Shown in pieces: positions 1 to 64,000 of a stretch of DNA of 64,000 nt (position 1 is the first letter of the stretch; each line of letters begins with the position of its first letter). This DNA is from Thermoproteota archaeon. Lineage in GTDB: Archaea > Korarchaeota > Korarchaeia > Korarchaeales > Korarchaeaceae. Under the pieces are notes generated by a model, which was not told the DNA's origin, ran no database searches, and saw only the letters and a program-made list of their open reading frames with translations. The DNA is taken from positions 303,112 to 367,111 of the forward strand of contig JAOZFN010000007.1 of NCBI GenBank assembly GCA_027492205.1. The letters are read 5' to 3'. The translations under genes were made by a program, and so were the position numbers.

Positions 1-287
1 ACCCCAGAGAGGACGCGGGAGGTAGGGAGAAGAGAGGGAGAGGAACGAAGGGAACTGGATGGAGAGACGAGAGCCTGCGGGAGAGGTCAGAGGCGAAGGA
101 ACAAAAGAGGGGGAAGGGGAGAGGGCAGAGGCCGGCGAGGAGCCAGGCCACGAAGCGAGGGCGCGAGCATGGCCTAGACGGGGGTCTCCACCACATCCCG
201 CCCCCTGAGGAATATCCGGCAAGCGTACGGCGAATGTTTCCGCCGGGCTGAGGCGTCGACCCAGCCGCAGAGCCAGGGCGCGGGGGG

Positions 288-1553
288 ATGAGGGTCGCCT
301 CCCGGGCCGGGAGGCAGCTGATTTTGAGGAGTGCAAGGAGGATATCAAGCCTGGAGTCTTTCCTTTCCCCCGAGTTTTTTGAGGGGAGTTTAGGAGAAGT
401 TTCCCCCACCGAGCGGGGCGAATGGAGGGCCGACGCGGCCGCAGAGGTCCCGGACGTGGCTGACTACCCAGCCTTCGCCAGGCGACTCCACAGGCGGCTG
501 AGGCCCAGGATCGGCTGGGGCCCCGAGGAGCTGGACGAACTCCTCTGGCCGGAGCCGACGCCGGAGCTGATGGCCAGGGCCAGGTTCCTGCTGGAGAGGG
601 CCGGTCTAGATGAGAGTGGGGTCAGGAAGGCGGTCAGGGCGATGTTCGGGAGGAAGGGGGTCAGAGCGCTCGAGGCGGGGGCCAGGCTCAGGATCGGGTG
701 GGTGGAGAAGGCCTTCCTCTACGAGAGGGCCTACGAGGTCACGCAGAGGGTGATGAGGGAGCACCCCGACTGGTGGGCCAAGAGGGTGAGGCGCGCGGTT
801 AGCGAGGAACTCGGCATGGAGATGCCGCTGAGCACGGTCTACTGCTGGATGAAGAGGGGGAATCGACCGAACGTGCTCCCGCTGAGGATGTGCCCCGCCC
901 TGGGGACGGTGATGGGGATCGCGCTGAGCGACGGGGCCAAGACGGACAGCGCCAGGCTCAGGGTGAAGGACAGGGACTTCGCGGGGGCCTACGCGAGGGC
1001 CCTGGAGGAGGTGTCCGGTAGGAGGTTCGAGGTCAGGGGGCGCGGGGGGAGATACGAGGTGTTCCTCCGGGGCTCCCCGATACTCGAACTTATGAGGACG
1101 GGGCTGTGGAAGGTAGTGGCGTACCTGTATCCCTCTGAGTTCCTGGCGGCGCTGTTCAGTGGGGACGGTTGGGTAACCCCGCAGCTGAACATCTGGGGTC
1201 TTCGACCCTCAATAGGGTTCGTGAACAGCAACCTGAGCCTCGTCGGCTTCACAGACTGGCTGCTGAGGAGGTTCTACGGGATAAGGATGGGATGGCTCCT
1301 TCAGGAGAGTGAGGGTGAGGTTCAGGTCATTCGAGGGCAGAGGGTCAGGGTGAGGGCCTCCTACAGGATCTACACATCAAACACGAGGTTCGTGGAAATC
1401 TACGCAGAGAGAATTGGCTTCGTGATAGAGAGGAAGCAGAGGATGCTGGAAGATCTGGTGGATATCTGGCGTCGCTTCGAGCCGAAGGATCGCCCTGAGG
1501 AGTTTAAGAGACGATACGAGAAAATCAACGGGAGGTGGGTTCGTAGGCATTGA
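288..1553 (+). CDS. Free-standing LAGLIDADG-type homing-endonuclease-like protein with N-terminal helix-turn-helix-like region
   Basis: Two LAGLIDADG-like motifs: LGTVMGIALSDGA and EFLAALFSGDGWV; N-terminal half has an HTH-like stretch (RRAVSEELGMEMPLSTVYCWMKR). Confidence 0.65.
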   Translation: MRVASRAGRQLILRSARRISSLESFLSPEFFEGSLGEVSPTERGEWRADAAAEVPDVADYPAFARRLHRRLRPRIGWGPEELDELLWPEPTPELMARARFLLERAGLDESGVRKAVRAMFGRKGVRALEAGARLRIGWVEKAFLYERAYEVTQRVMREHPDWWAKRVRRAVSEELGMEMPLSTVYCWMKRGNRPNVLPLRMCPALGTVMGIALSDGAKTDSARLRVKDRDFAGAYARALEEVSGRRFEVRGRGGRYEVFLRGSPILELMRTGLWKVVAYLYPSEFLAALFSGDGWVTPQLNIWGLRPSIGFVNSNLSLVGFTDWLLRRFYGIRMGWLLQESEGEVQVIRGQRVRVRASYRIYTSNTRFVEIYAERIGFVIERKQRMLEDLVDIWRRFEPKDRPEEFKRRYEKINGRWVRRH

Positions 1554-1586
1554 AACGAACGGAGATGTCTCCGAACAAGGAGATAA

Positions 1587-1690
1587 TGGTGGACCGGGCG
1601 GGATTTGAACCCGCGAGCCTCCCGCAGATTAGGCCGGCCTAAAAGGCCAGCTTGCCAAGCGGGCGCTCTACCAGGCTGAGCTACCGGCCC
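1587..1690 (-). tRNA. tRNA-Ala(GGC) with ~26-nt intron after position 37, encoded CCA
   Basis: Minus-strand cloverleaf GGGCCGG...CCGGTCC-A-CCA with G3:U70 pair, T-arm GCGGGTTCAAATCCCGC, anticodon stem CCCGC/GCGGG interrupted by AGCTGGCCTTTTAGGCCGGCCTAATC. Confidence 0.9.
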
Positions 1691-1946
1691 ACGCAGGCAG
1701 GTAGAGGCCCGATGCGGTAATTAAACCTTACCTCCTCTCCCCTCCGCTCCACCCCCTCCCCGCTACAGAAGGCCTCGCAACTCGGGCGGGTTTCTTCACG
1801 GTCTCCCCCACAGATCACTTTTTCTATAGCAGTCAACCCACGCCCTCCCTCCTTCCTTCTCTCTCCCGCCTTCCCGCCTTAACGCTGAAAACTATCCTCC
1901 GGCCAAACAACCGTTTTATTTCGTCTCGGCTTGAGATGAGGGGATC

Positions 1947-2375
1947 ATGAGGGACGGCCTCAGGCGCCTCCTCCTCTGGATAGTCCGCGAGTACGAGACC
2001 AGGTACCGCAGGGGCATCACCGTGACCAGGCTCATGAAGCTCCTCTACATGGTCGACCTGGAGCTGAGAAGGAGGGGGTTGCCCACCTCGGGCGTCAGGT
2101 GGGTCAGGTGGTACTACGGGCCCTTCTCCAGGGAGGTCATGAGCGGGATTAACGAGCTGATCGAGGAGGGGGAGCTGAGGAGGGAGGCCGTCGTCAGAGG
2201 GGACAAGATCATAGGGGTGCTCAGCTCGGAGAGCGGGGCCAGGCTGGAGCCGGAGGTCGAGGCGGTCGCCAGGAGAGTTGTTGGAGAGCTCGGAGGGCTG
2301 AAGTTCGAGAGGCTGCTGGACAGGGTCTACGCCACCTTCGACGAGGACAAGGACCTGGGGGACGAGGTGCCTTGA
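1947..2375 (+). CDS. Panacea (DUF4065/SocA-like) domain protein, candidate antitoxin
   Basis: ITVTRLMKLLYMVDLELRRRG...RWYYGPFSREVM matches the K-LLY...YGP signature; TATA-like ttttattt ~27 nt upstream of ATG. Confidence 0.65.
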   Translation: MRDGLRRLLLWIVREYETRYRRGITVTRLMKLLYMVDLELRRRGLPTSGVRWVRWYYGPFSREVMSGINELIEEGELRREAVVRGDKIIGVLSSESGARLEPEVEAVARRVVGELGGLKFERLLDRVYATFDEDKDLGDEVP

Positions 2376-2773
2376 AGGCGCTGAGGCTCGTGAGGCTGGA
2401 GGGCCTGATCGGGAAGTTGGAGGAGCTGGTCAGGTCGGGGAGAGTGCCAGCATTCGAGGACACTGGGCCAGAGGACTACCCGGAGATGGACAGGGAGAGG
2501 CTCGAGGATCTCCTCGCGGAGGGCATCTACCACCTGGAGGAGGTCCCCGGGCGGATTCCGGCGCGGGCGGAGCTGGTGCTGAGGACCACGCTGGGGCTGC
2601 TGAGGTCTGCCAGAGAGGCCGACGACGAACTCCTGAGGAGGGCTCTGTTCATCTACGCGTTCTGCGAGGCCCTGGTCAGGGTCAGACCCAAGTCTAGCAA
2701 GCTGCTGAGGGCCTGCTGGGAGAGGATCGACTCAGAGGTGAGCAGAATTTCCGACGCCGTCTTCGCGCAGTGA
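2372..2773 (+). CDS. Hypothetical protein in Panacea operon
   Basis: Start overlaps stop of Panacea gene by 4 nt; helical, no recognised motif. Confidence 0.6.
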   Translation: MKALRLVRLEGLIGKLEELVRSGRVPAFEDTGPEDYPEMDRERLEDLLAEGIYHLEEVPGRIPARAELVLRTTLGLLRSAREADDELLRRALFIYAFCEALVRVRPKSSKLLRACWERIDSEVSRISDAVFAQ

Positions 2774-2777
2774 GGTC

Positions 2778-3473
2778 GTGGTGCTCGACACCTACTACTA
2801 CTTCAGGCCCTGGTCACTGGTTGAGCTGAGGGGGCATCTTCGTGGAAGGAGGGTGATCCTTATAGCTCCTCATCAGCTACGCACGATTCTGAGCCATCTA
2901 AACACTAGGCGGGTGGAGATCATCAACAGGTGGGATAGGAGGATCGTGGAGCGAGGTAGGGGGAGGCCCAAGCCCTGGCGAAGTCTAGCCAGGAAGCTTA
3001 AGGATGCGGATCTACTGTGCGCACTCTACCTAGGGTGGGAGCTCTCAAGAGAGCCCTTAGGTAGGATGCTCCGCATGAAGTCGGGGCTCAAGATAACGCG
3101 AGGAGATGTCGCTGACCTGAAGTATGGGCTGGACGAGTCTATAGAGGAGGAATCCCTGCGGGACTTTTTGAGGGAGCTGATTCGCGATCTCACCTCGGCT
3201 GATCTCGAGATCAGGAACGTAACGGTGAGTTCCAGGGAGGTCTCCCAGGTGAAGGCCAGGCTCATTGAAGAGCTGTGCGCCGCTCAGAATTGTCGTAAGA
3301 GCAAGCCCGACAGTGAAGATCTGATTCTCCTGCTGACCATTAACAAGCTGCGAGAGCGAGTGAGAGTGTATGCGATAGAGAGAGATAGGGGTGAGTGCTT
3401 CGCCTGCGCTCTGAGACATCTTCTCAAAACAGACCAAGCGTGGCGAGACAAGATTAGGATTGGACAGCTTTAG
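2778..3473 (+). CDS. PIN-like nuclease candidate (toxin position)
   Basis: N-terminal VVLDTYYYF and C-terminal SEDLILLLTINKLRERVRVYAIERD resemble PIN acidic motifs; 4 nt after previous stop. Confidence 0.45.
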   Translation: MVLDTYYYFRPWSLVELRGHLRGRRVILIAPHQLRTILSHLNTRRVEIINRWDRRIVERGRGRPKPWRSLARKLKDADLLCALYLGWELSREPLGRMLRMKSGLKITRGDVADLKYGLDESIEEESLRDFLRELIRDLTSADLEIRNVTVSSREVSQVKARLIEELCAAQNCRKSKPDSEDLILLLTINKLRERVRVYAIERDRGECFACALRHLLKTDQAWRDKIRIGQL

Positions 3474-3904
3474 ATCCCAGCTTGCCTTACTATCTCCTCG
3501 TACCTCTTCTTCGTTAGCCTCTCTCCAGCTACGGTGACGAATCTTTTGGGCCTATACGGCTTTGAATACCTCCTTAGGCCCCTCAGCGGTATGACTAGAA
3601 GCTTCTTTGCCCTGGGCTTTCCCCTCACGTAGGCCGCCAACTCCTCTCTGTTGAGCATCAGCCTCCTCCCGTACTTCTTCACCGCCTCTTCTGGCTCAAG
3701 CATCTCCACCGCCTCCGCCGTCCCCTCTCCCACTATAGCCCTCACGTCCCCAGAGGCGTAGAACAGGATCTTGGAGCCTGGCCGCAGGTCCTTGTAGACC
3801 GTTGGCACCTTCACGAATACCGTCCTACCTTCGTCGAATATCCTGGAGATCAGCTCGCCGGGGAGCGGGAATATGGCTCCCACGATCTCATCGTTAGATG
3901 ACAT
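3470..3904 (-). CDS. DUF365/PUA-like archaeal protein
   Basis: FPLPGELISRIFDEGRTVFVKVP...PGSKILFYASGDVRAIVGEGTAE pattern. Confidence 0.6.
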   Translation of the reverse strand: MSSNDEIVGAIFPLPGELISRIFDEGRTVFVKVPTVYKDLRPGSKILFYASGDVRAIVGEGTAEAVEMLEPEEAVKKYGRRLMLNREELAAYVRGKPRAKKLLVIPLRGLRRYSKPYRPKRFVTVAGERLTKKRYEEIVRQAGI

Positions 3905-3954
3905 CGGGTTGTTGGTTTCAAGTGATTAGGATAAAGGCTTGCAGTTGAAGAGAG

Positions 3955-6900
3955 CTAGGCAGTTCCTTCGAATATTCTCAGAGTCTCTTCGAGGGCTTCC
4001 AGCTCTTCTGAAGTTAGGTCGTAGAGCTGGGCTACCAGTTCGTCAATCTCGTCCTCAACCTCTCGTAGGGCTTCGATATCGCCTTCAGCGGCTAGGTTGT
4101 GAGCTTTTTTAGATAATTCCGCAAGATTCAAGTGAAGTGGGTTCTCTGTATCGAATTTGGGTACTCTTACATGTTCTAATATGTGCGTGGAGATCGCCGT
4201 TTCTATCGTGTACCCCGCGACTATCGCCCTTACAGGCGCCGAGTTCAGGACTGCAGATACGTAATGTGCCTCCAACTCGTTATTGAATGGTATGTAGGTA
4301 AGCTTGTGGTCTGGTAAGACTGGCTTCCTTCCTAAGAGTGGGTGTTCAATCGGTCCGATTACGGCGGCCTGAAAGAGGCCTTTCCCCGAGATCCTGCCAG
4401 AAACTTCTCTCCAAGCAACTTTAAATGTACTTATTGCTGGTTCGGCATTAAATATCCAGTAAAATGGCGGTATTCCTTCAATATTTTCAAGCCGTCTATC
4501 CCTGTAAGGTCTCAGCTTGGATCGGTAAGGCTCAGTGTTTCTTCTAACGAGTTCGTCAAAAAACTCAATGAAATATGAATAAGTCAGGGGATATTTAGTC
4601 CTCATTTCGACGGATGGTACTACCCTACCATCTTTTGTGAGGGGGAGTATCATGTAAGTAGATGGGTAAGCAATCCATCTCTTGAGGTCTCTCCCTCTAA
4701 CTAGAGGGTAAACCAGATCGGGCTCTACGACCGCTTCAACTGATTTTAGTTTCTTCTTGCTAATCTCTGACATGTTTCTGACTAGAATTCCTTCAGGCTG
4801 ACTGGAAAGTAGTTGGACCCAGTACACGCCATTTAGCCCTGGATGAACCCCTACGTAAGCTTTGTAGCTAGACTTACCTAACAGCTTGTAAATGCCCATA
4901 GATGCCATCTTACTAGTCAAAATCCAGGGGGCGGCGGCATCATAGCTGGTATTGTCTTTCTGTATCGGTTCTAATATCATCTCAACGCGGTTTGAAAGAC
5001 TGGCGACCTCTTCAATGTCGGCAGCGTTGGGATCGTATCCTTCTCCGGATTTTGACCAAACGATACACCTTACTGGAAAGTGAGATACGCCCTTTTTCAA
5101 GACTATTAGGGAGGTTCTGTTAGTAGCCCCCTCGAACGGACGCATTTCAACGAGGTCGTGTATAACGATTAACTCACACTTAGTTGCGAGGAATCGTCTG
5201 AAGCTGGATCCAGCTTTAGTCTTGAATACCGTGAAGGGGATTAACATGCTGAGCCTACCATTTTCATTCATGTATCTCTCGACGGAAGTAGTCACGAACA
5301 ACATGGCGATATCTCTGTTAATTCTACCTATCCCCCTCCCCCCTCCCTCAAAGAGACCGAACTTTGCCCACAAGTCTCGGGTGACCTCCCTGTAGTCCTC
5401 AGGAAGGCTCTCCCAGTTGATCCACGGGGGGTTCCCCACAACGTAGTCGAACCTTCCGACGAAGAGAGGCGCAAAGGAGTTTGCGAGTATCCTGAGCCAT
5501 ATCCTATCCTTCCCCTCTTCCTCCAGCTCCCTCAGCCTGTTGAACAGCGCAGCCAGGGCATCCACCTCTTCGGATGTGCACTCTACCTCCCTGGCCAGAA
5601 GCTGCCTGAACTGCTCCTCAGGATACCTGTTCCTCACGCAGTGCTCCATCACCCTGAGCACGTTGGCCAGCTCGCCCCTCTCCACCACGCCGGTGGGGAC
5701 CTCGAACTCCCCGACAACCGTCCTGAGCACGTACGAGGACTCCAGCAGCCTCGTCCTCTGCTCCACCAGGATCGAGTCGCAGAGGTACACGGGTATCACT
5801 ACCGGTTCCCTCCTCTCCCTGATCAGCGGTCCCAGGGTGAGTAGGTAGTTCGCCCTGGCCGCTATGACGGCCAGTGGGTTGAGGTCGAAGCCCACTATGT
5901 TCTCCGTCACCTTCTCCAGCACTTCCGCGGGGTCTAGGAACTCCTCCTCCGCTCTCTCCCTGACCCTCTTCAGGGCTAGCACCAAGAATGTCCCGGAGCC
6001 GCACGCGGGGTCTAGGAGCCTCTTGCTCGGGTCGCCGTCGTAGCCGACCTCGTTCAGCACAAGCTCCGCTAGCCAGTCAGGAGTGTAGAACTCGCCGAGG
6101 TCGTGTCTTATCCTCCTCGGAACCAGGTTCTGGTAGAGTTCCTTGAAGAGGTCCCTCACCCTCTCGGGCTCCAGCTCGGCCGTCCCTACCTCGTAGTCTG
6201 ACAGCCTCTGCACCACCCTGGCCAGGGCCCGCGCCAGCTCCCCGTCCCACTCGTTGAGGTACCACGAGAAGTAGTCTGCCTCCAGGAAGTTCAGTATTCC
6301 CAGCTGCCTGAAGACGCCCCCGTCCTCCAGCCTCGCCAGCTCGTCCCTCAGCCCCTCTGCGGAGGAGTAGTACGCGGACTCCAGCCTCCTCCAGTAGGAC
6401 TGGATCAGCGAGTCGCCGTAGAGCGCCGCAACCTCGGCCGCTATCAGCTTCATCAGCAGGGCATAGTAGGTGTGGATGGCGAAGAGGAGCCTCTCCGGAT
6501 CGGCGTCCCTCATCTCGTACTGCCTCTGGAGCCCCTCTATCTTCCTGCGGGAGTAGGCGCAGACCTGAGAAAAGACCCTCCTCCAGTCCTCGAACAGCAC
6601 CTCTGTCCTGGGAGATTGCGGATTCGAGAGCCTCTGATAGAGCACCCTTATCGCGTGCCTGGCTACGTCGCTCCTGGGGCCGAAGTCCGAGATGAGGAAC
6701 TGAGCGTCCAGCGGTTTCCTCCTAAGTCCTCTTAAGGCCTCCACGAGCTTGGAGAGAGCCCTGGCGGAGACGGAGTAGGGACCGTCACTGAGCCACTGCT
6801 TGTCTCGAGAGCGGTACCTCACGAAGCCAATCTGCCGCCCGTCTAGTACGACGCCGAAGTACCTACTGAACTCAGCCTCCCTCCCCTCAGCCAGGATGAT

Positions 6901-7200
6901 GATGTAGCTCCTGACCTGCGCCGCGGCGCCGGTGAAGCCTGAGCTGCTCGAGAGCGTGCCAGGCCGCTTGTACTCAATGACGACCTTCCCGTACAATGCG
7001 TCGGGCCTGACGCCCTCTGCGAGCGTCCTCTCGTGGGCGGGCTCCCAATGCAGCTCCAGCGCCTCGAAGACCTCCTTTAAGACGGCCTCGACTCGCGTCC
7101 TGAGCTCGGCCTCGTTGCGCGACTCGTCCGCGGCCCTGAGTATGGAGGCGGCCACCTGATCTAGGTCTATGGGTTTAGCTGGCAAGGCCCTCGGGGGCAT
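3955..7200 (-). CDS. Type IIG-like restriction-modification fusion (PD-(D/E)XK nuclease + N6-adenine methylase)
   Basis: N-terminal RPDALYGKVVIEYKRPG nuclease motif; methylase motifs LLDPACGSGTFLVLAL and VVGNPPW; 1081 aa. Confidence 0.85.
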   Translation of the reverse strand: MPPRALPAKPIDLDQVAASILRAADESRNEAELRTRVEAVLKEVFEALELHWEPAHERTLAEGVRPDALYGKVVIEYKRPGTLSSSSGFTGAAAQVRSYIIILAEGREAEFSRYFGVVLDGRQIGFVRYRSRDKQWLSDGPYSVSARALSKLVEALRGLRRKPLDAQFLISDFGPRSDVARHAIRVLYQRLSNPQSPRTEVLFEDWRRVFSQVCAYSRRKIEGLQRQYEMRDADPERLLFAIHTYYALLMKLIAAEVAALYGDSLIQSYWRRLESAYYSSAEGLRDELARLEDGGVFRQLGILNFLEADYFSWYLNEWDGELARALARVVQRLSDYEVGTAELEPERVRDLFKELYQNLVPRRIRHDLGEFYTPDWLAELVLNEVGYDGDPSKRLLDPACGSGTFLVLALKRVRERAEEEFLDPAEVLEKVTENIVGFDLNPLAVIAARANYLLTLGPLIRERREPVVIPVYLCDSILVEQRTRLLESSYVLRTVVGEFEVPTGVVERGELANVLRVMEHCVRNRYPEEQFRQLLAREVECTSEEVDALAALFNRLRELEEEGKDRIWLRILANSFAPLFVGRFDYVVGNPPWINWESLPEDYREVTRDLWAKFGLFEGGGRGIGRINRDIAMLFVTTSVERYMNENGRLSMLIPFTVFKTKAGSSFRRFLATKCELIVIHDLVEMRPFEGATNRTSLIVLKKGVSHFPVRCIVWSKSGEGYDPNAADIEEVASLSNRVEMILEPIQKDNTSYDAAAPWILTSKMASMGIYKLLGKSSYKAYVGVHPGLNGVYWVQLLSSQPEGILVRNMSEISKKKLKSVEAVVEPDLVYPLVRGRDLKRWIAYPSTYMILPLTKDGRVVPSVEMRTKYPLTYSYFIEFFDELVRRNTEPYRSKLRPYRDRRLENIEGIPPFYWIFNAEPAISTFKVAWREVSGRISGKGLFQAAVIGPIEHPLLGRKPVLPDHKLTYIPFNNELEAHYVSAVLNSAPVRAIVAGYTIETAISTHILEHVRVPKFDTENPLHLNLAELSKKAHNLAAEGDIEALREVEDEIDELVAQLYDLTSEELEALEETLRIFEGTA

Positions 7201-7462
7201 TGTATCGCGCTCGGTACTTTAAATGCCTAGTTAAGGCTGTAGGAACATGGGAAAGATTTCCTATTCACTGGCCGCAAGTCTCATGGGTAGAATTTCTTCC
7301 TGCACCTAAGCCACCTAGCTCGTCAGCTCTATTGGGCCAGCAAACGTTGTGGGCAGCAGATTCGGACAAACAGGTATTCTGATACCCCGAACTGTTGAAA
7401 AGAGAAAATATAACTGTTCTAGGGCAACTTTTATAAGGAATATAGCTGGAAACAAGAGTGTT

Positions 7463-8458
7463 ATGCAGGGGAACCCTTGGGCTAATCCAGGGATGGCCGT
7501 TAAAAAAGTACTCCTAAATACGGGTCTCTACCGGAAGGTCGAGGAGGAGTTCTTCGACCTGTTTGACCTGAAGACCAGCGGCGCCGAAGCAGTGCTGCTG
7601 GCCGCATATGGAAGTCACAGGTCGTTCTACCTTGTCGATGAAGACAGGGTGGCCATACCTCCCCGGGAAGAGGACCTGGTGGTTTGTCCTCCGGTGCCGC
7701 TTAGAGAACTGAGCCCAAGAGACGTTGTAAAAAGCCCAATGCCGACGGCTTGGCCCACTCACGATTGGGAACTCCTGAGAAGACTCCTAACCGGCGAGAA
7801 GTACGTTTTGCTGCGAGATGTCCGAGATGTCAGGAGTCTCCTAGAAAGAGTCAAGTCCGCAGGGATTGAACCTACTGACGTGCTCGTGGCTCCGGTTCTT
7901 TCAGATTTCAGGCCGGACTGGGAACCCGGCTTTCTAGTGTACCTTGCCGGATTGGCCTTGAGGTCCCGGGGTTACCTAGTGGCAGGGGAGGGTCCCGGTC
8001 CGCTGAGGTTCTTCGGTCCCGACCTGTGCGCCTTCAGAACCAGTCAATTCTGCGAGGGAGCCTTTCTACTGGAGCTTCTCCTAGGAAAGAAGTTGAAGAA
8101 AGGTTATTCAGAAGAGAGCGCTTGCGTTATAGAGGTGGAAGCTCAAAGGAGAATTTTAGACAGTAAGCACGGCGTGGCCCAGGCCCTGAAGTACGTTAAC
8201 TGGAGTGAAGGCCGTCTGGGCAAGGCTTTTGTCGCTGGCGCATTTCTCGAGGCTTATCAAATAGAAGAGGCAGTAAGGCGAGGATGCGGCGTTATATCTC
8301 TATCACCAGATGGCGATATTGTGTTTATAGATGCCAGAGATCTCTCCATCCAAGAACTCCAGCACGAATTTCTACAGTACGTGAGTGATGTAATCTCTCA
8401 GCTTGAATTACGCGCTGAGAGGTGTCCATTCTTACCTCGAAGGGAAGAGGTATCCTAG
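7463..8458 (+). CDS. PD-(D/E)XK nuclease-like protein (candidate)
   Basis: CVIEVEAQRRILDSKHGVAQALKYVN...AFVAGAFLEAYQIEEAVRRGCGVISL resembles E-x-(K/Q)...GxxQAxxY nuclease core; TATA-like cttttata ~30 nt upstream of ATG 7463. Confidence 0.45.
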   Translation: MQGNPWANPGMAVKKVLLNTGLYRKVEEEFFDLFDLKTSGAEAVLLAAYGSHRSFYLVDEDRVAIPPREEDLVVCPPVPLRELSPRDVVKSPMPTAWPTHDWELLRRLLTGEKYVLLRDVRDVRSLLERVKSAGIEPTDVLVAPVLSDFRPDWEPGFLVYLAGLALRSRGYLVAGEGPGPLRFFGPDLCAFRTSQFCEGAFLLELLLGKKLKKGYSEESACVIEVEAQRRILDSKHGVAQALKYVNWSEGRLGKAFVAGAFLEAYQIEEAVRRGCGVISLSPDGDIVFIDARDLSIQELQHEFLQYVSDVISQLELRAERCPFLPRREEVS

Positions 8459-8459
8459 A

Positions 8460-9498
8460 TCAGACATCTACAAGTTGACGGTAGTCTCTAATTCCGGCGG
8501 CCCTATCCAAGGCAACTCCTACTATCCTCTTTACCTCTCTGAGGTTTCTCTCCAGCTGATCGAAAGCGCTCATCCAAGGATTCCCGGTCTTGCGTTCCTT
8601 GGTAAAGTAGAGGAGCGTGTACCCTTCACTTCCCGAGTACACCTCTAACTTCTTCACCCTCATTGAGCTTTCTCTCAAAGCCCTCACGTACGCATCGACG
8701 ACCTTGTGGTAGGGGACTTCACCTAGCCTGAGGCGCTCCCTCCATAGAGCCTCATAGGCGGGCCCTAAGAACTTGGCACACTTGCTGGCCGGATCGGGTG
8801 GTCCTTTGAATTCTCTCCCTAGTGCCCTAGCTAGACCCACATGATTCAGCAGTACCATGACATCGGCTCCTCTGTCTACCAAGTCCATTAGGGTCTCATA
8901 GTAAACATTCGCTCCTTCGTTATCTGCGAACACTAATGCGTGCTCTCCTCTCTCCGGAGCGACTTCCTGCCAACCTTCGTTACAATCACCGTGACGAATA
9001 TCCACGCGAGGTATCGCTTGCTCGCCATTAGTCTCGGAGCCTATGGGCGTCACAAGATCATTCTCAAACATCCACTGAACCCTGGCCCTCAGGGCGTCTG
9101 CTCTGGCCTCTTTGATCTCAAATCCAACTACCTCATCAAAGGGTCCGTTTAGCTTCCCGCTGAGAATCAACGGGGTTGACCCTACTAGAAATTAGGGGCT
9201 CCCCGCTGGCCTCGAGTTTGTACAGCCTACAACCAGCTAGAAGATCAATGAACTTTATTTTCCTCGGCCAGATCGTTCTCCTTTGCTCTACACGTTTTCT
9301 CTGCTGGGACCTCATCACCCGTACATAGACATCGGCCATCCATGCCAGCGCGACGAGTTTTACGGCAGTTTTAGGCGAAGTTACCTCGTAGAACTCTTCT
9401 GAAACGCGGGATAGTTCTTTCCCTAACGTGATTATGTTCTCAAACTTAGAGGAAAGCCAGTCTAGGAGACTCGGATACCTGCTCCTTACTCTACGCAA
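8460..9498 (-). pseudogene. TcmP-like (three-Cys-motif partner) protein split by a +1 frameshift
   Basis: N-terminal part FIDLLAGCRLYKLEASGEPLIS in frame of ORF 9136..9567, continued by FLVGSTPLILSGKLNGPFDEVVGFEIKEARADALRARV in frame of ORF 8460..9170. Confidence 0.6.
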
Positions 9499-10463
9499 TT
9501 GCACCTGACCCCGCTCCACTCGGGATACGTGCCAGGCTCGGGCAGGAGATCTGAGAGCCTGCGCCACATCTCCGGCGTCTCCTTACACAGGGCAACGTCG
9601 CCTGAGTAGCCTAGCCTCCTCAGCTCCTCCAAAACGTACCTGTACATCTCCTCCCTCAGGTCAGGCTTGATCTTCAGTCCCCATCCGGTTTTCTCCCCGC
9701 CTCTCAGGTATTCGTGCCAGCTTCTATCCTTGGCAAACTTAACGGTCTTCCACAGTCCCCTGAGCGTCCCCAGAGTGATCCTGCTTGGCTCAAGCTCGTA
9801 CCTGTGCAGCGCGTCTTCCACCAGCTTCGAGTACTCCCCCCTCCACCCAGGGACCGGTATCATGGGGTCGAGCCTCAGCCTGAGCTCGAAGCCCTCTCTC
9901 TGCACGAGCCTGGCGGCGGCCATCCTGTCCTCCGGGCCAGGGGTCCCCCTCTCGTAGAGCCTGGCTGGCTTTGAAGCGTTGACCGAGAAGCTGACTACTA
10001 TAGCCTCCCTTGGGCCGCTCCACTCCAGTAGAGGCTGCACGTGCCTCACGCCGCCCTTGGTAACCATAAGGAACCTGTGGCCTGGGTGGGTCTCTAGGAG
10101 ATCTGAGATCACCTCTAGGAGCAGGTGAGTCCACTCAGGAATGGCCAGGCTGTCGCTCAGCTCCCCTGTATTCAGGAGCAGCCTCTCGCCCCTGGAGTCG
10201 GCCCAGGACAGGAGGTCCTCTAGCTCCGCCTTCAGCCCCTCTAGGTCCTTGAGCCTAGGGGTCTTGTTACCGAAGAACGTGCCCTGGAGATAGCAGTAGG
10301 AGCAGCCAAACGGGCAGCCGTTCGCCCACTTCAACTCCCAGAAGTGGGGGCAGACGATGTCGGAGGGCGTCTTGGCGAAGTAGACCACGTAGCGGGAGTT
10401 CTGCCACTTGAGTAGTGGCGACATAGGTTTTAGCTCGATGAAGTCCTCCTCCGTTCTCCTCAC
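9486..10463 (-). CDS. SPL-like radical SAM protein
   Basis: NGCPFGCSYCYLQGTFFGNKTPRL (CxxxCxxC with YCYLQ), GELSDSLA; C-terminal RCNC. Confidence 0.85.
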   Translation of the reverse strand: MRRTEEDFIELKPMSPLLKWQNSRYVVYFAKTPSDIVCPHFWELKWANGCPFGCSYCYLQGTFFGNKTPRLKDLEGLKAELEDLLSWADSRGERLLLNTGELSDSLAIPEWTHLLLEVISDLLETHPGHRFLMVTKGGVRHVQPLLEWSGPREAIVVSFSVNASKPARLYERGTPGPEDRMAAARLVQREGFELRLRLDPMIPVPGWRGEYSKLVEDALHRYELEPSRITLGTLRGLWKTVKFAKDRSWHEYLRGGEKTGWGLKIKPDLREEMYRYVLEELRRLGYSGDVALCKETPEMWRRLSDLLPEPGTYPEWSGVRCNCVE

Positions 10464-10498
10464 GGCCTCCTCTTCTGACTATAATGTGAGTGGATCGT

Positions 10499-12403
10499 TT
10501 AAGCGTTTGCAAGCCTAAGTAGGCAAAAGTATTCTCTGATCATCTCCAGCCGCTCTCTTGACTGAGGGGTCTCTATTAGGAAAGATTTGCCCGTCCCCCC
10601 AGAAGATAGGATAACGTCGCAGATCGTCTCTTCTATGAATCGCCTCCTATCAGAACTCTCGGAGAGTTCCTCCCAGGACTTCCTCTGCTCTTTAGAGAGG
10701 AGGAGTGACTTCCCGGTCTTAGACAGGGAGCCGAGACCCTCCCTTTCCAGAATCCTGAGCACCGCCATGAACCTCCCCACCGGAACTTGGGGAGGTGTGA
10801 GTCCGCTAGAGGAGTACACGGCGTCGAGTCTCGAGATCAGTATCTTATAGAGGGTGGAAACGCGCTTGCTGCTCTTGTCTTTTACCTCTCTCCTGAGAGC
10901 CTCGAGGAAGCTGGAGACTGACGCTCGCAGCAGGACGCGACTTTTCTCTTCTTCCCCTCCCTCTGCGACTACCTCTTGGACGGCTTGGGGGGTCAGCAGG
11001 AAGGCCAGAACCTCTCTGAGATCCCTTTCAAATGCTCCATACTTATCCAGAAACTCTGACCTCCACTCGCCCCTTAGGAGCAGGCTGAGCTTGAGCAGGA
11101 AGGGGTCCACCTCTATAATCCCAAGGGCATGGCCAGCCTTGGAGAACTCGGCCTCTAGTGCTGTCCGCTCATCTGGATACCATTCAGCAATGGAGAACAA
11201 CAGAACTGGAACATTTCTAAGCATGTTCAAGAGCTGATCCCGGTCTCTCTGGGATCTCTGCCAGGACCTCCCCGTCTTTATCTCCACAGCGATGCGTTGG
11301 ACGAGTCTGTTGCCCTTCTCTCCGGCTTCCGGTTTGTAGGTCCAGACGAGGTATTGGGCATCGGTGACGGCCCCTGGCAGCGACAGCCTGTCCCTCGAGA
11401 GAGTCGCCAAGTAGTCTAGCTTGGTCTCCCCGAGGCTCACAGTGACTGGAATAGCCCTGAGTTTCTTCCACATGAACTCCCTCCAGAGCTCTTCCACCTG
11501 CCTGCCGAGGTCAACGCTTGATCCCATCTCGGCTTCTGGATCAATATTATCCAGGATCTCCTGAAGCATTTCGGTGATGTACTTTATCACACCTCCTATC
11601 TCCCACATTAAAGCTCTGTCCTCGGCTTTCTTCCTCAGCAAGGGGTAGAGCACGCTGAAGTGTTTGTCCAGACTCACGCGATATGAATCCTTGTAGGCCC
11701 TGAAGAGGGCCATTACCTTGAGGGTTGCGTCCCGGGCGGCCTCAACTCTCTCGTCGTCAGGCATGCTCAGCCTGTACTCTCTAGACCTCGCAAGGAGTCT
11801 ATTAGCAAGCGCCCGATCTTTCTCAAACTCGGCTCTGACTCGTTTTGACATCATTAGGATGGCTGACCCTCTTGGCGGTCTATCCGACGAGCCCTCCGTT
11901 AGCCACCGAACTATATCTGCCAGATCCTCAAACCTCTTCCGGTCCCCCCTAGCCAAATCCCCAAGAAGCTGGTCCAATTCGTCCACTATCAGTACGACAG
12001 GCTTCTCTGCAGGTATAGAGACGATCTGTTGTAAAATCAATTCTCTTACGTCACACACCGGATCTAGGAAGACCCTCCTGACCTCGACTCCCCTCTTCTG
12101 AAGGAATTCCTTCAAGACAAAGCCCAGCTGAGACTTGCCGGATCCATACTCCCCGACAACCGAGACTATAGCCCCACGCCAGTCTCTATCCTTGAGATAA
12201 TTGAAGATAGCCCCATTTACTTGTCTGAGCCTTCTGACGTTTACGAAAAAGTCCTTGAGTTGATCTAGGGGGAACTCAATGGGCCTCCTATCAGACCACG
12301 ACTCTAGTACCTTGCCTAGCGAGCTGGGGTTGTACTTGGAGTATGTTTTAGAGAGGTTATAGAACTCCTCCCGTGCCTTGGAGAGAGATTCAGGATGAAT
12401 CAC
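10499..12403 (-). CDS. P-loop ATPase with candidate C-terminal PD-(D/E)XK nuclease segment
   Basis: Walker A VVGEYGSGKSQ, Walker B PVVLIVDELDQLL; KLDYLATL...QRIAVEIKTGRSWQRSQRDRDQLLNML nuclease-like; GTG start overlaps preceding stop (GTGA). Confidence 0.7.
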   Translation of the reverse strand: MIHPESLSKAREEFYNLSKTYSKYNPSSLGKVLESWSDRRPIEFPLDQLKDFFVNVRRLRQVNGAIFNYLKDRDWRGAIVSVVGEYGSGKSQLGFVLKEFLQKRGVEVRRVFLDPVCDVRELILQQIVSIPAEKPVVLIVDELDQLLGDLARGDRKRFEDLADIVRWLTEGSSDRPPRGSAILMMSKRVRAEFEKDRALANRLLARSREYRLSMPDDERVEAARDATLKVMALFRAYKDSYRVSLDKHFSVLYPLLRKKAEDRALMWEIGGVIKYITEMLQEILDNIDPEAEMGSSVDLGRQVEELWREFMWKKLRAIPVTVSLGETKLDYLATLSRDRLSLPGAVTDAQYLVWTYKPEAGEKGNRLVQRIAVEIKTGRSWQRSQRDRDQLLNMLRNVPVLLFSIAEWYPDERTALEAEFSKAGHALGIIEVDPFLLKLSLLLRGEWRSEFLDKYGAFERDLREVLAFLLTPQAVQEVVAEGGEEEKSRVLLRASVSSFLEALRREVKDKSSKRVSTLYKILISRLDAVYSSSGLTPPQVPVGRFMAVLRILEREGLGSLSKTGKSLLLSKEQRKSWEELSESSDRRRFIEETICDVILSSGGTGKSFLIETPQSRERLEMIREYFCLLRLANA

Positions 12404-13128
12404 AGCTCCCACCTCGCCGAGATCTTGGCCCTGCTGGGTATCACGAGCTCGCAGTAGGTCTCCCCGGTCACCCTGTCCTGCCACGTGGAGAACACCCTGC
12501 CCCCGAGACCGGGCGGTAACCTGTCTAGGTCCTCGGCGGACTCGAGGACGTCCCTGTAGGGCTCCAAGACCGGTATCCTCACGAGTCCCCGCTTCCAGAG
12601 CGACACTAGGATGTCCCGCACCCCGTCCCCGTACACCCTAGCCAGCGTGCCGTAAGTCACCGCACCCCTAGACCTCACGTCCTCGAGCACGGCCTCCTCC
12701 AGGGAGGTCGTGAGCACGGGAACCCTCCTCTCCCGGACGAGGTTGAGCTCAACCAGCCACCTGGCCAAGGCGCGGGCCTCCGTAGTCGTGACCTCGACTC
12801 CGAGTGAGGCGAGCGCCGCGGACAGAGAGCCCGGAGTGAGGGGGACGGAACTCCGGGTGAGCGCCCCTACGGCCTCGGCGAGCCTGAACTCCCTCATTAT
12901 GGCGTTTGCTAGGGACTCTCGGAAGTCATCGAGGGACCTTAGGTCGTCGACTCTTTGGAGCACCCACTCGAGGGTCTTGACGTACCGTGAGGCCGTCCTG
13001 GTGGACTTCACCCCGAGGATCTCGGCCGCGTCCTTCTCCCCCTTCAGCCTGCTTCTAGCGAGGGCAAGTCTGTAGAGTCCACTAATCCTGGTGGGATAGA
13101 AGCGGCTTGACCGGCGCATGATCCGCAC
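12400..13128 (-). CDS. Winged-helix DNA-binding-like protein, first gene of operon
   Basis: HTH-like segments GEKDAAEILGVKSTRTASRYVKTLEWVL and RGAVTYGTLARVYGDGVRDILVSLWKRGLV; TATA-like ccaatattta upstream. Confidence 0.5.
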   Translation of the reverse strand: MRIMRRSSRFYPTRISGLYRLALARSRLKGEKDAAEILGVKSTRTASRYVKTLEWVLQRVDDLRSLDDFRESLANAIMREFRLAEAVGALTRSSVPLTPGSLSAALASLGVEVTTTEARALARWLVELNLVRERRVPVLTTSLEEAVLEDVRSRGAVTYGTLARVYGDGVRDILVSLWKRGLVRIPVLEPYRDVLESAEDLDRLPPGLGGRVFSTWQDRVTGETYCELVIPSRAKISARWEL

Positions 13129-13338
13129 CTCAGAGGGCCCCTAAATATTGGAAAAAGTTTGTGCATCAGTCTGGGGATTGCCTATCTGGACTGAGCGGAG
13201 AGCGCGTGATCACGACATCGTCCCTCCGAAGGATGCGCAGAAGCCCAAGCCCGCTGAATCTGCCTTGGTTCAGGGGCGCTGGACGGCCGCTGCGTTCACG
13301 CGGGCCGCGCTCCCTGCCGAGCCAACCCAACTCTTTTT

Positions 13339-13363
13339 GTAGTACGTACTACCCACTACCCAC
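13339..13363. promoter_or_regulatory. Candidate VapB/AbrB operator: perfect palindrome GTAGTACGTACTAC plus CCCACTACCCAC just upstream of antitoxin ATG
   Basis: Direct reading; 12-mer recurs reverse-complemented at 19572-19583. Confidence 0.55.
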
Positions 13364-13364
13364 G

Positions 13365-13604
13365 ATGGGCGAGGTCGTCAGGGTCACGAGGAAGTTTCAG
13401 ATGACGATCCCCAGGAGGGTAAGGGAGGCGCTGGGGATCAGGGTGGGCGATAGGCTGGAGGTGGATGTCGAGGGAGATCGAATCGTCGTGAGGCCCCTGA
13501 GGCCCAGGGTAGAGGACCCGGTGGAGGCGCTCCTGTCGCTTGTGAGGGAGCCCGTGGACGTGGATGCGGTGAGGCTCGTAGAGGAGTCCTGGGGCGAGGA
13601 CTGA
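13365..13604 (+). CDS. vapB: AbrB/MazE-family antitoxin (VapB)
   Basis: VVRVTRKFQMTIPRRVREALGIRVGDRLEVDVEGDRIVVRPL. Confidence 0.85.
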   Translation: MGEVVRVTRKFQMTIPRRVREALGIRVGDRLEVDVEGDRIVVRPLRPRVEDPVEALLSLVREPVDVDAVRLVEESWGED

Positions 13605-13606
13605 TC

Positions 13607-14164
13607 TTGGGAGGCGCGGTCCGAGGGAGCCCGTGGAGGGCGGGGTCCGAGGGTGAGGGGGGGCGAGAACTAGTGGAGGCCTATGTGGACACGAACGTAT
13701 ACGTCTACGTGGCCCTCAGGCACCCGGAGTTCGGCGAACTCTGCGCGCGCATACTGAGGGCCGTTGTGTCCGGCGAGCTGAGGGCCGCCGGTTCCGACCT
13801 GGTGGCCATTGAGCTCCTCGGCTCCCTGGCCAGGGTGGGCCCCGAGGTGGCCAGGGGCGCGCTCGAGGCCTACCTGGCGATGCCCGTCAGGAGGCTCGAG
13901 GTCGACGAGAGGGTCCTCAGGGCGGCCGCCCTGATCAACGGGGTGGTGAACGTCGGTTACGACGCGATCCACGCCGCGCTCATGCTCCTGAACGGGGTCG
14001 GAGCCGTCGTGACCAACGACCTGGGGGACTGGGTCAGGCTGGCCAAGAGGCTGACGGACGTGGCCTCAACAATCGAGGAGGGTGAAATCCAGGTGAGGTC
14101 CCGAGAGCTGGCGGTGATCAGCCCGAGGTCCTTCCCCCGGCCCGTGGAGGTCGGCTCGGCGTGA
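13607..14164 (+). CDS. vapC: PIN-domain toxin (VapC); likely start GTG 13673
   Basis: VEAYVDTNVYVYVAL...VGYDAIHAALMLLNGVGAVVTNDLGDW. Confidence 0.85.
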   Translation: MGGAVRGSPWRAGSEGEGGRELVEAYVDTNVYVYVALRHPEFGELCARILRAVVSGELRAAGSDLVAIELLGSLARVGPEVARGALEAYLAMPVRRLEVDERVLRAAALINGVVNVGYDAIHAALMLLNGVGAVVTNDLGDWVRLAKRLTDVASTIEEGEIQVRSRELAVISPRSFPRPVEVGSA

Positions 14165-14239
14165 GCCCGTGGGGGTTGGCGGCTTCATCCGAGAATTTAT
14201 ATCTCTCCGACAATAAAACCTCTTCTGAGGAATGCACAA

Positions 14240-14491
14240 ATGTCTGAGGTGGTGCTGAGGGTCGGGAAGAGGGGGGAGATCTACACGACCAGGGAGCTGA
14301 GGGAGCTGGCGGGCATCAGGGAGGGCGGGAGGGTCAGGGCCAGGGTCGAGCGGGGCAGGGTGATCATCGAGCCCCTGCCCACCTTGGAGGAGCTCATCCG
14401 GGAGCCGGTGGTGGAGGTGAGCCCGGAGGAGGCCGAGAGGCTGAGCGAGGAGGCCCAGAGGGAGGTCGGCTCCCGCGATCTCGGGGGGTGA
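14240..14491 (+). CDS. vapB: AbrB-family antitoxin (VapB)
   Basis: LRVGKRGEIYTTRELRELAGIREGGRVRARVERGRVIIEPLPTLEELI; followed by PIN ORF with GTGA overlap. Confidence 0.8.
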   Translation: MSEVVLRVGKRGEIYTTRELRELAGIREGGRVRARVERGRVIIEPLPTLEELIREPVVEVSPEEAERLSEEAQREVGSRDLGG

Positions 14492-15105
14492 ACGCGCTGC
14501 CGGAGGTGAGGGCCGGGCCCGGGCTCACTCCGGGCGAGCCACCGGGTGCGGGTGAATCTGACTCTGTGGCCGGGGCCGGCGTCAGGTTTGGCGCCGAGGC
14601 CGAGGCTGGGAGCCGTGCAGAGGCGGGACCGGAGCTGATCCTGGACACCACGTACCTCCTCCCCATATTCGGCGTCGGCGTGGGGCTCCCGAGGTACGAG
14701 TCCCTGTTCCCCAGGCTCCTGGAGACGTTGAGCGTCGGGTACAACCCCGTCTCCCTCGTGGAGGCCAAGTGGATTTCTCTCGGCCTGGCCAGGGATCACC
14801 CGGACAGGCGCGACAGGCTCCTCTCGGCCTACCGCAGGGGCCTGGCCGCGATCCTGGCCGACGAGAGGATCTCGGCCACCGAGCTCACCGGCCCGGAGGT
14901 GGAGGCCGTTGCGGACCGGCTCCTCCTCGAGTTCGGGCTGGCGGACTACTTCGACAGGGTGATCTACGCGACGGCCGTCGTCGGGAGCGCGGCCCTGCTG
15001 ACGGAGGACGGGGAGCTCCTGAGGCTCGCCAGATCGCCGGAGGCCCCGAGGCCGAGGGAGGCGCTGAGGTGGGCCGACGTTCCCGGGAGGCTCCTCGGCG
15101 ATTGA
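14488..15105 (+). CDS. vapC: PIN-domain toxin with ~48-aa low-complexity N-terminal extension
   Basis: ELILDTTYLLPIFGVGV...FDRVIYATAVVGSAALLTEDGELL. Confidence 0.75.
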   Translation: MNALPEVRAGPGLTPGEPPGAGESDSVAGAGVRFGAEAEAGSRAEAGPELILDTTYLLPIFGVGVGLPRYESLFPRLLETLSVGYNPVSLVEAKWISLGLARDHPDRRDRLLSAYRRGLAAILADERISATELTGPEVEAVADRLLLEFGLADYFDRVIYATAVVGSAALLTEDGELLRLARSPEAPRPREALRWADVPGRLLGD

Positions 15106-15159
15106 ATCCGTGGGTCGTGAAACTTATCTGTGGCGACATTCCAAACTTTGTGGATAGAT

Positions 15160-15408
15160 ATGGGGATCTATGGGGTGGAAGTAAGGAGGGTGGACAGGCA
15201 GGGCAGGCTCGTCCTGCCTCCGGACTGGCGGGAGTCTGAGCTCGGGGACTCCAGGGAGGTGCTCGTGATCAAGGGGAGGGGCTACCTGAAGCTTATACCG
15301 AGGAGGAGGCGTGACCTGACGAGGTTCTTTGACTCCGTGGATCTGGGCGTCGAGTCCATAGTCGACTGGGCCGAGTTCGAGGCGGAGCTGCCTCGCGGCA
15401 GGGGGTGA
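15160..15408 (+). CDS. Orphan AbrB-family antitoxin-like protein
   Basis: MGIYGVEVRRVDRQGRLVLPPDWRESELGDSREVLVIKGRGYLKLIP; own TATA-like aacttatc upstream; no intact PIN downstream. Confidence 0.75.
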   Translation: MGIYGVEVRRVDRQGRLVLPPDWRESELGDSREVLVIKGRGYLKLIPRRRRDLTRFFDSVDLGVESIVDWAEFEAELPRGRG

Positions 15409-16102
15409 CTGAACTGGACCCAAGACCCGAGGTGGGCAAGGATCCGCGCGCGGGGGTAAGCCTCCAGAAGCGCCTCTATCCAGGGTCCTCGGGATCTCCC
15501 TAAACTTGTCCGGAATACACCCAGCTAGGATCGTTGAGGTCGACTCAAACCTGATGAGACTAGCCTCCCTTCAGGGCTGAGTACGCCTGGGATGGGAGTT
15601 CCCAAATCGTTATGGGGCGTTCGAGAGGGACTTGGAGGAGGTTATGCCTATCCTGCTCGGCCCGATCTTCCCCGCCCCTTTGGCGTCGAGACTGCCCTCC
15701 AGATACACCGCCGAGTCTGCTGGGGGCGCCTCACTACTCGAAGCCCGATCTAGCAAGGAAGTCGCTGCGATCAGGGGCGGCCATAGGTCTCTTAGCAGAC
15801 GAGATAGCTCGGGGCGTAGACAGATCCAGCTGGAAGAGAATAGACAGCCGTTCTAGTTAGAGCTGGTCGCTCAGCAGTCCGGTCTCGTTAAGTTCCTCCA
15901 ATCCGCACTCAGCGAGATTCCACAAACCCGCTCAACTCTTTGAGGAGGTAACGATCGCTGCGCGATTCCCCGCGCATGGGCGTCACGCGAGTGGGCAGGC
16001 CGTTTTTATTTGGAGAACTGTAGGGCTGCGCTGTGCACTTCATCACAGCAAAGCGAAAGGCGCGTTCACTTTTATTGTAACCTATGAGTTCTGACCGCCG
16101 AC

Positions 16103-17476
16103 GTGCGCGCAGTCAGCTACGCTGACGCAGCTCTGCTGGACGAGCTGACCCCCTTTCTCGCGCTTTCCAAGCGAATTAAGGGCTTCTACCGGAGAGTTGA
16201 GTGCTCTCTCCCGAGGTCTCTCGTGGAGGGACGATCGTACCTACCATACGTTGCTATGGTGCTCTCAGTGGTTATTCCGCTGTTCCTTGCTCAGATGGGC
16301 GGGTACATTTGGACTTATGGACTAAGTAGAACTATCTCGCTTCTAAAACAGAGTGAATACATCTACTATGCCTCCCATCCTAGGGAGATACCGACAGGCA
16401 TTGTTCCAGATGGTCTAGATATTTTCAGACGCATGCCGCCATTCCCTGATGTGATGATGTTCAGCTACGTGGCCGGCTCCTACGCTGCCTATCACCTCGC
16501 CCGCTGGATAGTGGGTTACTCTAGGCTCCTTTCGAGCCTCGCCCCACACTCTCAAGACGATTCATCTTTAGGAGCTCGTCCGCGGGTCGGGAGGATGCCA
16601 GCCTTTTTCTTGAATCCTGGGGTTTGGGCGGTCAGCTGGGCGATTCTGATGGGTTCAGAGGCCCTCATGAGCCACTACCAGCTTTGGGTTTTTAGGGGTG
16701 AGGGCGCCAAGGAGGTGGTCGTCCAGCTTATCTGGATGCTGGACGACATGTGGATTAACCTCGTGACAGTTTCCGCGGCCTACTGCGCGTTAGCGGCCTC
16801 CCTCTGGTCTAAGATTCTAGTAAGCTTTCTCTTAGAGGATACATCCTCTTGGCGAGCCCAAGAAGCGGTCGAGACATACCTGATCAAGCTCAACGACGAA
16901 CTCGCCAAGGCCTGGACCTCTCTCAGTGTGGGGTGGCTGATCCCTTGGGGGACCTACTCTAGCCTGTACGCGACTCTCGTGGAGGTTCTGGGGCTTGAGG
17001 CCAGGGGAATCACCGAAAGCCTCCTAGGTTTCGCCCGGCTCGGGAGGATCCTGCTTCCCCTATCTGCACTGGTATGGGGTATGCTGCGCCGCTCGGGGAA
17101 GGTGTGGTGTGACACGCTCCGTGTCATCATGCGGTCTGCTGAGGAGAATCAGAGGAGTCAGCCGCAAAGAGAGGCGATCTTCAAGACGGTGCACCGCGTC
17201 GTGGGGAGGCTGCTCGTTAGGTACTCCCCTATAGAATTTCTCTACGCCTGGCTGACAATTCCAGAGATCGTAGAGGTCTTCTTAGAGATATTAGCCAGGT
17301 CAGTGGGGAGTAGTGTGTACTTCAGGCTAGCCGAAGCTCCGATCGGCCTCTTGACTGGGTTCTCTATAGGAGATGCGGTGTTCTCTAGGTTCTCTCGCAC
17401 CATAGAGGTGTATCCGGAGGTATTCGGACATGGTAGCCATTCTGTGCGATCCAAGCCTGGGCAGATATCGAGGTGA
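16103..17476 (+). CDS. Multi-pass membrane protein of unknown family
   Basis: Several hydrophobic segments (YLPYVAMVLSVVIPLFLAQMGGYIW, WAVSWAILMGSEAL, LVTVSAAYCALAASLWSKILVSFLL). Confidence 0.65.
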   Translation: MRAVSYADAALLDELTPFLALSKRIKGFYRRVECSLPRSLVEGRSYLPYVAMVLSVVIPLFLAQMGGYIWTYGLSRTISLLKQSEYIYYASHPREIPTGIVPDGLDIFRRMPPFPDVMMFSYVAGSYAAYHLARWIVGYSRLLSSLAPHSQDDSSLGARPRVGRMPAFFLNPGVWAVSWAILMGSEALMSHYQLWVFRGEGAKEVVVQLIWMLDDMWINLVTVSAAYCALAASLWSKILVSFLLEDTSSWRAQEAVETYLIKLNDELAKAWTSLSVGWLIPWGTYSSLYATLVEVLGLEARGITESLLGFARLGRILLPLSALVWGMLRRSGKVWCDTLRVIMRSAEENQRSQPQREAIFKTVHRVVGRLLVRYSPIEFLYAWLTIPEIVEVFLEILARSVGSSVYFRLAEAPIGLLTGFSIGDAVFSRFSRTIEVYPEVFGHGSHSVRSKPGQISR

Positions 17477-18308
17477 TGTAGACGATGTGCTGGCCCTCCT
17501 GTATCTGATCAGGAGGGGGGTAAGGATATCTGGTATAGCAGCCGTGGAAGGAAACGCAGACGCCAGGCACGCATATCAGGTAGCTGAGTCTGTGGCTCGG
17601 GCCAGCGGTGAGGACATACCCGTTTACCCTAGCCCAAAGGCGGTGCGAGGTGAGGAGACCGCGGTTGACTTCCTTAGGAGCGCCATCTCCGAGGGGGAGG
17701 ATGTCATCGCCATGTCACCATTGACATATTTGGCGGAGGCCCTCAGGAAGGTGAACGGCCCCTTCTACTCCAGAATCTTCATCATGGGTGGATCCATTCG
17801 CCAAAGGGCCCTGGCGGCCTTTCCGGAGTTCAACTTCTGGAAAGATGCTCTTGCCGCGAGGAGGGTTCTCGAGGCCCCGTGGAGAGAGGTTCATGTTATT
17901 CCCCTAGACTTCACGGCGACCGTGAAGTGGGACTGCGGGAGGCTGGTTCGTTCCCTCCGGGAGATCTCAATGGACTTGAACGATCCCCTGATTAAACTCG
18001 TTGCTGGAGGCATTGTCCCGTGGTGCAGAACCTCCACCACATTCTTCGGGGGGCTCGTCCCGCATGATGTCTTGGCGGTCATATACTACGATCGGGCGGA
18101 TCTTTTCAAGGTCTCGGAAAGGAGACTCACTGTGGAGGTCAAAGGCCTCTTCAAGAAGGGACGCCTGACAGAGTCTGAGGGCGCCAGGCCTCTGCGCCTA
18201 GTGAATGGACTGTCCGCCGGTTCGGAAAATCTGCTAGACCTCTTTCTCGCTGCCATCAGGGGAGGCAAATCTGTACCTACAAGGGCAGAAGGCCGTCCTT
18301 TGGTCTAG
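17430..18308 (+). CDS. Divergent inosine-uridine-type nucleoside hydrolase-like protein
   Basis: DPSLGRYRGDVDDVLALLYLIRRGVRISGIAAVEGNAD, AMSPLTYLAEAL, IFIMGGSIRQ...PEFNFWKDALAARRVL, IPLDFTATVKW. Confidence 0.75.
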   Translation: MVAILCDPSLGRYRGDVDDVLALLYLIRRGVRISGIAAVEGNADARHAYQVAESVARASGEDIPVYPSPKAVRGEETAVDFLRSAISEGEDVIAMSPLTYLAEALRKVNGPFYSRIFIMGGSIRQRALAAFPEFNFWKDALAARRVLEAPWREVHVIPLDFTATVKWDCGRLVRSLREISMDLNDPLIKLVAGGIVPWCRTSTTFFGGLVPHDVLAVIYYDRADLFKVSERRLTVEVKGLFKKGRLTESEGARPLRLVNGLSAGSENLLDLFLAAIRGGKSVPTRAEGRPLV

Positions 18309-18355
18309 TCGGATGCGCGGTGACCCACAGCTGCCTACAAGACCTGCGCTGGGAG

Positions 18356-18457
18356 GCCGTGGCAGGCCCGGATAATTTGCGGCGACGCTAAAGATGGCGC
18401 AAAGAATGGCAGTGCTCCAGCTTCTCCACCTATAGCGCGACTTGGGCCTGCCACGGC
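18356..18457. repeat. 14-bp perfect inverted repeat GCCGTGGCAGGCCC / GGGCCTGCCACGGC enclosing 74 nt
   Basis: Arms at 18356-18369 and 18444-18457. Confidence 0.85.
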
Positions 18458-18589
18458 GCGCATCTCGGACGACCGCCCATGTACTCATCCTTGAGGGGGT
18501 GATTTGAGGATAAGAGGACCTCAAGGCGATGTCCCCAACCCCCTCGCAAGAGATCCTCACCTTATATCCTCTGAATAGCCCTCATCTGC

Positions 18590-18965
18590 GCGCCATCTCG
18601 ATCAAAAGTTCACTCCACTCTTGAGAGGCGTGCTCTCCTCTAAATTTCAGAAGGGCTGGCGTCCAGCTCAAGGTCCCTTGGCGACGGAAAGGGATGGGCT
18701 AGTGCGTACTCCCGGAGGTCGACCCTCTCTTGCTTCACCGTTATCCTGTTTATCATGTCAGACAGGGTCTTCCCCGTTTTTCTTCCGCTCGAATAGAACT
18801 CTCTCATCTCTAACTATAAGCCAGGAGAGCGAGATACTAGGTCCATGTCGATAGCCAATACTCTGCTGCCAGATTCCCTGGCAACCACGCAGTCAGGGCT
18901 GCGATCGTTGTCTTGCCCACACCACCTGGAGCCGAGAACAGCCCCAGTACTTTTCCGCCCTTAAT
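18590..18965 (-). pseudogene. Decayed ParA/MinD-like ATPase
   Basis: Minus-strand KVLGLFSAPGGVGKTTIAALTA, frameshift, VVARESGSRVLAIDMDLVSRSPGL, in-frame stop, LEMREFYSSGRKTGKTLSDMINRITV. Confidence 0.7.
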
Positions 18966-19014
18966 TAGGTGAGCACCTTTATCTTTCTTTCGGACTTATC
19001 GACTAGAATTACCT

Positions 19015-19353
19015 TTAACCTATCGATGCGCAAATCCTACGGAGCGCCCTCTCCGTCCTCTCATCTACATGCTGCGTGATGTGCAGAATTACGGCCTCCC
19101 TGCTGTAGAGTTCTCTTAGAGCTATGGCCTGATCGATTCCCGAGTAAAATCTCGAGTCAAGCTTTACCTCCACCGACAACCTCCCGCCGCTCTCGGAGAG
19201 GTCTACCTCGACGTCCGGATACTGGCTCGATCTCAGGATGGCCCTTATCTCAAGCGGGAGACTGGCGGCCTTGGCTCTGGCCGCAATGACAGCTTGGATC
19301 CGTCTCTCGTCTCGGAGCGCGCATATGTCGTCGATTGAGGAATCGAACCTGCG
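19015..19353 (-). pseudogene. Nuclease-like ORF without canonical start, not in the supplied ORF track
   Basis: Open minus-strand frame DDICALRDERRIQAVIAARAKAASLPLEIRAILRSSQYPDVEVDLSESGGRLSVEVKLDSRFYSGIDQAIALRELYSREAVILHITQ. Confidence 0.5.
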
Positions 19354-19571
19354 TTAGCAATTCGAGTGGGGAGGGGGACATCGTGCTAGTCTGTTCGGTC
19401 TATTTTGTGATTGAGTTGCGCTCTCCGGCGTCTCGCCCCGAGTCTCTCTGCATGAGTCCCTCTATTCCCCTTGAGGACGCTCGACTCACGTGGGTCTGCG
19501 GGTTGGCGGGGGAGTCGGTCAGATGAAGGGCTGGGTGGAAGGGACGCTCGGCTACGTGGGAACTTTTATTT

Positions 19572-19583
19572 GTGGGTAGTGGG
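19572..19583. promoter_or_regulatory. GTGGGTAGTGGG upstream of AbrB antitoxin; reverse complement of 13352-13363
   Basis: Direct reading. Confidence 0.55.
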
Positions 19584-19594
19584 AAAATCAATCT

Positions 19595-19882
19595 GTGGGA
19601 GAAATGGTTGAGATGCTGAGGGTGGACAGGAGGGGGCGTGTGCTCATACCCTCCAGGGTCAGGAGGGAGCTCGGGATAGGCAGGGCCGTCCTCATGAGAG
19701 TCCAGGGAGGCAAGATCGTGCTGGAACCCGTCAAGGATCCGGTGGACGACCTCCGCGAGCTCGTGACAAGAGGGCCGGAGAGCGTGGCCTCCGAGCTGAG
19801 GGGGCTCAGGAGGGCCGCCGAGGAGGAGGGCCTGGGCGAGGTGAGGAGGAGGTGGGGCGGCGACTCGTCGAGGCGGACCTGA
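19595..19882 (+). CDS. vapB: AbrB-family antitoxin (VapB)
   Basis: MVEMLRVDRRGRVLIPSRVRRELGIGRAVLMRVQGGKIVLEPV. Confidence 0.85.
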   Translation: MGEMVEMLRVDRRGRVLIPSRVRRELGIGRAVLMRVQGGKIVLEPVKDPVDDLRELVTRGPESVASELRGLRRAAEEEGLGEVRRRWGGDSSRRT

Positions 19883-20274
19883 TACTCTCGGCGATACTGC
19901 CGGGGGACCCCCTGGGGGAGGTGTCCAGGGAGGCCCTGTACTCGCTCGGCGGGGCCGCCCTGTCCCCCTACGCGCTCGTCGAGCTCGACCTGCTGGTCAG
20001 GTCCGGGAGGCTGGGGGTCAGGGACGAGGGGGCCTTCTTCTCGGCGCTCGGGAACCTGCTGGGGCTGGCTGGCCTTCGACCGCTGCCCCCCGAGCCGCGG
20101 TACCACGCGAGGGCCGCCGGGCTCAGGTCCGAGTACCCTGAGCTGACGTTCTTCGACAGCCTTCACGCCGCCGTGGCCGTGGAGGGGGGTTACAGGATAG
20201 TCAGCTACGACCGGGTGTACGACGCCGTAGATGGGTTGGAGAGGGTGGACCCCAGGTCTCTGGCGCGGGGGTGA
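19852..20274 (+). CDS. vapC: PIN-domain toxin (VapC)
   Basis: LVEADLILSAILPGDPLGEV...LTFFDSLHAAVAVEGGYRIVSYDRVYD. Confidence 0.8.
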   Translation: MGRRLVEADLILSAILPGDPLGEVSREALYSLGGAALSPYALVELDLLVRSGRLGVRDEGAFFSALGNLLGLAGLRPLPPEPRYHARAAGLRSEYPELTFFDSLHAAVAVEGGYRIVSYDRVYDAVDGLERVDPRSLARG

Positions 20275-20422
20275 GGGGCCCTCCTCCTCAGGGGCGGTCC
20301 GATGGATCCCGGCTTGAAGGACTCAAGAGGGGAGACGTCTCGAAGCCCGCCCCGCCCAGCTGCGGGGACGGGGAGCGCCCCGATGGACGGTCTCGAATTG
20401 GGCGGTCGGCCGTCCTCGTGGA

Positions 20423-21403
20423 TCAGTCGAGGTCCCTGTGCTCGAGGATCAGGAGTGAGAGCAGGACGCTCAACACCAGGGTGAGGTGCATCGATAGGAA
20501 GGCGGTCTCCGGGCTTGGCCTGAAGCCCACCAGCTCGGCTCCTTGGGGGGAGCGGTTCAGCCAGTGGGTCAGCGCCAGCCTGGCGTCGTTCTCGAAGTTG
20601 AGGTAGAAGAGGCTCTCGGCCACCCTCCTGCCCATTCCGCCGGGGATGATCGTCGGCAGCAGGCTGGAGCCCATTGCAACGCCGAAGTAGTAGCCTAGAA
20701 CGCCCAGTATGGGCAGGAAGCTCCTCTTGGTGAAGACCGATATGAGCAGGGTGACCCCGGCAACGACCATGCAGTACTCCCACGTGACGAGCACCATCTT
20801 GGCCAGGTCGTCCGAGAGCAGCTGGAGGGCCTTGGCAACTCCGGAGGGCGACGGAAAGAAGGCCGCGGAGAACAGGGCGGCGATGCCGATGTAGGTGACC
20901 GCGACCAGGCCAAGGGTCGCGAGGGAGAAGACGAGGAGCTTGGATGCGACGACGACGCTCCTCAGGGTCGGCTTCGTGGCAATCACGTTGAGGGAGCCTG
21001 AGCTCCTACCTCCCGCTATGAACTCGCTCACGACAATCGCGACCACGACCAGGGAGGGGAGGCTGAGCCAGTAGCCGGAGGCGAGGTCCAGCAGCCCGCC
21101 TACGATCCCCCTCTCGAATCCCCTTCCCAGCAGGTCGACGATGTCCGACACGCTCCTGCCGGGGTAGGTCAGCCTCAGGAGCTCGGCGTTCTGGGGCGCG
21201 GCGGGGAGGAGGGAGAGCCCCGCGATGTAGACGACGATCCCCAGGGGTGTCAGCATTATCACCAGGTAGGCCGCGAACCTCCCGCTGGCGAGGGTGAGCC
21301 TGGCCTCCAGCGGGATCAGCCTCGCGAGCTTCACCAGCTCCTCCCTTGCCGAGCAGCCTCTGAACCTCTCCAAGAAGGGCGAGGTCAACTCAGCTCCCCT
21401 CAC
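20423..21403 (-). CDS. ABC-2 type transporter permease
   Basis: Multi-TM, immediately downstream of ABC ATPase (overlap). Confidence 0.75.
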   Translation of the reverse strand: MRGAELTSPFLERFRGCSAREELVKLARLIPLEARLTLASGRFAAYLVIMLTPLGIVVYIAGLSLLPAAPQNAELLRLTYPGRSVSDIVDLLGRGFERGIVGGLLDLASGYWLSLPSLVVVAIVVSEFIAGGRSSGSLNVIATKPTLRSVVVASKLLVFSLATLGLVAVTYIGIAALFSAAFFPSPSGVAKALQLLSDDLAKMVLVTWEYCMVVAGVTLLISVFTKRSFLPILGVLGYYFGVAMGSSLLPTIIPGGMGRRVAESLFYLNFENDARLALTHWLNRSPQGAELVGFRPSPETAFLSMHLTLVLSVLLSLLILEHRDLD

Positions 21404-22304
21404 CCACGATCCTCACGAAGGCCTCCATCAGCCCGCCTCGTGTCGAGAACCGCCTGAGGACGAGTCCCTCGTCGAGCACGAACCTAAGTATCTCCCGCTG
21501 GACCTCCCTGGCTGCCTCGCGTTCGGGCCGGACGATCAGCCTGCTTCCGATCCTGCTGACCTCGACGCCCAGTCTCTTGAGGTGGGCCTCCAGCGCATCC
21601 GACCTGTCGACGCTCACCTCGAACGTCGGCGTCTCGCCGGCGAGTTCGTCAACGGGCCCACAGCCCCTCACCCGGCCCTCGAGCATGATGGCGGCGTGGT
21701 CCACTATCAGCTCGGCCTCGCTGAGGACGTGCGTCGACACCAGGGTCGTTATCCCTTCCCCCCTCGAGAGCTCCCTGATCTTGTTCATCACCTCCAGCCT
21801 GCCCATGACGTCTAGGTTCTGCGTGGGCTCGTCGAGTACGACCACGTCGGGGCTTCCCATCAGGGCCTGGGCCACTCCGAGCCTGCGCTTCATCCCTGCC
21901 GAGAGGTTTCCGAACCTCTCGCGCTCCCAATCCTTGAGCCCTATCCACTCGAGCATCCTCGACGCCTCTTCCCTGGCCTCTTCCCTGCTCATCCCCCACA
22001 GCAGGCCCACGTACTCGAGGAAGTCCATCAGCCTCCACCTTCCGTCTATGGAGAAGTCCTCTGGGAGGTATCCTATGTGTCTCCTGGCCCCTATGCTGCC
22101 GGCCGGGTATCCCATCACCGTCACCGACCCCCTGCTCGGCTTTAGGAGCCCCACGATGACCTTTATGGTCGTCGACTTCCCCGCCCCGTTTGGGCCGAAT
22201 AGCCCGAACACGGATCCCCTGGGAACCTCAAAGGTCGCGTCTCTCACGGCGGGGAAGTCACCGTAGTACTTCGCGAGGCCCTTCACCTCTATTGCGGGCG
22301 TCAC
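21390..22304 (-). CDS. ABC transporter ATP-binding protein
   Basis: FGLFGPNGAGKSTTIKVIVGL, LSAGMKRRLGVAQALMGSPDVVVLDEPTQNLD. Confidence 0.95.
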   Translation of the reverse strand: MTPAIEVKGLAKYYGDFPAVRDATFEVPRGSVFGLFGPNGAGKSTTIKVIVGLLKPSRGSVTVMGYPAGSIGARRHIGYLPEDFSIDGRWRLMDFLEYVGLLWGMSREEAREEASRMLEWIGLKDWERERFGNLSAGMKRRLGVAQALMGSPDVVVLDEPTQNLDVMGRLEVMNKIRELSRGEGITTLVSTHVLSEAELIVDHAAIMLEGRVRGCGPVDELAGETPTFEVSVDRSDALEAHLKRLGVEVSRIGSRLIVRPEREAAREVQREILRFVLDEGLVLRRFSTRGGLMEAFVRIVGEGS

Positions 22305-23596
22305 CTCTGTGACCTCCCTCCAGCACCCCCTCTCCTCGCCAGAAGGACGGTCAGGACCGTCGTCAGCGCGGGAAATGTGGAGAGGAAGGCGACGTAGTAG
22401 GGCCAGTATATGCTAACCTCCCGTCCGATCTCGCTCTTGAGGGAGACCACCCGGGCTCTCGTCGCGTTTGCCTCGGAGACGATCATCCTGTAGAGGATGC
22501 CGCTCACCGAATCATAATACGCCTTGATCCTGACATCCTCGCCTCGGCTGGAGAAGACCGCCGCCCTCCTGACGGCCCCCAGGAAGAAGTACCTTCCGTC
22601 ACCGTCGCGTGCGAGCTGGCGCCCTGAGACGTTCAGTTCTTCCACCGAGGGGTCGATCCAGTAGGGAATTGGCTCTCCACCCTGAATCGCCAGTCCGATC
22701 CTGGGGTCCATTCTCAGCGTCTCCATCTCTACCTCGTTCCCCACCTCGAGCCTCCCAACCAGCAGGTGGTCTTCCTCCCTCCCCTCGAGCCACAGGTATG
22801 TCCTGCCGCTGGAGACCGGCCTGAGGGTCCGATTTCCCAGGTCCTCCATTGTGACCTCGTCGAACCTCATGAGGAAGGGTCCGCACTCGTCGGCTCGCCC
22901 GGAGTTCTCCGAGGCTAGTGCGTGGATCGCCAGCGAGGCGATCAGGAGGGCTGAGATCAGGGCGACGATCAGGTGAGCCCTCCTCCTCCCCGAGGCGTAC
23001 CTGATCAGTAAGTAGGAGAGAAGCGGCAGCAGTATCGTGGAGGCCAACGAGAGGATTGTCGATCTCACCACCCCTCTCGGCAGGCTCGATTCCCCGGGCA
23101 GGACGAGCGTGTATCTGTCCTCGCCCTCGAAGCGCAGGTTTAGCGCTGGTCCCCCGCTCGCGTGGACCACCACGCTGAGCGTGGGGGACACCCTGACGAG
23201 CTTGCCGCCGGCTCCCGGCTCGCCGAACACGAGTCCCTCCCAGTGGATCAGGCCTGGAGTCGACAGGTTCTGCTGGAGCTTGTCCCCCTGGAGGGTGGAT
23301 CCGTTCACCTCCAGCGGGAGCCCGTCGTTCCCCCCAGCCAGCTCGACCAGCGATATCTGGCTCGGATCGAATGTGACCTCCAGAAAGAGGAGGGCCATGG
23401 AGGGCTCGTAGTCGTCCTCGGAATATTCCAGGGGCGGCTCGACGATCATCCTGACCGTGACGTTTACCCCTGCTCCGGAGAAGTTCTGGCTGGAGACAAT
23501 GGGCTCATATCCGACCCCGGGGTGCGTCGTCGCCTGTATGGCTGTCAGGGCTGTGGCGATGGATAGTAGAACTAGAACAAATTTGGGAGACGTCAT
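22301..23596 (-). CDS. Membrane-anchored extracellular protein associated with ABC transporter
   Basis: N-terminal signal/TM, internal and C-terminal TM segments; 4-nt overlap with ABC ATPase. Confidence 0.6.
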   Translation of the reverse strand: MTSPKFVLVLLSIATALTAIQATTHPGVGYEPIVSSQNFSGAGVNVTVRMIVEPPLEYSEDDYEPSMALLFLEVTFDPSQISLVELAGGNDGLPLEVNGSTLQGDKLQQNLSTPGLIHWEGLVFGEPGAGGKLVRVSPTLSVVVHASGGPALNLRFEGEDRYTLVLPGESSLPRGVVRSTILSLASTILLPLLSYLLIRYASGRRRAHLIVALISALLIASLAIHALASENSGRADECGPFLMRFDEVTMEDLGNRTLRPVSSGRTYLWLEGREEDHLLVGRLEVGNEVEMETLRMDPRIGLAIQGGEPIPYWIDPSVEELNVSGRQLARDGDGRYFFLGAVRRAAVFSSRGEDVRIKAYYDSVSGILYRMIVSEANATRARVVSLKSEIGREVSIYWPYYVAFLSTFPALTTVLTVLLARRGGAGGRSQR

Positions 23597-23708
23597 CGGG
23601 TTTCTCTACCGCCGAAGGGCCCTAATAAAAGTGGTTCTGGCGGGGAGATCGCTCGAAAGGCGGATTCTCCTGTAGAGTGCTGTCTCAACGCGCTCATCCG
23701 GTGAGGCG

Positions 23709-25841
23709 CTACAGCACTTCGAGGATCTCCGAGTAGAGTGGCTTCAGTCTGGCTCTGGCCTCTACTTCGTCTAGGTGAGTTCCAGAGGCCGCTGCAAGAG
23801 CCCTGAGCACGTCTAGGTCGTATTCAGGCCTTTTCCCCTCGCCCCTCCCCGCCTCTCGGTACTGCTCGGGCAGGGGGGGCCATGTCGCCTCGGCGTACTT
23901 CCGGAACACCGAGTCCAGTCGCTCCACCACCTCGGGGTCGCCGAGGTCGGGCACCCGCATCGCGCGGAGGTGCCACACGTAGATGTGGCCGAACGCCCCC
24001 TCCACCGTCGTGAACATCGCCCTCAACCAGGCGACGGCGAAGGTGCTGTTCAGCCAGGCGCAGAGCGCCCTCTCCCTCCGGGGGTCCAGCCTGACCATGT
24101 GCGCCCTCGAGGAGGCTATTACCCGGGGGCTCCAAGTCGCGACGAGCGGCGTCGAGTCGAACCTCACGGCCTCGGGAACCAAGAGACGGCCACCTCTCTC
24201 CCTGTAGAACCTCTCGGCGTCTGCAGACTTTGGAGAGATCCTCTGGGCCAGGCGTGGGTCGAACTCGAGCCTGCCGAACGCCTCCCTGCCGGCGCTGCTC
24301 AAGATCATCAGCGCCCCCTCAGGGGAGTGGACGAACCTGGAGGAGAACTCGCGCCCCCTGAACCTCCTCGGGTTGGTCACCCTGAGGCCGGACGCGTCCG
24401 CGAGCCTCGTGAGCCTCGTCCTGAGGCCGGGCAGCCGCCCCCCGGTCATGCGCACGACGAGGCGCTCCACCATTTGGGGAAGCCCCAGGACGGGCGACAG
24501 GTTCCAGACGAACTCCTCCACCAGCCCGCGCCGAACGAGCCGGACCTCCGCCTCGGCGCGGCCGGCCCTCGTGATCCCCTGAGACCCCCTCCCGACGAGC
24601 CTCGCGACCTCGGCCGCGAGCAGGGCGCCCTCCAGGGGGGTCTCGGGCTGCCTCCTGAGGATCACCACGGCCGTCGGCGGGGGCGCGCCGCCCGCGGCCC
24701 CACCCCCTGCCTCGCCTTCCCCGCCCCCCAGCTTCCTCGCCACCACCAGCACCTCGGAGAGCTGGGTGGACTGGCTGAGGCTCTCACCGCCTCTGGGCAC
24801 CACGACGCACTCGAGGTGGTAGCCTGAGACCAGCGCGGCCCTCATCAGGAGGTACGCGGCCCCCTCGAGCGCCGCCCTGGGGAGGACCAGCGCCACCCTC
24901 CCGCCCGGCCTGAGGTGCCTGTCGGCCAGGAAGAAGAAGGGGAGCGCCGCCCCGGCCCTGAGTGGATCCACGCTCCCCCTGGTGAAGGTGCGCCCCTCCC
25001 CGACGAGTGCCCCGTAGATCCGCCTAACCCCCTCCCTCTCCACGGCGGAGGTCTCGACGTCTCTGACCAGGCGGGTGTACTCCGACCAGAGCCTCCGAAA
25101 TCCCTGGGGGGTGGTCGCGTAGTCGAATATCCTGGGCCTTGATCCCCCCCTCCCCGGGGCGGTGGTCCGGGAGAACGGGGGGTTCATTATCACGAGGTCG
25201 AACCTGGGAACGCGAACCTCAGCGGGGGGGAGATCTCGCCCCTCGAGGCCTCCCCACCAGAGGTCCAGAGATCCCAGCGAGCCCGACTCGTCCACCGGGA
25301 GGTGTCGCAGGACGACCCGTGTGTCGGAGCCCTTCCCCCGCGAGGTCAGGAACTCCCTCGCCGCTCTCAGGGCGTCCGCAGAGGCGTCAAACCCCCACAG
25401 GCACCCGCCCGGTCTGCCCCCGCCGCCCTCTCGACTGGGGTGCGCCTCCCCACCCCGCGCCGGCCCCTCGCCGGCCAGCCGCGAGAGTGTCTCGAGGGCG
25501 GCGTGGGACGCCACCAGGAGCACCCCCTCGCCGCAGGCGAAGTCGCACACCCAGAGGCCCCCGTCGGGATTCTCCGGGGGCCAGCCGTCTCCTGGGGAGA
25601 AGATCGCCAGGAAGGCCAGGAGGTACGCTATCGGCTCCCTCGTGTAGAAGGCCGCGTAGCCCTTCCTGGCGATCTGGTCTCCCGGGGGTCGGCGCGGGCG
25701 GGGACCCCCTCGTTCCCCGGTCGTCCCTCCCCCGGCGGACCCGCGATTCCACCGGCTGGCGAGTTCCGCCAGCGCGTCTGCTGCCGCGGCGGAGGTTGGA
25801 TCGCCGGGCGGGGCCTCACCCGGGGCGAGCTCAGGGGACAT
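23709..25841 (-). CDS. N6-adenine DNA methylase (orphan candidate)
   Basis: VCDFACGEGVLLVASH and FDLVIMNPPFSRTT; start chosen at ATG 25841 (MSPELAPG...) because upstream frame looks non-coding. Confidence 0.75.
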   Translation of the reverse strand: MSPELAPGEAPPGDPTSAAAADALAELASRWNRGSAGGGTTGERGGPRPRRPPGDQIARKGYAAFYTREPIAYLLAFLAIFSPGDGWPPENPDGGLWVCDFACGEGVLLVASHAALETLSRLAGEGPARGGEAHPSREGGGGRPGGCLWGFDASADALRAAREFLTSRGKGSDTRVVLRHLPVDESGSLGSLDLWWGGLEGRDLPPAEVRVPRFDLVIMNPPFSRTTAPGRGGSRPRIFDYATTPQGFRRLWSEYTRLVRDVETSAVEREGVRRIYGALVGEGRTFTRGSVDPLRAGAALPFFFLADRHLRPGGRVALVLPRAALEGAAYLLMRAALVSGYHLECVVVPRGGESLSQSTQLSEVLVVARKLGGGEGEAGGGAAGGAPPPTAVVILRRQPETPLEGALLAAEVARLVGRGSQGITRAGRAEAEVRLVRRGLVEEFVWNLSPVLGLPQMVERLVVRMTGGRLPGLRTRLTRLADASGLRVTNPRRFRGREFSSRFVHSPEGALMILSSAGREAFGRLEFDPRLAQRISPKSADAERFYRERGGRLLVPEAVRFDSTPLVATWSPRVIASSRAHMVRLDPRRERALCAWLNSTFAVAWLRAMFTTVEGAFGHIYVWHLRAMRVPDLGDPEVVERLDSVFRKYAEATWPPLPEQYREAGRGEGKRPEYDLDVLRALAAASGTHLDEVEARARLKPLYSEILEVL

Positions 25842-26379
25842 GGTGGACTCCCCCTCTGAGGGGGCGGCCGACGACCCGCCCCGGGGGACGCCCAGGCGGC
25901 GGATGGGTGACCTATGCGGGGCGAGCGGGGAGTTCAATGGGTCCCGCCTGACCCCGCGCGGGGATTGATAATAGCCTTCTCGGCGGCTGAAGTTCCCGCG
26001 GGCGCGAATCCCGGGAGTGGATCTCCTGCTCACTGCCTCAGGGGCTCCTCGATCTCTCGGAAGAACCTCCTCTCCCTCCGCCGAAACTCCCACAGCGGGG
26101 CGGCGGAGAGCTGCGAGCGAATGACCTGTGGGACCTTCTTTACGTTGAATGATACTACCACATTTGACATTTTCCTGTATAACCCATTGAACACAAAAAG
26201 CCTTGCTATTTAAGGATCGTGGTGAAAGATCCGACGCCTGCGCGCCCCTCTGGCCGCGCCCGGTCGCGTCCATCCCGTAGAGGTATATCTCCGTTTTCTT
26301 TGCTGTAGATTGCCAAGATTCGGGTCTTGGGGATCGCTTCACACCGCTGACGCCGGGGCCGCGACTTGCTTTATAACCT

Positions 26380-27249
26380 GTGGGCGGCCCGATTGCCGCA
26401 TGCTGCAGGGAGGTGATCGCCTTTTCCGGTGGAGGGGAGAGGCACCCGCTGGCGTTCCCCAGGGTGTTCAAGGCGGGAGGCCGCAGGGTGCTAGAGGTAT
26501 CGGTCCTCCTCGATAATCGGCCCGGCGCCATGGCCGGGGTCGCCAGCTATTTGGGGGAGAGGGGGGTGAACATCCTCTCGGGCGTCCACCACCATGTCGC
26601 TGAGGGCTGGGAGGACGAGGGGTGGTGGTGCTTCTTCGTGGAGTGCGACGAGGCCGAGGTCGACCGGGTTCGAGAGTGCCTGAGAGAGCTGGGACAGCTT
26701 GAGGGCGTGAGGCGCGTTCAGGTGTCGGAGGCGAACGTGGGGGGCCTGGCGGTGGACAGACACCACTCGGTCCAGCTCATGGGCGTCGACAGGGTGGTGA
26801 CCTTCAGGACTGGGTGGATAGACGGCATATTCCGCGAGATATACAGGAGGTGGGGAGACGACGGCCGCAGGATGATCTACCTCGAGGGATACTACGGGGG
26901 CAGAAAGAGCTATGGTTTCTGGAGGGAGGCGTTCGGCCTGGAGGGCAGAGAACTCGCGGAGGCCGCCCTGGAGCTGTGGGTCGTGCTGGGCTGGGCCGAG
27001 GACGTCCGGGTCGTGGAGTTCGATCGGGCGCGGGGCGAGGCGACCGTGAGGGTGTGGGGGTCCTTTGAGGCCATCCAGCCGTCAGAAGGCCTGGTCTGCC
27101 ACTTCCTGCTCGGGGCCGTCTCGGGGTTCCTGTCGGAGATGTTCGGCAAGCCCCTGTTCGGGCAGGAGACCAAGTGTCAAGCCGCCGGGGACGAGTACTG
27201 CGAGTTCGTGATAAGGGAGAAACCGTTCGTATTTGGGAGCGTGTCCTAA
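26380..27249 (+). CDS. ACT + V4R (4-vinyl reductase) domain regulator-like protein; start uncertain
   Basis: LLDNRPGAMAGVASYLGERGVNI (ACT) and VCHFLLGAVSGFLSEMFGKPLFGQETKCQAAGDEYCEFVI (V4R). Confidence 0.75.
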   Translation: MGGPIAACCREVIAFSGGGERHPLAFPRVFKAGGRRVLEVSVLLDNRPGAMAGVASYLGERGVNILSGVHHHVAEGWEDEGWWCFFVECDEAEVDRVRECLRELGQLEGVRRVQVSEANVGGLAVDRHHSVQLMGVDRVVTFRTGWIDGIFREIYRRWGDDGRRMIYLEGYYGGRKSYGFWREAFGLEGRELAEAALELWVVLGWAEDVRVVEFDRARGEATVRVWGSFEAIQPSEGLVCHFLLGAVSGFLSEMFGKPLFGQETKCQAAGDEYCEFVIREKPFVFGSVS

Positions 27250-27480
27250 ACCGAGGGCTGCCGGACGATTGCCAGCAGAGATGCTCTAGAGCTTGCTGAG
27301 CCGCTCCACAGCCGAAACGAGTTCCGATCGAGATCGCCGCCAGCGGCCGATCCGGTGCCTATGGCAAGAATCACAAATTTGTCAAAGTTCGCGCGCGAGC
27401 CAGTGAGCGGAGGCGCGGCCCCTCCCAGGATCGCCGGCTCTCCCGGGGATCGCCCGGTGGGATCTCGGCGCACCTTTCAG

Positions 27481-28460
27481 GTCGGGATGGAATCCTCCTC
27501 TCGCGCGTGGGGTATCCACAAGGCGGTATCGGCCGTCCGGCACGCTCTCAGGGCCGCTTCCAGCGGTGAGAGGGTCCTCTATGTCTCGGTCACGCGCGGC
27601 CCCCGGCGTATCAGGGAGGCCGCGGAGCGCCTCGGAGTGGGCCTTTGGGAATTTGAGGAGCGCGGACTTCTGAGGCTCCTCCGCATCACGCCTGCCGCAA
27701 GGCAGGAGGGGGCCCAGCAAGCTCTGCTGGACTTCACAGAGGAGCTGAGGTCCTTCTCACCCGACCTGTCGTCATAGAAGGGCCGCGCTCTGTTCGCCAA
27801 CCTGTGCCTCTACACGCTTTTTGGGCCCTTCGGGGAAGGGTTCTACGGTTGGCAGAGGAGGGCGAGCTCGCCGACGTGGTCATCGCGAACGAAGAAGGAC
27901 TCGACCTCAACCCGGCTGCCAAGCAGTTCACCGTGGAGATGAGCAACGTGGTCGTCCGACTCGGCTGGGGGAAGATCGAGAACGTCCGAGTGAGGACCAT
28001 GAACATCTGAAGCGTTGGACTCGAGGTGGCCAGGCCTTCTCGGGAGTTCGTAATCTCCAAGGAGCTTGGAGGGGCCCTGGTGCTGGCCATCACCCGCAGC
28101 CTGTACGACCTCCCCGGTCGGGGAATCCCATTAGCTTGTGGTGAAGAAGCTGAAGGAACTCCTCGGAGGCGAGATCCCACGTGGATCCGTGACCGCGATA
28201 GTCGGTGGAACCGGCGCGGGCAAGGGGGAGCTGGCCGACATCTCGGCCGAGGTGCGAAACGCGGTGGGAGGGTCCACGTGCTTAGCTTCGACCTGCCATG
28301 GTCCGACGTTGAGGCGCTCCCAAGGGGTCGAAGGGCGCGGTCATGCTGGTGGAGGGGGGTCCAGCCGTCCGGGGAGTTCGTCAAGAGCGCGGTGCGTCAA
28401 GCGACCACGCGCATTGCGAGAGCCTCGGCATCAGCTGGCTGAATCTCCATCGCGGGATAT
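27481..28460 (+). pseudogene. Decayed KaiC/RecA-superfamily ATPase remnants
   Basis: HALRAASSGERVLYVSVTRGPRRIREAAERLG; later LLGGEIPRGSVTAIVGGTGAGKGELA (Walker A) in a different frame; RVHVLSFDLPW in a third frame. Confidence 0.5.
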
Positions 28461-28467
28461 TGCGAAT

Positions 28468-28554
28468 GAGAACCCCCGAGGGTGGGAGTGCGATCTGGGC
28501 CTGGTTGCCCAAGACCAAACCGCATCCGCCTTGCGGGCGGAGTTGCCCTCCCGA
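28468..28554 (-). ncRNA. Structured small RNA, copy A
   Basis: Minus-strand TCGGGAGGGCAACTCCGCC...CTCCCACCCTCGGGGGTTCTC; homologous to 32059-32144; TTTAAATA at 28575-28582 upstream. Confidence 0.65.
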
Positions 28555-37915: not shown

Positions 37916-38995
37916 CTATAAGCTTGGCCCGCCCTCCCTCCTGAGGAACTCCCTGACGCGCGGCGGGAGGTCCCCCTCGCCGACCCCCTCGAGGTGGGGG
38001 GTGAGGTCCACCGAGTTGAAGGTGTCCCAGAAGAGGAGCGGGCCCCTCGCCCCGGCAATGGCCTTGGCGAGGAGGGCCGCGAAGGCCTTCGCGGTGTACG
38101 TGAGGTCCAGCTCCACGCCGTCGGTCCCGAGCAGGAGTTCCCTGGCCTCCACGGCCTCCCGCGTGGGGGCGCCGTATCCGGGTCCGTAGAAGCCGTGGAT
38201 CACCTCCAGGTCGGAGGGGCTGAATCTGAGGTCGGGGACCGAGTCCGACCGAGACCTGAGGAGCCTGACAACCCTGTTGGCCAGGTCGGCCACCCTCCTC
38301 GCGTTGCCTATCCTCTCTGGAGTGACCCTGACCCCGACCAGCCTCGAGTCCAGACCCGCGAGCCTCAGCCCGACCAGCAGGCCGGCCAGCGTTCCCCCGG
38401 TTCCGAGCGCGAGGTAGATCTCCCGGGGCTCGGGCAGCTCTCCGGAGTCGACCTGGCGAGCCAGCTCCAGCCCGGCGTCGACGAAGCCGAGGGCCCCCAG
38501 GGGGGAGGAGCCGCCGAGGGGGAGGGTGTAGATCCCTCTCCTGGTGAGCTTGATCCAAGCCACGATCAGCGCCCTCTCCAGGGAGTTCCTGGCCAGGTGC
38601 ACCTCGGCCCCAAACTTCACGTCCAGGAGGAGGTTCCTCCTCACGTGAGGGTTGATCGGCTGGGGGTGGAGGACCAGTATAGATCTGAGGCCGAGCCTGC
38701 GGGAGTGTATGGTCGTCGCCAGGCAGTGATTAGACCCGAGGCCGCCGAACGTGAGCACGTACCTCTTTCCTCGCCTCTTCGCGTCGGCCAGGGTGAACTC
38801 CAGCTTCCGAACCTTGTTACCCCCGTAGTGACTTGAGGAGCGGTCGTCTCTTTTGATCCAGATCTCGCAGAGCTCTTCAGACTCACACAGACCCTCTAGC
38901 CTGTGGACGGGGGTGGGAAGGTCCCCAAGGCTCGTCCAAGGGATTCTCCCCTCCAGCTCTGGATGCTCCTCGAAGAGCCAGGGGCGCGCCCTCAT
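37916..38995 (-). CDS. PLP-dependent ACC deaminase/D-cysteine desulfhydrase family enzyme
   Basis: IKRDDRSSSHYGGNKVRKLEFTLADAKRRG...TFGGLGSNHCLA. Confidence 0.92.
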   Translation of the reverse strand: MRARPWLFEEHPELEGRIPWTSLGDLPTPVHRLEGLCESEELCEIWIKRDDRSSSHYGGNKVRKLEFTLADAKRRGKRYVLTFGGLGSNHCLATTIHSRRLGLRSILVLHPQPINPHVRRNLLLDVKFGAEVHLARNSLERALIVAWIKLTRRGIYTLPLGGSSPLGALGFVDAGLELARQVDSGELPEPREIYLALGTGGTLAGLLVGLRLAGLDSRLVGVRVTPERIGNARRVADLANRVVRLLRSRSDSVPDLRFSPSDLEVIHGFYGPGYGAPTREAVEARELLLGTDGVELDLTYTAKAFAALLAKAIAGARGPLLFWDTFNSVDLTPHLEGVGEGDLPPRVREFLRREGGPSL

Positions 38996-39076
38996 CGAGT
39001 CGACGCTCCAGCGCAGGATATAACCCCCCTGCGCCCACTCGGCCCCGCCTTTTATTCCGATAGACCACGCGCCGCG

Positions 39077-39310
39077 ATGCGGATCCCTGGGAGGTTGATA
39101 TCCTTTCCGCTCCGGCGCGGACCGAGCCTAGATGCCAGCAGGGAGAGGGTCAGGAGGCACCTCCGGGAGGTCATCGCGGAGGTCAGGGTCGTCAACCCCG
39201 CGGCCAGCGAGGCAGCCGAGGCGCTAGCGGCCCTCATGGTTGGGCTGCTGACGGCCAGCGAGGGGGAGGCTCGGGAGCTGGCCAGGCTGCTGGGGGTGGG
39301 TCGTGAGTGA
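39077..39310 (+). CDS. Small protein, first gene of pilus-associated plus-strand operon
   Basis: TATA-like ttttatt ~25 nt upstream of ATG; stop overlaps next start. Confidence 0.55.
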   Translation: MRIPGRLISFPLRRGPSLDASRERVRRHLREVIAEVRVVNPAASEAAEALAALMVGLLTASEGEARELARLLGVGRE

Positions 39311-39729
39311 ACGAGACGCTAGCTTACGCCCTGATCGGTCTCGTCTCAGCGGCTGCGATGTTGGGCCTCGTCTCGGGGCCCATGAGGGAGGCTGCGGAGA
39401 GGGTGGACCGGAGGGTGACGGCGGCGAGCGAGTGGACCCTCGGCGGGGCCGTGAGCAACTGCGTGTCGGCCGTAATAGGAGGGGGGACCTGCAGAACTCG
39501 GGCGTTCGTTCCGGTGGAACTCGTGGTCGAGGTCAAGGGGGGTCGGGTCATAGTCTGGGACAACGAGAGCCTGGCCAAGTTCACGGTCGAGTTCCCGGTT
39601 GAGGTGAGGCTCCTGAACGGGCAGACGTACCCCTGGCACCCTGAGAACAAGGTCCGCGTGGTCAGGGGGTTCGTCTGGGTCGAGGCGGCCTGGGCCGACG
39701 GGACCGTGCTGCTGGAGGTGGGGGGGTAG
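39307..39729 (+). CDS. Single N-terminal TM pilin-like/minor-pilin-like protein
   Basis: TLAYALIGLVSAAAMLGLVSGPM then beta-rich tail. Confidence 0.5.
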   Translation: MNETLAYALIGLVSAAAMLGLVSGPMREAAERVDRRVTAASEWTLGGAVSNCVSAVIGGGTCRTRAFVPVELVVEVKGGRVIVWDNESLAKFTVEFPVEVRLLNGQTYPWHPENKVRVVRGFVWVEAAWADGTVLLEVGG

Positions 39730-39998
39730 TGAGGAGGGTGCTCAGGGAGTCGCTCGGCATCGCGCTGAACGCCACCCTCCTGCTGAGCGCCCTGGCCATG
39801 GGCGCCCTCCTGCGCGGCCTGGGAGAGCTGGCCTCAAGCGCCCGGCTCAGGGAGGACCTCTCGAGGCTGAGGGAGAGGGCCGAGTCACTTCGCGTCGTCA
39901 CCGTGGTCAGGTACCCGTGGGGGGCCGAGGTCCAGGTTCCGCCAGGAGCGGGCGGCTTCGGGGAGGGAGGTGGGCGGGTTGTCGGAGGAGGCGGCTGA
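39729..39998 (+). CDS. Single-TM small protein
   Basis: ESLGIALNATLLLSALAMGALLRGL; overlapping start/stop. Confidence 0.5.
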   Translation: MRRVLRESLGIALNATLLLSALAMGALLRGLGELASSARLREDLSRLRERAESLRVVTVVRYPWGAEVQVPPGAGGFGEGGGRVVGGGG

Positions 39999-40107
39999 CG
40001 CGATCGGGGACCTGCTCTGGCTCGCCCTGGTGATCGCCGCGCTCGTCGCGGCGACGCTGGCCGCGGCTCAGAGGCCGAGCCCGCTGCCGCTGGGGGTGAT
40101 ACCGTGA
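39979..40107 (+). CDS. 42-aa membrane microprotein LSEEAADAIGDLLWLALVIAALVAATLAAAQRPSPLPLGVIP
   Basis: TTG start; overlaps both neighbours. Confidence 0.45.
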   Translation: MSEEAADAIGDLLWLALVIAALVAATLAAAQRPSPLPLGVIP

Positions 40108-40379
40108 GGGTCCTGTGGCTGTCGGTGGGCGCGCTGACGGTGGTTGTGCTGGCCGGCTATGCCCTCCTGGGATACCAAGGCCCCGGGTGGGTGATCGCCT
40201 GCAGGGACTCACAGGCCGGCGGGCTCGTCGACGCGCTCAAAGAGGAGGGGGTGAGGCTCGTCTGGGAGGGCGTGGCAGAGGTGGACGGCAGGCTGAACCT
40301 CTCCTGCCCGCTGTCGGCGAGGGTGGTGATCCCGCTCCCTGAGGGGCTGAACCACACCGTTGAGGTGGGGGGAGGGTGA
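40104..40379 (+). CDS. Signal-anchored small protein
   Basis: GTG start, VLWLSVGALTVVVLAGYALLG. Confidence 0.5.
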   Translation: MRVLWLSVGALTVVVLAGYALLGYQGPGWVIACRDSQAGGLVDALKEEGVRLVWEGVAEVDGRLNLSCPLSARVVIPLPEGLNHTVEVGGG

Positions 40380-41299
40380 GGGACCTCCTCGGGCTCGCCG
40401 CAGTGCTGGTGATCGCCCTCTCGGCGCTTGGGGGGCACAGGGCAAGTGAGCTCGATCCGCCCGCGGTCGACGCCGGACTCTCGCAGTCGGTGGCGTGGAT
40501 GGAGGCCGAGACCGCCCTTCCTCGGCTCCTGATCTACATCCGCTGTGCGATCGACAGGTGGATGGTCGAGACAAACGGCGGGAGCCTCGAGAACATCGAA
40601 CTTCCGCAGATAGATCTGAGGGAGTGGGAGGAGGTGATTGCCCGGGCGGCGCTCGTGGAGGCCGCATCGGAGCTCAGGGCCTCAGCCGAGGTGGAGCTCA
40701 AGAGGAACCCCGGCCCCGGCGGGGTGGACGAGGATCTCAATTCCCTCTTCCTCGGTGGGGGCGACTCCGGGATGATAAGGGTCCGAGGCTCGCTCAACGT
40801 CTCGACTCTGGTTAGGAGGGGGCTGGCCCAGACGTCGGCGGTCAGGAACTACACATTCACGGTGGTCCACCCCCTGAGGTACTACTCGGTGGTTGAGGCC
40901 CACCGGGAGGCCGCGGAGGGAGTCAGCGAGATAGCTGGCCAGTCGATATTCTTTGTGGGGGTCGTCAACTCCACCGACGAACTCCTCGACGCCTCTGACG
41001 ACGCGATACGGCAGGTGCTCGGAGAGATCGGGTCGCTGGAGAGGGAGCTGAGGGACAGGTACTCCAGGAGGGGATTGAGCGTCTCGTTTGACGTTGCTCT
41101 CAACGGATCAGAACTCGACCTGGTGGAGAGGGGCGAGTGGGTCGAGGTGACGCACCGTGCCACCATCCTCATACGCGTCTGGGTGGAGGACCCCCAGGTC
41201 CGCTACTGGTGGGGCGGAGAGAAGATCGGGTGGGGGTGCTACTCGGAGGGCGAGATCACGGTCGTCACCCGCGGGCTCCTGCGGAGGGGACCCACTTGA
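40376..41299 (+). CDS. Secreted/membrane-anchored protein of pilus-like locus
   Basis: N-terminal DLLGLAAVLVIALSALGG hydrophobic segment; operon position. Confidence 0.55.
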   Translation: MRDLLGLAAVLVIALSALGGHRASELDPPAVDAGLSQSVAWMEAETALPRLLIYIRCAIDRWMVETNGGSLENIELPQIDLREWEEVIARAALVEAASELRASAEVELKRNPGPGGVDEDLNSLFLGGGDSGMIRVRGSLNVSTLVRRGLAQTSAVRNYTFTVVHPLRYYSVVEAHREAAEGVSEIAGQSIFFVGVVNSTDELLDASDDAIRQVLGEIGSLERELRDRYSRRGLSVSFDVALNGSELDLVERGEWVEVTHRATILIRVWVEDPQVRYWWGGEKIGWGCYSEGEITVVTRGLLRRGPT

Positions 41300-41541
41300 A
41301 CCCCTTCGAGAGAGAGCTTGAGGGGCTGCTCTGGGGGCTCTTGGAGGCCTTGAGGGAGGGCCTGCTGAGGGTGTCGGCCCTCGCCCGAGAGGCCGCGCCT
41401 CCGATAGGCCTCCTCCTAGTCCTCGCCTGGCTCCTGGAGGACCACCTGGATCTGGCGAGGGAGGTCCGGCGGGTGATGCTCTACCTGCTGGTGGCGGCGA
41501 TCGCGCTGGCCTCGATCCCTAGAATCCTGGGCGCCCCCTGA
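41296..41541 (+). CDS. Small membrane protein
   Basis: TTG start overlapping previous TGA; PPIGLLLVLAWLLE, VMLYLLVAAIALASIP. Confidence 0.55.
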   Translation: MNPFERELEGLLWGLLEALREGLLRVSALAREAAPPIGLLLVLAWLLEDHLDLAREVRRVMLYLLVAAIALASIPRILGAP

Positions 41542-41600
41542 ACACCCGCGCTAGCGCGATACTTTCGTCAGGTGGGCGGAGGAAACCCGCAGCGGCCCAC

Positions 41601-42524
41601 TTGCAGCGCATGGTGGTCCAGGGAGACGCGCCCAGGTGCCCGATTGACGGATCTCGCCTCATCGTCGAGGGCGGCTGTCTGGTGTGTCCGACGTGCGGGA
41701 GGACGTGGGGCAGACTCTCGCGGCCCGAGAGCTGGCGGTCGGGAGTTCCAGCGAGGAGTTCCCGGGTGAGGATTATCCAGGACCTGGCTGAGGCTCTTGA
41801 GGTGCCTGATTCGGTCCGCTCGGCCGCCGAGGGGCTCTTGGGAATCTACCTCTCCAGGAGAGGGGGGAGGGCGTCCGCCGCCCTCGCCGCCGCCTGCCTC
41901 CTGGCCGCGGGTAGGAGGCTGGGGTATCCCCTGACGATCTCGGAGGTGCTGGATGCGCTCTCCCTCACTCGGGTGAGGAGGGTCAGGCCAGGCGACGTCT
42001 TGAAGGGCTTGGAGGCAGTAAAATCGCTCTTAGGCGTCTCTTGCCGGGTCTCTCCGGAGTACTACGTCGGGGCGATAATCAGGGGGCTGGTCAGGTCCGG
42101 TCTGGACATGAGGGGAATGGAGGAGGTGATCAGGATCCGGGCCATCGCCATGCTGCGCCGGATCGAGGGGTCGGGTGGGTTCCTGAGGGGGAGGAACCCC
42201 CGGCACCTCGCGGCGGTCGCGGTCCTGCTGGCCATGGAGGAGGTCGGGTTCCCCACGAGGTTGAGGGGAGGGGCTCAGATTCCGTTCAAGGATCTGCTGC
42301 GGAGACTGGGGCTCGGGAAGAGCAGATGGAAGGAGACCGCCAGCCTGCTAGAGGAGCGCCGGGATCGCGAGGGCCGTCGTGAAGGCCGCCAGGTCGAGCG
42401 TGGAGAGCCTGCCGCCGCGAAGGTACCCGGCGACGCACGCGGCGGCGAGGGCCACCCACGGTATCGGCCCGCCCAAAGGGCACGTAGACAGGACGAGCTT
42501 CAAGTCTCCGCCCCCCAGGCCTAG
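41601..42524 (+). CDS. TFB/TFIIB-like transcription factor paralog
   Basis: Zn-ribbon CPIDGSRLIVEGGCLVCPTCG and two cyclin-like repeats (LAEALEVPDSVRSAAEGLLGIYLSRRGGRASAALAAACLLAAGRRLG...). Confidence 0.7.
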   Translation: MQRMVVQGDAPRCPIDGSRLIVEGGCLVCPTCGRTWGRLSRPESWRSGVPARSSRVRIIQDLAEALEVPDSVRSAAEGLLGIYLSRRGGRASAALAAACLLAAGRRLGYPLTISEVLDALSLTRVRRVRPGDVLKGLEAVKSLLGVSCRVSPEYYVGAIIRGLVRSGLDMRGMEEVIRIRAIAMLRRIEGSGGFLRGRNPRHLAAVAVLLAMEEVGFPTRLRGGAQIPFKDLLRRLGLGKSRWKETASLLEERRDREGRREGRQVERGEPAAAKVPGDARGGEGHPRYRPAQRARRQDELQVSAPQA

Positions 42525-42728
42525 CCTGTGTAGGACCAGCGCGGCCGGGATGGACAGGGCGGACCATATGAGGGCCGGCCTCCACCACCCCACAGAGCCG
42601 GCCACAGCCAGGTTTAGGATCAAGAAGGTGGCGTTGAGACGGTTCGGAACCCTACCTGAGCGGGAGTCAACGCAGGCCGCAACCCACACCTCCGAGAGGA
42701 GGAGGGCTGCGGGGGCGAGGCTGGACAC
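42348..42728 (-). CDS. Prepilin-peptidase-like (A24/TadV-type) membrane protein
   Basis: ACVDSRSGRVPNRLN and LGLGGGDLKLVLST. Confidence 0.65.
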   Translation of the reverse strand: MSSLAPAALLLSEVWVAACVDSRSGRVPNRLNATFLILNLAVAGSVGWWRPALIWSALSIPAALVLHRLGLGGGDLKLVLSTCPLGGPIPWVALAAACVAGYLRGGRLSTLDLAAFTTALAIPALL

Positions 42729-42730
42729 GT

Positions 42731-43312
42731 TCAAACTCCCATCGCCTCCAGCAGAGCTATAGCCAGCGCCGCCGAGGCGGCCGGCAGGGTCATCCAGGCG
42801 GGGCTGTCCCCAGCCTCGGACAGAAGGAGCGCTGAGAATCCCAGTCCAACAGCCACCATCGGACCCAGGGCCCCGGTTCCCTGGACGCCAGGGCTCAGGG
42901 ACATTTGAGCCAGAAGCTCGGTCACCTTGCCCAAGACCGCCGTCGAGGCGGCTACGGACGCAGCTAGGATCCTGCACACCCGCCTGTGCCACCTCAGCAG
43001 CGACTCCCTCTCCTCCATGAGCTGTCCGATGGCGCGGGATGCCGAGGCGGCGTGGCGGAGGATCATGGCCGCCCCCTCCGGGCTCAGGCCAGGGACCAGC
43101 GCCCTCACCAGGGGGGAGTCTTCGCCAAAGGCCTCGGCGGCAAGGGAGAGGGAGGCCAGGACGTCCCCCTCGACCTTCGCCCTGGCCGCCGCCCCCCGCA
43201 GATCGCTTCGAGAGCGCGCCAGGGTCTCAACGGCGGCCAGGGGAGGCATGCCGGCCTCCAGGAGGGAGGCCAGCCAGTCCATCAGGCTCGGGCCCTCCAC
43301 AGCCGGACCCAC
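42731..43312 (-). CDS. TadC-like membrane protein
   Basis: WLASLLEAGMPPLAAVETLARSRSDLRGAAARAKVEGDV; operon position. Confidence 0.6.
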   Translation of the reverse strand: MGPAVEGPSLMDWLASLLEAGMPPLAAVETLARSRSDLRGAAARAKVEGDVLASLSLAAEAFGEDSPLVRALVPGLSPEGAAMILRHAASASRAIGQLMEERESLLRWHRRVCRILAASVAASTAVLGKVTELLAQMSLSPGVQGTGALGPMVAVGLGFSALLLSEAGDSPAWMTLPAASAALAIALLEAMGV

Positions 43313-43803
43313 CTCCTCACCGACGCCGCCAGAAGAGACAGGGAGATCGCGGCGGCCGCCGGGGCGATGAAGCTCGGTGGCGCGGAGCCCGCGACCACCG
43401 AGGCCGCCACCACGGTGATGGCGGAGAAGGCGGCCGTCGTCCGGATCCCCAACCTGAGCGACATCTCCCGAGACTCGGCCTCGATCTCAGACTCAACGTA
43501 GCGCCTGAGAACGTCGAGAGAGACCCCCGGGTTTCCTCCCCTGACAAGCGCGGTGACCGCCTCCCTCAGAGGGGCCCAGTCTACTGTTGAGAGCGACCTC
43601 TCGAGCGCCGCTTCGATGGACGTGCCCTCGACGGCCGCCTCAGCCAGGGCGCTCCTGAAGGCCCGCGCGACCTCCTCAGGCGCCGCCTCGGCGGCAACCC
43701 TCAGGGCGGCGGGCACGCCGGCTGGCAGGGCGGCGCAGAGCGCGTAGACGGCCCGCAGCCTGTCGCGGGACCTTCCTCCTCCAAACAGGCTGGCGACGCT
43801 CAA
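43282..43803 (-). CDS. TadB/GspF-like membrane protein
   Basis: YALCAALPAGVPAALRVAAEAAPEEVARAFRSALAEAAVEGTSIEAAL, C-terminal TM; TTGA overlap with ATPase gene. Confidence 0.6.
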   Translation of the reverse strand: MSVASLFGGGRSRDRLRAVYALCAALPAGVPAALRVAAEAAPEEVARAFRSALAEAAVEGTSIEAALERSLSTVDWAPLREAVTALVRGGNPGVSLDVLRRYVESEIEAESREMSLRLGIRTTAAFSAITVVAASVVAGSAPPSFIAPAAAAISLSLLAASVRRWVRLWRARA

Positions 43804-45200
43804 GCCGGAATCACCCTGCCAACGGCGGCCGCGACCTCGAAGTTCGTCCGCATGCCCCTGAGCGACCGGACGAGGTCGAGCCAGGCGCCGCTCGGCTCGG
43901 GGTCGACCTCCTCCCAGGCGCCTCCAATCACCGTGCCGACGCGCTCCACCCTCTTGTCTCTCATGAACGCGATCAGCGCGCCCTCGAGGGCCTGGGAGAG
44001 CCCCCAGGAGGACCACTTCCGCAGCAGCCCCCGCCAGTCCGAGGCGTGCGTGGTGGCCAGCACCCTGAAGCCAGAGTCGAAGGCGAACTCAAACGCCTTC
44101 GCGTGCTCTGAACTCAATATCTCCCCCAAGAAGACGACGTCTGGGTTCCTGTGGAGCAGGGCCATGACCGCCAAGGTCCGGGCCCCGGGAATTGCATATG
44201 CGTGGTGGAGCATCCCGTACTCACCGAGGTCCTCCACCTCCCTGACCTCCTCCACCGTGAGCACCCTGACCCCCCTCCCTAGGGCCACCAGCAGGGCGTT
44301 GCATAGCGTCGTCTTGCCCGACCCAGTCGGACCCGCGACCAGGACGGGCGTTCCCCCGGACAGCGCCTCAAGCACGTGCGCGGCCTGAGCCTCCGAGATG
44401 GTCCCAAGGGATATGAGCCTTGGGAGTGGGAGGCGAGACATCGCGGACAGGTTCCTTGCGTCGAACCCAGGGGTGGAGGCTGGGGGCACGTCCACCGTGA
44501 GCCTCACCCTGCCCCCGGGCAGCTCCAGGTCGACCTTTGCGAGAGGGTTGTGGGGACCGATGGAGCCGTGTGGATGGAGTTCGACGAAGCTCCTTATTCT
44601 CTCAAAGTCGGTCTCGTCGAGGATCAGGTTCTCGACGACCAACCTTCCCGCCTCGATGTGATCGATGTACACCCTCGATCCGAGGCTCCCGTAGACCTCA
44701 GTCACGTCCGAGCCCATTAGGAGGATCGCGATCGGCCACAGCTTCGTCGATCTAACGGCCGCCTCAAGGGCGAGGTCCGGATCCAACCCCATTCCGGCCG
44801 CCAGCGACGACCGGTAGGACACCGTCCTCCAAAGCCCCGCTTCCAGCACGTCGGGCGGGTACCTGCCCCGCAGGAGTTCTGCCGCAGCTGCTGCGGAGGC
44901 CGCGGAGTCGCCGCCGCGGACCCAGCTCTTCGGGACCAGCGCGCCTTCTCGCCGACCGTTCTGCACGAGCAGGGCGGGTCCCAGGTCCTCCAGAATCCTC
45001 CCATCTGGAACCGGCGGACAGCGAGGCGGAGGAGGAACGGCTGCGATGATCCCCCTGGCCTCCCTCTCCCCGCGGGCCGACCTGGCCCTCAGCTCGTCGT
45101 AGGTCCTCGCGGGCCTGGTGGCTAGGAGTCGCGCCCACGCGTCGTCGAGCCGAGATACGGCGGCCGCGAACTCGTGAACCCTGCCCTCCCCCAGCAGCAA
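43800..45200 (-). CDS. GspE/TadA/ArlI-family secretion ATPase
   Basis: VAGPTGSGKTTLCNALL, VLTVEEVREVEDL, RNPDVVFLGEIL, ATTHASD. Confidence 0.9.
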   Translation of the reverse strand: MLLGEGRVHEFAAAVSRLDDAWARLLATRPARTYDELRARSARGEREARGIIAAVPPPPRCPPVPDGRILEDLGPALLVQNGRREGALVPKSWVRGGDSAASAAAAAELLRGRYPPDVLEAGLWRTVSYRSSLAAGMGLDPDLALEAAVRSTKLWPIAILLMGSDVTEVYGSLGSRVYIDHIEAGRLVVENLILDETDFERIRSFVELHPHGSIGPHNPLAKVDLELPGGRVRLTVDVPPASTPGFDARNLSAMSRLPLPRLISLGTISEAQAAHVLEALSGGTPVLVAGPTGSGKTTLCNALLVALGRGVRVLTVEEVREVEDLGEYGMLHHAYAIPGARTLAVMALLHRNPDVVFLGEILSSEHAKAFEFAFDSGFRVLATTHASDWRGLLRKWSSWGLSQALEGALIAFMRDKRVERVGTVIGGAWEEVDPEPSGAWLDLVRSLRGMRTNFEVAAAVGRVIPA

Positions 45201-45212
45201 GGCCCTCCCTCT

Positions 45213-45503
45213 TCAAGGAACGGTCGAATTCGCAGTCAAGTTAGCCTGCTCCTCTCCCCAGTGGAAGATGCCGCCCAATCGATCTCTCAGATCGGTCACA
45301 AAGTCGAGGAACTTCTTGTCGGCGAGTTCTGGCAGGTTCCACACCAGGTCCACGACGCCCGCCACAGGATTGACCACCAGGACGAAGAACGCGGCGATCG
45401 TGGCGGCTATGAGGAGAGCCTGCTCGACCGTCTGAGTGACCCCCCTCTCGTCCTCGAGAAACTCGATCAGATAGCCGGGAAGACGCCGGCGGACCTCCTC
45501 CAC
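45213..45503 (-). CDS. Pilin-like protein
   Basis: EDERGVTQTVEQALLIAATIAAFFVLVVNPVAG, directly upstream of ATPase. Confidence 0.55.
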   Translation of the reverse strand: MEEVRRRLPGYLIEFLEDERGVTQTVEQALLIAATIAAFFVLVVNPVAGVVDLVWNLPELADKKFLDFVTDLRDRLGGIFHWGEEQANLTANSTVP

Positions 45504-45530
45504 GGGATCACCGATTGGCGGCCGCGGCGG

Positions 45531-45932
45531 CTATAAAAGGCGGGGCCGGGACTCCCCGGAGAGAAGGACCTCGGCCGCCCTGAGGAGGTCGTCCGCCGAC
45601 CCGGAAGACAGTAGGTCCCTCCAAGCCCTGGGCAGGGCGGGTGAGAGCTCGGCCAAGTCGGAGTTGAGGGGCTGAGACAGCCTAGCAGCGAGCTCATACC
45701 TTATGGCGGAGAGGATCAGCTCTCTGGACCTCTCGAGGTGTCCGGCTTCTTTAAGCTCTCTGGCCCGCTCTAAGACTCTGAGTAGTAGCTTTCTCCTTCT
45801 TCGCTCCCGAATCCACCCGCGGGCCTCCAGCGACGCCTCAATGAGGACGACTAGGCAGGCGGGGGCCGCGGCCGGGGGCGACAGCGCTCCGGCAAGGAGC
45901 AGGGAGAGAGCCGCCAGGATCGGCGCAAACAT
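45531..45932 (-). CDS. Membrane-anchored small protein of pilus locus
   Basis: N-terminal TM and operon context. Confidence 0.5.
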   Translation of the reverse strand: MFAPILAALSLLLAGALSPPAAAPACLVVLIEASLEARGWIRERRRRKLLLRVLERARELKEAGHLERSRELILSAIRYELAARLSQPLNSDLAELSPALPRAWRDLLSSGSADDLLRAAEVLLSGESRPRLL

Positions 45933-46726
45933 CAGAGACCCCCCTCAGCCATCCTCTCCATGATGAGGCGCCTCACCTCCGCGACGTCATCCGCCACTGA
46001 CCGCGACACCCTGGGCCCAACTGGCGGCGGGGGAATCTCGACTACCCTCCGGGAGAACAGGCGGCGCGGGATGAGCCAGGGGATTGCCCCCGAGACGGCG
46101 CCGGCGAGCGCCCCGAGCGCGCCCGACGTCGAAGACACGAGCAGAGCGGCCGCCGATGTCGCGAGGGCGAGACCGGTCCCCCGCATTGTCCTCTCTCCGG
46201 ACCGAAGGTAAGCCCACGCCGGAATCGCCAAGACAGACGTTCCGGCCGCCAGAGAGTCGAGCCGGACGGCCCACCAGGCGGCGGTGGAGTACCTCGGGGG
46301 CAGCGCCAGGGCCGCGGCGGCCCCCATCACTACGGCGTATCCCGTGAACTTGAGCACGGACCTGGCGGACTTGGCGTAACCGTATCGCCAGGCGAGGCAC
46401 ACACTGGCAAAGTCAGAGAATCCAAACACGGCCGGAGCCACAAGTGACCCCCTCACCAAGAGGTCGATCAAGGTAGAGCCGTAGGACATTCCGGACAGGC
46501 TTGAGGCATAAACCAGGCCCAACACGCCCGCGCTGGAGAAGGAGAGGAGATAGCCAACGAGTCCACCGAGCGCCCCGGTCAGCGCGGCCTCCAGCGGCGA
46601 GTTGAAGATCTCACGCGACTCCGGCGGCCCGGGCACCCCCCCAAGGGCCCCGGTGAGCAGGGAGACGGCGACCAAGGAGTAGGCGCCCACGAGGACAACC
46701 AGGATCCTAGACGGACTCGAGGTCAT
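45932..46726 (-). CDS. Multi-TM protein of pilus locus
   Basis: Hydrophobic segments; adjacent reading frames overlap. Confidence 0.55.
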   Translation of the reverse strand: MTSSPSRILVVLVGAYSLVAVSLLTGALGGVPGPPESREIFNSPLEAALTGALGGLVGYLLSFSSAGVLGLVYASSLSGMSYGSTLIDLLVRGSLVAPAVFGFSDFASVCLAWRYGYAKSARSVLKFTGYAVVMGAAAALALPPRYSTAAWWAVRLDSLAAGTSVLAIPAWAYLRSGERTMRGTGLALATSAAALLVSSTSGALGALAGAVSGAIPWLIPRRLFSRRVVEIPPPPVGPRVSRSVADDVAEVRRLIMERMAEGGL

Positions 46727-46735
46727 CGAAAAGCA

Positions 46736-48061
46736 TCACCACCCATCCATCGGCTCCAGACCAGACGCGAGGAGAGCGAATCTCCACGCTCCCAGCTCTG
46801 CACTTCTCAATTCAGCTAAGTTCACCGAGCCCGACCTCATGTAGGACTCAAGCGCCGCCCTGTCGAGCCCGGCCATCTCCAGGGCGGACCTGATGACTGA
46901 CTTCTTCACCCTCACAACTCGCCCGTCTGGATATCTGACCTCAAACGACCCACCCAGTATCCTCTTCAACTTCCCCTGAACCTTCGCCGCTATGCCTGAC
47001 CTCTCCGACCGCCCCCCTGAGGTTGGGGTCTCCTGGGGTGCCTTGCCGGGGGCCCTGCCGGTGCTGGCCTGTCGTTGAGCTTGAGGCGTCCCCGCGTACA
47101 CCAGGTGAATGGGGGGCAGGCCGCTCGATCCGGTCGGCTGGGACTCCGGGTGGGGCTCGGCCGAGAAGATCTCCCTGAGTTCCGACTCTACGCTCTCAAA
47201 GCTGGGCGCCGGCGTCTCAGGAGCTGGGCGGGCCTTTTCTATGCGAATCGCCTCAACTCGCTCCAAGATAGTGTCTAGGCGCTCAGCTAAGGTCCTGACT
47301 GGTCGCAGCCTGGGGAGCCTGTCCAGCGGGATGGCGTCGTGGACCATAAGCCTCGCCAGCTCGGGGTCTTCCGGCAGGACTATGGGGCGCCTCCCGAAGT
47401 AGGTGTCCACCAGGTCTTCCCACCTCATCCCGGTCTCGTCGAAGGGCTCTGACTTGTGAAACCTGTTCAGGATCACCGCCACCGTCGGCGCTCCCCTGTC
47501 CTCCAGCGCCCGGCACATTGACGCCGTGGCGACAACCCTCCTTCTCGAGGGGGTGACCACTGCGACGGCCGCGTCTATCCACTCAGAGAGCGCGTGGGCA
47601 AACTCCGCGAGGGAGGGGTCCCCGGGAGGGAAGTCGAGGAGCGCCAGCTCGATCCCCCTCTCCTCCAAGGCCGCCCGGATTCTCTCTAGCGATTCCCTGA
47701 GACGCTCTGCGTCGAGAGACCTTACCTCCGCTACTCTCGAAATCGCCCCCGGGATGACCGAGAGGGATCTCAACCCCGGGGGTGACACCCTGCCTCCCGG
47801 AATCGACAGTAGGACTCGGGGGGCGATCAAGACGGAGTCGAGGTCTGCCCTGTCGAGCAGGAGATCCACCAAGTCAGGCCCCGACCAGCGACCGAGAAGC
47901 ATCTTAGTCAGCATGGCCTCCGTCACGTCTGCGTCGACGGCCGCGATCCTCGAGAGTTCCCTTCGAGATCCGTAGGAAAGCGCAAGCGCCAGGAGAAAAG
48001 AGATCGTTGTCTTTCCCACGCCCCCCGTTCCGACGACGCCGACCGCCCTCGTGTAAGTCAT
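46736..48061 (-). CDS. MinD/ParA-like ATPase (TadZ/CpaE position)
   Basis: VGVVGTGGVGKTTISFLLALALSYGSRR..IAAVDADVTEAMLTKML. Confidence 0.8.
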   Translation of the reverse strand: MTYTRAVGVVGTGGVGKTTISFLLALALSYGSRRELSRIAAVDADVTEAMLTKMLLGRWSGPDLVDLLLDRADLDSVLIAPRVLLSIPGGRVSPPGLRSLSVIPGAISRVAEVRSLDAERLRESLERIRAALEERGIELALLDFPPGDPSLAEFAHALSEWIDAAVAVVTPSRRRVVATASMCRALEDRGAPTVAVILNRFHKSEPFDETGMRWEDLVDTYFGRRPIVLPEDPELARLMVHDAIPLDRLPRLRPVRTLAERLDTILERVEAIRIEKARPAPETPAPSFESVESELREIFSAEPHPESQPTGSSGLPPIHLVYAGTPQAQRQASTGRAPGKAPQETPTSGGRSERSGIAAKVQGKLKRILGGSFEVRYPDGRVVRVKKSVIRSALEMAGLDRAALESYMRSGSVNLAELRSAELGAWRFALLASGLEPMDGW

Positions 48062-48144
48062 CGCCGGCCACTGTCGAGCAGTATATAACCTGGGGCCGGC
48101 GTCGCACCTGTGGTCACTCAGGTCGACGGAGGCTCTTCAGACGC

Positions 48145-48336
48145 TCAGACGACGCGGATCCTGCGGTAGGGAATCTTGTTCTGCCAGGAGTACCTTCTCA
48201 TCCGCTTGCTCCTGCCAAATCCGCAGGCCGCGCAGTACTTCTTTCTCACGTTGTACGCGTGCCTCCCGCACCTTCTGCAGCGGATGTGGGTCTTACCACG
48301 GGACCTCTTTCCCATGGAGGGAGTTCCCTTCACCAT
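48145..48336 (-). CDS. rpl37e: Ribosomal protein eL37
   Basis: [49 protein letters not shown]. Confidence 0.97.
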
Positions 48337-48375
48337 CGCCAGACACCTCCGAGTTCAGCCCTCGGCCCGACTGCG

Positions 48376-48636
48376 CTACCTCCCCCCAGACCCGCCGGGG
48401 GTCGAGATGGCCACCACCGTGTCCCCCCGGATGAGTATCCTCTTGCCGAGCCTGGTAGTCTTAAGCTGGACCCCCTCAGGGGTCTGCACGTGGTACATCT
48501 CCTCAGCGTTGTCGACTATCAGATTGAGGTGGTTGTCGAAGGCCCTGAGTATGCCCCGGACCCAAGACCCGTTCTTAAGGGACACCAGCACGTTCCCATT
48601 CATGTTCCTGGTGAGGTACTGCATGGCGTTGCTCAT
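48376..48636 (-). CDS. LSm/SmAP RNA-binding protein
   Basis: NMNGNVLVSLKNGSWVRGILRAFDNHLNLIVDNAEE. Confidence 0.95.
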   Translation of the reverse strand: MSNAMQYLTRNMNGNVLVSLKNGSWVRGILRAFDNHLNLIVDNAEEMYHVQTPEGVQLKTTRLGKRILIRGDTVVAISTPGGSGGR

Positions 48637-48763
48637 GCGCCCGCGCCCAGGTGCTAGTCGCTTTCGGGGAATTAAACTTTGGCGCGATCGCGTAAGCCCT
48701 CCGCCCAACATCCTTTAAATAGCGTGGGCCCGGCAAAATGACGTCTCGGGAAGGTGTGGAACT

Positions 48764-49171
48764 TTGGGTTTCTTCAGGAAGATCTTCGGCAGGCGGAAAG
48801 ATGGTGAAGAAGAGTACTATGACGAGTACTACGAGGAGGGAGAGTACGAAGATGTCGAGGGTCTGGAGGACATCCCCCCAGTCCACCCGGCCATGGAAGA
48901 AAAGCCCCTGGCGATAAAGCCCGTGGACCTGAGGAGCATGACGGACATCGACCTGATCCTCGGGGAGGTCAGCGACAACAACATAGTGATAGTTCGGTAC
49001 GACGAGCTGGCCAATAAGAGCAGTCAGGAACTCCGAATAGCGCTGCAGCAGCTGAAGGAGAAGGTCCAGCGGATGGGTGGCGAGGTTGTGCTCATTAAGA
49101 CGGAAGACTACCCGCCCCTTCTCGTGGTTCCGAGCTTCGTGGCAGTCTGGAGCAGTCCTAAGGAGGAGTGA
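48764..49171 (+). CDS. sepF: SepF cell-division protein
   Basis: N-terminal membrane-targeting MGFFRKIFGRR, acidic linker, VIVRYDELANKSSQELRIALQQLKEKVQRMGGEVVLIKTEDYPPLLVVPS. Confidence 0.85.
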   Translation: MGFFRKIFGRRKDGEEEYYDEYYEEGEYEDVEGLEDIPPVHPAMEEKPLAIKPVDLRSMTDIDLILGEVSDNNIVIVRYDELANKSSQELRIALQQLKEKVQRMGGEVVLIKTEDYPPLLVVPSFVAVWSSPKEE

Positions 49172-49172
49172 A

Positions 49173-51104
49173 TCAGGCCAGGGATAGCCTCTCGGACACC
49201 CTGGGAGCCAGCACGGCTGCCTGGCCCCTGAAGGTCCTCTCCGCTATCGGGCGGAAGGACGCCATCTTCCTCTCCTCGCCGTGCACCAGGATGAACCTCC
49301 TAGGTCTCGGAGAGACGCGACCCATCCAGCTGAGCAGCTGGACCCTGTCGGCGTGCGCAGAGAACCCCTCCACCGAGCAGACGCAAGCCCTCACCTGGGT
49401 TCTGGTCGGGGCGCCGTTCCTCGTGACCGTGATCTCCTTGGCTCCCTCCTTCAGGGCCCTTCCCAGGGTGCCTGGGGGCTGATAGCTGACCAGAACCACG
49501 GCGTTTCTCTCGTCGTCGGCCAGCATGGATAGGTACTCGACGCTCGGCCCTCCAGCGAGCATACCGGACGGGGCCAAGATTATCGCGGGACCTCCCTCGA
49601 CGATCGCCTCCCTGTCCTCCCTGCTGCTCACCGGCGTGATGTGCGGCTCCGTGAAGGGGTCGACATCCTCCTTGAAGACCTTTGACTTCATGTAGTCCGA
49701 CATGTAGTCGGGGTAGGCCGTGTGGATTGCCGTGGCGTCGTAGATCATGCCGTCGATGTACACGGGGATGTCAGGGAGTTCGCCCTTTGAGAAGGCGTCC
49801 ACCAAGCTCAGCATGACCTCTTGAGCCCTGCCGACCGACAGGGCAGGGATAAGCACCTTGCCACCCTTGGCGACCGTCTCCTCGATTATGGAGATCAGCT
49901 GGCGCTCCGCCTCCTGAAGTGGAGGCATGACGTCCCCCTCTCCGGAGTAGGTGGTCTCCATTATGACGGTCTCGACCCTCGGGAACTTGGTGTGGGCCCT
50001 GCTCAGGAGCTTGGTGTCCCTGTACCTGAAGTCACCCGTGTAGAGGATGTTGTGCCTCGCGCTGAGCACGTTGAGGTGGGCCAGCGCAGAGCCCAGTATG
50101 TGCCCGGCGTTGTAGAATGTGAGCTTGATGTCGGGGGATATGTCAACGGTCTCGCCGTAGTCAAGGGCTATCATGTGGTTGATCAGGAGCCTTATCTCCC
50201 TCTCACCGAAGTAAGGGAGCTTTCCCGTGCGCATGGAGACGTTGATGTAGTCGTAGAGCAGCAGCGTGATCAGGTCCCGGGTGGGCCTCGTGACGTAGAC
50301 CGGGCCCCTGTACCCATACTTGAACAGGAGGGGGAGGGCGCCGGAGTGGTCGAGGTGGGCGTGGGTCACTATGACCGCATCCAGCTCGTCCAGGTCGAGG
50401 TCTGGGAGGTCATACCTCGGGAAGAAGTCCCCGCCCCCCACGCCTATGCCGGCGTCCAGCAACACGGAGCTCTCCCCCGTCCTGACGAGTAGGCTGGACC
50501 TGCCGACCTCCCTGGCACCGCCGAGGAACGTGATCGTGAGTCCCCTCCCCAGGGGAACGGGTTCTCTAAAGATCCTCTTGGCGATCCTCCTCAGGTTCTT
50601 CTTCCTCTCGTGGGCCCCCTCGATGAGCAGGTTGTAGAGGACGTTGAGGAACGTTGACTGCATCGTCGGAGCTCTCATGACGACGGGGCGCCACCCTGTA
50701 GCCTTGAGGACCTCGTTTATGCTCGATCCGGCCTTTCCCACGACGTATCCAGTCCTCTTGGCAAGGATGTACACCTCCCCAGTTTCATCCACGAACTCCA
50801 TATCGACAATCTCGGCGCGGTCGGGGATGAGTTCCTTGATCTTCCTCTTCGCCTCCTGAGGCGAGAGGATGGGCTTAGCGGCCCGAATTATGATCTTCTT
50901 CTTCAGCGCCTTGGCTATCTCACCCAGCACGCCCCCGCTGTCGAGGAAGTCGGGCAGGTTCGAGACGTAGGCGACGACGAAGGGCCCCTCTAGCTCCACC
51001 TTCTCTACCTTGCCCAGCTTTGAGAGCTCCGCGCGAACCCTCCGCTTCAGCTGATCCGCGGGGAGGTACCTCGTATCATGGCGAGAAACCATGCTGGTGG
51101 CCAC
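49173..51104 (-). CDS. aCPSF1/FttA KH-metallo-beta-lactamase-beta-CASP ribonuclease
   Basis: THAHLDHSGALPLL, TYSGEGDVMPP, FSAHADR; N-terminal KH. Confidence 0.95.
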   Translation of the reverse strand: MATSMVSRHDTRYLPADQLKRRVRAELSKLGKVEKVELEGPFVVAYVSNLPDFLDSGGVLGEIAKALKKKIIIRAAKPILSPQEAKRKIKELIPDRAEIVDMEFVDETGEVYILAKRTGYVVGKAGSSINEVLKATGWRPVVMRAPTMQSTFLNVLYNLLIEGAHERKKNLRRIAKRIFREPVPLGRGLTITFLGGAREVGRSSLLVRTGESSVLLDAGIGVGGGDFFPRYDLPDLDLDELDAVIVTHAHLDHSGALPLLFKYGYRGPVYVTRPTRDLITLLLYDYINVSMRTGKLPYFGEREIRLLINHMIALDYGETVDISPDIKLTFYNAGHILGSALAHLNVLSARHNILYTGDFRYRDTKLLSRAHTKFPRVETVIMETTYSGEGDVMPPLQEAERQLISIIEETVAKGGKVLIPALSVGRAQEVMLSLVDAFSKGELPDIPVYIDGMIYDATAIHTAYPDYMSDYMKSKVFKEDVDPFTEPHITPVSSREDREAIVEGGPAIILAPSGMLAGGPSVEYLSMLADDERNAVVLVSYQPPGTLGRALKEGAKEITVTRNGAPTRTQVRACVCSVEGFSAHADRVQLLSWMGRVSPRPRRFILVHGEERKMASFRPIAERTFRGQAAVLAPRVSERLSLA

Positions 51105-51105
51105 C

Positions 51106-51798
51106 CTACCGCGCGGTCTTGAGGAACTCCTCTATCTCCTTTGGGGAAAGGAAGCGAACCCCCTCTCCGGTTATCACAGCCACATCCATCCCGTCTCCGG
51201 TAGCCGAGTCTCTCGAGATCGCCGCCGCCATGGCGGATATCGCGAGGTCCTTCGCCTCGTCAACGGGCATCCCCTTGCGGTAGCCCTCCTCAATGACTGA
51301 AATGGCAACCGGCGATCCCGAGCCCGTAGCCAGGTATTCTTCCTCGGTCATCGTGCCGAAGAAGTCCACGTTGAACAGGCGCGGTCCGGTTGAATCCACC
51401 CCTCCGATTATCATGTGGGCAATGAGGAGGACCGGCCTGAATGACTTCAGCAGCAGCGCCAGATACCGGGCCTTCGCGAGGGTGGGCATGTCTTGGCCGT
51501 GCTCGAGCCTGTAGAGGGAGGAGAAAGTCTTCAGATTGTTCACTAGGAACTGTCCGTCTGCCACCAGCCCAGATATTGTGACAACGCTCCTCTCGTCTAT
51601 CTGTATCATCTTCTTGGCCTTCTTGCTGGCCACAAAGGTCTCAGCCGACGCCCTCCTGTCGGAGGCTATCACGACTCCCCCTTCTGCCTTTACCCCCACG
51701 GTCGTCGTGCCCTTCAGGAGCCTCTCCCTGACCTTCTCAAGCTCGGACTCTCTAAGGGGGGTCCTTCCCAAAACTCCGTCTGGTAGCATCTCTGACAT
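51106..51798 (-). CDS. psmB: Proteasome beta subunit
   Basis: KGTTTVGVKAEGGVVIASDRRAS, catalytic T after propeptide. Confidence 0.95.
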   Translation of the reverse strand: MSEMLPDGVLGRTPLRESELEKVRERLLKGTTTVGVKAEGGVVIASDRRASAETFVASKKAKKMIQIDERSVVTISGLVADGQFLVNNLKTFSSLYRLEHGQDMPTLAKARYLALLLKSFRPVLLIAHMIIGGVDSTGPRLFNVDFFGTMTEEEYLATGSGSPVAISVIEEGYRKGMPVDEAKDLAISAMAAAISRDSATGDGMDVAVITGEGVRFLSPKEIEEFLKTAR

Positions 51799-51877
51799 CT
51801 CCTTCCACGGGGTGTGGAAAAGCGGGCGCCAGTCCCGGCGCTCCTCGATCCCTCTGGGGATCGCGTATTAATAAGGA

Positions 51878-52360
51878 TTGGTGGGGGCCGGCCCGGAAAG
51901 GGTTGGAGGGTTGGGAAGGAGGGTAGTCACACTAATCCCTAAGGGTCAGGCCAAGACTGGCTATCGCTTCCTATTCGCGGGCCCCGCGGAAGCCTGCAGC
52001 AGATGCAGGCTCAGGTCCGTGTGCGTTGAGAACCTGACAGAGGGACGAGTCTACGAGGTGATATCGGCGATCCCCAAGAAGAAGTTCCCCTGCGACCTTC
52101 ACGGGAGCGAGGTGGTCCCTGTTGAGGTCCACATCCCCCCGATCGAGGTTGCCATTCCCAAGCGCCAGGCAGTGGTCGGGGCTGTTCTCAGATTTAGACC
52201 GCCCAGCTGCCCCGGTGAGTGCGAAAACAGGGATCTGTGTGAGCCGCCTGGTCTGAAGGCGGGCGACCGAATCAAGATAGTCGAGGTCCTCCCCAGGGAT
52301 CTCAGGTGTCCCAAGGGGGAGGACCTGGCTGCGTGTCTCGTCGAGATTCAGGGGGCTTAG
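51878..52360 (+). CDS. UPF0179 family protein
   Basis: VTLIPKGQAKTGYRFLFAGPAEACSRCRLRSVCVENLTEGRVYEV. Confidence 0.85.
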   Translation: MVGAGPERVGGLGRRVVTLIPKGQAKTGYRFLFAGPAEACSRCRLRSVCVENLTEGRVYEVISAIPKKKFPCDLHGSEVVPVEVHIPPIEVAIPKRQAVVGAVLRFRPPSCPGECENRDLCEPPGLKAGDRIKIVEVLPRDLRCPKGEDLAACLVEIQGA

Positions 52361-53160
52361 GACTCCCTCGAGGCCGCCTCTGAGCTCGCCTCTACCTCGG
52401 CCTCTCCGGCACCCTCCTCCAGCTCTGCGGCCTCGGCCTCTTCCTCTGGGACCTCGTACTCCTCCACAAATCTCACCCGCTTCAGGTCTTTCAGCCACCT
52501 CATGACGGCGGACATGACCCTGATCTTTCTGACGAACGCATCCCTCCTCGTGTAGGCCGTCGGCGGGAGCTCCACCTCGGCGACCTCTCCGTCGATCCTG
52601 GCGTTCACCTTGTCCAGCGGCACCTCGAAGTACCTGGCCACGAGGGCCCTCACCCTCTCCGCCGGGTCTGTCAGGATGGCCTCGGGTCTCAGCCAGACCC
52701 TTATTCTCCTGCCTGCGAGGGGGTGGTTGAAGTCTATTCGAACCCTGCCTCCGCTGATCGACCTGACTATCCCCCTCTCGTCGCCGTATCTTATGATGTC
52801 TCCGACGGCCACGTCCTTGATGCCGGCCTTCTTCAGCCGTGAGATGGGGAAGATCTTCTCCTTGTCGGGATCATACTCCCCGAAGGCATCCTTGGGTTCT
52901 AACTCTACCTCGATCTCCTCCCCGACGCTGCGCCCGACCATGGACTCCTCGGCCCTCTTGAATACCCTGCCCTCCCCTACCACTATCAGCATGGGCTCGT
53001 ACAGGTCATCTGGAGAGTAGATACCGGCCTCTCGGGCCTCCTCCTCGATGGTGGTCATGTAGACCTTTCCGGTCTCGGCGTCCGCGACCCTGACGCTGAC
53101 CAGGGCGAAGTCCCCCTCCTTGATCTCTCCCTCTCGCGCGTCCGACATCTCGGCGTTCAC
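52357..53160 (-). CDS. FKBP/SlyD-type peptidyl-prolyl isomerase
   Basis: MVGRSVGEEIEVELEPKDAFGEYDPDKEKIFPISRL; IDFNHPLAGRRI. Confidence 0.92.
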   Translation of the reverse strand: MNAEMSDAREGEIKEGDFALVSVRVADAETGKVYMTTIEEEAREAGIYSPDDLYEPMLIVVGEGRVFKRAEESMVGRSVGEEIEVELEPKDAFGEYDPDKEKIFPISRLKKAGIKDVAVGDIIRYGDERGIVRSISGGRVRIDFNHPLAGRRIRVWLRPEAILTDPAERVRALVARYFEVPLDKVNARIDGEVAEVELPPTAYTRRDAFVRKIRVMSAVMRWLKDLKRVRFVEEYEVPEEEAEAAELEEGAGEAEVEASSEAASRES

Positions 53161-53161
53161 C

Positions 53162-54607
53162 TCACCCCTTGACCACGCCGATAGGCGTGAGCCTGGCCAC
53201 CATCCTCGCGATTCCGGCCTTGTGGGTGGCCAGGACGACCTCGTCAACATCCTTGTAGGCGCCGGGAGCTTCCTCGGCGGCCACCGCCAGGGAGGCTGGC
53301 TTCACTATGATGCCCCTCTTGGCGAGCATCTCCACGATCTGGCTTCCCCTGTAGGTCCTCTTGGCGCGGGCCCTGCTCATCACCCTGCCGGCGCCGTGGG
53401 CGGAGGTCCCGAAGGTCTCCCGCATGGCCTGCTCCGTGCCGACCATGACGTAGCTGGCGGTCCCCTGGGACCCCGGTATCAGGACGGGCTGGCCGATGTC
53501 CCTGTAGTCCGACGGGATCTCCGGCCTGCCGGGTGGGAAGGCCCTGGTGGCGCCCTTCCTGTGCACGAAGACCTTGACGGTCTTCCCGTCCACCACGTGC
53601 TCCTCCAGCTTGGCTATGTTGTGGGCCACGTCGTAGACCATCCTCATCCCCATGTCCTCGGCCGACCTCCCAAAGACCGCCTCGAAAGACTCCCTGACCC
53701 AGTGGACAATCATCTGCCTGTTGGCCCACGCGTAGTTTGCGGCCCCCTTCATGGCGGCGAAGTACCTCTGGGCCAGCTTGGAGTTCGCGTAGGCACAGAC
53801 CAGCTGCCTGTCGGGGAGCCTGAAGTCCAGGTTCCTGGCCTCCCTGAGCATCAAGCCAAGGTAGTCGTCGGCGACCTGGTGGCCGAATCCCCTGCTCCCG
53901 GTGTGTATCATCACTGTGACCTGGCCCGGCTCTTCGATCCCCATGGCCCTCGCGGCCTCGGGGTCGTAGATCTTGTCCACCACCTGGACCTCGAGGAAGT
54001 GGTTCCCGCTCCCGAGGGAGCCGAGCTGGGGGGCGCCCCTCTCCTTGGCCCTGCGGCCGATCGCGTTGGGGTCGGCGCCCTCCATCATGCCGCCCTCCTC
54101 GGTGTGGGCCAGGTCCTCCTCCCACCCGTACCCGTGCTCCACGGCCCACCTGGCCCCCATCACTATGACCTCGTCCAGCTGGGCGGGGGAGAGCCTCACC
54201 TTGCCCCTGCTGCCCAGCCCCGAGGGCACGTTGGAGAACAGCTTGTCTACGAGCTGCTTGAGCCTTGGACGAACGTCGGACTCCCTCAAGTCCGTCCTGA
54301 GAAGTCGGACCCCACAGTTGATGTCGAATCCGACGCCTCCCGGGCTTATCACCCCCTCGTAGGCATCAAAGGCCGCGACGCCCCCGATCGGAAAGCCGTA
54401 GCCCGAGTGCATGTCCGGCATGGCCAGAGAGTACTTGTAGATGCCGGGCAGGGTGGCGACGTTGGCCAGCTGATCGACCGACATCTTCTCGACTCCTCGA
54501 ATGAGCTTCTCAGTGGAGATTATCAGCCCGGGAACCCTCATTCCAGCCTTGTATCCCTTCGGGAGGAGCCACCTGACCTCATCAACCCTCCGGAGGACGG
54601 ACAGCAT
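53162..54607 (-). CDS. rtcB: RtcB tRNA-splicing ligase
   Basis: [49 protein letters not shown]; no intein by length. Confidence 0.97.
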
Positions 54608-54670
54608 GATCACACCTCGGCGCGAACCGCCGTATGGGGGGAATAAAAATTCGGGGCGGCGCGTCAACCG

Positions 54671-55570
54671 GTGCGCGTATTCGCAGGCATCGACCGCGAG
54701 ATGCTGGAGAGGTACAGGCTTCTCATGGCCGAGTACGGTATAAGCCTCAGGAAGGAGGCTGATCAGCACCTCCTGCTCAACCTGGAGGCCCTCGACCTCA
54801 TGGTGGACTCCGCGGGGATCAGGGGGTCCGACGCCGTATTGGAGGTCGGCCCTGGTCCTGGAAATCTCACGGAGAGAATAGTTGGGAAGAGGCCCAAGTC
54901 GCTGACGCTTGTTGAGAGGGATAGAAGGTTCGTGAGGCTGTTGGAGGATCGGTTCGGGGGTCTCGAGTGGGTCGAGGTGGTCAGGGACAGCGCGCTCAGG
55001 GTGCTGCCCGACGAAGACCACGCGGTAATGGTGTCCAACCCACCTTACGGGATCTCGTCGAGGCTTGTGGTGGGGCTCTCGTTGAGCAGATTTGAGAGGG
55101 TGGTGCTGACCTTTCAGCAGGAGTTCGGTAGGAGGCTGACCGCCAGTCCCGGAACTCCGGCCTACGGGAGCCTCTCGGTGCTGACTCAGGTCAGGTACGA
55201 CGTGGCGCAGCTGGCGCTGCTGAGGGCCTCCTGCTTCTACCCCCGCCCCAAGGTGGATACCGTGATACTCCTCCTCAGGTCGAGAAACCCCCCGGGGCCC
55301 GAGCTGAGAGTGCTGAAGGGGGTCCTCCCGCACATCTTCTCGAGGAGGAAGAGGACGCTCCGCGCGGCCCTGAAGGGCTGGCTTCGGGGCGTTCTCGGGC
55401 TGGAGGAGCCCCTCTTGTCCGAAGTACTAGCCCAGTGCCCGATATCGACGGACGAGAGGGTCTACAAGATCCCCCCAGATGAATACCTCGAGCTGGCCTC
55501 CTTCCTGAAGGGTGTCTCGGATGAGGTGGCTGGAGGTCGAGGTGGAGGGACTGCGGATCAGGGTCCCTGA
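54671..55570 (+). CDS. rsmA: 16S rRNA dimethyladenosine transferase
   Basis: [16 protein letters not shown]...[14 protein letters not shown]. Confidence 0.92.
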
Positions 55571-56120
55571 GTCGGTCTACCCACCCGAGCTGGACACCGC
55601 GCTCATGCTCAGGTGTCTACGAAGCGCTCACCCGGCAGGGAAGAGGGTCCTTGATGTCGGCACCGGATCCGGCGCGCTGGCGGTGGCCGCGGCCCTCTGG
55701 GGGGCATCAGAGGTCGTGGCCACGGACGTTAACCCTATGTGCGAGCTGGCCGTGGAGGTCAACTCCCGGAGGTACGGCGTTCAGGTCGAGTTCAGGCTGG
55801 GTGATCTCTTTCAGCCGGTCACAGGGGAGAGGTTCGAGCTAATAACGTTCAACCCCCCGTATCTGGCTGAAGAGCCTCGAGACCTCGCCTCGGCCGCCTG
55901 GGCCGGCGGCCCGAGGGGCAGGCGGCTGATAGACCGCTTCGTCGAGGGGGTTGGAGAGCACCTGACGCACGGCGGGACTGCCCTCCTGCTCCAGGCCGAG
56001 TCCAACGACCTAGAAGAGACGCTGAACCTCGCCAAGACGCTGGGCCTCTCGGTCACTCCCGTGGGCTCTCAGAAGGTGGCCTTCGACAGGCTGTGGGTGC
56101 TGAGAATCAGCCTCCCCTGA
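55512..56120 (+). CDS. HemK/Mtq2-like methyltransferase
   Basis: VLDVGTGSGALAVAAALWG...LITFNPPYLAEEP. Confidence 0.92.
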   Translation: MSRMRWLEVEVEGLRIRVPESVYPPELDTALMLRCLRSAHPAGKRVLDVGTGSGALAVAAALWGASEVVATDVNPMCELAVEVNSRRYGVQVEFRLGDLFQPVTGERFELITFNPPYLAEEPRDLASAAWAGGPRGRRLIDRFVEGVGEHLTHGGTALLLQAESNDLEETLNLAKTLGLSVTPVGSQKVAFDRLWVLRISLP

Positions 56121-56325
56121 GGGCCTCAAGCGCCTCCTTGGCCATCTTGTAGTGCTTCTTGCACAGTGGAATGTGCCTCAACCCCCTGTTCTTCAGGCGG
56201 AGCTTAAGCGCCTGTAGAGCAGGTACGAACGACCTGCCGACGATCTTGGCGGCCGGCTCGTCGCACCCGACGACGGCGCAGGTCCTCCCTTCAACATCGA
56301 CCTCTCCTTCAGGCAAATCGATCAC
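56107..56325 (-). CDS. Small Cys/His-rich (zinc-binding-like) conserved protein
   Basis: CAVVGCDEPAAKIV...LRHIPLCKKHYK; GTG start. Confidence 0.65.
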   Translation of the reverse strand: MIDLPEGEVDVEGRTCAVVGCDEPAAKIVGRSFVPALQALKLRLKNRGLRHIPLCKKHYKMAKEALEALRGG

Positions 56326-56339
56326 CCCATATCCGTATG

Positions 56340-56418
56340 TGGCGGGCCCGGCGGGACTTGAACCCGCGACCACCGGCTCCGGAGGCCGGCGCTCTGATCC
56401 GTGCTGAGCTACGGGCCC
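56340..56418 (-). tRNA. tRNA-Arg(CCG), encoded CCA
   Basis: GGGCCCG TAGCTCAGC... CCGGC CTCCGGA GCCGG ... GCGGGTTCAAGTCCCGC CGGGCCC G CCA. Confidence 0.92.
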
Positions 56419-56463
56419 CGGCCAAAAGGGGCCGACGGAAAAATTAACGTTGCGTCGAGGGGG

Positions 56464-56628
56464 CTACGCGGTCTTGAACTCCGTGTACCCGCACTTGCCG
56501 CAGGTCCACCTGTTCTCGTGCTCGGCCATGAAGGATCCGCATCTGGGGCACTGCCTCTTCTTCCTGACGAGCTTCCCGTCCTTGATCTCGTAGTAGGTGT
56601 GAACCCGGACGTTCGCGTGCTTGACCAA
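56464..56628 (-). CDS. rps27ae: Ribosomal protein eS31 (S27ae)
   Basis: TTG-start ORF (L/M)[53 protein letters not shown]; below ORF-track cutoff. Confidence 0.93.
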
Positions 56629-56642
56629 CGATCACACCTCCC

Positions 56643-56948
56643 TCAACTCGCCTGGTCTCCCCCCTCGCCCCCTGCGCCCTCGTTCTTCCTTATGACGTGC
56701 TCGGGCTCTATCTGGAGCGCGTAGTCTCGGTCGTCGTAGGCCATGGCGAGGACCCTCGCGCGGCGGGCCCCGTACTCGGTCAGGACCCTGCGAACGAACA
56801 CGACGCCCAAATCCTTACCGAGAGCCTTGGCCAAGGCCTCTCGGACTTCCCGCCTGGTTGGAGTCCCGCCCTCGAATGACACGATTGCCCTGACCTCCTC
56901 CCTGCGTAGGAGCGGGTTGCGACGCCTCTCCTCTATCTTCAGCTCCAT
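56643..56948 (-). CDS. rps24e: Ribosomal protein eS24
   Basis: MELKIEERRRNPLLRREEVRAIVSFEGGTPTRREVREALAKALG. Confidence 0.95.
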   Translation of the reverse strand: MELKIEERRRNPLLRREEVRAIVSFEGGTPTRREVREALAKALGKDLGVVFVRRVLTEYGARRARVLAMAYDDRDYALQIEPEHVIRKNEGAGGEGGDQAS

Positions 56949-57004
56949 GGGAGACCCTCAGCACGGCGAGGCCAGCCGGCCTATTAAAGGGTGGCGTCGC
57001 GGCG

Positions 57005-57196
57005 TCACTCAAGCACCCTCAGCGCGTACATCCCAGACCTGGATATGCCGAGCCTCTTGGCTAGAACGGAGCGAACTGGATCAACGATGGCCACGACCCC
57101 TTCCCAGTTGGGAGTAAGATCGGTGGACCCGCACACGGGGCACGCATCTCCGTCTGTGAGGGCTTTGTCCCTCCTACACGCCCTAAGACGCGCCAC
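57005..57196 (-). CDS. spt4: Spt4 / RNA polymerase subunit E''
   Basis: MARLRACRRDKALTDGDACPVCGSTDLTPNWEGVVAIVDP. Confidence 0.93.
   Translation of the reverse strand: MARLRACRRDKALTDGDACPVCGSTDLTPNWEGVVAIVDPVRSVLAKRLGISRSGMYALRVLE

Positions 57197-64000: not shown

Follow-up and report, generated by a model that had tools for sequence, protein, structure and literature searches.

Two separately inherited gene pairs, an HTH/ATPase-nuclease pair and a radical SAM/TcmP pair, lie side by side in a korarchaeal genome

The locus

Four closely spaced genes on one strand, placed between restriction and toxin-antitoxin genes, raise the question of whether they form one functional unit. Such a set lies at 8,460-13,128 of the window, by which we mean the whole stretch of DNA that was analysed (64,000 nucleotides of contig JAOZFN010000007.1, from a member of the Korarchaeaceae whose genome comprises 1.94 Mb in 17 contigs). 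A sequence-only reading had proposed a single module, possibly for defence, in which a radical SAM enzyme and a TcmP-like protein modify nucleic acid while a winged-helix (wHTH) protein and an ATPase with a nuclease segment sense or cleave it. The features of the region are listed below; the HTH and ATPase genes are referred to as pair 1, the radical SAM and TcmP-like genes as pair 2, and spore photoproduct lyase as SPL.

12400..13119 (-): HTH (winged-helix-type) DNA-binding protein with two HTHs, first gene of pair 1; the open reading frame reaches 13,128
10499..12403 (-): predicted AAA+ ATPase with an embedded PD-(D/E)XK nuclease domain; Walker A GEYGSGKS; nuclease residues E304, D348, E374-x-K376 and Q390
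9486..10463 (-): SPL-fold radical SAM enzyme, intact; C50/C54/C57 cluster motif, E101, C38, C293, C321 and C323
9136..9567 (-): TcmP-like class I methyltransferase gene, N-terminal part; motif I is DLLAGCR
8460..9170 (-): TcmP-like gene, C-terminal part, in another reading frame; GS, a motif IV-like Asp and a late Tyr are retained
7349-8458 (+): 369-aa protein P0006, convergent with the TcmP gene, 1 nt between the ends
13161-15105 (+): two AbrB-like/PIN-like toxin-antitoxin pairs, assigned by eye, directly upstream of the wHTH gene and divergent from it
15518-15667 (+): ATPase-like fragment of 50 residues, 52% identical to ATPase residues 452-500

The minus-strand set was present with its four features as had been claimed, and most details of the earlier description were reproduced. 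At 12,400-12,403, a shared 4-nt GTGA contains both the stop of the wHTH gene and the GTG with which the ATPase gene begins, and the 35-nt gap is at 10,464-10,498, ahead of the radical SAM GTG. The ATPase carries Walker A (GEYGSGKS) and Walker B (VLIVDELDQ) motifs, the radical SAM protein contains the signature CPFGCSYCYLQ, and the position beside restriction and toxin-antitoxin genes was also borne out. Two details had to be amended. The VEIKTG nuclease-like segment exists, but it is located in the middle of the protein (residues ~296-405 of 634) and not at the C terminus; the radical SAM gene does overlap a TcmP-like frame, but only the N-terminal one, and TcmP is not a single frame. The wHTH start is probably the ATG at 13,119, because homologues begin at the equivalent position, and the radical SAM start may be the ATG at 10,424, which is the start used by its closest relative.

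One unit or two pairs

To collect relatives of the radical SAM gene, an alignment-based scan was needed, as scanning the genome contigs directly with a single sequence yielded no hits; the alignment-based scan gave 80 loci, and 4 more came from viral contigs. The wHTH and ATPase profiles matched in none of these 84 fetched loci, and the radical SAM family was absent from all other korarchaeal wHTH-ATPase loci examined. One relative (G008) has both pairs, located apart on contigs C25 (pair 1) and C167 (pair 2). Among the fetched loci, the order of the four genes was retained in no other genome. A conserved four-gene cassette was rejected, since a second instance was not found among the fetched loci of either pair.

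A single defence module might nevertheless have been assembled recently in the window's lineage, as the sequence-only reading would have it, and the common strand, the 35-nt gap between the pairs and the adjoining type IIG restriction gene and toxin-antitoxin pairs fit such a module. We consider it highly improbable, because each pair is found without the other at its remaining loci, the two are separated in G008, and in the window itself the TcmP gene is frame-broken whereas the ATPase gene is intact. The four-gene stretch is best explained as two separately inherited gene pairs that happen to be same-strand neighbours.

Pair 1 is inherited with the Korarchaeaceae

The profile of the pair-1 ATPase had strong matches in 16 of 397 genomes (the window's included), all of one family, the Korarchaeaceae; outside this family the 397 genomes gave only two marginal matches, with E about 5e-6. 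Within genus g3, 14 of the 16 listed genomes sampled carried pair 1. The HTH gene adjoins the ATPase gene in all full pair-1 loci, and the two genes, which overlap by 4 nt in the window, overlap by 8-29 nt in 10 of the 10 other full-length korarchaeal loci aligned. Since the overlap was kept in all ten, it is not a matter of chance. Pairwise identities for pair 1 follow those of the RNA polymerase protein RpoA1 (Spearman 0.91 and 0.87; Mantel r 0.82 and 0.78), so pair 1 is inherited along with the lineage, although it is fast-evolving. Its neighbours vary by sub-clade and, judged by eye, are apparently ordinary metabolic or transport genes, such as those for an MFS transporter, a short-chain dehydrogenase, glycine dehydrogenase subunits and an ABC transporter; no link of pair 1 to defence was found. 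Pair 1 behaves as a vertically inherited, Korarchaeaceae-specific pair and not as a mobile defence cassette.

The nuclease assignment of the earlier reading held for both motif and fold elements. Residues E304, D348, E374-x-K376 and Q390 of the ATPase did not vary among 11 homologues, the most distant of which has 23% identity, and in the AlphaFold model (pLDDT 82.7) they sit on a predicted helix-strands-helix-strand order at 296-405 that is typical of a PD-(D/E)XK nuclease. The mid-protein segment is accordingly described here as a predicted PD-(D/E)XK core with D and ExK in its putative active site. The P-loop part resembles AAA, AAA_22 and nSTAND ATPases, and the HTH protein members have weak matches to HTH_11, HTH_23, HTH_36 and TrmB. 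A PDB search with the whole ATPase model gave no match at E below 1e-3, and a PDB sequence search with the HTH profile returned empty or chance matches. The ATPase has weak fold matches only to Rif2/ORC4 (ORC/Cdc6-type AAA+), and it has the E-D-ExK-Q pattern on an alpha/beta core in common with Hjc/RecB-like PD-(D/E)XK nucleases. In contrast to both groups, pair 1 joins the ATPase and the nuclease in one protein and adds an HTH partner, a combination that, among the genomes searched, was encountered in Korarchaeaceae only. Membership of pair 1 in BREX/Ssp systems (BrxA, BrxC/D, SspC) was considered and rejected, as only sub-threshold P-loop/HTH matches with E of 0.0009-0.08 were obtained. Pair 1 may serve genome maintenance, cleaving or processing DNA in an ATP-dependent manner at sites chosen by the HTH protein, separately from pair 2.

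Some further observations were made around pair-1 genes. The fragment at 15518-15667 of the window (+) contains an internal stop and appears to be a relic of a second pair-1 ATPase gene. On contig C25 of G008 (L054:16400-20000), which bears divergent pair-1 genes, spurious open reading frames repeat NLCIET/MQRGLK-type peptides, indicating a CRISPR-like repeat array. At two loci (L042 and L043), an ORF of 123 aa lies ~1.5 kb upstream on the opposite strand and is weakly similar to the HTH protein of pair 1 in its N-terminal HTH.

The radical SAM family resembles SPL but lacks its catalytic cysteine

The radical SAM gene of the window is intact, with all family-invariant residues retained. The family signature comprises C38, C50-C54-C57, G100-E101, D104, N162, R197, D199, C293-K-E and C321-x-C323. 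Each of the 76 strong members carried it in full or almost in full, which 19 weaker relatives did not, and the hallmarks were invariant in 58 of 58 TcmP-paired and 16-18 of 18 unpaired members. The earlier assignment as SPL-like was supported by the profile, by alignment to PDB chains and by a fold search with an AlphaFold model. In Pfam, the window protein matches SPL (PF20903, E 4e-13) and the general radical SAM model, and it shares with SPL (PF20903, TIGR04070; PDB 4fhc and others) the radical SAM fold and a CxxxCxxC followed by YLQ, with ~180 residues aligned. Its TIGR04070 score of 59.3 bits, against an equivalog cut-off of 400, places it below the SPL equivalog. No PADLOC model was matched by this protein or its relatives.

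In a profile alignment with solved SPL chains, the catalytic Cys140 was replaced by the Glu of a GE(L/I) motif, and this residue, E101, was invariant in 76 of the 76 strong members. Since E101 stands at the place of Cys140, the known SP-lyase chemistry is unlikely; classical SP lyase activity was disfavoured on the loss of this hydrogen donor. The family further differs from SPL in having four additional invariant cysteines, a C-N-C at the C terminus and TcmP as a paired or fused partner. The four cysteines may hold an auxiliary cluster.

Recurrent pairing and fusion with TcmP

When duplicates were removed, 66 loci with close relatives remained, and 17 distant SPL-like loci served as controls. 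A TcmP gene was found within 600 nt in 49 of the 66 loci and in 0 of the 17 controls (p = 1e-8), so the proposed partnership was borne out by the TcmP genes near the relatives. The arrangement is radical-SAM-first in 19 cases, convergent in 15, TcmP-first in 10 and fused in 5. In all fused loci (L083, L087, L098, L109 and L114) TcmP is N-terminal and radical SAM C-terminal; the fused proteins lie in separate parts of the tree, on which fusion needs 4 changes, at least 3 of them forced by well-supported branches.

For the fusion of L114, AlphaFold gave a model with a pLDDT of 87.4 and a pTM of 0.56, and because of the latter value the packing of the domains is not established. Against the PDB, the model matched the spore photoproduct lyase 4fhc (E 1.3e-11), consistent with the SPL-type partial TIM barrel and CxxxCxxC cluster motif of the radical SAM family. 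The TcmP half matched class I methyltransferases, namely histamine methyltransferase (2.5e-4), Coq5 (5.5e-4), CmoA (6.6e-4) and MnmM (7.3e-4). By the model and these matches, pair 2 is an SPL-fold radical domain with a class I methyltransferase domain.

The radical SAM and TcmP genes are present in many archaeal and bacterial phyla, and of 150 archaeal genomes only 3 besides the window's had the radical SAM gene at E below 1e-50. The tree does not separate archaea from bacteria: Nitrospirae, for example, fall within a hydrothermarchaeal clade and Zixibacteria next to Methanosarcinales, a pattern compatible with horizontal transfer. The window protein grouped with that of L063 (Methanomethylicota), then with L064 (Njordarchaeota) and L065. 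In phage and plasmid collections, only distant SPL-type relatives were found.

At L063, the closest relative, the radical SAM gene follows that of a small protein in which a stretch GGRLDISIGG...ELK looks nuclease-like (L063:71-589, L063:643-2717), and it is convergent with a second radical SAM gene of the same family; a PDB sequence search with the small protein returned empty or chance matches. Two different radical SAM genes of the family together with TcmP were also seen at L067, L075, L091, L092, L093, L112 and L143-L145. The second copies at these latter loci form a clade of their own, and the loci suggest heteromeric radical SAM pairs.

The TcmP-like gene of the window is broken in this assembly

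With a profile of 24 TcmP relatives, positions 9-99 were found in the ORF at 9,136-9,567 and positions 87-313 in the ORF at 8,460-9,170, so that homology over the length of TcmP is provided by the two halves together, with the frame change near 9,170-9,200. Neither half matches TIGR04474 (cut-off 53 bits), whereas intact TcmP partners of the same radical SAM family are full-length and score above it (75, 108 and 219 bits); the window gene is split, diverged and undetected by this model. The C-terminal half matches the PADLOC candidate PDC-M41A weakly (E 0.0019), while intact relatives match PDC-M30A/PDC-M41A with values up to 1e-60; the radical SAM partner is without a PADLOC model. Motif I reads DLLAGCR in the window against D-x-F/L-A-G-x-G in relatives, its last glycine, 98% conserved among 49 other TcmP sequences, being Arg. 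The seven fully invariant TcmP positions are all present when both frames are counted. The window does not contain a single open TcmP gene with the near-invariant motif I (D-x-x-A-G-x-G), and the gene is either recently broken or affected by an assembly error. Unless the break is such an error, pair 2 is probably impaired in this genome.

Real biology behind the split, with two interacting polypeptides or programmed +1 frameshifting yielding a functional protein, would accord with the survival of all seven invariant positions over two frames, a sign of slight decay, and with a second gene (L097) whose break falls in the loop that is also affected here, the one joining motif I to the GS motif. 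This seems quite improbable to us: the break falls inside the methyltransferase fold, the one at L097 lies in a run of eight G and points to a sequencing or slippage error, a third split gene (L077) is broken at another place, TcmP is read in one frame at the other paired loci, and the window has Arg in place of the near-invariant glycine of motif I. Programmed frameshifting in particular was considered unlikely, as a +1 shift would be required, most relatives are single-frame and the L097 break is in the eight-G run.

TcmP is also found in a defence setting in Sinorhizobium meliloti, where the TcmP gene SMa2243 is listed beside hna (SMa2245), the gene of an anti-phage helicase, among genes with a similar expression change (PMC12445080). 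No Hna-type helicase was seen in the window.

Genomic context of pair 2

Restriction-type neighbours of pair 2 are type I-, IIG- and III-like. A IIG-type gene runs into TcmP at L099 and L098, and at L130 a IIG gene ends 4 nt ahead of radical SAM. At L113, an HsdM-like gene with HSDR_N is followed by an HsdS that overlaps radical SAM, at L105 a ResIII/RE_endonuc gene overlaps, and at L116 a DUF1156 methylase lies 52 nt ahead; further restriction or DNA-methylase cases are 1.5-5 kb from the pair. In the window, the neighbours are an intact type IIG enzyme (PADLOC 1,091 bits) and the unassigned protein P0006. Restriction-type genes were present in 10 of 66 loci and 0 of 17 controls, a difference that is not significant (p = 0.11). 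Defence-gene enrichment around radical SAM and TcmP is thus not proven. Neighbouring proteins matched 158 PADLOC families in the TcmP-linked set and 13 in the control set, but these counts are of families, not loci, and give no clean enrichment test.

ParB_N genes were found at six loci (immediately ahead of the pair in L066, L068, L072 and L090, and a short distance away in L112 and L146), making a three-gene cassette of ParB_N, radical SAM and TcmP possible. At L114, recA, recX-like and alaS genes are nearby, and at L074 recX-like and alaS genes; one archaeal locus adjoins a family B DNA polymerase-like gene (by eye), and several loci have ordinary neighbours. A recA-operon reading of L107 and L110 was dropped, since the upstream genes there are not recA.

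Some of the ParB_N proteins beside pair 2, which come from several archaeal phyla and one viral contig, have a C-terminal zinc-finger-like segment. In the window, P0006 (7349-8458, +) contains, by eye, a nuclease-like segment, VIEVEA...HGVAQALKYV; searches of Pfam, NCBIfam, PADLOC and the PDB gave no match to it, and none of 149 related genomes had a homologue.

What pair 2 may do

Since restriction, DUF1156 methylase or ParB genes directly abut pair 2 in several loci, DNA is suggested as its substrate, and this is the best-supported choice. We propose, at not quite an even chance, that pair 2 modifies DNA. TcmP would bind the nucleic-acid substrate (and SAM). The radical SAM partner, in which Glu replaces the hydrogen-donor cysteine of SPL and the four extra cysteines may hold an auxiliary cluster, would act on an unactivated base carbon by means of a 5'-deoxyadenosyl radical. 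The resulting modified base would label DNA as self where restriction genes are at hand (type I-, IIG- and III-like, DUF1156 and ParB neighbours). It is a more speculative possibility that restriction-modification operons of several kinds have independently recruited pair 2 as a radical module for DNA base modification, providing an undescribed carbon-level mark of self and non-self in archaea and bacteria. Nucleic-acid modification by radical SAM and TcmP, as in the sequence-only reading, is still reasonable; its joint action with wHTH-ATPase did not stand.

Pair 2 might instead repair DNA lesions and install no modification, the SPL-like enzyme carrying out the repair while its methyltransferase-fold partner binds the DNA. 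The nearest solved structures are indeed spore photoproduct lyases, and the two bacterial loci with recX/alaS, one also with recA, and the archaeal locus beside the polymerase-like gene are in keeping with repair. Against this, the hydrogen-donor Cys140 of SPL is an invariant Glu, and neither a methyltransferase-fold partner nor restriction-operon contexts would be expected for lesion reversal, so we regard repair as unlikely. A similarly low probability is assigned to modification of tRNA or rRNA with the class I methyltransferase-fold part as an RNA methyltransferase. Methylation and methylthiolation of RNA by radical SAM enzymes are established chemistry, and the best methyltransferase fold matches include the RNA-modification enzymes CmoA, MnmM and Trm5a. 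However, the distribution is sporadic, as given by the 3 other of 150 archaeal genomes, phyla are mixed on the tree, DNA restriction and ParB genes are the neighbours, and the only recurring translation gene nearby is alaS, at two or three loci. Functions other than DNA modification, repair and RNA modification account for the remainder.

Significance

Taken as a whole, the explanation by two gene pairs with their proposed mechanisms has a probability of roughly 0.6, the anatomy being well shown and the mechanism weaker. In the literature on TcmP and SPL-like radical SAM in defence, a scope outside which preprints and many subscription papers fell, no published function was found for pair 2. 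TcmP and SPL are known families; within the same scope, no account was found of how they recurrently pair and repeatedly fuse, of the Cys-to-Glu signature or of the settings in restriction operons.

The locus illustrates that short gaps and a common strand are insufficient grounds for calling a defence operon. Pair 1 represents a lineage-specific korarchaeal ATPase-nuclease, with no counterpart found in the genomes searched, that may be relevant to genome maintenance. For pair 2, the repeated fusions, the invariant Glu where SPL has its cysteine and the additional cysteines are concrete handles for experiments. If pair 2 modifies DNA, radical chemistry on unactivated carbons would join the known routes of marking self DNA, and TcmP, a family on defence-candidate lists without known activity, would gain a function.
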